Shown in pieces: positions 1-43,611 of a stretch of 43,611 nt of DNA; position 1 is the first letter of the stretch; each line of letters begins with the position of its first letter. The position numbers and the translations under genes are program-made. The stretch lies in assembly GCA_023251835.1 (NCBI GenBank), contig JAHEXZ010000046.1, positions 1 to 43,611 on the forward strand. Reading direction: 5' to 3'. The notes under the pieces are model-generated. The model searched no databases and was not told where the DNA came from. It saw only the letters and a list, made by a program, of their open reading frames with translations. The DNA comes from Bacteroidota bacterium (GTDB taxonomy: Bacteria; Bacteroidota; Bacteroidia; 2-12-FULL-35-15).

Positions 1-4
1 AATA

Positions 5-126
5 GTTCGGTAGTTTTTTAATTTTTTTGGCTAAAGCCCCATTGTTATTGATGTTTTAGTAGCCCCGACCTTAAGGTCGGGGCAAATGTAAAACCGCTAT
101 TATCAAGGGCTTCAGCCCAACCGAAC
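5..126. repeat. nested inverted repeat, MITE- or REP-like
   Basis: The outer ends are GTTCGG (5-10) and CCGAAC (121-126). Inside them TTGGCTAAAGCCC (28-39 region) faces GGGCTTCAGCCCAA (107-120). At the centre 62-83 is a perfect 22-nt palindrome, GCCCCGACCTT followed by its complement. No coding potential is seen. It resembles the small palindromic elements scattered in many Bacteroidota genomes; whether it is mobile is an inference. Confidence 0.6.
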
Positions 127-657
127 AAAATATTACCGAAGTATTGATAATGATACCCATAGTTTTAAAATTGTAAGGTATTTAATGAGTAGCTATAGGC
201 GTTTAGGTCGCAGAACGTTTTAAGCGTATAGGCTCATAATTGTATTTATTCCATAATGAATTCGGGGAGGATATTCTGCATTTATTTTGACCTTCATCTC
301 CGCCCAAAATAAATTCGGAGAAGGAAGCGATTGGATACATAAATTGATAAATTATTTTTTTTATTTGGCAAATGTAGAGAATGATTTTGATAATTCTTTT
401 TGTCTTCATTATCTGCCATAATTTCTTTGTTTTTCTTTATTTTAACAAATTTCTTCCTGCGGTTCAGAATATTTGTCATAAAATTTACTTAGCATAATAA
501 TTGATTTCCATATTTAAAAAGTTTTAGGAGTTAGAATTTACTTCAATTAAGGGCCGCATTTTTAGCGAGGCGTTTTTTATTATTAACATTTTACTGCTTT
601 TTTTTGTTGATAAATAGAAAACAAATGTTAAACCTGTATTTGAATCAGTAATTACTT

Positions 658-686
658 TTGGTTTTGACTTAAATACCTTACATTTG
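658..686 (+). promoter_or_regulatory. putative clpC promoter
   Basis: TTG (658-660), an 18-nt spacer and TACATTTG (679-686) match the Bacteroidota housekeeping consensus of a -33 TTG and a -7 TAnnTTTG. Transcription would start near 693, about 57 nt before the clpC ATG. I see no heat-shock operator such as CIRCE or CtsR next to it. Confidence 0.5.
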
Positions 687-749
687 TTGGTATTGATGTA
701 ACTCTTAAAACGTTTTTTACGTTTTACAAATAACTAATTTAAGTTTATT

Positions 750-3284
750 ATGGAAGCTAAATTTTCACCACGAGTAAAGGATGTGATTACGTACAGCCGA
801 GAGGAAGCCTTACGTTTGGGTCATGACTATATAGGTACTGAACATTTACTATTAGGTATCATCCGCGAAGGAGAAGGAACAGCGGTGCGTTTGCTCAAAT
901 CATTAGGTGTGGATTTGATGGAACTGCGTAAAACAGTTGAACAGGCAATTGGTACAGGTACTCATAAAGTGAGTAACCTGGCAAATATCCCTTTGATGAA
1001 ACAGGCTGAACGAGCCTTAAAAATAACCTACTTAGAAGCAAAACTGTTTAAAAGCGCTGTAATTGGAACGGAACATCTGATTCTGTCTATTCTGAAGGAC
1101 GAAGACAATGTAGCTACCAAAGCGTTACACAAATTTAAAATTGATTATGAAGTTATGAAAATGGAATTAGAACTATCCAAATCAGAGCCCAAAGCTGAAT
1201 TTCCTGGAGCTCCGCAAGATGAAGATGCAGATGATGATACGTTCAGTGCTGGCAGTTCGAAAAAAGCTGTTGACAATAAATCAAAAACTCCGGTACTCGA
1301 TAATTTCGGACGTGATTTAACCAAGGCTGCAGAGGAAGGCAGACTTGACCCTATTGTTGGTCGTGAAAAAGAAATTGAGCGTGTATCCCAGATTTTGTCA
1401 CGCAGAAAGAAAAACAACCCAATATTAATTGGGGAACCAGGTGTTGGTAAATCGGCTATTGCTGAAGGACTTGCGTTGCGCATTGTGCAGCGCAAAGTTT
1501 CCCGTGTGCTTTTTGGAAAACGTGTTGTCACATTAGACTTAGCGTCATTGGTTGCCGGTACAAAATATCGTGGGCAGTTTGAAGAACGTATGAAAGCAGT
1601 GATGAATGAACTTGAAAAATCCCCGGATGTAATTTTGTTCATAGATGAAATCCACACTATTATAGGTGCTGGAGGAGCTTCCGGCTCATTAGATGCATCA
1701 AATATGTTTAAACCAGCTCTTGCACGTGGCGAAATTCAATGCATTGGCGCAACTACCTTAGATGAATACCGTCAGTACATTGAAAAAGATGGTGCTTTGG
1801 AAAGGCGTTTCCAGAAAGTGATTATAGAGCCTACTTCACCGGAAGAAACTATTGAAATATTAAACAATGTGAAATCTAAATACGAAGATCATCACAATGT
1901 AAAATATACAGATGAAGCTATAAAAGCCTGTGTATCATTAACAGCACGTTATATTTCTGATCGTCACTTGCCGGATAAAGCAATTGATGCATTAGACGAA
2001 TCTGGTTCACGTGTACATATTGTTAATATCAATGTTCCTAAAAATGTTGTTGATATAGAGAAAAAACTGGAAGAAATTAAAGAAGAAAAAAATAAAGTTG
2101 TGCGTTCTCAGAAATATGAAGAAGCAGCAAGGTTGCGTGATACAGAACGTCAATTATTAGAACAGCTTGAGATTGCAAAAAAACAATGGGAAGAAGACAG
2201 TAAAAACCACCGTGAAATTGTAACAGAAGATAATGTTGCTGAAGTGGTGGCTATGATGACAGGAGTTCCTGTTCAGCGTATTGCACAAAACGAAGGAGAC
2301 AAATTAGCTAAAATGGCTGAACTGCTGCAAGGCAAAGTAGTTGGTCAGGATGAAGCAGTAAAAAAAGTAGTGAAGGCAATCCAGCGTAACCGTGCCGGTT
2401 TAAAAGATCCGAACAAACCAATTGGTTCATTCATTTTCCTTGGTCCTACAGGTGTTGGTAAAACACAGTTGGCAAAGATATTGTCTAAATATTTATTTGA
2501 CAATGATGATGCGCTTATCCGAATCGATATGAGTGAATACATGGAAAAATTTGCCGTTTCGCGTCTGATTGGAGCGCCTCCAGGTTATGTTGGATATGAA
2601 GAGGGTGGACAATTGACTGAAAAAGTACGCAGACGTCCTTATGCTGTAGTATTGCTTGACGAGATAGAAAAAGCTCATCCGGATGTATTTAACCTATTAT
2701 TGCAGGCTTTGGATGACGGACAAATGACAGACAGTTTAGGAAGAAAAATTGATTTCAAAAACACCATTATCATTATGACATCCAATATTGGGGTTCGTCA
2801 GTTGAAAGATTTCGGCCAAGGTGTTGGTTTTACAACGTCTGCCAAAAAAGAGGTGGAAGGTGAACACTCAAAAAGTGTGATAGAGGGGGCTTTGAAAAAA
2901 GCATTTGCACCCGAATTCCTTAACCGTATTGATGATGTGGTTATCTTCAATGCATTGACACGTGATCACATCCATCAGATTATTGACATTGAACTGGAGA
3001 GCTTATATAGCCGCATTAATGGCTTAGGATACAACATCAAAATATCAGAAGAAGCAAAAGATTTTATCTCAGAAAAAGGATATGATATACAATTTGGTGC
3101 CCGTCCGTTAAAACGTGCTATCCAAAAGCATTTAGAAGACCCGCTGGCTGAAGAAATTATTAAATCACAGTTGAGTGAAGGTGATGTAATTGATGTAGAT
3201 CTTGATAAGGAAAAACAAGAAATTAAGATTAAAATCAATAAACATAAAGAGAATAAATCGAAGAAAAGTAAGAAAGAAGAATAG
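750..3284 (+). CDS. clpC: ATP-dependent Clp protease ATP-binding subunit ClpC
   Basis: Hsp100 AAA+ unfoldase that feeds substrates to the ClpP peptidase in the cytoplasm. At 844 aa it has the usual ClpC layout: two Clp_N repeats (about 1-145), an acidic linker, AAA domain 1 with Walker A GEPGVGKS (228-235) and Walker B VILFIDE (294-300), a middle coiled coil with a UVR-type segment (about 440-475), AAA domain 2 with Walker A GPTGVGKT (565-572) and Walker B VVLLDE (633-638), and a Lys-rich tail. The VGF tripeptide at 692-694 fits the ClpP-docking loop. The ATG at 750 gives the conserved MEAKFSPRVKDV start. It appears monocistronic, with its own promoter and a terminator at 3293. The ClpC rather than ClpB identity rests on the short middle region and the VGF loop. 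clpP is not in the window. Confidence 0.96.
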   Translation: MEAKFSPRVKDVITYSREEALRLGHDYIGTEHLLLGIIREGEGTAVRLLKSLGVDLMELRKTVEQAIGTGTHKVSNLANIPLMKQAERALKITYLEAKLFKSAVIGTEHLILSILKDEDNVATKALHKFKIDYEVMKMELELSKSEPKAEFPGAPQDEDADDDTFSAGSSKKAVDNKSKTPVLDNFGRDLTKAAEEGRLDPIVGREKEIERVSQILSRRKKNNPILIGEPGVGKSAIAEGLALRIVQRKVSRVLFGKRVVTLDLASLVAGTKYRGQFEERMKAVMNELEKSPDVILFIDEIHTIIGAGGASGSLDASNMFKPALARGEIQCIGATTLDEYRQYIEKDGALERRFQKVIIEPTSPEETIEILNNVKSKYEDHHNVKYTDEAIKACVSLTARYISDRHLPDKAIDALDESGSRVHIVNINVPKNVVDIEKKLEEIKEEKNKVVRSQKYEEAARLRDTERQLLEQLEIAKKQWEEDSKNHREIVTEDNVAEVVAMMTGVPVQRIAQNEGDKLAKMAELLQGKVVGQDEAVKKVVKAIQRNRAGLKDPNKPIGSFIFLGPTGVGKTQLAKILSKYLFDNDDALIRIDMSEYMEKFAVSRLIGAPPGYVGYEEGGQLTEKVRRRPYAVVLLDEIEKAHPDVFNLLLQALDDGQMTDSLGRKIDFKNTIIIMTSNIGVRQLKDFGQGVGFTTSAKKEVEGEHSKSVIEGALKKAFAPEFLNRIDDVVIFNALTRDHIHQIIDIELESLYSRINGLGYNIKISEEAKDFISEKGYDIQFGARPLKRAIQKHLEDPLAEEIIKSQLSEGDVIDVDLDKEKQEIKIKINKHKENKSKKSKKEE

Positions 3285-3292
3285 TTTTTGAG

Positions 3293-3328
3293 AAAAACGT
3301 CCCGCCAAAATGCGGGACGTTTTTTTTT
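3293..3328. terminator. bidirectional intrinsic terminator between clpC and aroQ
   Basis: AACGTCCCGC and GCGGGACGTT form a GC-rich stem with a short AT-rich loop. It is followed on the plus strand by a run of T's and preceded by an A run that serves as a T run on the minus strand. It lies just after the clpC stop and just beyond the aroQ stop (3342), so it can end both convergent transcripts. Confidence 0.85.
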
Positions 3329-3341
3329 GATGAATATTCTT

Positions 3342-3761
3342 TCAAAAAGCCAAAAAGCTCTCTATTGCCAGTCGGTATGAATCTAAGCCAAAGCCTGAGA
3401 TACTTCCCTTACATTTTGGTGCAATTAATGAATTATGGCGAAAATCTTCGCGTGCATAAATATTCGAAATATGTACTTCTACAACCGGGGTTGTAATGGC
3501 TGCAATAGCATCTCTTATGGCAACTGAGGTATGCGCGTATCCACCCGCATTCAGGATTATCCCATCGTAACTAAAACCTGTTTCATGAAGTTTATTTATA
3601 AGTTCACCTTCCACATTGCTTTGATAATAGCTCAAATCAATAGTTTGAAACTGTTTCCGAAGGGTATTATAATAATCGTCAAAGGACTGCTCACCGTAAA
3701 TAGATGTTTCACGGCTACCTAATAAATTGAGATTGGGACCGTTTATAATTAATAGTTTCAT
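3342..3761 (-). CDS. aroQ: type II 3-dehydroquinate dehydratase
   Basis: Converts 3-dehydroquinate to 3-dehydroshikimate in the shikimate pathway. The 139-aa length is normal for the class II dodecameric enzyme. The start LLIINGPNLNLLG, the catalytic Tyr of SIYG (residue 22), NAGGYAHTS, and the histidine of EVHISN are all present. The reading frame stays open upstream to 3920, but that part lacks family similarity and overlaps xerD, so the ATG at 3761 is chosen. The gene is divergent from xerD. Its upstream leader holds a GC-rich inverted repeat (3770-3824). Confidence 0.95.
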   Translation of the reverse strand: MKLLIINGPNLNLLGSRETSIYGEQSFDDYYNTLRKQFQTIDLSYYQSNVEGELINKLHETGFSYDGIILNAGGYAHTSVAIRDAIAAITTPVVEVHISNIYAREDFRHNSLIAPKCKGSISGFGLDSYRLAIESFLAF

Positions 3762-3769
3762 AGTAGGAA

Positions 3770-3824
3770 GCCTCCCCCCGGCCTTAACATTGAATTGTAT
3801 ATTTTTCCTCCCTTTGGGGGAGGC
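3770..3824. repeat. GC-rich inverted repeat upstream of aroQ
   Basis: GCCTCCCCC (3770-3778) is exactly complementary to GGGGGAGGC (3816-3824), separated by AT-rich sequence. A similar CCTCCC...GGGAGG palindrome occurs at 13150-13183, which suggests a dispersed element. It could also act in the aroQ leader; neither role is shown. Confidence 0.5.
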
Positions 3825-3852
3825 CGCAAAGGGCTTTTTTATTTTTTTCAGA

Positions 3853-3881
3853 TTGTAAAGATATATCAAAATATGTATTTG
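3853..3881 (+). promoter_or_regulatory. putative xerD promoter
   Basis: TTG (3853-3855), an 18-nt spacer and TGTATTTG (3874-3881) match the TTG-N18-TAnnTTTG consensus with one mismatch. Transcription would start about 12 nt before the xerD ATG, leaving a very short leader. Confidence 0.35.
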
Positions 3882-3900
3882 TAATTTCGCAAATAGAAAA

Positions 3901-4800
3901 ATGAGCTGGAAAATATACATACAGGGTTATAAATCCTTCCTGGCATTGGAAAAATCATTGTCTGGTAATTCTATTGAAGCCTATATACATGATGTAGTAA
4001 AGCTGGTACAATTTCTTGAACTTAATAATTATACTATCGGACCCGGGGAGGTTGATTTAAAACTTTTGCAGGACTTTTTAAAATGGATCAATGAATCAGG
4101 GATGAGTGCAAGCTCACAGGCAAGGGTAATTAGTGGAATAAAAGGTTTTTATAAATACCTGTTGCTGGAAGATATTTTAAATACAGATCCTACTGCCCTG
4201 CTTGAAGCTCCTAAACTTGGACGCAAGTTGCCTGATACGTTGAATGTGGAAGAAATTAACAGTATTATTAGTGCTATTGATTTAAGCAAAACAGGAGGCC
4301 AAAGGAATAAGGCAATGCTGGAAACATTATACAGTTGCGGGTTACGTGTAAGTGAATTAGTAGATTTAAAGATATCCAGCTTGTATTTTAATGATGGTTT
4401 TGTTAAAGTTATTGGTAAAGGTGATAAAGAACGGTTGGTTCCTATTGGAAATACAGCTATGAAACAAATTACAATATATAAAAATGAAGTCCGCTGCCAT
4501 GAACAACCGAAAAAGGAGTATGAAGATATTTTATTTTTAAATGGATGGGGTTCAAAACTCTCACGTGTGATGGTATTTACAATCATTAAGCAACTGGCAG
4601 CTAAGATTGGGATGAAAAAACATGTTAGTCCGCATACTTTTCGTCATTCTTTTGCCACACATTTAATTGAAGGAGGAGCTGATTTACGTGCGGTGCAGGA
4701 AATGTTGGGACATGAATCTATTACTACTACTGAAATATACACTCATCTTGACAGGGAGTATTTGCGGCAGGCAATTATACAGTTTCATCCAAGATCATAA
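3901..4800 (+). CDS. xerD: site-specific tyrosine recombinase XerD
   Basis: Phage-integrase-family recombinase that, with a XerC partner, resolves chromosome dimers at dif. At 299 aa it has an N-terminal SAM-like core-binding domain (about 1-90) and a C-terminal catalytic domain. The active-site residues are visible: Arg149 (CGLRVSEL), Lys173 (GKGDKE), His245 and Arg248 (HTFRHSF), His271 (LGHESI) and Tyr280 (EIYTH). Length and motifs fit a housekeeping Xer protein rather than a mobile-element integrase. There is no sign of an adjacent integrated element. XerC versus XerD cannot be settled by eye, but the aroQ-xerD pairing is familiar in Bacteroidota. Confidence 0.9.
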   Translation: MSWKIYIQGYKSFLALEKSLSGNSIEAYIHDVVKLVQFLELNNYTIGPGEVDLKLLQDFLKWINESGMSASSQARVISGIKGFYKYLLLEDILNTDPTALLEAPKLGRKLPDTLNVEEINSIISAIDLSKTGGQRNKAMLETLYSCGLRVSELVDLKISSLYFNDGFVKVIGKGDKERLVPIGNTAMKQITIYKNEVRCHEQPKKEYEDILFLNGWGSKLSRVMVFTIIKQLAAKIGMKKHVSPHTFRHSFATHLIEGGADLRAVQEMLGHESITTTEIYTHLDREYLRQAIIQFHPRS

Positions 4801-4840
4801 TAAGTTTCAGGTTGAAGGTTTAAACTCAAAAAAATAGTCA

Positions 4841-6466
4841 TCATCGACACTGATGTATTTCTATTTTCTCAACCGTTACAAACTCTCTTCCTGAAAATAC
4901 TTGAATAAAATAAACTCCGGGATTAAGCTCTCCCCTTTCAATCGTAAGACTGATACCTGAAAAATGGTAATTCTTTATTTCCTTACCCATTATATCAACA
5001 ATTCTTATACTGGCATTCTTTAATTCTTTTTTCAATGATATAGTTGTCTGAGATGTAAAAGGATTAGGAAAAACTGTAAGTTTATTTTTATCTTCCCGCT
5101 CTTTAATTCCTGAAGTCCTGTCAATATGAACCGGACTAAGAGTAACTGCCGAACCCGAGAGTGTGCTATCAAGAGAATGTCCGGTAATACGAAACCAACA
5201 ATCTGTTCCATCTGCTATTCCTGTTGTATCCCATAAGTAAAAGGAGTTTGAAATATCGGATGCGATGGTATTAAATGTAATATTATTGTCAGTGCTGAGT
5301 GAAATATCATAAACCAAATCGCGCCCATCATCCGGGTTTTGAATATTCCATGCAATTGTTAATGTATCAGCCACAGTAACAGGAATAACAGGATGTTGAA
5401 TGGAAATAACAGGATTGGCATAGGAGTGTAATAATTCAGCATACCCCATCCCTGTTACGGGAACTCCATTTACGGTTCCGGTAATGGTTGTAGCTCCTTC
5501 ATAAAATCGAAAAGGAGATGAAACCTCACTATTAGGAACAACTGTGGTGATGGTTAAATCAATATTACCCTGCGTAAATCTCCACTGTCTGGCATAACAG
5601 CGCAAAAGGTCTGGTGTATATGCATAAGCCATACGTGTGAGTTGAAAATCAGAAGCGACTGTATCGGTAGAATCATTAATATATTCACTACAAATTTTGT
5701 ATGTTGGCAAATCGGGTATTGAATTTTGAGGAGTAAATACATTCCATATATTCATATCCATACCATTAGAAAGTTGAATTGAAAACCACTCGTATTGCTC
5801 TCCATTTAGAGGATTAAAATTTCCCCACTGACGGTCTAACCAGGCAGTACCAGAAACACTCTCAGTAATACCATTAACTGTGATAGATCCGGTAACTGTT
5901 AAAGTAGTGAGTGAATAATAGTAAGTATAGGATGATGCCCCCTGATACAAATAACCGGTACCACCTACCATAAGCGGCCGTTTTAGCGAATTGTAATTAA
6001 AATCTATAGAGTACGTTGAAGCATCAGCCTTAACATGATATTGAAAAGGAATAAGATTGCCTACAGAATCCTTTAATGTTGAAAATTCTTCTGTTGTTCC
6101 TCCAAAAGGCAATGCACTAATTTCCTGATGTGTCTGAGAATTTACCAAATAATTACAGGGAGATGTTTGTTTATAAAACTGACCAGTATTTTCATCAGCA
6201 ATATTAAAAATCCTGAACCCGTCAGTTCCAAATTGGGGATAATCAAAATAAGTAAGCATTACATCATATTTATGTCCGGTAGTACTGCCTGTAACCTGTG
6301 CCGTTGTGTACCACCATTCAATAGGTTCGGGTTGGTGCCAGCCTTCATCCTGAGGGAAATTCAAAACACTCCCCTGCTCATGATATGGATAAACCTTCCA
6401 GGTTTGTGAAAAAATAAAATGAATAGTAAAAAAAAGCAGGGCAAAAGAAGTAATAATTTTTTTCAT
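4841..6466 (-). CDS. secreted AttH/CrtC lipocalin-like domain protein with T9SS sorting domain
   Basis: A 541-aa exported protein. Residues 1-20 form a signal peptide (Lys-Lys, hydrophobic core, cleavage near FSQ). The segment EPIEWWYTTAQVTG (47-60) and the later AWLDRQWGNF (about 208-217) are hallmarks of the AttH/CrtC family (PF07143/PF17186), which includes carotenoid 1,2-hydratases and hydrolase-like proteins. An Ig-like region follows (about 350-450). The last ~75 residues, with VFPNPF, GKEI and LNPGVYFIQV, form a type A T9SS C-terminal sorting domain, so the mature protein should cross the outer membrane. Enzyme activity and substrate are unknown. It starts 30 nt after the rmlD-like gene and may be co-transcribed with it. 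Confidence 0.85.
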   Translation of the reverse strand: MKKIITSFALLFFTIHFIFSQTWKVYPYHEQGSVLNFPQDEGWHQPEPIEWWYTTAQVTGSTTGHKYDVMLTYFDYPQFGTDGFRIFNIADENTGQFYKQTSPCNYLVNSQTHQEISALPFGGTTEEFSTLKDSVGNLIPFQYHVKADASTYSIDFNYNSLKRPLMVGGTGYLYQGASSYTYYYSLTTLTVTGSITVNGITESVSGTAWLDRQWGNFNPLNGEQYEWFSIQLSNGMDMNIWNVFTPQNSIPDLPTYKICSEYINDSTDTVASDFQLTRMAYAYTPDLLRCYARQWRFTQGNIDLTITTVVPNSEVSSPFRFYEGATTITGTVNGVPVTGMGYAELLHSYANPVISIQHPVIPVTVADTLTIAWNIQNPDDGRDLVYDISLSTDNNITFNTIASDISNSFYLWDTTGIADGTDCWFRITGHSLDSTLSGSAVTLSPVHIDRTSGIKEREDKNKLTVFPNPFTSQTTISLKKELKNASIRIVDIMGKEIKNYHFSGISLTIERGELNPGVYFIQVFSGREFVTVEKIEIHQCR

Positions 6467-6496
6467 GTTTTATTTATTTATTGTCAGGGATATTTT

Positions 6497-7414
6497 TTAT
6501 TGTCGGACTTTTAACTGCACATCTACTTTTTGTAATCCCTCTATAAACGAATGTGGATTATATCCTAAATCATGTTTAGCTTTATCAATTACAAAACCAG
6601 TATGGAGTGGACGTTTAGCAGGCTGGTTCAATGTATTTGACTTAGATGGAGTGATTAAAGATTTATCTAATTTCCAGTAATCAGCCACTTTATACACAAG
6701 CTCCAATATACTCATGGTTTCTTTACCGGACAAATGATAAATACCGGTAGCGCCTTTATCAGCAATTAAAATACAGCCATCAGCAAGATCCTCTGCAAGT
6801 GTTGGAGCACGGAACTGGTCATCCACTACATTTATTTTTTGCCCTTTTGTTAGTGCATCCTTCGCCCATAATATAATATTGGAACGACTCATATTATCTA
6901 CTATTCCATAAACAATAATTGTTCGTGCAATAGCCCATTTTATAATACTTTTCTGCAACACTTTTTCCGATTCATACTTTGAAAGAGCATAATAACTTAA
7001 TGGATTGGGAATATCCGTCTCCGCATATTCTGATCCCTTTTTGCCATCAAAAACAAAATCTGTTGACAGATGAATTAAATGTGTAGAAAGTCTTAAATCA
7101 GTTAATACATCAACAATATTCTGAACAGCAGTAACATTTATTTTCCAGCACTCCTCACGCTTTGTTTCACAGGCATCTACATTGGTCATTGCTGCTGTAT
7201 TTATTACTACATCAGGTTTATAGTTTGTAAGAATTTTCTCTACTTCTGATTTATTAGTAATATCAAGTGACTCATAAATATAACCAGCCTTCTGAATCAT
7301 ACGATTTGCCCCCACAGAAGTAGCAATTACCTCAATATCCCTACGTCTGAGCAAAGCATATACTAACTTTTGCCCTAATAAACCATTACTACCTGTAATT
7401 AAAATTTTCCTCAT
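6497..7414 (-). CDS. RmlD-like NAD(P)-dependent sugar reductase / epimerase (SDR family)
   Basis: A 305-aa extended short-chain dehydrogenase. The nucleotide-binding GSNGLLG motif lies at 8-14, the STDFVFDG strand at 117-124 and the catalytic YxxxK pair is Tyr142/Lys146. The whole matches the RmlD substrate-binding family (PF04321), which makes dTDP-L-rhamnose. No rmlA, rmlB or rmlC lies nearby, so the assignment to rhamnose synthesis is not secure; other SDR4 reductases look alike. It lies between the K+ channel gene and the AttH-domain gene on the same strand. Confidence 0.8.
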   Translation of the reverse strand: MRKILITGSNGLLGQKLVYALLRRRDIEVIATSVGANRMIQKAGYIYESLDITNKSEVEKILTNYKPDVVINTAAMTNVDACETKREECWKINVTAVQNIVDVLTDLRLSTHLIHLSTDFVFDGKKGSEYAETDIPNPLSYYALSKYESEKVLQKSIIKWAIARTIIVYGIVDNMSRSNIILWAKDALTKGQKINVVDDQFRAPTLAEDLADGCILIADKGATGIYHLSGKETMSILELVYKVADYWKLDKSLITPSKSNTLNQPAKRPLHTGFVIDKAKHDLGYNPHSFIEGLQKVDVQLKVRQ

Positions 7415-7492
7415 ATGACCAATTCAAAAATCGGGTTCGCAGACAATTAACCTCAATAACCAATAACCGATAACTATCTCTCGAACTACCAA

Positions 7493-8509
7493 CTATACAA
7501 ACATTTCTTTCAGCATATTGATTTGCTGAGTAGTACCCAGCACAAACAATTTAGCATCTGCAATAATCACCGTGTCAGCACTCGGATTAATAATATATTC
7601 ACCGCGGGCTGTTTTAAATCCAATAATATTAGCTCCTGATTTATTACGTATCTCCAGGTCGCGAATGGTTTTATTCTGATACTGGGGAGATAGTGTATCA
7701 AATGTGATTTCTTCCAGGCGGATATTGTCTCCCCCCTGCCCTGTAATAAAATCAACAAACTCTATTACATCCGGCTTCATCACCAGCGATGCCATGTGTG
7801 CACCTCCTAATTTGTCAGGCATAATTACATTATTGGCACCGGCAATCTTTAGTTTTTTATCAGAATTATCTTCTGATGCACGGCTAATGATAATCAGATT
7901 GGGGTTTAATGCACGTGCCGAAAGAACAATGAATACGTTATCTGCATCTATTGGTAATGTGGTAATCAAAGCTTTTGCCTTTTTAATTCCGGCTTTTAAA
8001 AGCGTTTCATCCAGTGTAGCATCGCCTTCCAACACCAGTTCCGAATACCTGTGGTTAATAGTGTCTATAATTTCTTTTTTTTGTTCAACTACTACAAAAC
8101 GGGTACTATGTTTTTTAAGCACATGAGCAGCCTGACGGCCATTACGCCCATAGCCGCAAATAATTACATGGTTATTTAATTGACCTATCGCTGTCACTAA
8201 TTTGTAATTTTTAAAATAACGATTAAACTCCCCATCAATTATATATTTAGAGATGGATGTAACTGCGTAAGCAAAAGTACCAAAACTTGTGATAATTAAA
8301 AAGGAAGTAAATAACCGGCCAGTATCACTCAACGGGTGTACCTCCTGAAAACCAACAGTAGCAACTGTAATGATAGTCATATAAAAGGCCTCTAAGAAAT
8401 TATATCCTTCAATAAGGATAAAACCACCTATACCCATACATACTATTAAAGCAAGAAGTAAAAGAGCTATATAAATTCGTGAAAAATGGCGGTAGGCAAA
8501 CATAAACAA
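7493..8509 (-). CDS. two-TM potassium channel with RCK (TrkA-N/TrkA-C) domains
   Basis: A 338-aa membrane protein. Hydrophobic segments at about 11-33 and 65-86 flank a pore loop with selectivity filter TVGF (51-54, in ITVATVGFQEV). The cytoplasmic part begins with HVIICGYGRNG (114-124), the Rossmann nucleotide site of an RCK/TrkA-N domain, and ends in a TrkA-C-like domain (about 250-338). It should gate K+ flux in response to a ligand bound by the RCK domains. In other bacteria some TrkA-C domains bind c-di-AMP, and the window also has cdaA, but no link is shown here. Confidence 0.88.
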   Translation of the reverse strand: MFMFAYRHFSRIYIALLLLALIVCMGIGGFILIEGYNFLEAFYMTIITVATVGFQEVHPLSDTGRLFTSFLIITSFGTFAYAVTSISKYIIDGEFNRYFKNYKLVTAIGQLNNHVIICGYGRNGRQAAHVLKKHSTRFVVVEQKKEIIDTINHRYSELVLEGDATLDETLLKAGIKKAKALITTLPIDADNVFIVLSARALNPNLIIISRASEDNSDKKLKIAGANNVIMPDKLGGAHMASLVMKPDVIEFVDFITGQGGDNIRLEEITFDTLSPQYQNKTIRDLEIRNKSGANIIGFKTARGEYIINPSADTVIIADAKLFVLGTTQQINMLKEMFV

Positions 8510-8512
8510 TTT

Positions 8513-8534
8513 TAGATTTTTAGATTTTTAGATT
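8513..8534. repeat. short tandem repeat upstream of the K+ channel gene
   Basis: Three copies of TAGATTTT or close variants run in a row a few bases before the channel start codon. It belongs to the general pattern of spacer repeats in this window. Confidence 0.5.
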
Positions 8535-8567
8535 CCCATTAAAACTATGGTGTACCCCGTTCTTAGT

Positions 8568-8599
8568 ACAATAGTTTGATAAAGTAAAAGTACTATTGT
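8568..8599. repeat. inverted repeat upstream of the K+ channel gene
   Basis: ACAATAGT (8568-8575) and ACTATTGT (8592-8599) are exactly complementary, with a 16-nt loop. The site lies in the 175-nt gap between the metallopeptidase and channel genes. No T run follows, so it is a poor terminator. It may be an operator or chance. Confidence 0.35.
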
Positions 8600-8684
8600 T
8601 GTTATAATATTTCTTTTTTTGCTACTTTTTTTCTTTGTTAATATATGTTAATATGTTCATAACTAAGCCGCCTGTTTGTATTAT

Positions 8685-9719
8685 CTATTTCTCTCTCTTC
8701 AGAGCAGCCATATAGTTATAAAGATTAGAATTGTATTTTTTCCGGTATTCGTCTTCAAAAATATCGTACTGGGAATCGTATCGGCTAAAAGCCATGAAAA
8801 ATGCATTTCCTTCACTAAAGGCTTGTAGTGAATACCGGAAGTATACTTTTTTATTGTATAGCGGCAAGCGGTTCACACCTAAAACAATTTCGGTGAAGAG
8901 TTTTCGCTTCTTTAATTTTTTTTTTGTTTCATTGTCATTGGCAGTAAAAGTAGAATACAGGCTATCGAGCCGGTTGATACTTTTTAATATATATTCATTA
9001 TAACATTTTTCATCTGATTTACTCTCTTCATAGCATATATACTGCTTTGAGTGAATGCCATATTTATAAATTAAGAAATTTTCAGCTCCCTTATCTCCGA
9101 TAAAATTGGCAAGGTTTTCATTATAAGTTACACTGCTCTTTAAATAGATTGTTCCATGTGTGAGTTCATGAATAATAAGGTTTGCAAGCCGACCATCATT
9201 TTTGTAAAGCATGTTTGAAAGAATGGGGTCTCTGAACCATCCCAATGTTGACCAGCCTGAAGGGCTGTATACATCAACATCATAACCTTTTCCTTTTAGT
9301 TCAAGCAGCTCTTTGTCTGCCGCCTTTTTATTAAAAAATCCTTTGTAAGAAACTCTTCCTAAAAAAGGAAATCTCCACTCTTTTGCTTTTAAAGAATAAG
9401 GTTCACAGGCTGAAACAGTATATAATATCGGCTTGTTATGCTGGTTATAAACAATAGAGTAGTTGTTGCTTGGTTTAATCCCAATACTATCAACCGCATA
9501 CTGTTTTATTTCACCTATTAGCTTTAATTTCAGCTTTAATGAATCAGGAAATAATTTATCCTTTAAAAGTTCTTCTACCGGTTGCGATTTCCAAACAATA
9601 GTCAGTTGGCCTTTTCCTTGTGAAATACCATAGATTACAAGATCATACCAAATGAGGCATGATAATATAACTATCATAAAGAGAAATTCTAAAAAAAGTT
9701 TGACAATCTTTTTTAGCAT
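8685..9719 (-). CDS. putative membrane-anchored aminopeptidase (COG4324 / PF10023)
   Basis: A 344-aa protein with one N-terminal hydrophobic segment (about 8-30) that probably anchors it in the inner membrane. The zinc-metallopeptidase motif HELTH is at 184-188 and a likely third ligand Glu201 sits in NENLANFIGDKGA. The region around GRVSYKGFFN and SPSGWSTLGWFRDPIL is typical of COG4324 predicted aminopeptidases. The substrate is unknown. It is separated from neighbouring genes by more than 130 nt on both sides and is probably transcribed alone. Confidence 0.8.
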   Translation of the reverse strand: MLKKIVKLFLEFLFMIVILSCLIWYDLVIYGISQGKGQLTIVWKSQPVEELLKDKLFPDSLKLKLKLIGEIKQYAVDSIGIKPSNNYSIVYNQHNKPILYTVSACEPYSLKAKEWRFPFLGRVSYKGFFNKKAADKELLELKGKGYDVDVYSPSGWSTLGWFRDPILSNMLYKNDGRLANLIIHELTHGTIYLKSSVTYNENLANFIGDKGAENFLIYKYGIHSKQYICYEESKSDEKCYNEYILKSINRLDSLYSTFTANDNETKKKLKKRKLFTEIVLGVNRLPLYNKKVYFRYSLQAFSEGNAFFMAFSRYDSQYDIFEDEYRKKYNSNLYNYMAALKREK

Positions 9720-9741
9720 ACAGCAACAAAGTATTTAGCTT

Positions 9742-9843
9742 CTATACTTCGACTGAAGAAGTTTGCAAAACTTACAAACTCATTCGCTCAGTATTACTGA
9801 GTCTAACTGCCTTTGCTATCGCAAACTCAGTAAGATTCAGTAT
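9742..9843. repeat. direct repeat copy A, downstream of the pectate-lyase-like gene
   Basis: Contains TATACTTCGACTGAA, then GTTTGCAAAAC, then a 60-nt segment (9781-9840) that is identical to 11705-11764 except for one base. The last part can fold: a GACTCAG-type arm faces CTGAATC across CTGCCTTTGCTATCGCAAA. It lies directly after the 3' end of the gene at 9861-11621. Confidence 0.85.
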
Positions 9844-9860
9844 ATTTAAAACTGTAAGCA

Positions 9861-11621
9861 TTATTGTATAACTATCCTTACGGGCAAATATGTTTTTATT
9901 TTCGCTTCAGCTTTTAAAGTATAAATTCCTTTTGGGAATCCTGATAGATCAACCGGAGAAGAATCTTTAATTGCCGGATACTTTGCAACAATGCATCCCA
10001 TACTGTTGTATATAGCTATATCGATGGGGCCTTGAACATTTATATAAAGAATACCGTTGGAAGGATTAGGAAATACTTGTAATTGTTTTTCATTGGTGAT
10101 AGTTGTAATGTCTGTTGGTAATATACCATCACAAACAGTATAATTTGAAGCCTGGTATCTGTTTTTGGCTGGTATAGCGCCCGAGTTGATTAAATTGGGT
10201 ATACCTACTGATGGCCAGGTTGTGAGCGTTTGTAAAAAATCCGGACGGGTTTTATAATAATAGGAAGTATCAGAAAGAGTGGCCGTACCTGATGCATATA
10301 TAGTCCCTTTTACGTTATTTCCATATTGAAAGTGGCCTGTACCATTTATAAGGTAAAAACCCAATCCAAAACCATTATTGGTAACTTCATTGCCAATAAA
10401 ATTTTGATTATCCGATGCTGGATTATTGTTCATAAAAATGCCATACAATTCACCTCTGTTTCTGAAAAAAGTATTGTATGGCCCGTTTTCACCGTGTGAA
10501 TCATCAATCACAATATTCTGGCCGATATTACCTTCAAATAAATTGGCATAGGGATAGTTTCCGTGGAGTACCATATCTCCTGCCGAATTGGATGGTAAAC
10601 TTTGTTCTGACCAGTAGGGATTTATAGAATAATTGTAACCAAATACATTGTCATTAGCACCAGATTGAAGTAACATGGAATGACGCAAGTGATCGAATAT
10701 ATTGTTTTCGATCAAACATTCTCCACTGGTTGTTTGGCAAGCAATCCCATAACCCTGACCTCCACCACCATAGGCAAAAGCATCATGAAAATAAGAACCT
10801 GTTATGCTAAGGTTTGTGCTGTTATTTATTTCTATATGTGCAAAATTACATTGAGAGCTCTCAACTCCGGAAACCCAGCATTGAGCAGTATAACTATAAG
10901 CTATATTACTTGTTTGTGCTGTTGTTTGATCCATTCTCTCTATTCTAACACATTCAATTCCAACGCCTGTTATCATATTAAGTTTGGTAATCATTGGATT
11001 TTTCGTAAGGTTATAGCTCATACGCAATGGGCTTTCCAAAAGAAGTTTATTTGCGTTAACAGTTGCTATTTTAACAATTTGACCTACACTTCCATAAGCC
11101 CATGGGGAATAAAGGAGGCTGCTGTCATTTAATGATAATTGGACATAATCTCCGGATGCAAAGGTCCATGTACTATCAGCATATATAAAGGAGCTGTCTT
11201 TTTCCCCATTACTTATTAGTAAGGCAGTTGTATTGCTTGCCGAACCAAAAATAGTTATTGCATCTGATGAATTAGTGCCGCCTAAATTGAGTTTTATAGT
11301 AGTGCTGTCCGCACCAGATCCTCTGATTACCAATCCTGAACGTAAGGTAATTGGAGAATTAAAAAGATAAGTTCCTGAGGGAAAATAAATAACACCATCG
11401 GCCCCTGATAATGAATTTACTGCACCGGTAAAAGCGCTGTCATTTATACTTACTCCATCCCCTGAACCACCATAATTAGTGATGCTCACAACAGTAGGGT
11501 AATCTGGAATAGCTCCTCTATAACCTGCCAGGCTCCAGTCAACAGAACGGTCCGCAGGCAATACTTGCGTGTATGTATAAATGCTGATTAATAGAAAGCA
11601 GACTAATAATACTTTTTTCAT
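9861..11621 (-). CDS. secreted pectate-lyase-like beta-helix protein with T9SS sorting domain
   Basis: A 586-aa exported protein. A signal peptide covers about 1-19. From about 43 on, GDGVSINDSAF, GVIYFPSGTYLF and LVIRGSGADSTTI match the start of the Pectate_lyase_3 right-handed beta-helix fold (PF12708), followed by Asn-rich coils typical of the helix rungs. The last ~75 residues (QVFPNPSNGILYI, FPKGIYTLKA) form a T9SS sorting domain. It probably binds or cuts a polysaccharide outside the cell; the substrate cannot be read from the sequence. The gene is alone between two ~100-bp direct repeats (9742-9843 and 11641-11766), an unusual bracket. Confidence 0.82.
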   Translation of the reverse strand: MKKVLLVCFLLISIYTYTQVLPADRSVDWSLAGYRGAIPDYPTVVSITNYGGSGDGVSINDSAFTGAVNSLSGADGVIYFPSGTYLFNSPITLRSGLVIRGSGADSTTIKLNLGGTNSSDAITIFGSASNTTALLISNGEKDSSFIYADSTWTFASGDYVQLSLNDSSLLYSPWAYGSVGQIVKIATVNANKLLLESPLRMSYNLTKNPMITKLNMITGVGIECVRIERMDQTTAQTSNIAYSYTAQCWVSGVESSQCNFAHIEINNSTNLSITGSYFHDAFAYGGGGQGYGIACQTTSGECLIENNIFDHLRHSMLLQSGANDNVFGYNYSINPYWSEQSLPSNSAGDMVLHGNYPYANLFEGNIGQNIVIDDSHGENGPYNTFFRNRGELYGIFMNNNPASDNQNFIGNEVTNNGFGLGFYLINGTGHFQYGNNVKGTIYASGTATLSDTSYYYKTRPDFLQTLTTWPSVGIPNLINSGAIPAKNRYQASNYTVCDGILPTDITTITNEKQLQVFPNPSNGILYINVQGPIDIAIYNSMGCIVAKYPAIKDSSPVDLSGFPKGIYTLKAEAKIKTYLPVRIVIQ

Positions 11622-11640
11622 TGATGCTTTGAATTAAATA

Positions 11641-11766
11641 TTATACTTCGGCTGAATGAGGCTTCGATGAGCCCAGCCGAACTGTTTGCAAAAACCAGCA
11701 AACACATTCGCTCAGTATTACTGAATCTAACTGCCTTTGCTATCGCAAACTCAGTAAGATTCAGTT
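11641..11766. repeat. direct repeat copy B, upstream of the pectate-lyase-like gene
   Basis: Starts TTATACTTCGGCTGAATGAG and ends in the segment 11705-11764, which matches 9781-9840 at 59 of 60 bases in the same orientation. The right end overlaps the pepT stop codon (11765-11767). Relative to copy A it has about 20 extra bases near its left end. Confidence 0.85.
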
Positions 11767-13009
11767 ATTTCCCCTGTTCTTCCCAAATGATGCAAAGGTT
11801 TACAATTGTTTCAACAGCTTTTTGCATATCCTGTATTGAAACCCATTCATGTTTAGAGTGGAAAGCATGTTCTCCCGCAAAAATATTCGGACAAGGCATC
11901 CCCATGTATGAAAAGCGTGAGCCGTCTGTTCCTCCTCTGATGCTTGATAATACAGGTTCGATACCCGCCCTTCGAATTGCTTCCAGGGCATTGCTCACTA
12001 TTTCAGGATTTTTATCCAGGACACGTTTCATATTACGGTACTGTTCTTTCACTGTAAAATCAAAATGCGAATGAGGATACTTTTTAATAATAGCATCAGC
12101 TATGTTTTTCAAAGAATTCTCTAGTATTTTTAGTTCCTCATCCTCAAATGAGCGTATAATAAACTGTAACGTTGTTTCTTCAATACTTCCTGAAATGCTT
12201 ACAGGATGTATAAATCCTTCTTTTTTTTCTGTATTTTCCGGGCTCATTTTGTCTTTTGGAAGTGCAGCTATAATTTCACCTGCAATTTTAATAGCACTTT
12301 CCATCTTATTTTTTGCAAAGCCCGGATGTGTGCTTACCCCATGAATAGTAATTGTTACGCCATCTGCCGAAAATGTTTCATTCTCAATATGTCCGAGTTC
12401 TTCGCCATCAATGGTATATCCATAGGCAGCTCCCATTTTTTTTAAATCAGCTTTGTCGGCACCCCTGCCAATTTCTTCATCAGGGGTAAATAAAATTTTT
12501 ACAGCACCGTGCTTTATTTCCGGATGTTTCATTAAATAATACGCAGCATCCATGATTTCAGCTATACCGGCTTTATTATCCGCACCCAACAGCGTGGTAC
12601 CGTCAGCAGTTATAATATCATTGCCTGTCTGTTTCAGTAAGGAAGGATGTTCGCTCACTTTAATAATTTGTGTTTTATCATTTGGTAATACAATATTTTT
12701 TCCATCATAATTCCTATGTATTTGCGGATTTACATTTTTCCCCGAACAATCCGGTGATGTATCCATATGCGAACAAAAACAAATCACCGGCACTTGTTTA
12801 GTGGTTGTGGATAGTATTGTTGCATACACATAACCATGTTCATCTATGTGTGCATCAGTAATACCCATTTCAAGCAGCTCTTCTACCAGCAAGCGTCCAA
12901 GGTCTTTTTGCTTTTCTGTAGATGGACAGGTAGAAGAAGTTGGATCACTTTGTGTGTCAATTTTCACATATTTCAAAAAGCGCTCTGTTACAGTGTGGTT
13001 TATATTCAT
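11765..13009 (-). CDS. pepT: peptidase T (tripeptide aminopeptidase, M20 family)
   Basis: Cytoplasmic zinc enzyme that removes N-terminal residues from tripeptides. At 414 aa it has the normal length. Metal and catalytic residues are visible: His81 and Asp83 (SHMDTSPDCSG), Asp144 (LGADNKAGIAEI), Glu178 and Glu179 (PDEEIGRGAD), Asp201 (YTIDGEELG), plus RGGTDGSRFS and the His of EHAFHSKHEW near the end. The stop codon lies at the edge of direct repeat copy B. It is divergent from the degraded gene at 13129. Confidence 0.95.
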   Translation of the reverse strand: MNINHTVTERFLKYVKIDTQSDPTSSTCPSTEKQKDLGRLLVEELLEMGITDAHIDEHGYVYATILSTTTKQVPVICFCSHMDTSPDCSGKNVNPQIHRNYDGKNIVLPNDKTQIIKVSEHPSLLKQTGNDIITADGTTLLGADNKAGIAEIMDAAYYLMKHPEIKHGAVKILFTPDEEIGRGADKADLKKMGAAYGYTIDGEELGHIENETFSADGVTITIHGVSTHPGFAKNKMESAIKIAGEIIAALPKDKMSPENTEKKEGFIHPVSISGSIEETTLQFIIRSFEDEELKILENSLKNIADAIIKKYPHSHFDFTVKEQYRNMKRVLDKNPEIVSNALEAIRRAGIEPVLSSIRGGTDGSRFSYMGMPCPNIFAGEHAFHSKHEWVSIQDMQKAVETIVNLCIIWEEQGK

Positions 13010-13100
13010 GGCTACTCTTGACCCTCCTCCTTGGGAATCCTTCGTACCTGAGGGGAGGCGTTTTTAGTTGTTTATATTAATTTATTTTTGCTAATTACAG

Positions 13101-13108
13101 TACTTTTG
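13101..13108 (+). promoter_or_regulatory. -7 promoter element before the DUF6495-like gene
   Basis: TACTTTTG fits TAnnTTTG exactly and lies 21 nt before the ATG at 13129. A -33 TTG at normal spacing is not clear, so only half of the consensus is present. Confidence 0.35.
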
Positions 13109-13128
13109 TTGAATAAAACAAAAAAATT

Positions 13129-13585
13129 ATGAATGAGGAGAATCAAAAGCCTCCCTTCCCAAAAGGAAAGGGAAGTTGGGAGGGCACAAAGTACAAACGC
13201 CTTACCTCGGAGGAACTCCAATCATTAGAAAATGAATTCATTCATTTTTTGGCTCATAGATGTATTCAGCGATGTAGTATATGATAAAATACTTCGCAAA
13301 ATAAAATACCTCGAATTCAGGGATATTAAAACTTTAAATATTTTTTATTGTGCAACTGATAAAATCATTTTAGCCGGTATGCGTGTTAAAGAACAGTCTT
13401 CCTTAGATCTTACTACTTCAGATATTTTTACAAAATGGAAGGAGGAAGATTTATCTATGGTGAACCTTATTAAAACTGAAAAAAAATATAGTAAAGAAAG
13501 AGAAATGGAGGTTTTTGAGTTGCTACAGAGTGGCTGTTTAATTACTGATGATAAATTATTTAATGCATTGATGGATAGTTTTTAA
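13129..13585 (+). pseudogene. DUF6495-like gene, frameshifted and internally shortened
   Basis: Two frames together resemble one Bacteroidota protein family, DUF6495 as far as I recall it. Frame 1, from the ATG at 13129, reads KYKRLTSEELQSLENEFIHF (codons 21-40) and stops at 13284. Frame 2 continues with IDVFSDVVYDKILRKIKYLE and runs to the stop at 13585 (ALMDSF). The switch falls near 13252. Compared with my recollection of the family, about 20-25 residues between FLA and IDVFSD are missing, so this looks like a deletion rather than a single-base error. Codons 8-19 lie in a GC-rich palindrome (13150-13183) placed just before the conserved KYKRLT start. It is probably non-functional, unless the second frame has its own start at 13232. 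Confidence 0.6.
13150..13183. repeat. GC-rich palindrome inside the broken gene
   Basis: CCTCCCTTCCC faces GGGAAGTTGGGAGG across an A-rich loop, giving two stacked stems. It lies at the 5' end of the DUF6495-like gene, ahead of the conserved KYKRLT segment. It resembles the element at 3770-3824, so a dispersed palindrome may have landed here. Confidence 0.5.
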
Positions 13586-13709
13586 TAGAGAAATTTTTAT
13601 TTGACATAAACGCCACAATTAGTAGCCATTAAATTAAAGCTTGTAATTATCAACAATTCACTGTGAATGTATTTTCAAAACCTTTTTCCTTCCACTGTTT
13701 CATAATTCC

Positions 13710-13717
13710 TAATTTTG
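13710..13717 (+). promoter_or_regulatory. -7 element directly before surE
   Basis: TAATTTTG fits TAnnTTTG exactly. Transcription would begin at about 13723-13724, which is the surE ATG itself, so the transcript may be leaderless. No clear -33 TTG is present 17-20 nt upstream. Confidence 0.3.
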
Positions 13718-13723
13718 TATTCA

Positions 13724-14497
13724 ATGAAAAAGGTAAAGCCGCTAATATTAGTTACAAATGATGATGGAATTACAGCCCCAGGCATTGCTGCATTGGTAGA
13801 AGTAATGAAAACATTAGGAGAGGTGGTGGTAGTAGCGCCTGATAAGGCACAATCAGGAATGGGACATGCAATTACTATTAATTCTACCCTGCGTATTAAT
13901 AAAGTAAAGATATATGGTGCGAAACAAGAATATAGTTGCACTGGCACTCCGGTTGACTGTATTAAATTTGCTGTAAATAAAATTATGCATCGTAAGCCCG
14001 ATTTGTGTGTTTCCGGCATCAATCATGGAACCAACATGTCTATTAATGTTATTTATTCCGGAACCATGTCAGCAGCGGTGGAAGGGGCCATAGAAGGCAT
14101 TCCTTCTATTGGATTTTCATTGACCGATCAAAGTATTGATGCAGATTTTACGGCTTCAAAAAAGATAGTTAGAACTATTGCTGCTAAGGTACTTCAGAAC
14201 GGACTTCCATCAGGAGTATGTTTGAATGTGAATATTCCTAAATTAAAGTATGAATTAATAAAAGGAATAAAAATATGCCGTCAGGCCAGAGCTACCTGGA
14301 TAGAAAAGTTTGATGAACGTTTTGACCCTGGCGGACAGGCTTATTATTGGTTGACAGGAAAATTTGAAAATTTTGATGCTAAAGAAAAAGATACAGATGT
14401 GTGGGCGCTTGATAATAATTATGTTTCTGTTGTCCCTACACAGTTTGATATGACAGCACATCTGGCGATTAAAGAAATTGCTAAATGGAAGCTTTAG
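13724..14497 (+). CDS. surE: 5'/3'-nucleotidase SurE
   Basis: Survival protein E, a metal-dependent nucleoside monophosphate phosphatase of the cytoplasm. The 257-aa product starts MKKVKPLILVTNDDGI, with metal ligands Asp13 and Asp14, Ser44 in APDKAQSG, Asn100 in SGINHGTN and the SGTMSAAVEG loop (about 112-121), all family hallmarks. A TTG at 13715 in the same frame would add three residues, but the ATG fits the family better. It begins a plus-strand run with lpxB and a SpoIID gene, an arrangement common in Bacteroidota. Confidence 0.94.
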   Translation: MKKVKPLILVTNDDGITAPGIAALVEVMKTLGEVVVVAPDKAQSGMGHAITINSTLRINKVKIYGAKQEYSCTGTPVDCIKFAVNKIMHRKPDLCVSGINHGTNMSINVIYSGTMSAAVEGAIEGIPSIGFSLTDQSIDADFTASKKIVRTIAAKVLQNGLPSGVCLNVNIPKLKYELIKGIKICRQARATWIEKFDERFDPGGQAYYWLTGKFENFDAKEKDTDVWALDNNYVSVVPTQFDMTAHLAIKEIAKWKL

Positions 14498-14534
14498 TTA
14501 GTAGTCACGGTTCGGAGTTGGGAGAGGAAAAAAC

Positions 14535-14551
14535 AATTTGACAATTTGACA
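14535..14551. repeat. short tandem repeat in the surE spacer
   Basis: Two adjacent copies of the 9-mer AATTTGACA-type unit lie in the 70-nt gap before the small membrane-protein gene. Confidence 0.4.
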
Positions 14552-14567
14552 GTATAGCCTTCGTAGT

Positions 14568-14873
14568 ATGAAAGATATTGATTTGGATAAATTTTGGATA
14601 GGTTTTTTCGCTGGTTTGCTGGCTCCTGTGTTGGCATTTGTATTTTATTATCTTACCAATTACAGGAGCATGCCTGTATATCGGTTTATAAATTATTTAA
14701 AATTAGGTGATACATATACATCTGTTGTTACCTTATGCCTTTTGGCCAATTTGGCTGTTTTTTACCTGTTTATCTGGAAAAATAAATATAGTGGTGCACG
14801 TGGCGTTATAGGGGCTACACTTATCTGGGCAGCATTTATCATGTATTTGAAATTTTTTACCCACCACGAATGA
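14568..14873 (+). CDS. small three-TM membrane protein
   Basis: A 101-aa hydrophobic protein with three likely membrane segments (about 9-28, 51-69 and 80-96) and a short charged start MKDIDLDKFW. I do not recognise a named family. Its stop overlaps the lpxB start by ATGA (14870-14873), so the two are translationally coupled. Position between surE and lpxB suggests an envelope role, but that is inference. Confidence 0.8.
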   Translation: MKDIDLDKFWIGFFAGLLAPVLAFVFYYLTNYRSMPVYRFINYLKLGDTYTSVVTLCLLANLAVFYLFIWKNKYSGARGVIGATLIWAAFIMYLKFFTHHE

Positions 14874-15967
14874 AGTATTATATCATTGCAGGCGAGGCTT
14901 CTGGCGATTTACATGCGTCCAATTTAATGAAAGAATTAAAAGCATTGGATGCGCATGCCACCTTTCGCTGCTGGGGAGGCGATTTGATGAAAGCTCAGGG
15001 AGCAGACATTGTTAAGCATTATCAGGATTTGGCTTTTATGGGTTTTACAGAAGTGCTGATGAATCTGCGTACAATATTGAAAAATATTAATTTCTGTAAA
15101 AAGGATATTATGCACTATAAACCGGATGTAGTGATATTAGTGGATTATCCGGGTTTTAACCTGCGTATAGCAAAGTTTTCCAAAGAAGCAGGTTTTAAAG
15201 TGTTTTATTATATTTCTCCGCAAATATGGGCTTGGAAACAATCGCGTGTTTATAAAATAAAACGTACGGTTGATAAAATGTTTGTAATCCTCCCTTTTGA
15301 AAAAGAATTTTATCAACGGTTTGATTATAAGGTAGATTTTGTTGGACATCCATTGCTTGATGCAATTGCAAACGCTCCTGAATATTTAAAACCATTGGAT
15401 ATAAATACAAATAAACCAATTATTGCATTATTACCCGGCAGCCGTAAACAGGAGATATCCGTGATGCTTCCTTTAATGTTAACAATGCAGAAATATTATC
15501 CGGACTATCAGTTTGTGATTGCCGGTGCACCTTCACAAAAGCCTGAATTTTATCAAACGTTTATAGGAGGGTATAATGTAAAGATTGTATTTAACCAAAC
15601 TTACCAGTTATTGAAAAAAGCAGAAGCAGCCTTGGTTACATCTGGCACTGCTACCTTGGAAACTGCTTTGTTTGGAGTGCCTGAAGTGGTTTGTTATAAG
15701 GCCGGAGCTATATCCTATGCAATTGCAAAGCAGCTTGTGAAAGTAAAATACATTTCATTAGTAAATCTGATTATGGATAAAGAAATTGTAAAAGAACTTA
15801 TACAGGGTGAGCTCAATGAGAATAATCTTAAAACTGAATTGGATAAATTATTAAACCCGTCAACCAGAAATAAAATTATTCAGAATTATACCGAACTAAA
15901 ATATAAATTGGGTGGGATGGGAGCATCTGAGAAAACTGCCACTTTGATGATTGATTATTTAAAATGA
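14870..15967 (+). CDS. lpxB: lipid-A-disaccharide synthase
   Basis: Family GT19 glycosyltransferase that joins UDP-2,3-diacylglucosamine and lipid X to form the lipid A disaccharide at the inner membrane. The 365-aa protein shows GEASGD (8-13), MGFTEVL (57-63), FVGHPLLD (157-164), LLPGSRKQEI (187-196) and TSGTATLETALFGVPEVV (257-274), all typical. It overlaps both neighbours by four bases (ATGA), so it is in an operon. Its presence shows that the cell makes lipid A. Confidence 0.96.
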   Translation: MKYYIIAGEASGDLHASNLMKELKALDAHATFRCWGGDLMKAQGADIVKHYQDLAFMGFTEVLMNLRTILKNINFCKKDIMHYKPDVVILVDYPGFNLRIAKFSKEAGFKVFYYISPQIWAWKQSRVYKIKRTVDKMFVILPFEKEFYQRFDYKVDFVGHPLLDAIANAPEYLKPLDINTNKPIIALLPGSRKQEISVMLPLMLTMQKYYPDYQFVIAGAPSQKPEFYQTFIGGYNVKIVFNQTYQLLKKAEAALVTSGTATLETALFGVPEVVCYKAGAISYAIAKQLVKVKYISLVNLIMDKEIVKELIQGELNENNLKTELDKLLNPSTRNKIIQNYTELKYKLGGMGASEKTATLMIDYLK

Positions 15968-17130
15968 AGAGATTTTTTTTAATACTGAATCTGTTACTTT
16001 TCTTTTTTGTATTTAGTTTAAATGCCAATACAGTAAATGTACGTATTTTAACTGCTAAGGTCATTCGTTCATTTATTTTTTCACCGCTTACTGGAAGTTA
16101 TTCTGTTTATGGAGATGGAATACCATTGGCAGATTTTGATCCTACTGGTATTTTTCAAATGACTATTGAAGGGAATGTTATCCGTTTAAAAACGTTTGAA
16201 AAAGATTTAGGTGCTTTCTATAACATAAAGATGGTAGCAAAAGAATCAGATGCTTCATTTAAAATAAAATCTTTAATTCCTCAGAGTAAAGTACGTACTT
16301 ATGATGGTAATATAGAAATTTTGCTTACGGCTGATAATTCACAGTTTTTATTACTAAATTCGGTAGACCTTGAAAATTATATTGCGGGTGTTGTTGAATC
16401 GGAAGGAGGCAGGGGTGGAAATCTGGAATATTACAAAATACAGGCTATATTATGTCGTACCTATTTGTTAGCACACCTCAATCGCCATATACAGGAAGGA
16501 TTTGAAGTATGTGATGATGTGCATTGCCAGGCCTATGCCAGCAAAGCTACTGAAGAGGATATTTTAAAGGCAGTGTTTGCTACCAAAGGATTAGTAGTTG
16601 TAGATAATAATCTTAATTTAATTACAGCAGCTTTCCATTCCAATTGCGGTGGAGAAACCTGTAACTCGGAAGATGTTTGGGCTATCTCTACAAGCTATTT
16701 AAAATCTATTAAAGATACGTTTTGTACCTCACAATCACAAGCATACTGGCAGCGGGTTATTCTGTTGGAGGATTGGAAAGCTTATTTGCAATTGAAGCGG
16801 ACTTCTTCAAAAGATAAAAACACAACTATTATTACCTCATTTAATCAGACAGCAGGCAGGGCTACCTATTTGCAGGATAAAAATTTTAAGATACCACTTA
16901 AAAACATCCGTTCTGACTTTCAGTTAAAATCTACTTTTTTCTCAATTGAACAAATTGGCGATTCTGTAAAATTCAAAGGGCGCGGATATGGTCATGGCGT
17001 TGGACTTTGCCAGGAAGGAGCGATGGAAATGGCCAGACTAAAATACTCTTACGAATATATACTTCATTATTATTATAAAGATGTAAGTCTTGTTGATGTA
17101 TCCGCATTAAGTTATTTTAAACAGGAGTAA
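15964..17130 (+). CDS. SpoIID/LytB domain protein, probable peptidoglycan lytic enzyme
   Basis: A 388-aa exported protein with signal peptide MKRFFLILNLLLFFFVFSLN (about 1-20). The SpoIID/LytB domain is evident from LENYIAGVVESEGGRGG (136-152; Glu147 is the likely catalytic Glu), YYKIQAILCRTYLLAHLNRH, DVHCQAYASK, AAFHSNCGGETCNSEDVW and RGYGHGVGLCQEGAMEMA. In Bacillus, SpoIID cleaves denuded glycan strands; in a non-sporulating Gram-negative it probably remodels the wall. It overlaps lpxB by ATGA. Confidence 0.88.
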   Translation: MKRFFLILNLLLFFFVFSLNANTVNVRILTAKVIRSFIFSPLTGSYSVYGDGIPLADFDPTGIFQMTIEGNVIRLKTFEKDLGAFYNIKMVAKESDASFKIKSLIPQSKVRTYDGNIEILLTADNSQFLLLNSVDLENYIAGVVESEGGRGGNLEYYKIQAILCRTYLLAHLNRHIQEGFEVCDDVHCQAYASKATEEDILKAVFATKGLVVVDNNLNLITAAFHSNCGGETCNSEDVWAISTSYLKSIKDTFCTSQSQAYWQRVILLEDWKAYLQLKRTSSKDKNTTIITSFNQTAGRATYLQDKNFKIPLKNIRSDFQLKSTFFSIEQIGDSVKFKGRGYGHGVGLCQEGAMEMARLKYSYEYILHYYYKDVSLVDVSALSYFKQE

Positions 17131-17184
17131 ACGCAATTCTTTTTTGAGAAACTCTTTTTAACTTTTACCTTTCATCTTTTGGCT

Positions 17185-17238
17185 TATACTGAGTGAACGA
17201 GTTTGTACGTTTTGCAAACTCATTCAGCCGAAGTATAA
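17185..17238. repeat. third, inverted and shorter copy of the A/B repeat, with a hairpin
   Basis: The reverse complement reads TTATACTTCGGCTGAATGAG, then TTTGCAAAACGTACAAACTC and CACTCAGTAT, matching the left and middle of copies A and B. GAGTTTG and CAAACTC form a 7-bp stem that extends with mismatches through TGAA and TTCA. It lies between the convergent SpoIID and MFS genes and may also help end transcription. Confidence 0.7.
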
Positions 17239-18483
17239 CTAAGTACTTATTAATCCTGCTCTTTCACGCCTGTTATAATCCTTTAACAACAATATATACA
17301 TAATAACACCTAAAACATACATTCCGGCCGTTATCCAAAAAATGTTTACATACTCTACTTCCAAATGTCGGAGTATTCCAAAACCTATGGCACTAAAATA
17401 ATATGAACCCGACCAGATTGCCGATATTAAGCCACTGGCCATTTCCCTGTTACGTTCACCAACATATTTCATGGTGATTTCCGATGTCATAGGTACAGCC
17501 ATGCTCATTAAGGGTTGACGTAATATATAAAAGACACCGGCAACCAATACAGAAATACCTATAAAACTGTAATATTGGGTTGTTGACATAATGAGCAAAG
17601 CTATTATTGCTATAAATTGTGTGGTAGGAATAGCTTTTTGATATCCATAACGTTCTTTTATTTTAGGAACGTACATGGCACTGATAGTTACCAATATAGC
17701 TGTCAGAAAATTTAGAAATGAAAAAGCGGCTGTACTCATAGTATGAACACTTGAAAAGAAAAGACTCATAAACGGAATGGTGAATCCTGCACCAATAGCA
17801 ATAATAGTGGTTGGAATAAGCGCCCGCAGTATAATATTCCAATCGTATTCTCTTAAGTTACTGCGCTTTTTTGTGATAGTCGGAACATATTCATTTTTAT
17901 TTATTTTAAATACAAAATATACGGCTGAAAAACTCAGAAAAGTAATAATGAATAGTAGGTTACGTTCACTGAAAATAATAGGATTGATACTGTTACAAAT
18001 GGCGACTACCAGACCGCCAATGATGCTGGCAATACTCCATGTTGCATAGTTCAGTGCAATAGAAAGTGTAAGTTGCTCATTGGGGGCATTACGCATGATA
18101 TAAGGAAGTACAGGTATCTGAATAAAGGTATAAAATGTACCCCAAAGCAAATGTGAAACTATCAGCAGAGTGGTAATATGATAATGCACTCCTATTAGTA
18201 TCAGTAAAGCAAAAAGCGGAACTCCAATGGCTGCTATATAAAACATTGGCAAAATCTTTCTGCCCTTAATATACATTCCTAAAAATAATGCAAGAGCAAG
18301 CATCCCCATATATCTATAGGATGTAAAATGAGCATACTCCGCATCACTATAATGTTCTGCCTTCATATACAGGGGCAGAATAGCTATAAAGGAAACATTA
18401 ATCAGCTGAATAAAAAACTCAACTATAATAATATTGAGCATCGAGCTGTCTAACTTAGTATATTCTTTTATAGTTGAAAACAT
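17239..18483 (-). CDS. major facilitator superfamily transporter
   Basis: A 414-aa protein with about 12 hydrophobic segments in two halves, split by a basic loop (KINKNEYVPTITKKRSN, about 194-210). This fits an MFS permease. The substrate cannot be deduced. It starts 24 nt after the MEDS-domain gene and is probably co-transcribed with it. Confidence 0.8.
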   Translation of the reverse strand: MFSTIKEYTKLDSSMLNIIIVEFFIQLINVSFIAILPLYMKAEHYSDAEYAHFTSYRYMGMLALALFLGMYIKGRKILPMFYIAAIGVPLFALLILIGVHYHITTLLIVSHLLWGTFYTFIQIPVLPYIMRNAPNEQLTLSIALNYATWSIASIIGGLVVAICNSINPIIFSERNLLFIITFLSFSAVYFVFKINKNEYVPTITKKRSNLREYDWNIILRALIPTTIIAIGAGFTIPFMSLFFSSVHTMSTAAFSFLNFLTAILVTISAMYVPKIKERYGYQKAIPTTQFIAIIALLIMSTTQYYSFIGISVLVAGVFYILRQPLMSMAVPMTSEITMKYVGERNREMASGLISAIWSGSYYFSAIGFGILRHLEVEYVNIFWITAGMYVLGVIMYILLLKDYNRRERAGLIST

Positions 18484-18507
18484 AAGTAATACTAAGAAGT
18501 TTATTTC

Positions 18508-19125
18508 CTATGCTCGCTTATAAAATATTTCAGTGGCAGAGCTGTTATTGCCTGCAATTACTTTGGCGTGTGCAGAGCATACATGATTAACAGAAGTGGA
18601 TAAATTTTGAGTAAAACCGTTTTGAGGATAAGCACACAACAAACAAAATACTTCTGTTGAGCAGAATTTATTCCATAAATGTTCAATTTGAAAAGTAGCA
18701 TCTGTATATCCCTGATTCCATAAAACAGCAACCATTTCTCCGTAAGCTCTTACTTTTCGGCCACTACCACGTGCTTTTATGATAAGGTCTTTTACTACTA
18801 ACATAAAACGTTTTTCGTCTGGTTGTCCGTTTACCATAAATTCGGAAATAATATCTTCCGCAATACATGGCAGATACTGGTTATTTGCCTGCAAATGACC
18901 AATATTTAATCCCTGAGCTCTTAATCGTTTATTCAAGGCATATAAGTGTGTGTCAGTGGCAATAACAATAGCACTGTCTCCGGCTTTAAATCCACTGCAG
19001 ACAAACCCTTCCAGCGTATTTAAAACAACCTTGTCGGTATCATATATTTGAACCAAATGGTCGCAAGGTGCAATTTCTCCCCAAAACACATCTGTTTTAC
19101 ATTTTTGCCATGCAGTATCGTTCAT
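18508..19125 (-). CDS. MEDS-domain sensory protein
   Basis: A 205-aa soluble protein. CDHLVQIYDTDKVVLNTLEG (21-40), FKAGDSAIVIATDTH, KVRAYGEMVAVLWNQG, and the late EHLWNKFCSTEVFCLLCAYP match the MEDS domain (PF14417), the sensory module first noted in the methylotroph DcmR repressor and in methanogen proteins. Here the domain stands alone, with no kinase or DNA-binding part. It is rich in Cys (C9, C21, C43 and later). Coupling to the MFS gene suggests it may sense something related to transport, an inference only. Confidence 0.75.
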   Translation of the reverse strand: MNDTAWQKCKTDVFWGEIAPCDHLVQIYDTDKVVLNTLEGFVCSGFKAGDSAIVIATDTHLYALNKRLRAQGLNIGHLQANNQYLPCIAEDIISEFMVNGQPDEKRFMLVVKDLIIKARGSGRKVRAYGEMVAVLWNQGYTDATFQIEHLWNKFCSTEVFCLLCAYPQNGFTQNLSTSVNHVCSAHAKVIAGNNSSATEIFYKRA

Positions 19126-19543
19126 AGTTTTTACTTTTTTTACTTTTTTAACTTTGTTTATACCGAGAGTAGTTAGATTTACGAATGTAAAGATAACGTA
19201 CTCTCAGTTATGCCGAACAACTCATGTTTTAAATTTTCGGAAATCTAAATTGTTTCGGTATAAAACGGACTTTACTCTCCAAAAGTAAATAACTGTAATT
19301 AGATACTTTTTATAGCATGGCACCTTTTTACTGAAATAGTTTTAAAATGTAAGGATATAGTGGTTATAGTAAAAAATCTGGTGTAATAACCATTCAATTT
19401 TACTATTCAAGTAACCTATATTTGGCCGATTATAGATAGGCGTTATACCAATTGGAAATATAAAACAAACCGATTCACCCTCGCCTTTTTTAAGTGGAGG
19501 GCATGGGAGAGATTAAAAAAATAGAGTCAGAATATTTTTCGCT
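19126..19543. other. gene-free 418-bp spacer
   Basis: No protein frame of family character is seen. The spacer holds a nested inverted repeat (19156-19266), T-rich tracts next to the MEDS start, and a weak CCCTC...GAGGG hairpin near 19480-19505 beyond the cdaA stop that lacks a T run on the minus strand. Confidence 0.6.
19156..19266. repeat. nested inverted repeat upstream of the MEDS gene
   Basis: The outer arms GTTTATACCGA (19156-19166) and TCGGTATAAAAC (19255-19266) pair apart from one bulged base. The inner arms GAGAGTA (19165-19171) and TACTCTC (19199-19205) pair fully. It could be a structured leader, a small mobile element or an operator for the MEDS-MFS pair. Confidence 0.45.
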
Positions 19544-20350
19544 TTAAGAAACCTCGCTGAACTCTTTCTCTAATAATTCTCTCAACCGTTGCGGAGTGAG
19601 GGTATGTGTCAATTTCCCTTCTTTGGCAATAGAAATTTCTCCCGTTTGTTCAGAAACTACAATGGCAATAGCATCAGTGCTTTCGGTAATACCAACAGCT
19701 GCACGATGACGCATACCCAGATGGGTAGGAAAATCAGTGTTTTCAGTAACAGGCAATACACAGCGCGCACCCGTAATAATGTTATTAGAAATAATTACAG
19801 CACCATCATGTAAAGGAGCGTTTTTATAAAAAATACTTTCAATGATTCGTACCGAAACCTTTGCATGAATAGCATCTCCTGTATTGGCGTAAAATTTTAA
19901 ATCATTATTTTTTGTAAGTATAATTATAGCTCCTGTTTTACTTTCACTCATATTTTTGCAGGCTTTCACAATGGCATTAATGTCTAAGGTTTGTTCTTTA
20001 GTTACCCGCCACCGGAAATCAAAAATTCCTTTACTTAACCTTTTTGTAGTGAAGATGTCGCTGGTACCAATAAATAATAGAAAGCGTCTTAACTCCTGCT
20101 GAAATACAATAAGTAATGCAATAAAACCTACATCAATGAATTTACCCAATATACTTCCAAACAAGCTCATATTAAGAGCTTTTACAACTAACCACAATAA
20201 ATAAAACAATAAAATACCAATGAAAATATTTACTGCAACTGTGCCTTTTATCAGGTAGTATAGTTGATAGATAAGTAATGCTACCAACAATATATCTACC
20301 ACATCAATCCAGCGAATGCTGATAAAGGCATGTATAAAGAGGTTTAGCAT
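19544..20350 (-). CDS. cdaA: diadenylate cyclase CdaA
   Basis: Membrane enzyme that makes the second messenger c-di-AMP from two ATP. The 268-aa protein has three N-terminal hydrophobic segments (about 15-34, 38-58 and 70-92) and a DAC/DisA_N domain with the two catalytic motifs DGA (182-184, in LHDGAVII) and RHR (214-216, in LGMRHRAAVGI). It lies 43 nt after carA on the same strand and is probably read from the same message. The folP gene, often its neighbour in Bacteroidota, is not here. Confidence 0.94.
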   Translation of the reverse strand: MLNLFIHAFISIRWIDVVDILLVALLIYQLYYLIKGTVAVNIFIGILLFYLLWLVVKALNMSLFGSILGKFIDVGFIALLIVFQQELRRFLLFIGTSDIFTTKRLSKGIFDFRWRVTKEQTLDINAIVKACKNMSESKTGAIIILTKNNDLKFYANTGDAIHAKVSVRIIESIFYKNAPLHDGAVIISNNIITGARCVLPVTENTDFPTHLGMRHRAAVGITESTDAIAIVVSEQTGEISIAKEGKLTHTLTPQRLRELLEKEFSEVS

Positions 20351-20393
20351 AGAGTAAATCAGCGCTTTTTATAATTTATATTAAAAATTTAGT

Positions 20394-21527
20394 TTATGCG
20401 GTTACAACTTTTGTTTCTTTTTTTACAGATGCCACCATGGCTATGAAATCATCAAATAGATAGCGCGAATCGTAGGGGCCAGGGCAGGCTTCCGGGTGAT
20501 ATTGAACAGAAAACACTTTTCTGTCTGTATAACGCAACCCCTCAATAGTACCATCATTCAGGTTGATGTGTGTTACTTCCATATTTTTAATTTTAACCAC
20601 ATCTTCTGCCTTTACACCAAAACCATGATTTTGAGAAGTAATTTCACTTTTTCCTGTAATAAGATTTTTAACAGGGTGATTGATTCCCCTATGGCCTTTA
20701 TGCATTTTAAATGTTGAAATTCCGGATGCTTCGGCAATCAGTTGATGGCCTAAACAAATGCCAAAGGTTGGAATACCTGAATTTATTATCTTCTTTATTG
20801 TCATCACTTCATCCTTCATTACAGAAGGGTCGCCAGGGCCATTGGAAATCATAAAGCCGTCCGGGTTCCATTTCACCATTTCTTCAAAAGAAGTTTTCAT
20901 AGGAAACACCTGTAGATAACATCCTCGCTCTGTCAGTGACCGTAAAATATTTTTCTTTACTCCAAAATCAGTTACTGCTATTTTATATTCAGCTGTAGGA
21001 TCCCCAATAAAATAAGGGGCTTTAGTACTTACTTTGGAGGATAACTCTAACCCAACCATAGATGGTACTTTTGAAAGTTTTTTCTGTAATACGTCAATAT
21101 CAAGTGTTTCTGAAGATATAATGCAGTTCATTGCACCTTTATCACGTATATAGCGAACGATGGCGCGTGTATCAATATCAGAAATAGCCACAATTGCGTT
21201 ATCCTGAAAATATTTCTTTAATGAACCATCAGAACGTTTACGGGAATGAACTTCATTAAACTGCTTACAAACTAATCCTGCAATTTTTATAGAGTCTGAT
21301 TCTACTTCCTCTTTATTTACACCATAATTACCAATATGTACATTCGCCATTACAATGATTTGTCCATAATAAGAAGGGTCTGTAAATATTTCCTGATACC
21401 CGGTCATACCAGTATTAAAACAAATTTCACCAGTAGCAGTGCCTGTCTTTCCGGCTGCCTTACCATAAAATACTTTCCCATCTTCAAGCAGCAGTATTGC
21501 CGGTGTTTTTGCAGTATATTTCATCAT
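20394..21527 (-). CDS. carA: carbamoyl-phosphate synthase small (glutaminase) subunit
   Basis: Supplies ammonia from glutamine to the CarB subunit for pyrimidine and arginine synthesis. The 377-aa protein has the N-terminal CPSase_sm_chain domain and a C-terminal class I glutamine amidotransferase domain. The triad is Cys258 (FGICLGHQL), His344 and Glu346 (QYHPEA). MetMet at the start leaves 21524 as an equal start. carB is not in the window. A TAACTTTG -7 element stands 22 nt upstream. Confidence 0.96.
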   Translation of the reverse strand: MMKYTAKTPAILLLEDGKVFYGKAAGKTGTATGEICFNTGMTGYQEIFTDPSYYGQIIVMANVHIGNYGVNKEEVESDSIKIAGLVCKQFNEVHSRKRSDGSLKKYFQDNAIVAISDIDTRAIVRYIRDKGAMNCIISSETLDIDVLQKKLSKVPSMVGLELSSKVSTKAPYFIGDPTAEYKIAVTDFGVKKNILRSLTERGCYLQVFPMKTSFEEMVKWNPDGFMISNGPGDPSVMKDEVMTIKKIINSGIPTFGICLGHQLIAEASGISTFKMHKGHRGINHPVKNLITGKSEITSQNHGFGVKAEDVVKIKNMEVTHINLNDGTIEGLRYTDRKVFSVQYHPEACPGPYDSRYLFDDFIAMVASVKKETKVVTA

Positions 21528-21548
21528 AATTATTCAATCTTTTGTACT

Positions 21549-21583
21549 CAAAGTTAATAAATCCACAAGTAATAGATATGCAA
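21549..21583 (-). promoter_or_regulatory. putative carA-cdaA promoter
   Basis: On the minus strand TAACTTTG (21556-21549) matches TAnnTTTG. A TTG (21583-21581) lies 24 nt upstream, slightly more than the usual spacing. Transcription would begin near 21543, about 16 nt before the carA start. Confidence 0.35.
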
Positions 21584-21615
21584 ATTTTCGAAATTTTAAA
21601 CGCTCTGCTATTCTC

Positions 21616-23094
21616 TTACAGCTTTTTACCTGCCACCATTTTAAATGTAAATTGTTTTTTCCCTGTATTGATTGTAACAATGTATAATCCCGGAACCAAA
21701 TCAGACCCAAGAACAATTTTATTCCCCTGAATGAAATATTCTTTATCAACTTTTTGTCCAATACTATTAAATATCATTAGCGATTTGAATTTACTTATAT
21801 CTGTATTTAAAGCAACAATAGTGTTACCATAAACATCATAAAAAAAATTTGCTTGTTCTGCCTCGATAGAAGGGAGAGAGGAACTACCCACATTCACATA
21901 TATTTTTGCTATATCATTCACACAGCCTCCTGAAGTAGTTTCCACCACCTCAATATTACCATTGTTATTCCCGAAATTCACAATGATATTATTTGTACCT
22001 TGTCCGCTTACTATAGCTGCTCCGGATGGTACAGTCCACGTATAAGTAGAGCCATTTGTAGAAGGTACACTATATGTTTCATTAGTGGCAGAAAAAGCAA
22101 CCTGGCCAGAACCTGTCACAGTATAAGGATTTATAAGGATGTTAAAAAAATCTGCTGCCCAATAAGTAGAATGGAAATCCTTTTCCAATGCATACGTTCC
22201 TGTAACTCCTCCTTGTCTTGGACAAGCACCTGTATCTAATGAAATGGCATGCCCCATTCCGGTAATTTTGTAATATACAACCACCGGGTCACTGGAATTA
22301 TTCGTATACACCGTTTTTTCAATTATAGAGTTACCATCAAAAGAACTGTAGGTATTATCAACTGTTTGGTCGGTACCGTTTACATCTGTCCATTGTTTAA
22401 TCAACTCCGTTGCGTTGGCAATATTTACAGTAAAATCCATTGTACCATGGAAAATAGCTACATGTGGCTGTGTGCCGGTATAATTAGGGTTTTGATTCCT
22501 CACTAAATCTCCCCATTGTGAAGGAGTTTTGGTTACGCCTCCATTCATGGCTGTAAACGCATTTAAGCTGGATGTGGCTGCCTTATATGGTAACCCGGCC
22601 ATAATGGCTCCTTTTCTGAATATTTCAGGATAATCTGCCAGCATTACTGAAGACATTGCTGCCCCTGCAGATAAGCCTGTTACATATATTGCTGATGGAG
22701 TGACAGAATAGTTATTAATCATATAATCCACCATTTGTTTGATAGACAAAGCTTCACCTTGGTTTTTATCCTGGTCAGCAGCATCAAACCAGTTAAAACA
22801 CTTGTTGCTGTTATTTGTAGCAAGTTGTTCCGGGTATATAACATAAAACTTATGAAGGTCAGCAAGTTTATTCCATCCGGTTTGTGAGGCATATATGCTG
22901 GCAGATTGTGTACAGCCATGCATTGCAATAACCAACGGTGCTGCACCGCTTATCCCGTTTGGAATATATGTATACATATTTAAATTACCAGGATTGGTGC
23001 CAAATCCGGTTACCTGCGATAAATTCTGTGATTTTAATAAATAAGTATGATTTATTAGAAATACTATAAGGAGCGTTAAAATCCGGGTTCTCAT
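21616..23094 (-). CDS. secreted PHB-depolymerase-type esterase with T9SS sorting domain
   Basis: A 492-aa exported alpha/beta-hydrolase. After a signal peptide (about 1-22), residues 35-320 form an Esterase_PHB domain (PF10503): oxyanion region AMHGCTQSA (58-66), lipase box GLSAG (nucleophile Ser142), Asp220 (FHGTMD) and His282 (GMGHAIS). A PKD/Ig-like region (about 330-410, TYTWTVPSGAAI) and a T9SS C-terminal domain (about 420-492, FIQGNKIVL, LVPGLYIVTI) follow. It may cut polyesters such as polyhydroxybutyrate or acetyl/feruloyl esters; motifs cannot decide. It lies between rplQ and carA, right after the superoperon terminator. Confidence 0.87.
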   Translation of the reverse strand: MRTRILTLLIVFLINHTYLLKSQNLSQVTGFGTNPGNLNMYTYIPNGISGAAPLVIAMHGCTQSASIYASQTGWNKLADLHKFYVIYPEQLATNNSNKCFNWFDAADQDKNQGEALSIKQMVDYMINNYSVTPSAIYVTGLSAGAAMSSVMLADYPEIFRKGAIMAGLPYKAATSSLNAFTAMNGGVTKTPSQWGDLVRNQNPNYTGTQPHVAIFHGTMDFTVNIANATELIKQWTDVNGTDQTVDNTYSSFDGNSIIEKTVYTNNSSDPVVVYYKITGMGHAISLDTGACPRQGGVTGTYALEKDFHSTYWAADFFNILINPYTVTGSGQVAFSATNETYSVPSTNGSTYTWTVPSGAAIVSGQGTNNIIVNFGNNNGNIEVVETTSGGCVNDIAKIYVNVGSSSLPSIEAEQANFFYDVYGNTIVALNTDISKFKSLMIFNSIGQKVDKEYFIQGNKIVLGSDLVPGLYIVTINTGKKQFTFKMVAGKKL

Positions 23095-23115
23095 TTCAGC
23101 AGCAAATGGTCAAAA

Positions 23116-23149
23116 AAAAAGGATAAAGTAAAATTACTTTATCCTTTTT
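23116..23149 (-). terminator. intrinsic terminator of the ribosomal superoperon
   Basis: AAAAAGGATAAAGTAA and TTACTTTATCCTTTTT pair over about 16 bp with a 2-nt spacer between these arms, and T's follow on the minus strand. It lies 27 nt after the rplQ stop and 22 nt before the esterase start, so it separates the two. It could also work in the plus direction. Confidence 0.8.
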
Positions 23150-23175
23150 GTAGTTAAAATTCAAATTTTGAATAC

Positions 23176-23682
23176 TTATTCACTTTTTGTGGTTTCTTCC
23201 GTTGAGTCATTGGTTTCTGTATTCGTTTCTTTGGCGGTTTTTGAAGCAGCATCAGCAGACTTTTTCTTACCACCACGTCTTGAAGTTTTTGCTTTTACAG
23301 GAGCTTTCGTAGCCAACATATTTTCATTGAAATCTACTAACTCAATCAGGCACATATCAGCATTATCACCTAAACGGCTGCCGGTTTTTAAAATGCGGGT
23401 ATATCCACCGGGGCGGTCAGCTATTTTAGTTGCTACATCTTTGAACAATGTATTTACTGCTTCTTTGCTTTTTAAATAAGCAAATACAGTACGTCTTGAA
23501 TGTGTAGAATCCGTTTTTGATTTGGTCAAAAGTGGTTCTACATAAGTGCGTAATGCTTTTGCTTTTGCTACTGTAGTAGTAATACGTTTATGAAGAATCA
23601 GCGAGCTGGCCATATTCGCTAACATAGCTTTACGGTGAGCTGTTTTTCTACCTAAATTGTTTAATTTATCTCCGTGTCTCAT
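23176..23682 (-). CDS. rplQ: 50S ribosomal protein L17
   Basis: Binds 23S rRNA near the exit tunnel. [21 protein letters not shown] is the standard start, and the core ends near ELVDFN (about 122). A 40-residue Lys/Ala/Thr/Glu-rich tail, common in Bacteroidota, brings it to 168 aa. It is the last gene of the superoperon and is followed by the terminator at 23116. Confidence 0.97.
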
Positions 23683-23700
23683 TGTTTTGTTGAATTATTG

Positions 23701-23770
23701 AATTGGTGATTTGGTGATTTGGTGAATTTCAAAATATAAAATCTCTAATTCACTAATTCTCCATTTCTCT
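23701..23770. repeat. paired octamer arrays, rplQ-rpoA spacer
   Basis: GGTGATTT is repeated about three times (23704-23727) next to the rplQ start, and TCTCTAATTCACTAATTCTCC-like octamers (23742-23771) lie next to the rpoA stop. The two arrays are loosely complementary, so the transcript could form an imperfect hairpin. Confidence 0.7.
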
Positions 23771-23779
23771 AATTCGTTC

Positions 23780-24772
23780 TTATTCTTTATCTAGTTTATA
23801 TTTTGCTAAGTTCATTCCAAAAGTCAAACCTTTGCTTGCTACTAAATCTTCTAATTCAGTCAATGATTTTTTACCGAAATTACGGAACTTCAATAAATCA
23901 TGCTTTGCAAAAGATACTAAATCTGCAAGCGTATCAACATCGGCTGCTTTCAGACAGTTTAATGCACGAACTGATAAGTCCATATCCACTAATTTAGTCT
24001 TTAATAGCTGGCGCATATGTAATGATGTTTCATCAAATTCTTCAGTAGCCATTTTCTCCTCTGTATCCAAAGTGATACGCTCATCAGAAAATAACATAAA
24101 GTGATGAATCAAAATTTTAGCAGCCTCTTTCAATGCATCTTTTGGATGAATTGAACCGTCAGTAACAATACTCATGATAAGTTTCTCGTAGTCAGTTTTT
24201 TGTTCCACACGGAAATTCTCAATGCTATATTGTACATTTTTAATAGGAGTGTAAATAGAATCAATTGGAATTAAGCCCAAGCTTGCATTAACCGGTTTGT
24301 TTTCTTCTGCAGGAACATAACCACGGCCTTTGTCAATTGTTAGTTCAATTTTCAATTTAACGTTTGGTTCCATGTTGCAGATCACTAAGTCTGAATTTAA
24401 CACCTGGAAACCAGAAGTAAATTTACCGATATCACCGGCTGTTAATTGGTTTTTACCTGTTACAGTAACAGTAACCTTCTCAAAATCAGTTGTTTCAATT
24501 TGCTTTTTAAAACGTACCTGCTTTAAGTTAAGGATGATTTCAGTTACATCTTCAGTAACACCTTTGATAGTAGAAAACTCATGGTCAACACCTTCAATTT
24601 TTACAGTTGTGATTGCATGACCTTCAAGTGATGATAATAAAATCCTTCTTAAAGCATTTCCTACAGTGATACCATAACCAGGCTCCAAAGGGCGGAATTC
24701 AAATTGTCCCTCAGTTTCGCTAGAGTTAATCATTATAACTTTATCAGGTTTTTGAAAAGCTAAAATTGCCAT
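23780..24772 (-). CDS. rpoA: DNA-directed RNA polymerase alpha subunit
   Basis: Scaffold subunit of RNA polymerase. The 330-aa protein has the N-terminal dimerisation/assembly domain (about 1-230; [20 protein letters not shown] near 34-53) and the C-terminal helix-hairpin-helix domain (about 255-330; [20 protein letters not shown]) that contacts DNA and regulators. Both domains are complete. It sits between rpsD and rplQ as usual. Confidence 0.98.
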
Positions 24773-24817
24773 GTTCTTTATATTTAGTTATTTGTTTATT
24801 TTAGTTAACAGTTACTG

Positions 24818-24900
24818 GTTGTTGGTTATTTGTTATTAAGTTATTTGTTTATTTTTCTGTTTTAATTCAAACTACTAATAACTAATAACCAATAACAAAT
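24818..24900. repeat. inverted repeats, rpoA-rpsD spacer
   Basis: GTTGGTTATTTGTTATTAAG-type sequence (24820-24846) faces AATAACTAATAACCAATAAC-type sequence (24877-24900). The arms are complementary with a few gaps. The unit is a variant of TTATTGGTTATT, different from the GGTGATTT family in other spacers. Confidence 0.6.
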
Positions 24901-24901
24901 T

Positions 24902-25507
24902 TTATTTCGAGTACAACTCAACAATTAATTGTTCTTTAATGTTTTCAGGTATCTGAACTCTTTCAGGAACTGAAATGAATTTACCTGTCATTAAAGTTTT
25001 ATCAAAATCCATCCATGGATAGGTTTTGTTTGCTCCGGCAACTGCGTTGGTAATTACTTCCATTACTCTAGAACGCTCACGAACCGCAATAGTGTCGCCA
25101 GGTTTTAAAATATAAGAAGAAACATTTACAACGCTACCGTTCACTGTAATGTGGCGGTGTCCAACCAATTGACGGGCACCACTGCGTGAAGGAGCAATTC
25201 CCATACGGTACACTACATTGTCTAAGCGGGATTCAACTAACTGTAATAATACTTCACCGGTAACGCCTTTGGTTCTTTGAGCCAGATTATATATTTTAGC
25301 AAACTGACGTTCTAAAATACCATACGTATATTTTACCTTTTGCTTTTCCTGAAGCTGAGTAGCATACTCGGATTGTTTAGCGCGTTTTTTTGATAAACCG
25401 TGCATTCCCGGAGGATAATTCTTTTTCTCTAAAGCCTTATCAGGACCAAAAATAGGCTCTTTAAATTTTCTTGCAATTTTCGATTTAGGGCCAATGTATC
25501 TTGCCAT
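24902..25507 (-). CDS. rpsD: 30S ribosomal protein S4
   Basis: Primary 16S rRNA-binding protein that nucleates 30S assembly and can repress its own operon in other bacteria. The 201-aa product begins [19 protein letters not shown] and has the S4 RNA-binding domain (about 92-155; [17 protein letters not shown]). The N-terminal part lacks the zinc-binding Cys cluster of some S4 proteins. Confidence 0.97.
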
Positions 25508-25513
25508 TTATTT

Positions 25514-25573
25514 AATTTTTGAATTGTTGATTTTGTGATTTGTTGATTTTTGAAATTTTAAATTCTAAAATTC
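25514..25573. repeat. octamer array, rpsD-rpsK spacer
   Basis: GTTGATTTTGTGATTTGTTG shows degenerate copies of the octamer before the rpsD start codon, and TAAATTCTAAAATTCC lies on the rpsK side. Confidence 0.55.
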
Positions 25574-25576
25574 CGA

Positions 25577-25990
25577 TTATACCCTTCTACGTTTTGGAGC
25601 ACGACAACCGTTATGTGGGATTGGCGTAATATCCATAATTTCCGCTATTTCAATACCATTACTTGCAATAGTACGTATAGCCGATTCACGACCTGCACCC
25701 GGGCCTTTAACAAGCACTTTCACTTTTCTTAAACCTGCAGCATGAGCTACTTTAGCGCAATCTGAAGCTGCCAGCTGAGCTGCATAAGGTGTATTCTTTT
25801 TAGAACCACGAAAGCCCATTTTACCAGCACTTGACCAGGAAATTACCTGACCGGAGGTATTGGTCAAAGAAATAATGATATTGTTAAAAGTAGCATTGAT
25901 GTGGGCTTCGCCAGTTGCATCTACTTTTACAACTCTTTTTTTTGCGACTGCTTTTGCTGCTGCAACTGTTGTTTGATTTTGTTTTGCCAT
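25577..25990 (-). CDS. rpsK: 30S ribosomal protein S11
   Basis: Lines the mRNA exit cleft of the 30S platform. The 137-aa protein has an Ala/Lys-rich start and the conserved [37 protein letters not shown] and the C-terminus [15 protein letters not shown]. Position between rpsM and rpsD is standard. Confidence 0.97.
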
Positions 25991-26000
25991 CTTTATTTAT

Positions 26001-26083
26001 TTGGTGATTTGGTGATTTAGTGATTTGGTGATTTAATCTTTATATAGATTTATAAATTCTCCAATTCTCCAATTCTCCACATC
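26001..26083. repeat. paired octamer arrays, rpsK-rpsM spacer
   Basis: The clearest case: GGTGATTT in four near-perfect tandem copies (26003-26034, one with A at position 1) ahead of the rpsK start, and three copies of AATTCTCC (about 26052-26078) after the rpsM stop. In the mRNA these read GGAGAATT x3 then AAATCACC x4, which can pair at six of eight positions per unit. Confidence 0.8.
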
Positions 26084-26091
26084 TTCAATTA

Positions 26092-26469
26092 CTATTTTGT
26101 TACCTTCTTTTTGTTCGCTACGGTTTTACGTTTACCTTTTCTTGTACGGGCATTGTTCTTCGTAGTTTGTCCACGTACAGGTAACCCCAAACGATGACGA
26201 ATGCCTCTGTATGAACCTATATCCATCAAACGCTTAATATTCAATTGTACTTCAGAACGTAAAGAGCCTTCCAATTTATATTTTTCATTCAGGATATTAC
26301 GGATCGCTGTCAGTTGAGTATCATTCCAATCTTGTACTTTGGTATTGAAATCAATTCCAGCCTCCTTTAACACTTTTCTTGCGGTGCTGCGTCCGATTCC
26401 ATAAATATAAGTTAAACCTACTTCTCCTCTTTTGTTGTTTGGTAAATCAATACCTGCAATTCTTGCCAT
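26092..26469 (-). CDS. rpsM: 30S ribosomal protein S13
   Basis: Head protein of the 30S that contacts the P-site tRNA and the 50S bridge. The 125-aa protein has [48 protein letters not shown] and a basic tail [14 protein letters not shown]. It is complete, preceded by the short rpmJ gene. Confidence 0.97.
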
Positions 26470-26538
26470 GTTTTATTTATTTATTGATTTGGTGATTTAA
26501 TTCTTCAACTCTTTAATTCCCTAATTCTCTATTTTTAA

Positions 26539-26655
26539 TTACCCTTGTCTTTGTTTAAATTTGGGATTTTTTTTGTTGATAACATACAAAACACCATTTC
26601 TGCGAACGATTTTGCAGTCAACACTTCTTTTTTTGATAGATGTTCTTACTTTCAT
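26539..26655 (-). CDS. rpmJ: 50S ribosomal protein L36, zinc-free form
   Basis: A 38-aa gene: it starts [20 protein letters not shown] and ends [10 protein letters not shown]. It matches L36 throughout. Of the four zinc ligands in the Cys/His form (three Cys, one His) only Cys14 remains, so this is the C-minus type that needs no zinc, as is usual in Bacteroidota. It lies between infA and rpsM, the normal place. Confidence 0.95.
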
Positions 26656-26714
26656 TGTTGTTTGAATTATTGATTTGAAACGAAGAGATGAGACTATCTC
26701 AAATCTCATATCTG

Positions 26715-26933
26715 TTATTTATACCTATACGTTATTCTTCCTTTTGTTAAATCATAAGGCGACATTTCAACTTTTACTTTGTCACCTGTTAATATTTTAA
26801 TGTAATGCATACGCATTTTCCCTGAAATATGCGCTGTAATTACATGTCCGTTTTCAAGCTCAACACGAAACATAGCATTTGATAATGCTTCAATAATAAT
26901 TCCGTCCTGCTCAATTGAGGCTTGTTTCGCCAT
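26715..26933 (-). CDS. infA: translation initiation factor IF-1
   Basis: A 72-aa OB-fold protein that blocks the 30S A site during initiation. [40 protein letters not shown] and [15 protein letters not shown] are typical. It lies between map and rpmJ. Confidence 0.97.
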
Positions 26934-26994
26934 ATATTAATTTAAACTTTAATTTATCCCGGTTGATAAGTAAAGTTTGCAAATTTACTAATTT

Positions 26995-27798
26995 TTAACC
27001 AATTACCGGTATATTATTTTTATTTATTACTTTTTCTATTTCTTCAAAGCTTGATAAAATATCGGCTTTATTTTTACCAATAGCTACCGTATGCTCAAAA
27101 TGGGCTGAGGGTAAATTGTCAGCAGTTCGTATTGTCCAGCCATCCTTTTCCTGTATAATTGCCTTTTTACCCATATTAATCATGGGTTCAATAGCTATTA
27201 CCAGACCTTCCTGCAGTTTAAGGCCGGTACCTCGCTTACCATAATTCGGAACTTCCGGTGCTTCATGTAAACTCTGCCCAACGCCATGTCCTACCAACTC
27301 TCGGACTACAGAATACCCATGTTTTTCGGCATGAGTCTGAACAGTTTCTCCTATATCACCCAATCTGTTGCCAACTATCGCTACTTCAATAGCTTTATAC
27401 AAGCTCTCTTTTGTAACGTTCAAAAGATTTAATGTTTCAGGTTTTACTTCACCAACGGTAAATGTATAGGCTGAATCACCAAAAAATTTGTTTTTAACAA
27501 CTCCGCAATCTACTGAAACAATATCCCCATCCTTTAATTCATACTTGCCGGGTATTCCATGAACCACATGTGAGTTTATCGAAACACACAATGTGCCGGG
27601 GAACCCGTTATATCCCTTAAAAGCAGGAACTGCTTTGTTATCCCTTATAAATTCTTCGGCTACTTTATCTAAAGATAAGGTAGTGATTCCGGATTTAATT
27701 AGTTTAGCTACCTCTGCTAATGTTTTTCCAACAAGTAAAGAACTTTCCCTTATTAATTCAATCTCCTCTTTCGTCTTATAAAATAATCCTTTTGTCAC
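26995..27798 (-). CDS. map: type I methionine aminopeptidase
   Basis: Removes the initiator Met from nascent proteins. The 267-aa protein keeps His80 and all five metal ligands: Asp97 (SVDCGV), Asp108 (FGDSAY), His171 (VGHGVG), Glu204 (AIEPM) and Glu235 (HFEHT). It follows secY, as in most bacteria. Confidence 0.97.
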   Translation of the reverse strand: MTKGLFYKTKEEIELIRESSLLVGKTLAEVAKLIKSGITTLSLDKVAEEFIRDNKAVPAFKGYNGFPGTLCVSINSHVVHGIPGKYELKDGDIVSVDCGVVKNKFFGDSAYTFTVGEVKPETLNLLNVTKESLYKAIEVAIVGNRLGDIGETVQTHAEKHGYSVVRELVGHGVGQSLHEAPEVPNYGKRGTGLKLQEGLVIAIEPMINMGKKAIIQEKDGWTIRTADNLPSAHFEHTVAIGKNKADILSSFEEIEKVINKNNIPVIG

Positions 27799-27869
27799 TT
27801 TCTAATTGTTGATTTAGTGAAATGGAGATTTGTTGAAGTAGAAGCCTTATTCTCTATATCACTAATTCT

Positions 27870-27895
27870 CCAACCTGTCCTGACGACAGGTCAGG
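27870..27895. repeat. 26-nt repeat, copy 1 (inverted relative to 30081)
   Basis: CCAACCTGTCCTGACGACAG, then GTCAGG, is the exact reverse complement of 30081-30106. Internal stems (ACCTGTC with GACAGGT) mean it can also fold on its own. It lies in the spacer between secY and map. Confidence 0.85.
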
Positions 27896-27911
27896 ATTCT
27901 CTAATTTAATT

Positions 27912-29252
27912 TTATGCAGTTGTCATACTCATCGATGAACGGCCTCTGATTCGTCCTGTTTTCATCAATCCGTCATAATGGCGCATCAATAAATGACTTT
28001 CAATTTGTTGTAATGTATCTAACACTACACCTACTAAAATCAATAAAGAAGTGCCACCATAAAACTGAGCAAACTCCTGGCTGATATTTAATTTTACAGC
28101 AAATGCAGGTAAAACAGCTACTATGGCAAGGAAAATAGAGCCAGGCAAGGTAATCCTTGACATAATAGTATCAATAAATTCTGCTGTTTTTTTGCCCGGT
28201 TTAATACCTGGCACAAAACCGCCATTACGCTTCATGTCTTCAGCCATTTGATTGGGATTAACTGTAATTGCGGTATAGAAATAGGTGAATACAATAATTA
28301 AAAGTGCAAACACCACATTATACCAGAAACCATAGTGGTTAGTGAAAGTGCCAACAAAACCTGTTAAAGCATCTGACTGAGAAAAACCTGCAATGGTGAG
28401 AGGAATAAACATAATTGCCTGAGCAAAAATGATTGGCATAACACCTGCCGCATTTACCTTTAACGGGATATATTGACGAACCCCGCCATATTGTTTGTTT
28501 CCTACAATTTTTTTTGCAAATTGAACAGGCACTTTACGTGTTCCCTGTACCAGCATAATGCTGCCCATTACTACTGCCAGCAATAATACAAGCTCTATCA
28601 ATAACATAATCAAACCGCCACCTTCACCGCTTAAACGGGAACCAAATTCTGAAACAAAAGCAAACGGTAAACGGGCAATAATACCAACCATAATAATCAG
28701 GGAAATACCATTACCGATACCTTTATCTGTTATTTTTTCGCCAAGCCACATTACAAACATAGTTCCTGTAACTAAGATTAATACAGATTGTATGTACCAG
28801 AATGTTCCTGGATCGTTAACAACACCAGCTTTATTGGTAATTTGTGTTGCAATATAACCCGGAGCCTGTAACGTGGTTATTAAAATTGTTAAAGAACGGG
28901 TCATCTGGTTAATCTTTTTACGTCCGCTTTCACCCGACATTTGCAGCTTACGGAAATAAGGCAAGGCCATACCCAATAACTGAATTACGATAGATGCCGA
29001 TATATAAGGCATTATACCTAATCCAAATACGGAAGCACGGGAAAATGCTCCACCGGCAAAAATGTTAATTAAACCAACAATTCCTTCGTTAGCACCCTTG
29101 CTTGCAGCAGAAAGTGCATCGGAATTAACACCTGGTAATATAATGTAAGAACCTAAACGGTAAATTAAGACAAACAAAAGAGTGTTAATGATTCGTACTC
29201 TCAGGTCTTCAATTCTCCAAATGTTCTTTAATGTGTTTATAAGATTTTTCAT
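27912..29252 (-). CDS. secY: preprotein translocase subunit SecY
   Basis: Channel subunit of the Sec export pathway in the inner membrane. The 446-aa protein has about ten hydrophobic segments and conserved blocks such as PYISASIVIQLL, GNGISLIIMVGI, PLKVNAAGVMPIIFA and the late MRHYDGLMKTGRIRGR. The signal peptides of the secreted proteins here would use it. It follows rplO with a 68-nt spacer. Confidence 0.97.
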   Translation of the reverse strand: MKNLINTLKNIWRIEDLRVRIINTLLFVLIYRLGSYIILPGVNSDALSAASKGANEGIVGLINIFAGGAFSRASVFGLGIMPYISASIVIQLLGMALPYFRKLQMSGESGRKKINQMTRSLTILITTLQAPGYIATQITNKAGVVNDPGTFWYIQSVLILVTGTMFVMWLGEKITDKGIGNGISLIIMVGIIARLPFAFVSEFGSRLSGEGGGLIMLLIELVLLLAVVMGSIMLVQGTRKVPVQFAKKIVGNKQYGGVRQYIPLKVNAAGVMPIIFAQAIMFIPLTIAGFSQSDALTGFVGTFTNHYGFWYNVVFALLIIVFTYFYTAITVNPNQMAEDMKRNGGFVPGIKPGKKTAEFIDTIMSRITLPGSIFLAIVAVLPAFAVKLNISQEFAQFYGGTSLLILVGVVLDTLQQIESHLLMRHYDGLMKTGRIRGRSSMSMTTA

Positions 29253-29320
29253 AAAAACTTTTTATATCAAGCCTTGAAACGGATTGTTTAACCTGTTTTG
29301 ACTTCAACTAATCCATTAAT

Positions 29321-29776
29321 TTAGGATTCAATTATTACAGCGTTTCCGCCTTGGGCTTCAATAGCAGATTTTGCAGATGCAGAAAAAGCATGTGCTTTTA
29401 CTTCAACTTTAGATTTTAATTCGCCACGTCCTAACACTTTTACTTTATCATTTTTGTGAGCTAAACCTTTCGAAATCAAAACAGCTACATCAACTGTATT
29501 TATTTTGGAAGTATCAATTAACGATTGAATTACATCCAGATTAATACCACGGTATTCAACACGGTTAATATTGTTAAAACCATATTTAGGAACACGCCTT
29601 TGTAATGGCATCTGACCGCCTTCAAATCCTCTTTTGCTGGAGTATCCTGAACGAGACTGAGCACCTTTATGACCTTTTGTAGAGGTTCCGCCTTTACCTG
29701 AGCCTTGTCCTCTTCCTATACGTTTTTTAGCATTTTTAACCGAGCCTGCAGCTGGTGTTAATTTACTTAAGTTCAT
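29321..29776 (-). CDS. rplO: 50S ribosomal protein L15
   Basis: Late-assembling 23S rRNA-binding protein, 151 aa. It has MNLSKLTPAAGSVKNAKKRI, the Gly/Lys-rich GRGQGSGKGGTSTKGHKGAQ and SRSGYSSKRGFEGGQMPLQR. Complete and in its usual place between rpmD and secY. Confidence 0.97.
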   Translation of the reverse strand: MNLSKLTPAAGSVKNAKKRIGRGQGSGKGGTSTKGHKGAQSRSGYSSKRGFEGGQMPLQRRVPKYGFNNINRVEYRGINLDVIQSLIDTSKINTVDVAVLISKGLAHKNDKVKVLGRGELKSKVEVKAHAFSASAKSAIEAQGGNAVIIES

Positions 29777-29801
29777 CTTTTTTTAATTTGTTGATTTGTT
29801 G

Positions 29802-29819
29802 ACCCAATAGCTATCGGGT
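29802..29819. repeat. near-palindrome, rplO-rpmD spacer
   Basis: ACCCAATAGCTATCGGGT is symmetric apart from one base pair. It follows a GTTGATTTGTTG octamer pair near the rplO start. Confidence 0.45.
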
Positions 29820-29862
29820 TAGTGTTTGGAGAGTTTCATAAAGCCTCCATTTCTTCAATACT

Positions 29863-30039
29863 CTATCTGGTCACTTTTACTAAGTGTGCAACTTTTTCAA
29901 TCATCCCGTTGATTTGAGGAGTTTCCTCTTTTTCAACAGTTTGATTCATTTTGGTTAAACCAAGGGCACGCAGTGTCCTTTTTTGACGTTCAGGACGGTT
30001 GATACCGCTTTTTGTCTGTTTAATTTTTATTGTAGCCAT
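29863..30039 (-). CDS. rpmD: 50S ribosomal protein L30
   Basis: A 58-aa gene: it starts MATIKIKQTKSGINRPERQK, continues RTLRALGLTKMNQTV and ends VAHLVKVTR. This is the complete L30 core. It lies between rpsE and rplO as in other spc operons. Confidence 0.95.
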   Translation of the reverse strand: MATIKIKQTKSGINRPERQKRTLRALGLTKMNQTVEKEETPQINGMIEKVAHLVKVTR

Positions 30040-30056
30040 TTTTCTAATTTTAGATT

Positions 30057-30080
30057 TGGTGATTTGGTGATTTGGTGATT
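30057..30080. repeat. octamer array, rpmD-rpsE spacer
   Basis: GGTGATTT repeats three times in tandem (about 30058-30080) and runs straight into the 26-nt repeat at 30081. Confidence 0.7.
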
Positions 30081-30106
30081 CCTGACCTGTCGTCAGGACA
30101 GGTTGG
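30081..30106. repeat. 26-nt repeat, copy 2
   Basis: Starts CCTGACCTGTCGTCAGGACA and ends GGTTGG, the exact reverse complement of 27870-27895. It sits between rpsE and rpmD, just after three GGTGATTT octamers. Confidence 0.85.
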
Positions 30107-30154
30107 TGAATTAGAATTCTCTAAATCTCCGCTTCAACAAATCTCCAATTGATA

Positions 30155-30673
30155 TTATCCGTTAAATACTTTTTCTAATGAGATACCGCGTTGTTGAGCA
30201 ACTGTAGCAGCATCACGCATTTTCATCAGGGCATCCATTGTAGCTTTCACCACATTGTGAGGGTTGGATGAACCTTTTGATTTTGCCAATACATCGGTAA
30301 CACCAACGCTTTCCAATACAGCACGCATTGCACCACCAGCAATAACACCGGTACCATGAGCTGCGGGTTTTAAAAACACCAATGCGCCACCAAATTTACC
30401 ATATTGCTCATGAGCAACAGTGCCTTTAACAATTGCTACTTTTATTAAATTCTTTTTAGCATCATCAATTCCTTTAGTGATAGCATCAGTAACCTCTTTT
30501 GCTTTTCCTAAACCGTAACCAACAATACCTTTTTCATTTCCAACTACTACAATAGCAGAAAATGTAAAGTTTCTACCACCCTTTGTAACTTTGGTCACAC
30601 GTTGAATGCTAACCAGCTTATCTTTTAATTCGATATCGCTTGCTTTTACTCTTTTAATGTTGATGTTTGACAT
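30155..30673 (-). CDS. rpsE: 30S ribosomal protein S5
   Basis: Located at the mRNA entry; affects decoding accuracy. The 172-aa protein has an S5 N-terminal dsRBD-like domain (about 15-80; [20 protein letters not shown]) and a C-terminal domain with [19 protein letters not shown]. Complete. Confidence 0.97.
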
Positions 30674-30749
30674 TTTTTTAATTTATTTATTTGGTGATTT
30701 AAAGAATTGGAGAGTTTTCCACTCGTTTATAATTCTTTAATTCTCTAAT

Positions 30750-31106
30750 TTAAAACTGTAGTCCTCCTTCGCGGGCAGCTTCGGCCAATGATTTTATACG
30801 ACCATGATATAAATAGCCATTTCTGTCGAAACGAACAGAAGAAATACCAACTTTACCGGCTTTTTCAGCAATTGCTTTACCAACCAGCTTGGCTTGTTCA
30901 ATTTTAGAAACTTTTGTTTCTGCAATACCTTTATCTGCAGATGATGCAGCGGCCAATGTTTTGCCTGCACGATCATCAATCAGTTGAGCGTAAATACCTT
31001 TATTGCTTCTGAAAACAGATAATCGTGGGCTGTTAGCCTCTCCAACAACTATTTTACGGATACGTTGTTTGATTCTGTTTCTTCTGAATTCTTTTCTTAC
31101 TGCCAT
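30750..31106 (-). CDS. rplR: 50S ribosomal protein L18
   Basis: Binds 5S rRNA in the central protuberance. The 118-aa protein has the Arg-rich start [31 protein letters not shown] and the end [16 protein letters not shown]. Complete. Confidence 0.97.
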
Positions 31107-31118
31107 TTTGCTTAATTT

Positions 31119-31192
31119 TTGATTTGGAGATTTGGAGATTTAGAGATTTGAAAAGAAGTTATTAATTCTCCAGTTCACAATATCTCCAATTC
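31119..31192. repeat. paired octamer arrays, rplR-rplF spacer
   Basis: GGAGATTT appears twice followed by AGAGATTT (about 31124-31147), with AATTCTCC- and ATCTCCAATTCTC-type units on the rplF side (about 31163-31192). Confidence 0.65.
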
Positions 31193-31200
31193 TCTATTTT

Positions 31201-31755
31201 TTATTTACCGGCCGATTTACCAGCTTTTCTTCTTAATTTTTCATCAATAAACTTAATACCTTTTCCTTTGTATGGTTCTGGTTTACGCAGTGAGCGTATC
31301 TTTGCTGCAACGGCTCCAAGCAATTGTTTATCAGCACATTCCAATATGATGCTTGGATTTTTACCTTTTTCAGTGGTAGTACTTACTTTAACTTCAGTTG
31401 GTAGTTGAAAAGCAACGTTATGAGAATAACCTAAAGTAAGTTCCAATAACTGACCTTTATTTGCTGCACGGTAACCAACACCTACTAATTCCTGTTCTGT
31501 CTTATAGCCTTCGTTTACACCTTTCACCATGGAAGCTATTAAGGCACGGTATAAACCATGCATTGCTCTGTGGCGTTTTTGGTCAGTAGCGCGTGCTATT
31601 GTAACTTTACCATTCTCATTTTTAATAGTAATAGCCGGATCCACTTTTTGTGTTAAAGTACCTTTTGCACCTTTAATAGTTACCACGTTTTTATCTGAAA
31701 CACTTAAATCTACACCTTTTGGAAGTGTGATTGGTAATTTACCTATTCTTGACAT
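31201..31755 (-). CDS. rplF: 50S ribosomal protein L6
   Basis: Sits near the factor-binding stalk. The 184-aa protein has two L6 repeats, start MSRIGKLPITLPKGVDLSVS, and the C-terminal signature PEPYKGKGIKFIDEKLRRKA. Complete. Confidence 0.97.
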   Translation of the reverse strand: MSRIGKLPITLPKGVDLSVSDKNVVTIKGAKGTLTQKVDPAITIKNENGKVTIARATDQKRHRAMHGLYRALIASMVKGVNEGYKTEQELVGVGYRAANKGQLLELTLGYSHNVAFQLPTEVKVSTTTEKGKNPSIILECADKQLLGAVAAKIRSLRKPEPYKGKGIKFIDEKLRRKAGKSAGK

Positions 31756-31765
31756 TTTTTTAATT

Positions 31766-31856
31766 TTTAATTTAGTGATTTGGAGATTTTGTGATTTAGA
31801 GGTTTGCTTAGTTTTACAATTCTCTATTTCTCTGTACCTCTAACTCTCTAATTTTT
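31766..31856. repeat. paired octamer arrays, rplF-rpsH spacer
   Basis: AGTGATTTGGAGATTTTGTG and further variants (about 31772-31806) face TTCTCTATTTCTC and CTCTAACTCTCTAATT (about 31820-31855). Confidence 0.6.
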
Positions 31857-31860
31857 TATA

Positions 31861-32256
31861 TTAATATACATAACACAATACTTCGCCACCTATTTTTTGA
31901 GTTCTTGCTTCTTTATCGGTCATAATACCTTTGGAAGTAGAAAGGACGGCAATACCTAAACCGTTTAATACACGGGGCACTTTCTGAGCTCCGGTATATT
32001 TTCTTAAACCTGGGGTACTAATTCTGGTTAAATTTTTTATAGCTGATTGTTTGCTTACCGGATGGTATTTCAAAGCTATTTTAATAGAGCCTTGAGCAGT
32101 AGTATTTTCAAATTTGTAATTTAAGATGTAGCCTTTTTCGAAAAGAATTTTGGTGATTTCTTTTTTTAGATTGGAAGAAGGAATTTCTACGATTCTGTGG
32201 TTCGCTTTAATAGCGTTTCTTACCCTTGTCAGGTAATCTGCAATTGTATCTGTCAT
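31861..32256 (-). CDS. rpsH: 30S ribosomal protein S8
   Basis: 16S rRNA-binding protein; in E. coli it also represses the spc operon. The 131-aa protein has MTDTIADYLTRVRNAIKANH, the central RISTPGLRKYTG and the end GIMTDKEARTQKIGGEVLCY. I see no obvious S8-binding mimic in the nearby rplE-rpsN spacer. Confidence 0.97.
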   Translation of the reverse strand: MTDTIADYLTRVRNAIKANHRIVEIPSSNLKKEITKILFEKGYILNYKFENTTAQGSIKIALKYHPVSKQSAIKNLTRISTPGLRKYTGAQKVPRVLNGLGIAVLSTSKGIMTDKEARTQKIGGEVLCYVY

Positions 32257-32378
32257 TTTTTTTGGTTTTATATCTTATCCCGCACGCAGGATAATTATAC
32301 ATTAATACTCTTTCTTATTTCGGATTTTGAATTGTTACTTCGGATTTTTAATTCCGCAATCACAAATCCACAAGTGGA

Positions 32379-32648
32379 TTACCAGCTTGCTTTGGTGATT
32401 CCCGGAATAGATCCATCCAGCGCCATTTCCCTGAATGTATTACGTGAAAGACCAAACTGACGTATATATCCTCTCGGACGACCAGTTAGTTTGCAACGGT
32501 TACGTTGACGTACCGGAGACGATGCTCTTGGAAGTTTTTGTAATCCAACGTAATCACCTGCTGCTTTAAGGGCAGCTCTTCTTTCAGCATACAGATCAGC
32601 AAGATGCTTGCGCTTTACTTCTCTTGCCTTCATTGATTCTTTTGCCAT
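32379..32648 (-). CDS. rpsN: 30S ribosomal protein S14, zinc-free long form
   Basis: An 89-aa S14 of the longer form, without the paired CxxC zinc motifs of the short type. It keeps [20 protein letters not shown] and the end [12 protein letters not shown]. Together with the zinc-free L36 it points to low zinc demand. Confidence 0.96.
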
Positions 32649-32752
32649 CTATTATTTTATTATTAGTATTTAGGGTTTGGGGTTTATTTTATTGATTATT
32701 AACTCTTAACAGCCAAATCCTGAATTATTACTTCTTTTAATTTCTTTTGATT

Positions 32753-33310
32753 TTACTTCTTTTGATTTCTAAATGGTAATCCAAATTCATTTAATAATGC
32801 CAGAGCTTCTTCGTCATTCTGAGTACTGGTAACAAAAGTAATATCCATACCCATAATTTTATTTACTTTGTCAATATCAATTTCCGGGAAAATAATCTGT
32901 TCCGTAACACCTAATGTATAGTTTCCGTTTCCATCAAATCCTTTTTCACTAATTCCTCTAAAATCGCGGATACGTGGCAGTGCCACAGCAATTAAACGAT
33001 CTAAAAATTCATACATAGTATCTCCACGTAATGTAACCTTAACTCCGATAGGAACTCCTTTTCGCAGTTTAAAGTTAGAAATATCTTTTTTGGAGTAGGT
33101 TGCTATCGCTTTTTGCCCGCATATAGTGGTCATCTCTTTAATAGCTCCTTCTATTAATTTTTTATCAGATACAGCATCACCAACCCCCTGGTTTAGGCAA
33201 ATTTTTGCTATTTTAGGTACCTGCATAGGGCTGGTGTAACCAAATCTTTTTTGCAAAGCCGGTATTACGTCTGCTTTGTATTTGTCTTTTAATCTTGGTG
33301 AATAAGCCAT
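32753..33310 (-). CDS. rplE: 50S ribosomal protein L5
   Basis: 5S rRNA-binding protein of the central protuberance, 185 aa. [40 protein letters not shown] and [20 protein letters not shown] are typical. Just beyond the stop codon, units of ACTTCTTTTRATTTC-type are repeated two or three times (about 32729-32768), a small tandem repeat. Confidence 0.97.
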
Positions 33311-33392
33311 TTTTTTAATTGTTGATTTTTAGATTTGTTGATTTTTTGAACGTTTTTTAATTCTACAATTCAATAATTCAGAAAATCTAAAA

Positions 33393-33719
33393 TTATTTGA
33401 TTATTTCTCCTGTTTTTTTTGAATAACGTACCGATTTATTTGTTTTCTCGTCCAACTTACGCCCGGTACGGGTAACTTTACCTGTCCCTGGTTCAATTAA
33501 CATTAAGTTAGAGAGATCAACTGAAGCTTCCTTCTTTACAATTCCGCCTTGTGGGCTTTTTGTGCTTGGTTTGGTATGCTTTGATACGGTATTCACACCT
33601 TCAACAATAGCACGGTTTTTTGTTCTGTCAACGGACAAAACTTTACCTTCCTGATTTTTAGAATCACCAGCAATAACTCTGACAGAATCTCCTTTTTTAA
33701 TATGTAATTTGATACTCAT
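33393..33719 (-). CDS. rplX: 50S ribosomal protein L24
   Basis: Assembly initiator that binds the 5' end of 23S rRNA. The 108-aa protein carries the KOW motif (KKGDSVRVIAGDSKNQEGKV, residues 8-27) and ESVxDxSNLMLIEP-like ending text. Complete. Confidence 0.96.
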   Translation of the reverse strand: MSIKLHIKKGDSVRVIAGDSKNQEGKVLSVDRTKNRAIVEGVNTVSKHTKPSTKSPQGGIVKKEASVDLSNLMLIEPGTGKVTRTGRKLDEKTNKSVRYSKKTGEIIK

Positions 33720-33732
33720 TTTTTTTAGTGTT

Positions 33733-33798
33733 AAGTATTATGTATTATGTACTAAGTATTTTTATATGTCTTTGTACATAATACTTTGTACATTGTAC
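33733..33798. repeat. inverted repeats, rplX-rplN spacer
   Basis: AAGTATTATGTA (33733-33744) is perfectly complementary to TACATAATACTT (33775-33786). Extra copies of TATTATGTA- and TTGTACAT-like words surround them. No T run follows, so it is not a plain terminator. Confidence 0.7.
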
Positions 33799-33806
33799 CC
33801 GCCTCC

Positions 33807-34175
33807 TTATAGCACTTCGGGAGCAAGTGAAATGATTTTCATATATTGTTTATCTCTAAGTTCACGGGCAACAGGGCCGAAAATACGTGTTCCTCTTAGC
33901 TCGTCTGTTGCATTCAGTAATACTACTGCATTGTCATCAAAACGAATATACGAGCCATCAGCGCGTTGTAATTCTTTTTTTGTTCTTACTACTACTGCCT
34001 TTGAAACAGCGCCTTTTTTTATGTTGCCTGATGGAAGTGCATGTTTTACTGTAACAACCACTTTATCGCCAATGGATGCATATCTTTTTTTAGTTCCGCC
34101 AAGCACGCGAATAACCAATACTTCTTTTGCACCACTGTTATCGGCAACTGCTAATCTTGATTCCTGTTGTATCAT
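33807..34175 (-). CDS. rplN: 50S ribosomal protein L14
   Basis: Forms an intersubunit bridge. The 122-aa protein starts [20 protein letters not shown] and has [20 protein letters not shown] and the end [11 protein letters not shown]. Complete. Confidence 0.97.
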
Positions 34176-34253
34176 TTTATGTTACGTATTTCAAACCGTG
34201 TAATTTGACAGCATCAATTTTTTGAGGCTGCAAATCTACAATTTTTTCTTTAA

Positions 34254-34511
34254 CTATTTCACTTTTTCAAGAATTTCCACTAACCTCCAGCATTTGTTTT
34301 TGCTGATAGGACGAGTTTCCATGATTTTTACAGTATCCCCAATGCTGCATGAATTAGTTTCGTCATGTGCCACAAATTTTGTGGTTTTATTCAAAAACTT
34401 TCCATACTTAGGATGCTTCACTTTACGTTCAACAGATACTATAATTGACTTATCCATCTTATTGCTGGTTACTAAGCCAATTTTTTCTTTTCTTAAATTT
34501 CTTTCTGCCAT
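34254..34511 (-). CDS. rpsQ: 30S ribosomal protein S17
   Basis: OB-fold 16S rRNA-binding protein, 85 aa. [20 protein letters not shown] and [20 protein letters not shown] are typical. It starts only 12 nt after the rpmC stop, one of the tightest gaps in the operon. Confidence 0.97.
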
Positions 34512-34523
34512 GATATGATGAAA

Positions 34524-34727
34524 TTATTTTTTTTCTTCTGCTAATTCTCTTTTACGAAGTTCTGTCTTTAATCTCGCCACTGTTTTTCTGCTGAAAGTAA
34601 TTTTCATTGGATTTTCAATAGGAGAAACAGCATGATTTAGCTTTAATTTTGCTAAATTATTTTTTTCTTCTTTTATTCTTTCACGAAGATCACTTGTTGA
34701 AAGTTGTTTTATATCTAATTGATTCAT
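34524..34727 (-). CDS. rpmC: 50S ribosomal protein L29
   Basis: A 67-aa helical protein near the exit tunnel, where trigger factor and SRP dock. LSTSDLRERIKEEKNNLAKL and VARLKTELRKRELAEEKK match the family. Complete. Confidence 0.96.
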   Translation of the reverse strand: MNQLDIKQLSTSDLRERIKEEKNNLAKLKLNHAVSPIENPMKITFSRKTVARLKTELRKRELAEEKK

Positions 34728-34756
34728 AGTGTTTTATTTTCTTTCAATTAAAGTCT

Positions 34757-35194
34757 TTATTGAGCTGTAATAGTCTCTGCGGCATAGTCCCTTCTTATAA
34801 TAAAGCGGGTTGACACTGGTAATTTCTGAGCCGCCAAACGTAATGCTTCTTTAGCAACTTCCACAGGAACTCCTTCTGCTTCGAAAATAATGCGACCAGG
34901 CTTAACCACGGCTACCCAATATTCGGGAGCACCCTTACCTTTACCCATACGTACTTCAGCCGGTTTAGAAGTAATAGGTTTGTCAGGAAAAACACGAATC
35001 CAGATTTGACCTTCACGCTTCATAAAACGTGTTACGGCAACCCTTGCAGCTTCAAGCTGACGTGCTGAAACCCAGCATCCTTCAGTAGCTTTAAGGCCGA
35101 ATGAACCAAATGAAAGCTGATCGCCACGTTTTGCGTTGCCTTTCATCTTCATTTTGTGCATTTTTCTGTATTTAGTTTTTTTTGGTTGTAACAT
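34757..35194 (-). CDS. rplP: 50S ribosomal protein L16
   Basis: Near the A-site tRNA and needed for peptidyl transfer. The 145-aa protein starts [20 protein letters not shown] and has [20 protein letters not shown] and [20 protein letters not shown]. Complete. Confidence 0.97.
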
Positions 35195-35348
35195 TGTATT
35201 AATTTTTGATTTTTAGAATTTTAGATTTGTTGATTTACAAATTCTAAAACGCTACATTAATTTACTTTTTTGCTTTATATTTTGAACTGATTATTGATTT
35301 CACTTCTAAAATTCTCCGAAGGAGTCCCTCTGACAATAATTCCAAAAT

Positions 35349-36116
35349 TTACTTTTCTCTTTTTCTATCTCCAGCTTTTCTTGCTCCGCCTCCCGTACGT
35401 TTTTCAAATTTAGGGTTTCCTGATGAAGGTCCGCCTTTTTTATCTTTCGACCCAGGTGCAGAGGCACCGATATTTGGAGATAAATCACGTTTGCCGTATA
35501 CTTCACCTTTACAAATCCAAACTTTTACCCCTATACGGCCATAAGTAGTGTGTGCTTCACCTATTGCATAGTCGATATCAGCACGCAATGTATGTAATGG
35601 AGTGCGTCCTTCTTTATATCCTTCTACCCGGGCCATCTCCGCACCAGCCAAACGACCAGAGCATCTTACTTTGATGCCTTCAGCTCCCATACGCATTGTA
35701 GAAGCTACTGCCATTTTTACTGCTCTGCGGAAAGAAATACGACCTTCAATCTGGCGGGCAATGCTGTCTGCAACTAAACGTGCATCTAACTCAGGGCGTT
35801 TTATTTCAAAGATATTGATTTGAATATCTTTTTTAGTAATCTTTTTTAACTCTTCTTTAATTTTGTCAACTTCCTGACCACCTTTACCAATAATAATTCC
35901 TGGGCGGGATGTATTAATAGTAACAGTAATAATTTTTACTGTTCTTTCAATCACAATTTTTGAAATGCTGGCTTTTGCCAAACGGGCTTTCAAATAGTTT
36001 CTGATTTTATGATCTTCAACTAATTTATCAGAAAAATTTTTTCCTCCATACCAGTTTGAATCCCATCCTTTAATGATACCTAAACGTAGGCCTATTGGAT
36101 TTGCTTTTTGTCCCAT
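35349..36116 (-). CDS. rpsC: 30S ribosomal protein S3
   Basis: mRNA-entry protein with helicase function. The 255-aa protein has the KH domain ([20 protein letters not shown], about 69-88), the C-terminal domain ([20 protein letters not shown]) and a Gly/Lys/Arg-rich tail of about 40 residues. Complete. Confidence 0.97.
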
Positions 36117-36184
36117 TATTTTTAGTTTGCGGTAGGCAGATTTGCAGTTGGCAATTATCCAAGCTCTTCCACCAGTTATTTTAT

Positions 36185-36595
36185 TTAGTTTGTTGTTTCT
36201 GTTTCTTTTTTGCTGTCAACCACTATTGTAACATGGTTTGAACGTTTTCTGATTCTGTTGGCACGTCCTTGTGGAGCGGTTCTTAGGCGCTTCATTTGAA
36301 GCGCACTGTCAACAAATACCTCTTTTACAATAAGATTACTGTTTTCAGGACGTTGGCCCGTTTTAGCTTCAAAATTAGAAATTGCTGAAGTCAGCAATTT
36401 TTCTAATCTGCCGGAAGCTTCTTTTGGGTTGAATTTTAGAATATTCAATGCTGTATAAACTTCTTTACCTCTGATTAAGTCTGCCAGCAATCTCATTTTA
36501 CGAGGAGATGTAGGGCAATTCTTTAACACAGCAAAATATCTGCTTTTATTTGCTTCTTTGCGTGCATCTGCTGCTTTTTGTTTTCTAACACCCAT
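36185..36595 (-). CDS. rplV: 50S ribosomal protein L22
   Basis: Its loop lines the exit tunnel, the macrolide region. The 136-aa protein has [20 protein letters not shown], and the loop [20 protein letters not shown] appears intact. Complete. Confidence 0.97.
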
Positions 36596-36610
36596 TTTTA
36601 TTTAGATTTT

Positions 36611-36679
36611 GGATTTGAGATATAAGATATGAGATTGAACCATTTAGGTCTCAAATCTCATATCTAATGTCTCATATCT
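36611..36679. repeat. inverted repeats, rplV-rpsS spacer
   Basis: GATTTGAGATATAAGATATG, then AGATTGAACC (about 36612-36641) faces GGTCTCAAATCTCATATCTA and GTCTCATATC (36648-36679). Several pairings of GATATGAGA with TCTCATATC are possible. Confidence 0.65.
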
Positions 36680-36684
36680 ATAAT

Positions 36685-36966
36685 TTATTTAATATTAGCT
36701 TTATCTCTGTTACCAGAATGTCCTCTGAAGGTTCTTGTTGGCGCAAATTCACCAAATTTATGTCCTACCATATTTTCTGTAACATAGATAGGGATGAATT
36801 TGTTTCCATTATGAACCGCTACTGTTAATCCTACAAAATCCGGAGATATCATAGATCTGCGTGACCAGGTTTTTACTACTGTTTTTTTACCTGATGCCTG
36901 TAAATCGGTTAATTTTTTCTCCAATTTCCAGTCAATAAAAGGACCTTTTTTTAATGAACGTGCCAT
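36685..36966 (-). CDS. rpsS: 30S ribosomal protein S19
   Basis: 30S head protein that complexes with S13. The 93-aa protein starts [20 protein letters not shown] and has [20 protein letters not shown] and [16 protein letters not shown]. Complete. Confidence 0.97.
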
Positions 36967-36990
36967 TTTTAGTGTTTTTTAGTTGTGAAA

Positions 36991-37009
36991 TTCCAACCGA
37001 AGGTTGGAA
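36991..37009. repeat. perfect hairpin, rpsS-rplB spacer
   Basis: TTCCAACC, a GAA loop and GGTTGGAA form an 8-bp stem. No T run follows on the minus strand, so it probably does not end transcription; it might act on mRNA stability between rplB and rpsS. Confidence 0.6.
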
Positions 37010-37033
37010 CCATTAAACCAGTTTATATATTAA

Positions 37034-37858
37034 TTATTTTTTTCTTCTTTCAATGATGTATCTGTTGGAAGCTTTTTTCGGATAACGTGTTTTGTATCCT
37101 TTAGCTGGGATGCCTTTGCGCGAGCGAGGGTGACCTCCTGAAGCTCTTCCTTCACCACCACCCATCGGATGATCAACCGGATTCATTGCTACAGGACGCG
37201 TTCTTGGTCTGCGACCTAACCAACGGGAGCGTCCGGCTTTACCGCTAATCTCTAAGTTATAGTCGGCATTTGAAACGGCTCCTATAGTGGCCATACAAGT
37301 GGTAAGTACCATACGTGTTTCACCAGAAGGCATTTTAATAACAGCATATTTACCATCTCTTGCACTTAGCTGTGCTGCAGAACCTGCGCTGCGTACCATA
37401 ATAGCTCCTTGTCCGGGGCGTAACTCTATATTGTGTATAGTTGTACCAAGAGGAATGTCTGCCAGATAAAGCGCGTTACCAATCTCTGGTGTTGCATCTT
37501 TTCCGGAAACAACTTTTTGTCCTACCTGTAAGCCGGCAGGCGCAACGATATAACGTTTTTCACCGTCAGCATATACCACTAAAGCAATGCGTGCGCTGCG
37601 GTTAGGATCGTACTCAATTGTTTTAACTGTTGCAGGAATTCCGGCTTTGTCTCTTTTAAAGTCAATGATACGGTATTGCTGTTTGTGACCTCCGCCAATG
37701 TAACGCATGGTCATTTTACCGGTATTATCACGTCCACCGGACTTTTTTGCCGGTGCCAATAAACTTTTTTCAGGAGTTGAGGTAGTGATATCAGAATTGT
37801 CGCTTACTAATTTGAAGCGCTGCCCCGGAGTAAGGGGGCGTAATTTTTTTAATGCCAT
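37034..37858 (-). CDS. rplB: 50S ribosomal protein L2
   Basis: Core protein next to the peptidyl-transferase centre. The 274-aa protein has [32 protein letters not shown] and the conserved [20 protein letters not shown] with its functional His. Complete. Confidence 0.98.
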
Positions 37859-37877
37859 TTCAGTTTATTTTATTATC

Positions 37878-37895
37878 ACTCCGACTGCTCGGAGT
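37878..37895. repeat. perfect hairpin, rplB-rplW spacer
   Basis: ACTCCGA, a CTGC loop and TCGGAGT form a 7-bp stem. As with the hairpin at 36991, no T run follows on the minus strand. Confidence 0.55.
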
Positions 37896-37925
37896 ATATT
37901 TTTATCAATATGTCTAACTTCTCTG

Positions 37926-38216
37926 TTAGATGCTTGCGTAGAAATCAATTGTTTCTCCTTGTTTTAGGGTAACAATTGCTCTTTTGTGCCTGTTTACTCT
38001 GCCAATCGCCAAGCCTTTGGTGGTATTGCGGGTTTTCACTTTACCAACATAGTTTTGAGTATTTACAGAATCAACAGTAACACTATACATTTTTTCAACA
38101 GCAGCTTTAATCTGAACCTTGTTAGAATTTTTATCTACAATAAAGCCATAGCGATTTAATTTATCGCTTTGTGCCGTCATCTTTTCAGTGATTACTGGTT
38201 TTATTATGATGCCCAT
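37926..38216 (-). CDS. rplW: 50S ribosomal protein L23
   Basis: Exit-tunnel protein that docks trigger factor and SRP. The 96-aa protein starts MGIIIKPVITEKMTAQSDKL and has DKNSNKVQIKAAVEKMYSVT. Complete. Confidence 0.96.
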   Translation of the reverse strand: MGIIIKPVITEKMTAQSDKLNRYGFIVDKNSNKVQIKAAVEKMYSVTVDSVNTQNYVGKVKTRNTTKGLAIGRVNRHKRAIVTLKQGETIDFYASI

Positions 38217-38248
38217 TGTGCTTCTTTTTTGCTATTTTTAAAATTAAA

Positions 38249-38875
38249 TTACCCCAATAAATTTTCAATTTCTTTTATTGAGCTTTCTACAAATAAGACA
38301 TTATTTGCATTTAAAATGTCGTAAGTGTTTAAATCCGAAGTTGTTACAACTTTTGAGTTGCTCAAATTTCGGGACGACAAATATACGTTTTTATTTGATT
38401 CGCCCAACACTAACAATGTTTTTTTATCAGAAAGTGTTAAATTATTAAGCAAATCAGCATATTTCTTAGTTTTTGGGGCATCAAAAGTAAAGTCTTCCAA
38501 TACAGTGATGTTATTTTCTTTTGCTTTATATGTTAAAGCAGAAATACGGGCTAAGCGTTTTAATTTTTTATTTAGTTTAAACGAATAGTCTCTCGGACGT
38601 GGTCCGAAAGCTCTACCACCACCAATACGGGTAGGGGATTTATCACTGCCGGAACGTGCACCTCCTGTACCTTTTTGTTTCTTTAATTTTTTAGTTGAGC
38701 CGGATACTTCATTTCTTTCTTTAGATTTATGAGTTCCCTGACGTTTATTTGCAAGATGTTGTTTAACATCTAAATAAATAGCATGGTCACTTGGGTCAAT
38801 GCCAAAAATAGCATCATTCAGGTTTACTTTCTTTGAAGTTTCCTTGCCGCTTATATTTACTACTGATACTTCCAT
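38249..38875 (-). CDS. rplD: 50S ribosomal protein L4
   Basis: 23S rRNA-binding tunnel protein; in E. coli it represses the S10 operon. The 208-aa product has [40 protein letters not shown] and [14 protein letters not shown]. The frame is open to 38944, but those 23 extra residues come from the repeat-bearing spacer and lack family similarity, so the ATG at 38875 ([12 protein letters not shown]) is used. Confidence 0.96.
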
Positions 38876-38882
38876 TTTAATT

Positions 38883-38962
38883 GTTGATTTGTAGAGTTGT
38901 TGATTTTTAGATTTTTTAATTTTAAGATTAACTCTAAAATTCAAAAAATCTAAAATTCAAAA
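38883..38962. repeat. octamer array, rplD-rplC spacer
   Basis: GTTGATTTGTAGAGTTGTTG (38883-38902) shows the octamer variant GTTGATTT, followed by TAGATTTT and by AAAATTCAAAAAATCTAAAA on the rplC side. The two sides are loosely complementary. Confidence 0.55.
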
Positions 38963-38963
38963 A

Positions 38964-39587
38964 TTATTTTTCAATTGTAACGTATGAACCTTTGGCTCCT
39001 GCAACAGAACCTTTAATCACCAGAAGATTTTTTTCAGGGATTACTTTTATTATTTCCAAGTTCTGGATTTTAACGCGGTTTCCACCCATTCTGCCGGCCA
39101 TTCTCATACCGGGCAATACACGTGAAGGCCATGAGGAAGCTCCCATTGATCCCGGAGCTCTTTCCCTGTCGTGCTGACCATGCGATTTATTAGCATGTCC
39201 AACACCGCTAAATCCATGGCGTTTTACAACACCCTGGAAACCTTTTCCTTTTGAAGTACTTGCAATATCTACAAAGTCACCTTCAACAAATAATTCTATA
39301 GTAACTGCTTCTCCCAGGTTTTTTTCAGCTTCGAAGTATTTGAACTCAGCGATTTTCCGTTTAGGAGTGGTATTTGCTTTTGCAAAGTGGCCTTTCATAG
39401 CAGAAGAAGTATGTTTTTCTTTCTTCTCATCGAATGCCAGCTGTACTGAGGCATATCCGTCTTTCTCCAAGGTTTTTACTTGCGTAACAACGCAAGGACC
39501 GGCTTCAATAACTGTGCATGGTATATATTTACCATTGGCACTGAAAACACTGGTCATTCCGATTTTTTTACCTATTATTCCAGACAT
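38964..39587 (-). CDS. rplC: 50S ribosomal protein L3
   Basis: Early assembly protein near the peptidyl-transferase centre. The 207-aa protein starts [20 protein letters not shown] and has [40 protein letters not shown] and [14 protein letters not shown]. The Gln near [13 protein letters not shown] is in the methylated region. Complete. Confidence 0.97.
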
Positions 39588-39593
39588 TTAAAT

Positions 39594-39717
39594 TGGTGAT
39601 TTAGTGAATTGTTGATTTAATCTAATTGTTGATTTGTTGATTTAGTGATTTGGAGAATCAATTTAATTGTTAACATATCAAATTCTCTATTTCTCCATTT
39701 TTCTAATTCTCCAATTT
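39594..39717. repeat. paired octamer arrays, rplC-rpsJ spacer (longest)
   Basis: GGTGATTT, AGTGAATT, GTTGATTT, GTTGATTT, GTTGATTT, AGTGATTT and GGAGAATC follow each other with small gaps (39596-39657). AATTCTCTATTTCTCC and AATTCTCC units (39680-39716) face them near the rpsJ stop. Confidence 0.75.
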
Positions 39718-39721
39718 TTTA

Positions 39722-40030
39722 TTACGATGCTTTTATTTCTACTTCTACACCGCTTGGTAACTCCAGTTTCATAAGTGCATCAACTGTTTTTGAAGTTGAA
39801 TTGTAGATATCTAATAATCTTTTGTATGAGCACAATTGAAATTGTTCACGTGCTTTTTTGTTAACATGTGGTGAACGTAAAACAGTGTATATTTTTTTAT
39901 GAGTTGGAAGAGGTATTGGGCCACTTACAACAGCACCTGTCATTTTCACTGTTTTAACAATTTTCTCTGCGGACTTATCAACTAAGTTGAAGTCGTAGGA
40001 TTTTAATTTAATTCTGATTTTTTGGCTCAT
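39722..40030 (-). CDS. rpsJ: 30S ribosomal protein S10
   Basis: 30S head protein and transcription-antitermination partner (NusE). The 102-aa protein has [40 protein letters not shown] and the late [20 protein letters not shown]. It follows fusA with a 27-nt gap, so the str and S10 clusters are probably one transcript. Confidence 0.97.
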
Positions 40031-40057
40031 GATTTTATATAAAGAACGATTTTAATA

Positions 40058-42178
40058 TTATACTTTTTCTGTTTTTCCTTTTGCTTTTGCAATTACCTCT
40101 TCGGCAGTACTGCGTGGCGCTTCAGAATAATGGGAAAACTCCATTGTTGAAGTAGCACGGCCGGAAGTGATGGTACGTAACGTTGTAACATAACCAAACA
40201 TTTCCGACAACGGAACTTTAGCCTTAATTACCTGAGAACCAGCTCTTGTATCCATACCCTCTATGATACCTCTACGTTTATTTAAGTCACCTACCACGTC
40301 ACCCATGTTTTGTTCAGGCGTAAGTACTTCCACTTTCATAATAGGCTCTAATAATACCGGTTTTGCTTTTGGTAATGCCTCGCGGAAAGCTGTGCGCGCA
40401 CAAATTTCAAAAGACAATGAATCGGAATCGACATTATGGTATGAGCCATCTAATAATCTAACTTTTAAAGTATCTACAGGATAACCGGCTAATACACCGT
40501 TTACCATAGCAGCTTTAAAGCCTTTCTCAACTGAAGGAATAAACTCGCGAGGAATATTGCCTCCTGAAATTTCATTCACAAATTGTAATCCTCCTGCTTT
40601 TGTTGTCGTATCAAAATCTGCATCCACAGGAGATATTACTACTGAAATGTCGGCAAATTTACCACGCCCACCAGTTTGTTTTTTATAAACTTCGCGATGT
40701 GATATGGCTGCAGTTATTGTTTCTTTGTAAGCAACCTGAGGAGGACCTTGGTTACATTCCACTTTAAACTCACGTTTTAAGCGGTCAAGAATAATTTCCA
40801 GGTGTAATTCACCCATTCCACTGATAATGGTTTGTCCGCTATCTTCATCCGTTTTTACACGGAATGTAGGATCTTCTTCTGCTAATTTATTTAATGAAAT
40901 ACCTAACTTATCTAAATCAGCTTGTGTTTTAGGTTCAATTGCAACGCCAATTACAGGTTCCGGGAAATTCATTGCTTCCAATACGATTGGATTTTTTTCA
41001 TCACAAAGCGTATCTCCGGTTTTGATATCTTTAAAACCTACAGCAGCTCCAATATCTCCAGCTTCAATAAAATCAATTGCATTTTGTTTATTAGCGTGCA
41101 TTTGAAAGATACGTGAAATACGTTCTTTGTTGCCGCTACGTGTATTTAATACATATGAACCCGCATCCAAACGGCCGGCATAAGCACGGAAGAAACAAAG
41201 ACGGCCAACAAACGGATCCGTTGCAATTTTAAATGCTAATGCAGTAAATGGTTCTTTAACATCCGGTTTACGTGCAATTTCTTCTCCGGTATCAGGGTGA
41301 GTTCCTTTTATACTTTCTTTATCTAATGGACTTGGCATTAATTCCATTACCAAATCCAACATGGTTTGTACACCTTTGTTTTTGAAAGCAGATCCACAAA
41401 CCATTGGAACAACTTTGTTATGTATACAGGCTTGACGAAGTGCAGTTAATATTTCTGTTTCTGTAATGGAGTTAGGATCTTCGAAAAATTTCTCCATTAA
41501 ATTGTCATCAAATTCTGCAATTGCTTCTAAAAGCTTGCCTCTCCATTCTTGTGCTTCTTCAAGCATATTTTCAGGGATAGGAACTTCTTTAAAGGTCATT
41601 CCCTGATCGTGCTCATTCCACTCAATTCCACGAAAGTTGACTAAATCAACCACGCCAACAAATGTTTCTTCAGCACCAATTGGCAACTGGAGCGGGAGAG
41701 GGTTACCTCCTAATACTTCTTTTACTTGTTTTACAACATTTAAGAAGTCGGCACCAGCGCGATCCATTTTATTAACGAATCCGATACGTGTTACATTATA
41801 GTTATTTGCTAAGCGCCAGTTGGTTTCTGATTGAGGCTCAACACCATCAACAGCAGAAAATAAAAATACCAAACCATCAAGGATACGTAATGAACGGTTT
41901 ACTTCAACTGTAAAGTCAACGTGTCCGGGAGTATCAATAATATTTACTTTATATTGGTTTCCTCTGTATTTCCAAAAACAAGTGGTTGCAGCAGAAGTGA
42001 TAGTAATCCCTCGTTCCTGCTCCTGAACCATCCAGTCCATTGTGGCAGCACCATCATGTACTTCACCAATTTTGTGGTTAACTCCTGTATAATATAGAAT
42101 TCGCTCTGTACAAGTAGTTTTACCTGCATCAATATGAGCTGCAATTCCAATGTTTCTTGTATATCTTAAATCTGCCAT
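40058..42178 (-). CDS. fusA: elongation factor G
   Basis: GTPase that drives ribosome translocation. The 706-aa protein has the P-loop AHIDAGKT (14-21), switch [14 protein letters not shown], and all five EF-G domains through the end [20 protein letters not shown]. Length fits a full EF-G, not the tetracycline-resistance type. The tuf gene, next to fusA in many bacteria, is absent here. Confidence 0.98.
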
Positions 42179-42222
42179 TTGTTCATTTTTTAGTATCAGG
42201 TATCAAGTATTTTGATTTTTGT

Positions 42223-42253
42223 CTTGCTACTTGCTACTTTATACTTGCTACTT
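42223..42253. repeat. short tandem repeat, fusA-rpsG spacer
   Basis: CTTGCTACTTGCTACTTTATACTTGCTACTT contains the heptamer CTTGCTA three or four times; only the words TACTTGCTAC are given as its core. Upstream TATCAGGTATCAAGTA resembles its complement in part. Confidence 0.55.
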
Positions 42254-42255
42254 AT

Positions 42256-42723
42256 TTAGAATCTAAAATGTGAAAATGCTTTGTTTGCTTCAGCCATTTT
42301 ATGAACGTCTTCTTTCTTTTTGAAAGCAGCGCCTTCTTCTTTAGAAGCCGCGATGATTTCACCGGCTAATTTCGCACTCATAGATTTTTCGTTTCGTTTA
42401 CGAGCATAAAGAATCATCCATTTGATAGCCATTGAAGTTTTTCTTTCCGGGCGAATTTCACTTGGAATCTGGAAAGTAGCTCCACCAACCCTGCGGCTGC
42501 GAACTTCAACTGCCGGGGTAACATTGCTCAACGCTTTTTTAAATACTTCGAGTCCGTCCTGCTCAGTTCTTTTTTGAACAACCTCCATTGCATCATAAAA
42601 AACATCATACGAAGTGCTTTTTTTGCCATCGTACATCAGGTTGTTTACAAAACGTGTAACGAGCAGGTCGTTGAATTTTGGGTCTGGTAAAAGAATCCTT
42701 TTTTTTGCTTTGGTCTTTCTCAT
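42256..42723 (-). CDS. rpsG: 30S ribosomal protein S7
   Basis: 16S rRNA-binding head protein; in E. coli a repressor of the str operon. The 155-aa protein starts [20 protein letters not shown] and has [37 protein letters not shown] and the end [10 protein letters not shown]. Complete. Confidence 0.97.
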
Positions 42724-42726
42724 TAT

Positions 42727-42760
42727 AACTACGAATTACGAATTTTAACGAATTACGAAT
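42727..42760. repeat. short tandem repeat, rpsG-rpsL spacer
   Basis: ACGAATTACGAATTTTAACG followed by AATTACGAAT, i.e. the word ACGAATT four times. Each word is nearly its own complement, so several hairpins are possible. Confidence 0.55.
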
Positions 42761-42804
42761 CTGGGTTTGCTATTTTTGTTTACTGTATAGTTTTACTATA
42801 TATA

Positions 42805-43221
42805 CTATTTCTTTTTAGCTGGTGCTGCTGGTGCAGCGCCTTTAGCTCCTGGTTTAGGTTTTTTAGTACCGTATTTAGAACGTCTTTGGTTACGGCCATT
42901 CACACCGGATGTATCTAAAGCTCCACGAACGATATGATAACGTACACCTGGTAAATCTTTTACCCTTCCACCACGTATCAACACGATAGAGTGTTCCTGC
43001 AGGTTGTGACCTTCTCCCGGTATATAAGCATTTACCTCTTTTTTGTTGGTTAAACGTACCCTTGCAACTTTTCTCATTGCAGAGTTAGGTTTTTTAGGTG
43101 TTGTAGTATACACACGGATACATACACCACGCTTTTGCGGACATGCATCCAATGCTACAGACTTACTTTTGTTAGCCGATTTTTCTCTTCCTTTACGAAC
43201 TAATTGCGATATAGTAGGCAT
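42805..43221 (-). CDS. rpsL: 30S ribosomal protein S12
   Basis: Decoding-centre protein. The 138-aa product starts [20 protein letters not shown] and has [20 protein letters not shown] and [20 protein letters not shown], with the two Lys residues linked to streptomycin sensitivity in their normal form. The tail [20 protein letters not shown] is a Lys/Ala/Pro extension. The open frame reaches 43317, but those residues lie in the promoter and leader, so the ATG at 43221 is chosen. It is the first gene of the superoperon. Confidence 0.97.
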
Positions 43222-43268
43222 TTTTTTGGTATTAAATTTTAATCTTTTTTTGTATACAAATAAACAAA

Positions 43269-43284
43269 CCCCGCTTTTTTGGGG
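43269..43284 (-). promoter_or_regulatory. possible 5' hairpin of the superoperon mRNA
   Basis: On the minus strand CCCC, AAAAAAGC and GGGG form a short stem-loop placed at the predicted transcription start. Such a 5' stem could protect the message from 5'-end decay; this is an inference. Confidence 0.35.
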
Positions 43285-43288
43285 AGGG

Positions 43289-43317
43289 CAAAGATATGAA
43301 TTTTTTATTATAAACAA
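43289..43317 (-). promoter_or_regulatory. putative promoter of the str-S10-spc-alpha superoperon
   Basis: On the minus strand TTG (43317-43315), an 18-nt spacer and TATCTTTG (43296-43289) match TTG-N18-TAnnTTTG exactly. Transcription should start near 43283, about 60 nt before the rpsL ATG. No other promoter of equal quality was noticed inside the operon. Confidence 0.6.
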
Positions 43318-43503
43318 CAGGCTTAGGATTTTTTTTTTTATTACTTAAAACCATTGTTGTCTGAGATAACTTCAGTATTTGTTTGATCCGATTTATAGTT
43401 CTTTAAAAATCGCCTATCAATTGTAAAGATTAAAAAGCAGGGTATTTTATGCAGAGCTAAATAAATTGGATAGGGTAGTTTTTTCTTTTATTCTCTTAAG
43501 TAA

Positions 43504-43611
43504 CTACACTTCAACTACCTGTAAACCAAGATTTTTGGCTTGTCGTTTTAATCTCCTGATTTGATTTTCTTTAAATCCTTCCGTATATTTTTCTATTGGA
43601 ATTGGGTTAAA
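43504..43611 (-). CDS. C-terminal fragment of an unidentified gene, possibly a transposase
   Basis: A minus-strand frame enters from beyond the window and stops at 43504 (35 codons; PIPIEKYTEGFKENQIRRLK followed by RQAKNLGLQVVEV). The basic end resembles the C-terminus of some insertion-sequence transposases, but the piece is too short to name. It could also be a chance open frame. Confidence 0.35.
   Translation of the reverse strand, partial: FNPIPIEKYTEGFKENQIRRLKRQAKNLGLQVVEV

Follow-up and report, generated by a model that had tools for sequence, protein, structure and literature searches.

A DUF6495 gene of a Bacteroidota genome, probably a recent pseudogene, carries an in-frame palindromic repeat and a 68-nt deletion

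During analysis of a 43,611-nucleotide stretch of Bacteroidota DNA (the window) we encountered a gene of the DUF6495 family that lies in two pieces and has a GC-rich palindrome directly ahead of its conserved start, which raises the question of how the gene was broken and whether the palindrome had any part in it. The window is contig C137 of a 4.1 Mb genome in 171 contigs that is 96.6% complete; the named assemblies nearest to it are metagenomic and carry the labels Bacteroidia or Bacteroidetes. The features of the locus are:

11765..13009, minus strand, peptidase gene, divergent neighbour conserved with DUF6495
13018..13062, strand not assigned, second GC-rich hairpin, between the peptidase gene start and the DUF6495 promoter (fold −19.7 kcal/mol)
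13101..13108, plus strand, TACTTTTG, resembling what we take to be a −7 box, in the conserved upstream stretch of DUF6495
13129..13284, plus strand, N-terminal ORF of the broken DUF6495 gene, 51 aa (PF20105 positions 2-28, 28.7 bits)
13150..13183, plus strand, palindromic element CCTCCC...GGGAGG, in frame with the N-terminal part (family match; hairpin)
13232..13585, plus strand, C-terminal ORF of the broken DUF6495 gene, 117 aa (PF20105 positions 46-152, 92.9 bits)
13251..13257, plus strand, deletion junction GGCTCAT, 68 nt net missing relative to 25/25 intact congeners
13724..14497, plus strand, surE-like gene, downstream of DUF6495

The order of the peptidase gene (presumably pepT), DUF6495 and the downstream gene (which we take to be surE) is common to the window, G002, G021 and G047, and since G002 has the same neighbours on both sides, the broken gene is an orthologue. 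A preliminary description had placed the conserved ends of the gene in different frames. Profile comparison bears this out: both pieces exceed the curated PF20105 cut-off of 25.2 bits, positions 29-45 are absent, the frame shifts between the pieces, and instead of the single continuous domain of intact congeners (positions 1-154) the window has two frames. The conserved part of the N-terminal ORF begins at about 13189, and the ATG at 13232, which opens the 117-codon frame, is a chance, out-of-frame codon upstream of the C-terminal piece. The same description had proposed a search for an intact paralogue; profile searching gave no second PF20105 match in this genome and DNA searching likewise revealed no intact copy.

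Comparison with 26 congeneric DUF6495 genes, 25 of which hold the whole region from FL to FSD, located the break precisely. This region spans 28 nt in the window and 96 nt in all 25 congeners, a net loss of 68 nt, or 22 codon columns plus 2 nt, that alters the frame and agrees with the 20-25 missing residues estimated beforehand. Seven of the lost columns (Q, I, T, D, W, K and E) are invariant in 26/26 rows. In relatives, too, the run of T residues ahead of the break numbers six, and therefore no separate homopolymer slip is needed. A frameshift and a deletion had both been reported and both are present, but the FL-FSD lengths and the T run are most simply explained by one 68-nt event rather than two, and we infer a single deletion. 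Microhomology at the junction was considered and is not claimed, since it would depend on the ancestral bases. In a structure model of an intact relative built from five sequences (mean pLDDT 73, pTM 0.58, with low confidence in the deleted region), the missing part runs from the last portion of helix 14-30 across a short helix (38-41) into the first portion of helix 45-67. Foldseek with this model gave no match in the PDB at E <= 0.001 (best E 0.58) and hence no fold-based function is claimed for DUF6495; a search of the open literature library returned no paper containing the word.

The promoter-like sequence noted upstream of the gene is indeed retained, as TACTTTTG lies within a stretch that is conserved ahead of DUF6495 across the genus. 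A strict pattern of this type matches 20/25 congeners; by eye the five that it misses have the sequence as well, four of them with CTA in place of GTA and the fifth (G024) outside the position filter. A related promoter pattern occurs at two places in the genome, one of which is the DUF6495 gene. Congeners (e.g. L023-L047) have a conserved stretch like ACGAATTACNGTATTTTTGNGCAATATTCAAAA upstream of DUF6495 that exceeds the usual length of a promoter box. In the window the promoter is flanked by two palindromes, at 13018-13062 and 13150-13183, the first of which, judged by eye, resembles 34-nt copies of the PSPEFIPTKEGG type (L100, L104).

The second of these is the GC-rich palindrome that had been recorded just before the conserved start, and it proved to be well founded: shuffled sequence would give 0.02 matches where the window has one, and the predicted hairpin is of −15.7 kcal/mol. 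Together with its flanks it reads KPPFPKGKGSWEG in the DUF6495 frame. The N-terminal extension is variable and the 5' leaders are alike in the window, G021 and G047, where the distances from ATG to KYKRL are 60, 36 and 51 nt, respectively. All are multiples of three, so the element probably entered while the gene was still being read.

This element belongs to a dispersed family. When the genome was searched for CCTCCC and GGGAGG separated by 8-32 bases, 26 copies were found, against one match to the reversed pattern used as a control. This gapped pattern was required because the palindrome, used as a query in BLAST-type DNA searching, brought up only weak second matches. In a 287 kb sample of the genome, window included, CCCTC..GAGGG was unsuitable as a control as it overlaps the family itself (7 versus 6), and outward-facing control patterns gave 0 and 1 matches. 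Across the genus, 31/36 genomes contain at least one match, with a maximum of 37, and controls mostly give 0-2 matches but reach 13; in some genomes the count is not above background.

Inspection of all 26 copies placed 14 in frame in genes and 10 between genes, with two unclear (L105, L107). The genes concerned are backed by family searches, L070 being an open frame with an fn3 match alone. Four in-frame copies lie inside the conserved domain (ThiC, TsaD, an RluD-type pseudouridine synthase and PyrD), five in apparent signal peptides recognised by reading rather than by a predictor (L070, L073, L101 and two in L102), and five in N-terminal positions before the domain (a cytochrome c assembly protein, an RsmE-type methyltransferase, a TPP enzyme beta subunit, DUF2480 and DUF6495). 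The Pfam matches are computed, and RluD, RsmE, CcmC, KorB and SurA are the names that we presume to apply. At L065, L070, L101 and L109 two palindromes in inverted orientation, separated by 85-190 bp, bracket gene starts in the manner of REP dimers. The other genomes of the genus provided 30 pattern places in 29 loci, 19 of them in open frames of at least 110 codons; many of these 30 are plainly chance matches, and four were checked against Pfam, two of these also against the PDB.

Alignment with homologues shows several of the in-frame copies to be insertions. For example, the PyrD stretch is absent in three of four relatives, and in the fourth (G047) another stretch occupies this site; the DUF2480 stretch is absent in both relatives compared, and that of the cytochrome c assembly protein in two of three, the third having another N-terminus. 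The SurA-like and TsaD stretches are older, as G002 shares them in altered form. The ThiC site has one informative relative (G008), and variability among relatives prevents a call of insertion at the RluD-like, RsmE and KorB sites. Solved homologues extend the comparison: in the genome sample the product of a PaaZ-type gene shows 11 inserted residues relative to bifunctional PaaZ (6jql, E 1.3e-226), and in other genomes of the genus iPGM and Cas1 carry short inserts, including SSLPFGEG and SLPFGEGWGG. Length also varies at the PyrD insert site in E. coli-type PyrD, so the insert sites look like tolerant loops. Longer, different inserts are present in G047 at or near the same sites of PyrD (L147), TsaD (L158) and the RluD-like protein (L143), which suggests that these sites accept inserts repeatedly.

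The remaining pieces of DUF6495 show no decay: 23/24 invariant and 20/20 near-invariant columns are kept across both. In a two-ratio codon model the window branch has an omega of 0.041 against a background of 0.056 (2 delta lnL 0.37), and placing part of that branch at omega 1 costs 1.9 lnL at 5% and 3.8 at 10%, so that more than about 5% is disfavoured; these values come from a purpose-written script and a tree built by a fast method, whose branches are long and close to saturation. The window stands beside G015/G024 in the codon-test tree and beside G021 in a pepT tree (support 0.72). Given this lack of decay, either the break is young or artefactual, or the 117-codon remnant remains in use.

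We consider it quite probable that DUF6495 became a pseudogene in this genome recently, through a single 68-nt deletion that followed an in-frame palindrome insertion. In this reading the N-terminal extension of the ancestral gene, short and of variable length, took up a dispersed palindromic repeat in frame; one later deletion would have taken the end of predicted helix 1, the conserved segment that follows and the start of the next helix, putting the remainder out of frame. We infer that no working protein is made. The palindrome would not be the breaker of the gene but one of many copies that the genus has both between genes and in frame within them, the deletion lying about 70 nt beyond it and being most simply independent of it. 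That the insertion preceded the deletion is hinted at by the reading frame, which from the start codon onward is uninterrupted across the element, a faint indication because one third of random insertions would preserve the frame.

The undecayed pieces also fit two explanations that stand against a pseudogene. Were the deletion an assembly error or a minor variant in a mixture of strains, the gene would be intact in most cells, and the fragmented assembly of 171 contigs lends this some credit together with the kept columns; the junction is nevertheless clean, the T run is of normal length, and loss of 68 nt from unique sequence is not the usual type of assembly error, so that we regard an artefact as unlikely. 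Alternatively, the 117-codon frame from the ATG at 13232 could encode a shortened working protein kept by selection, as it is open, without stops, and the low omega of the window branch would suit it. Such a protein would, however, lack the most conserved segment of the family, with its seven invariant columns, and would begin at a chance out-of-frame ATG; moreover, no relative with a short form was found, the 26 congener matches beginning at profile position 1, 2 or 19 (the last in one congener cut by a contig end). We hold it to be very improbable.

A further alternative concerns the palindrome, which might be a mere regulatory hairpin or terminator in the leader, with translation beginning downstream of it. 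The 10 intergenic copies, most of which directly follow an ORF, would accord with such a role, but no in-frame ATG, GTG or TTG occurs from the element to KYKRL, and the ThiC, TsaD, RluD-like and PyrD copies are deep in conserved domains. A leader hairpin therefore appears improbable.

The family is widespread in Bacteroidota according to the preliminary description, which considered its loss unexpected, and this holds only in part, as profile searches found DUF6495 in 26/35 other genomes of the genus and not in the remaining nine. In seven of these nine the pepT gene is present with no DUF6495 in the fetched flanks. The seven form one clade in the pepT tree (support 1.000), and therefore one old loss accounts for all of them. 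No pepT was found in the other two (G019 and G020, 82% and 87% complete), which were left out of that tree. Within the fetched pepT/surE loci of the gene-less genomes, a search for DUF6495 remnants gave only a chance-like match of 25 residues (E 0.56). The break in the window is an event separate from the clade-wide loss. In two Flavobacteriales assemblies (L054 and L055, 3866-4342) DUF6495 overlaps the start of a gene that presumably encodes a D-Ala-D-Ala carboxypeptidase.

Palindromes read in frame within genes are known as RPEs in Rickettsia (PMC10969869, PMC3733652). RPEs are about 150 bp in length and occur in Alphaproteobacteria, according to a review (PMC10969869), and several species have GTAG or CGTC REPs within their reading frames, many at N-termini (PMC3733652). 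The latter paper names the Bacteroidetes once, for CGTC repeats, and our literature search gave only this paper as pertinent to such repeats in Bacteroidota, although papers outside the open literature may describe some. The present family is like the RPEs in being dispersed palindromic DNA (26 places versus one control) that is found in frame in unrelated genes (14/26) and predicted to be read as an extra peptide, with in-frame insertion relative to homologues in PyrD, DUF2480, the cytochrome c assembly protein, PaaZ, iPGM and Cas1. It is unlike them in its core of about 21-34 bp, its CCTCCC/GGGAGG base, its occurrence in a genus of Bacteroidota and its frequent location in apparent signal peptides. 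Intragenic REPs (PMC3733652) are similar in their small hairpins, occurring singly or as inverted pairs, often near the 3' ends of genes and some inside ORFs. GTAG and CGTC tags within 12 nt accompany only 2/25 and 1/25 copies (the window copy is outside these 25). Three Y1_Tnp matches (Y1 tyrosine transposases) were found in the genome, none with an element in the flanks fetched from this incomplete assembly, and no link to a RAYT transposase was found.

The element resembles the RPEs, or intragenic REPs, in the way it works, as a counterpart rather than a demonstrated member of either, and in size and taxon it differs from the RPEs. We think it somewhat probable that the genus has a family of untagged palindromes which enters genes in frame and is translated there, as an independent counterpart of the Rickettsia coding palindromes; the inserts would sit in conserved enzymes, at loops of variable length, and immediately ahead of signal-peptide cleavage sites. 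A broken DUF6495 is by itself ordinary and of little import, and the coding palindromes weigh more. They point to short repeat DNA as a source of added peptides in conserved enzymes of thiamine and pyrimidine metabolism and of tRNA modification, and this in a lineage distant from Rickettsia; the same sites with and without the insert among relatives make both the tolerance of the proteins and the mobiliser of the repeat testable.

Other repeats are present in the window. A 75-nt repeat has two direct copies (9767-9841 and 11691-11765; 93% alike) and a partial inverted third (17186-17237). Many degenerate period-8 repeats of the ATTTGGTG type, with the inverted partner AATTCTCC, occur between 23669 and 39723, often just past CCAT, which may be the start of minus-strand genes.
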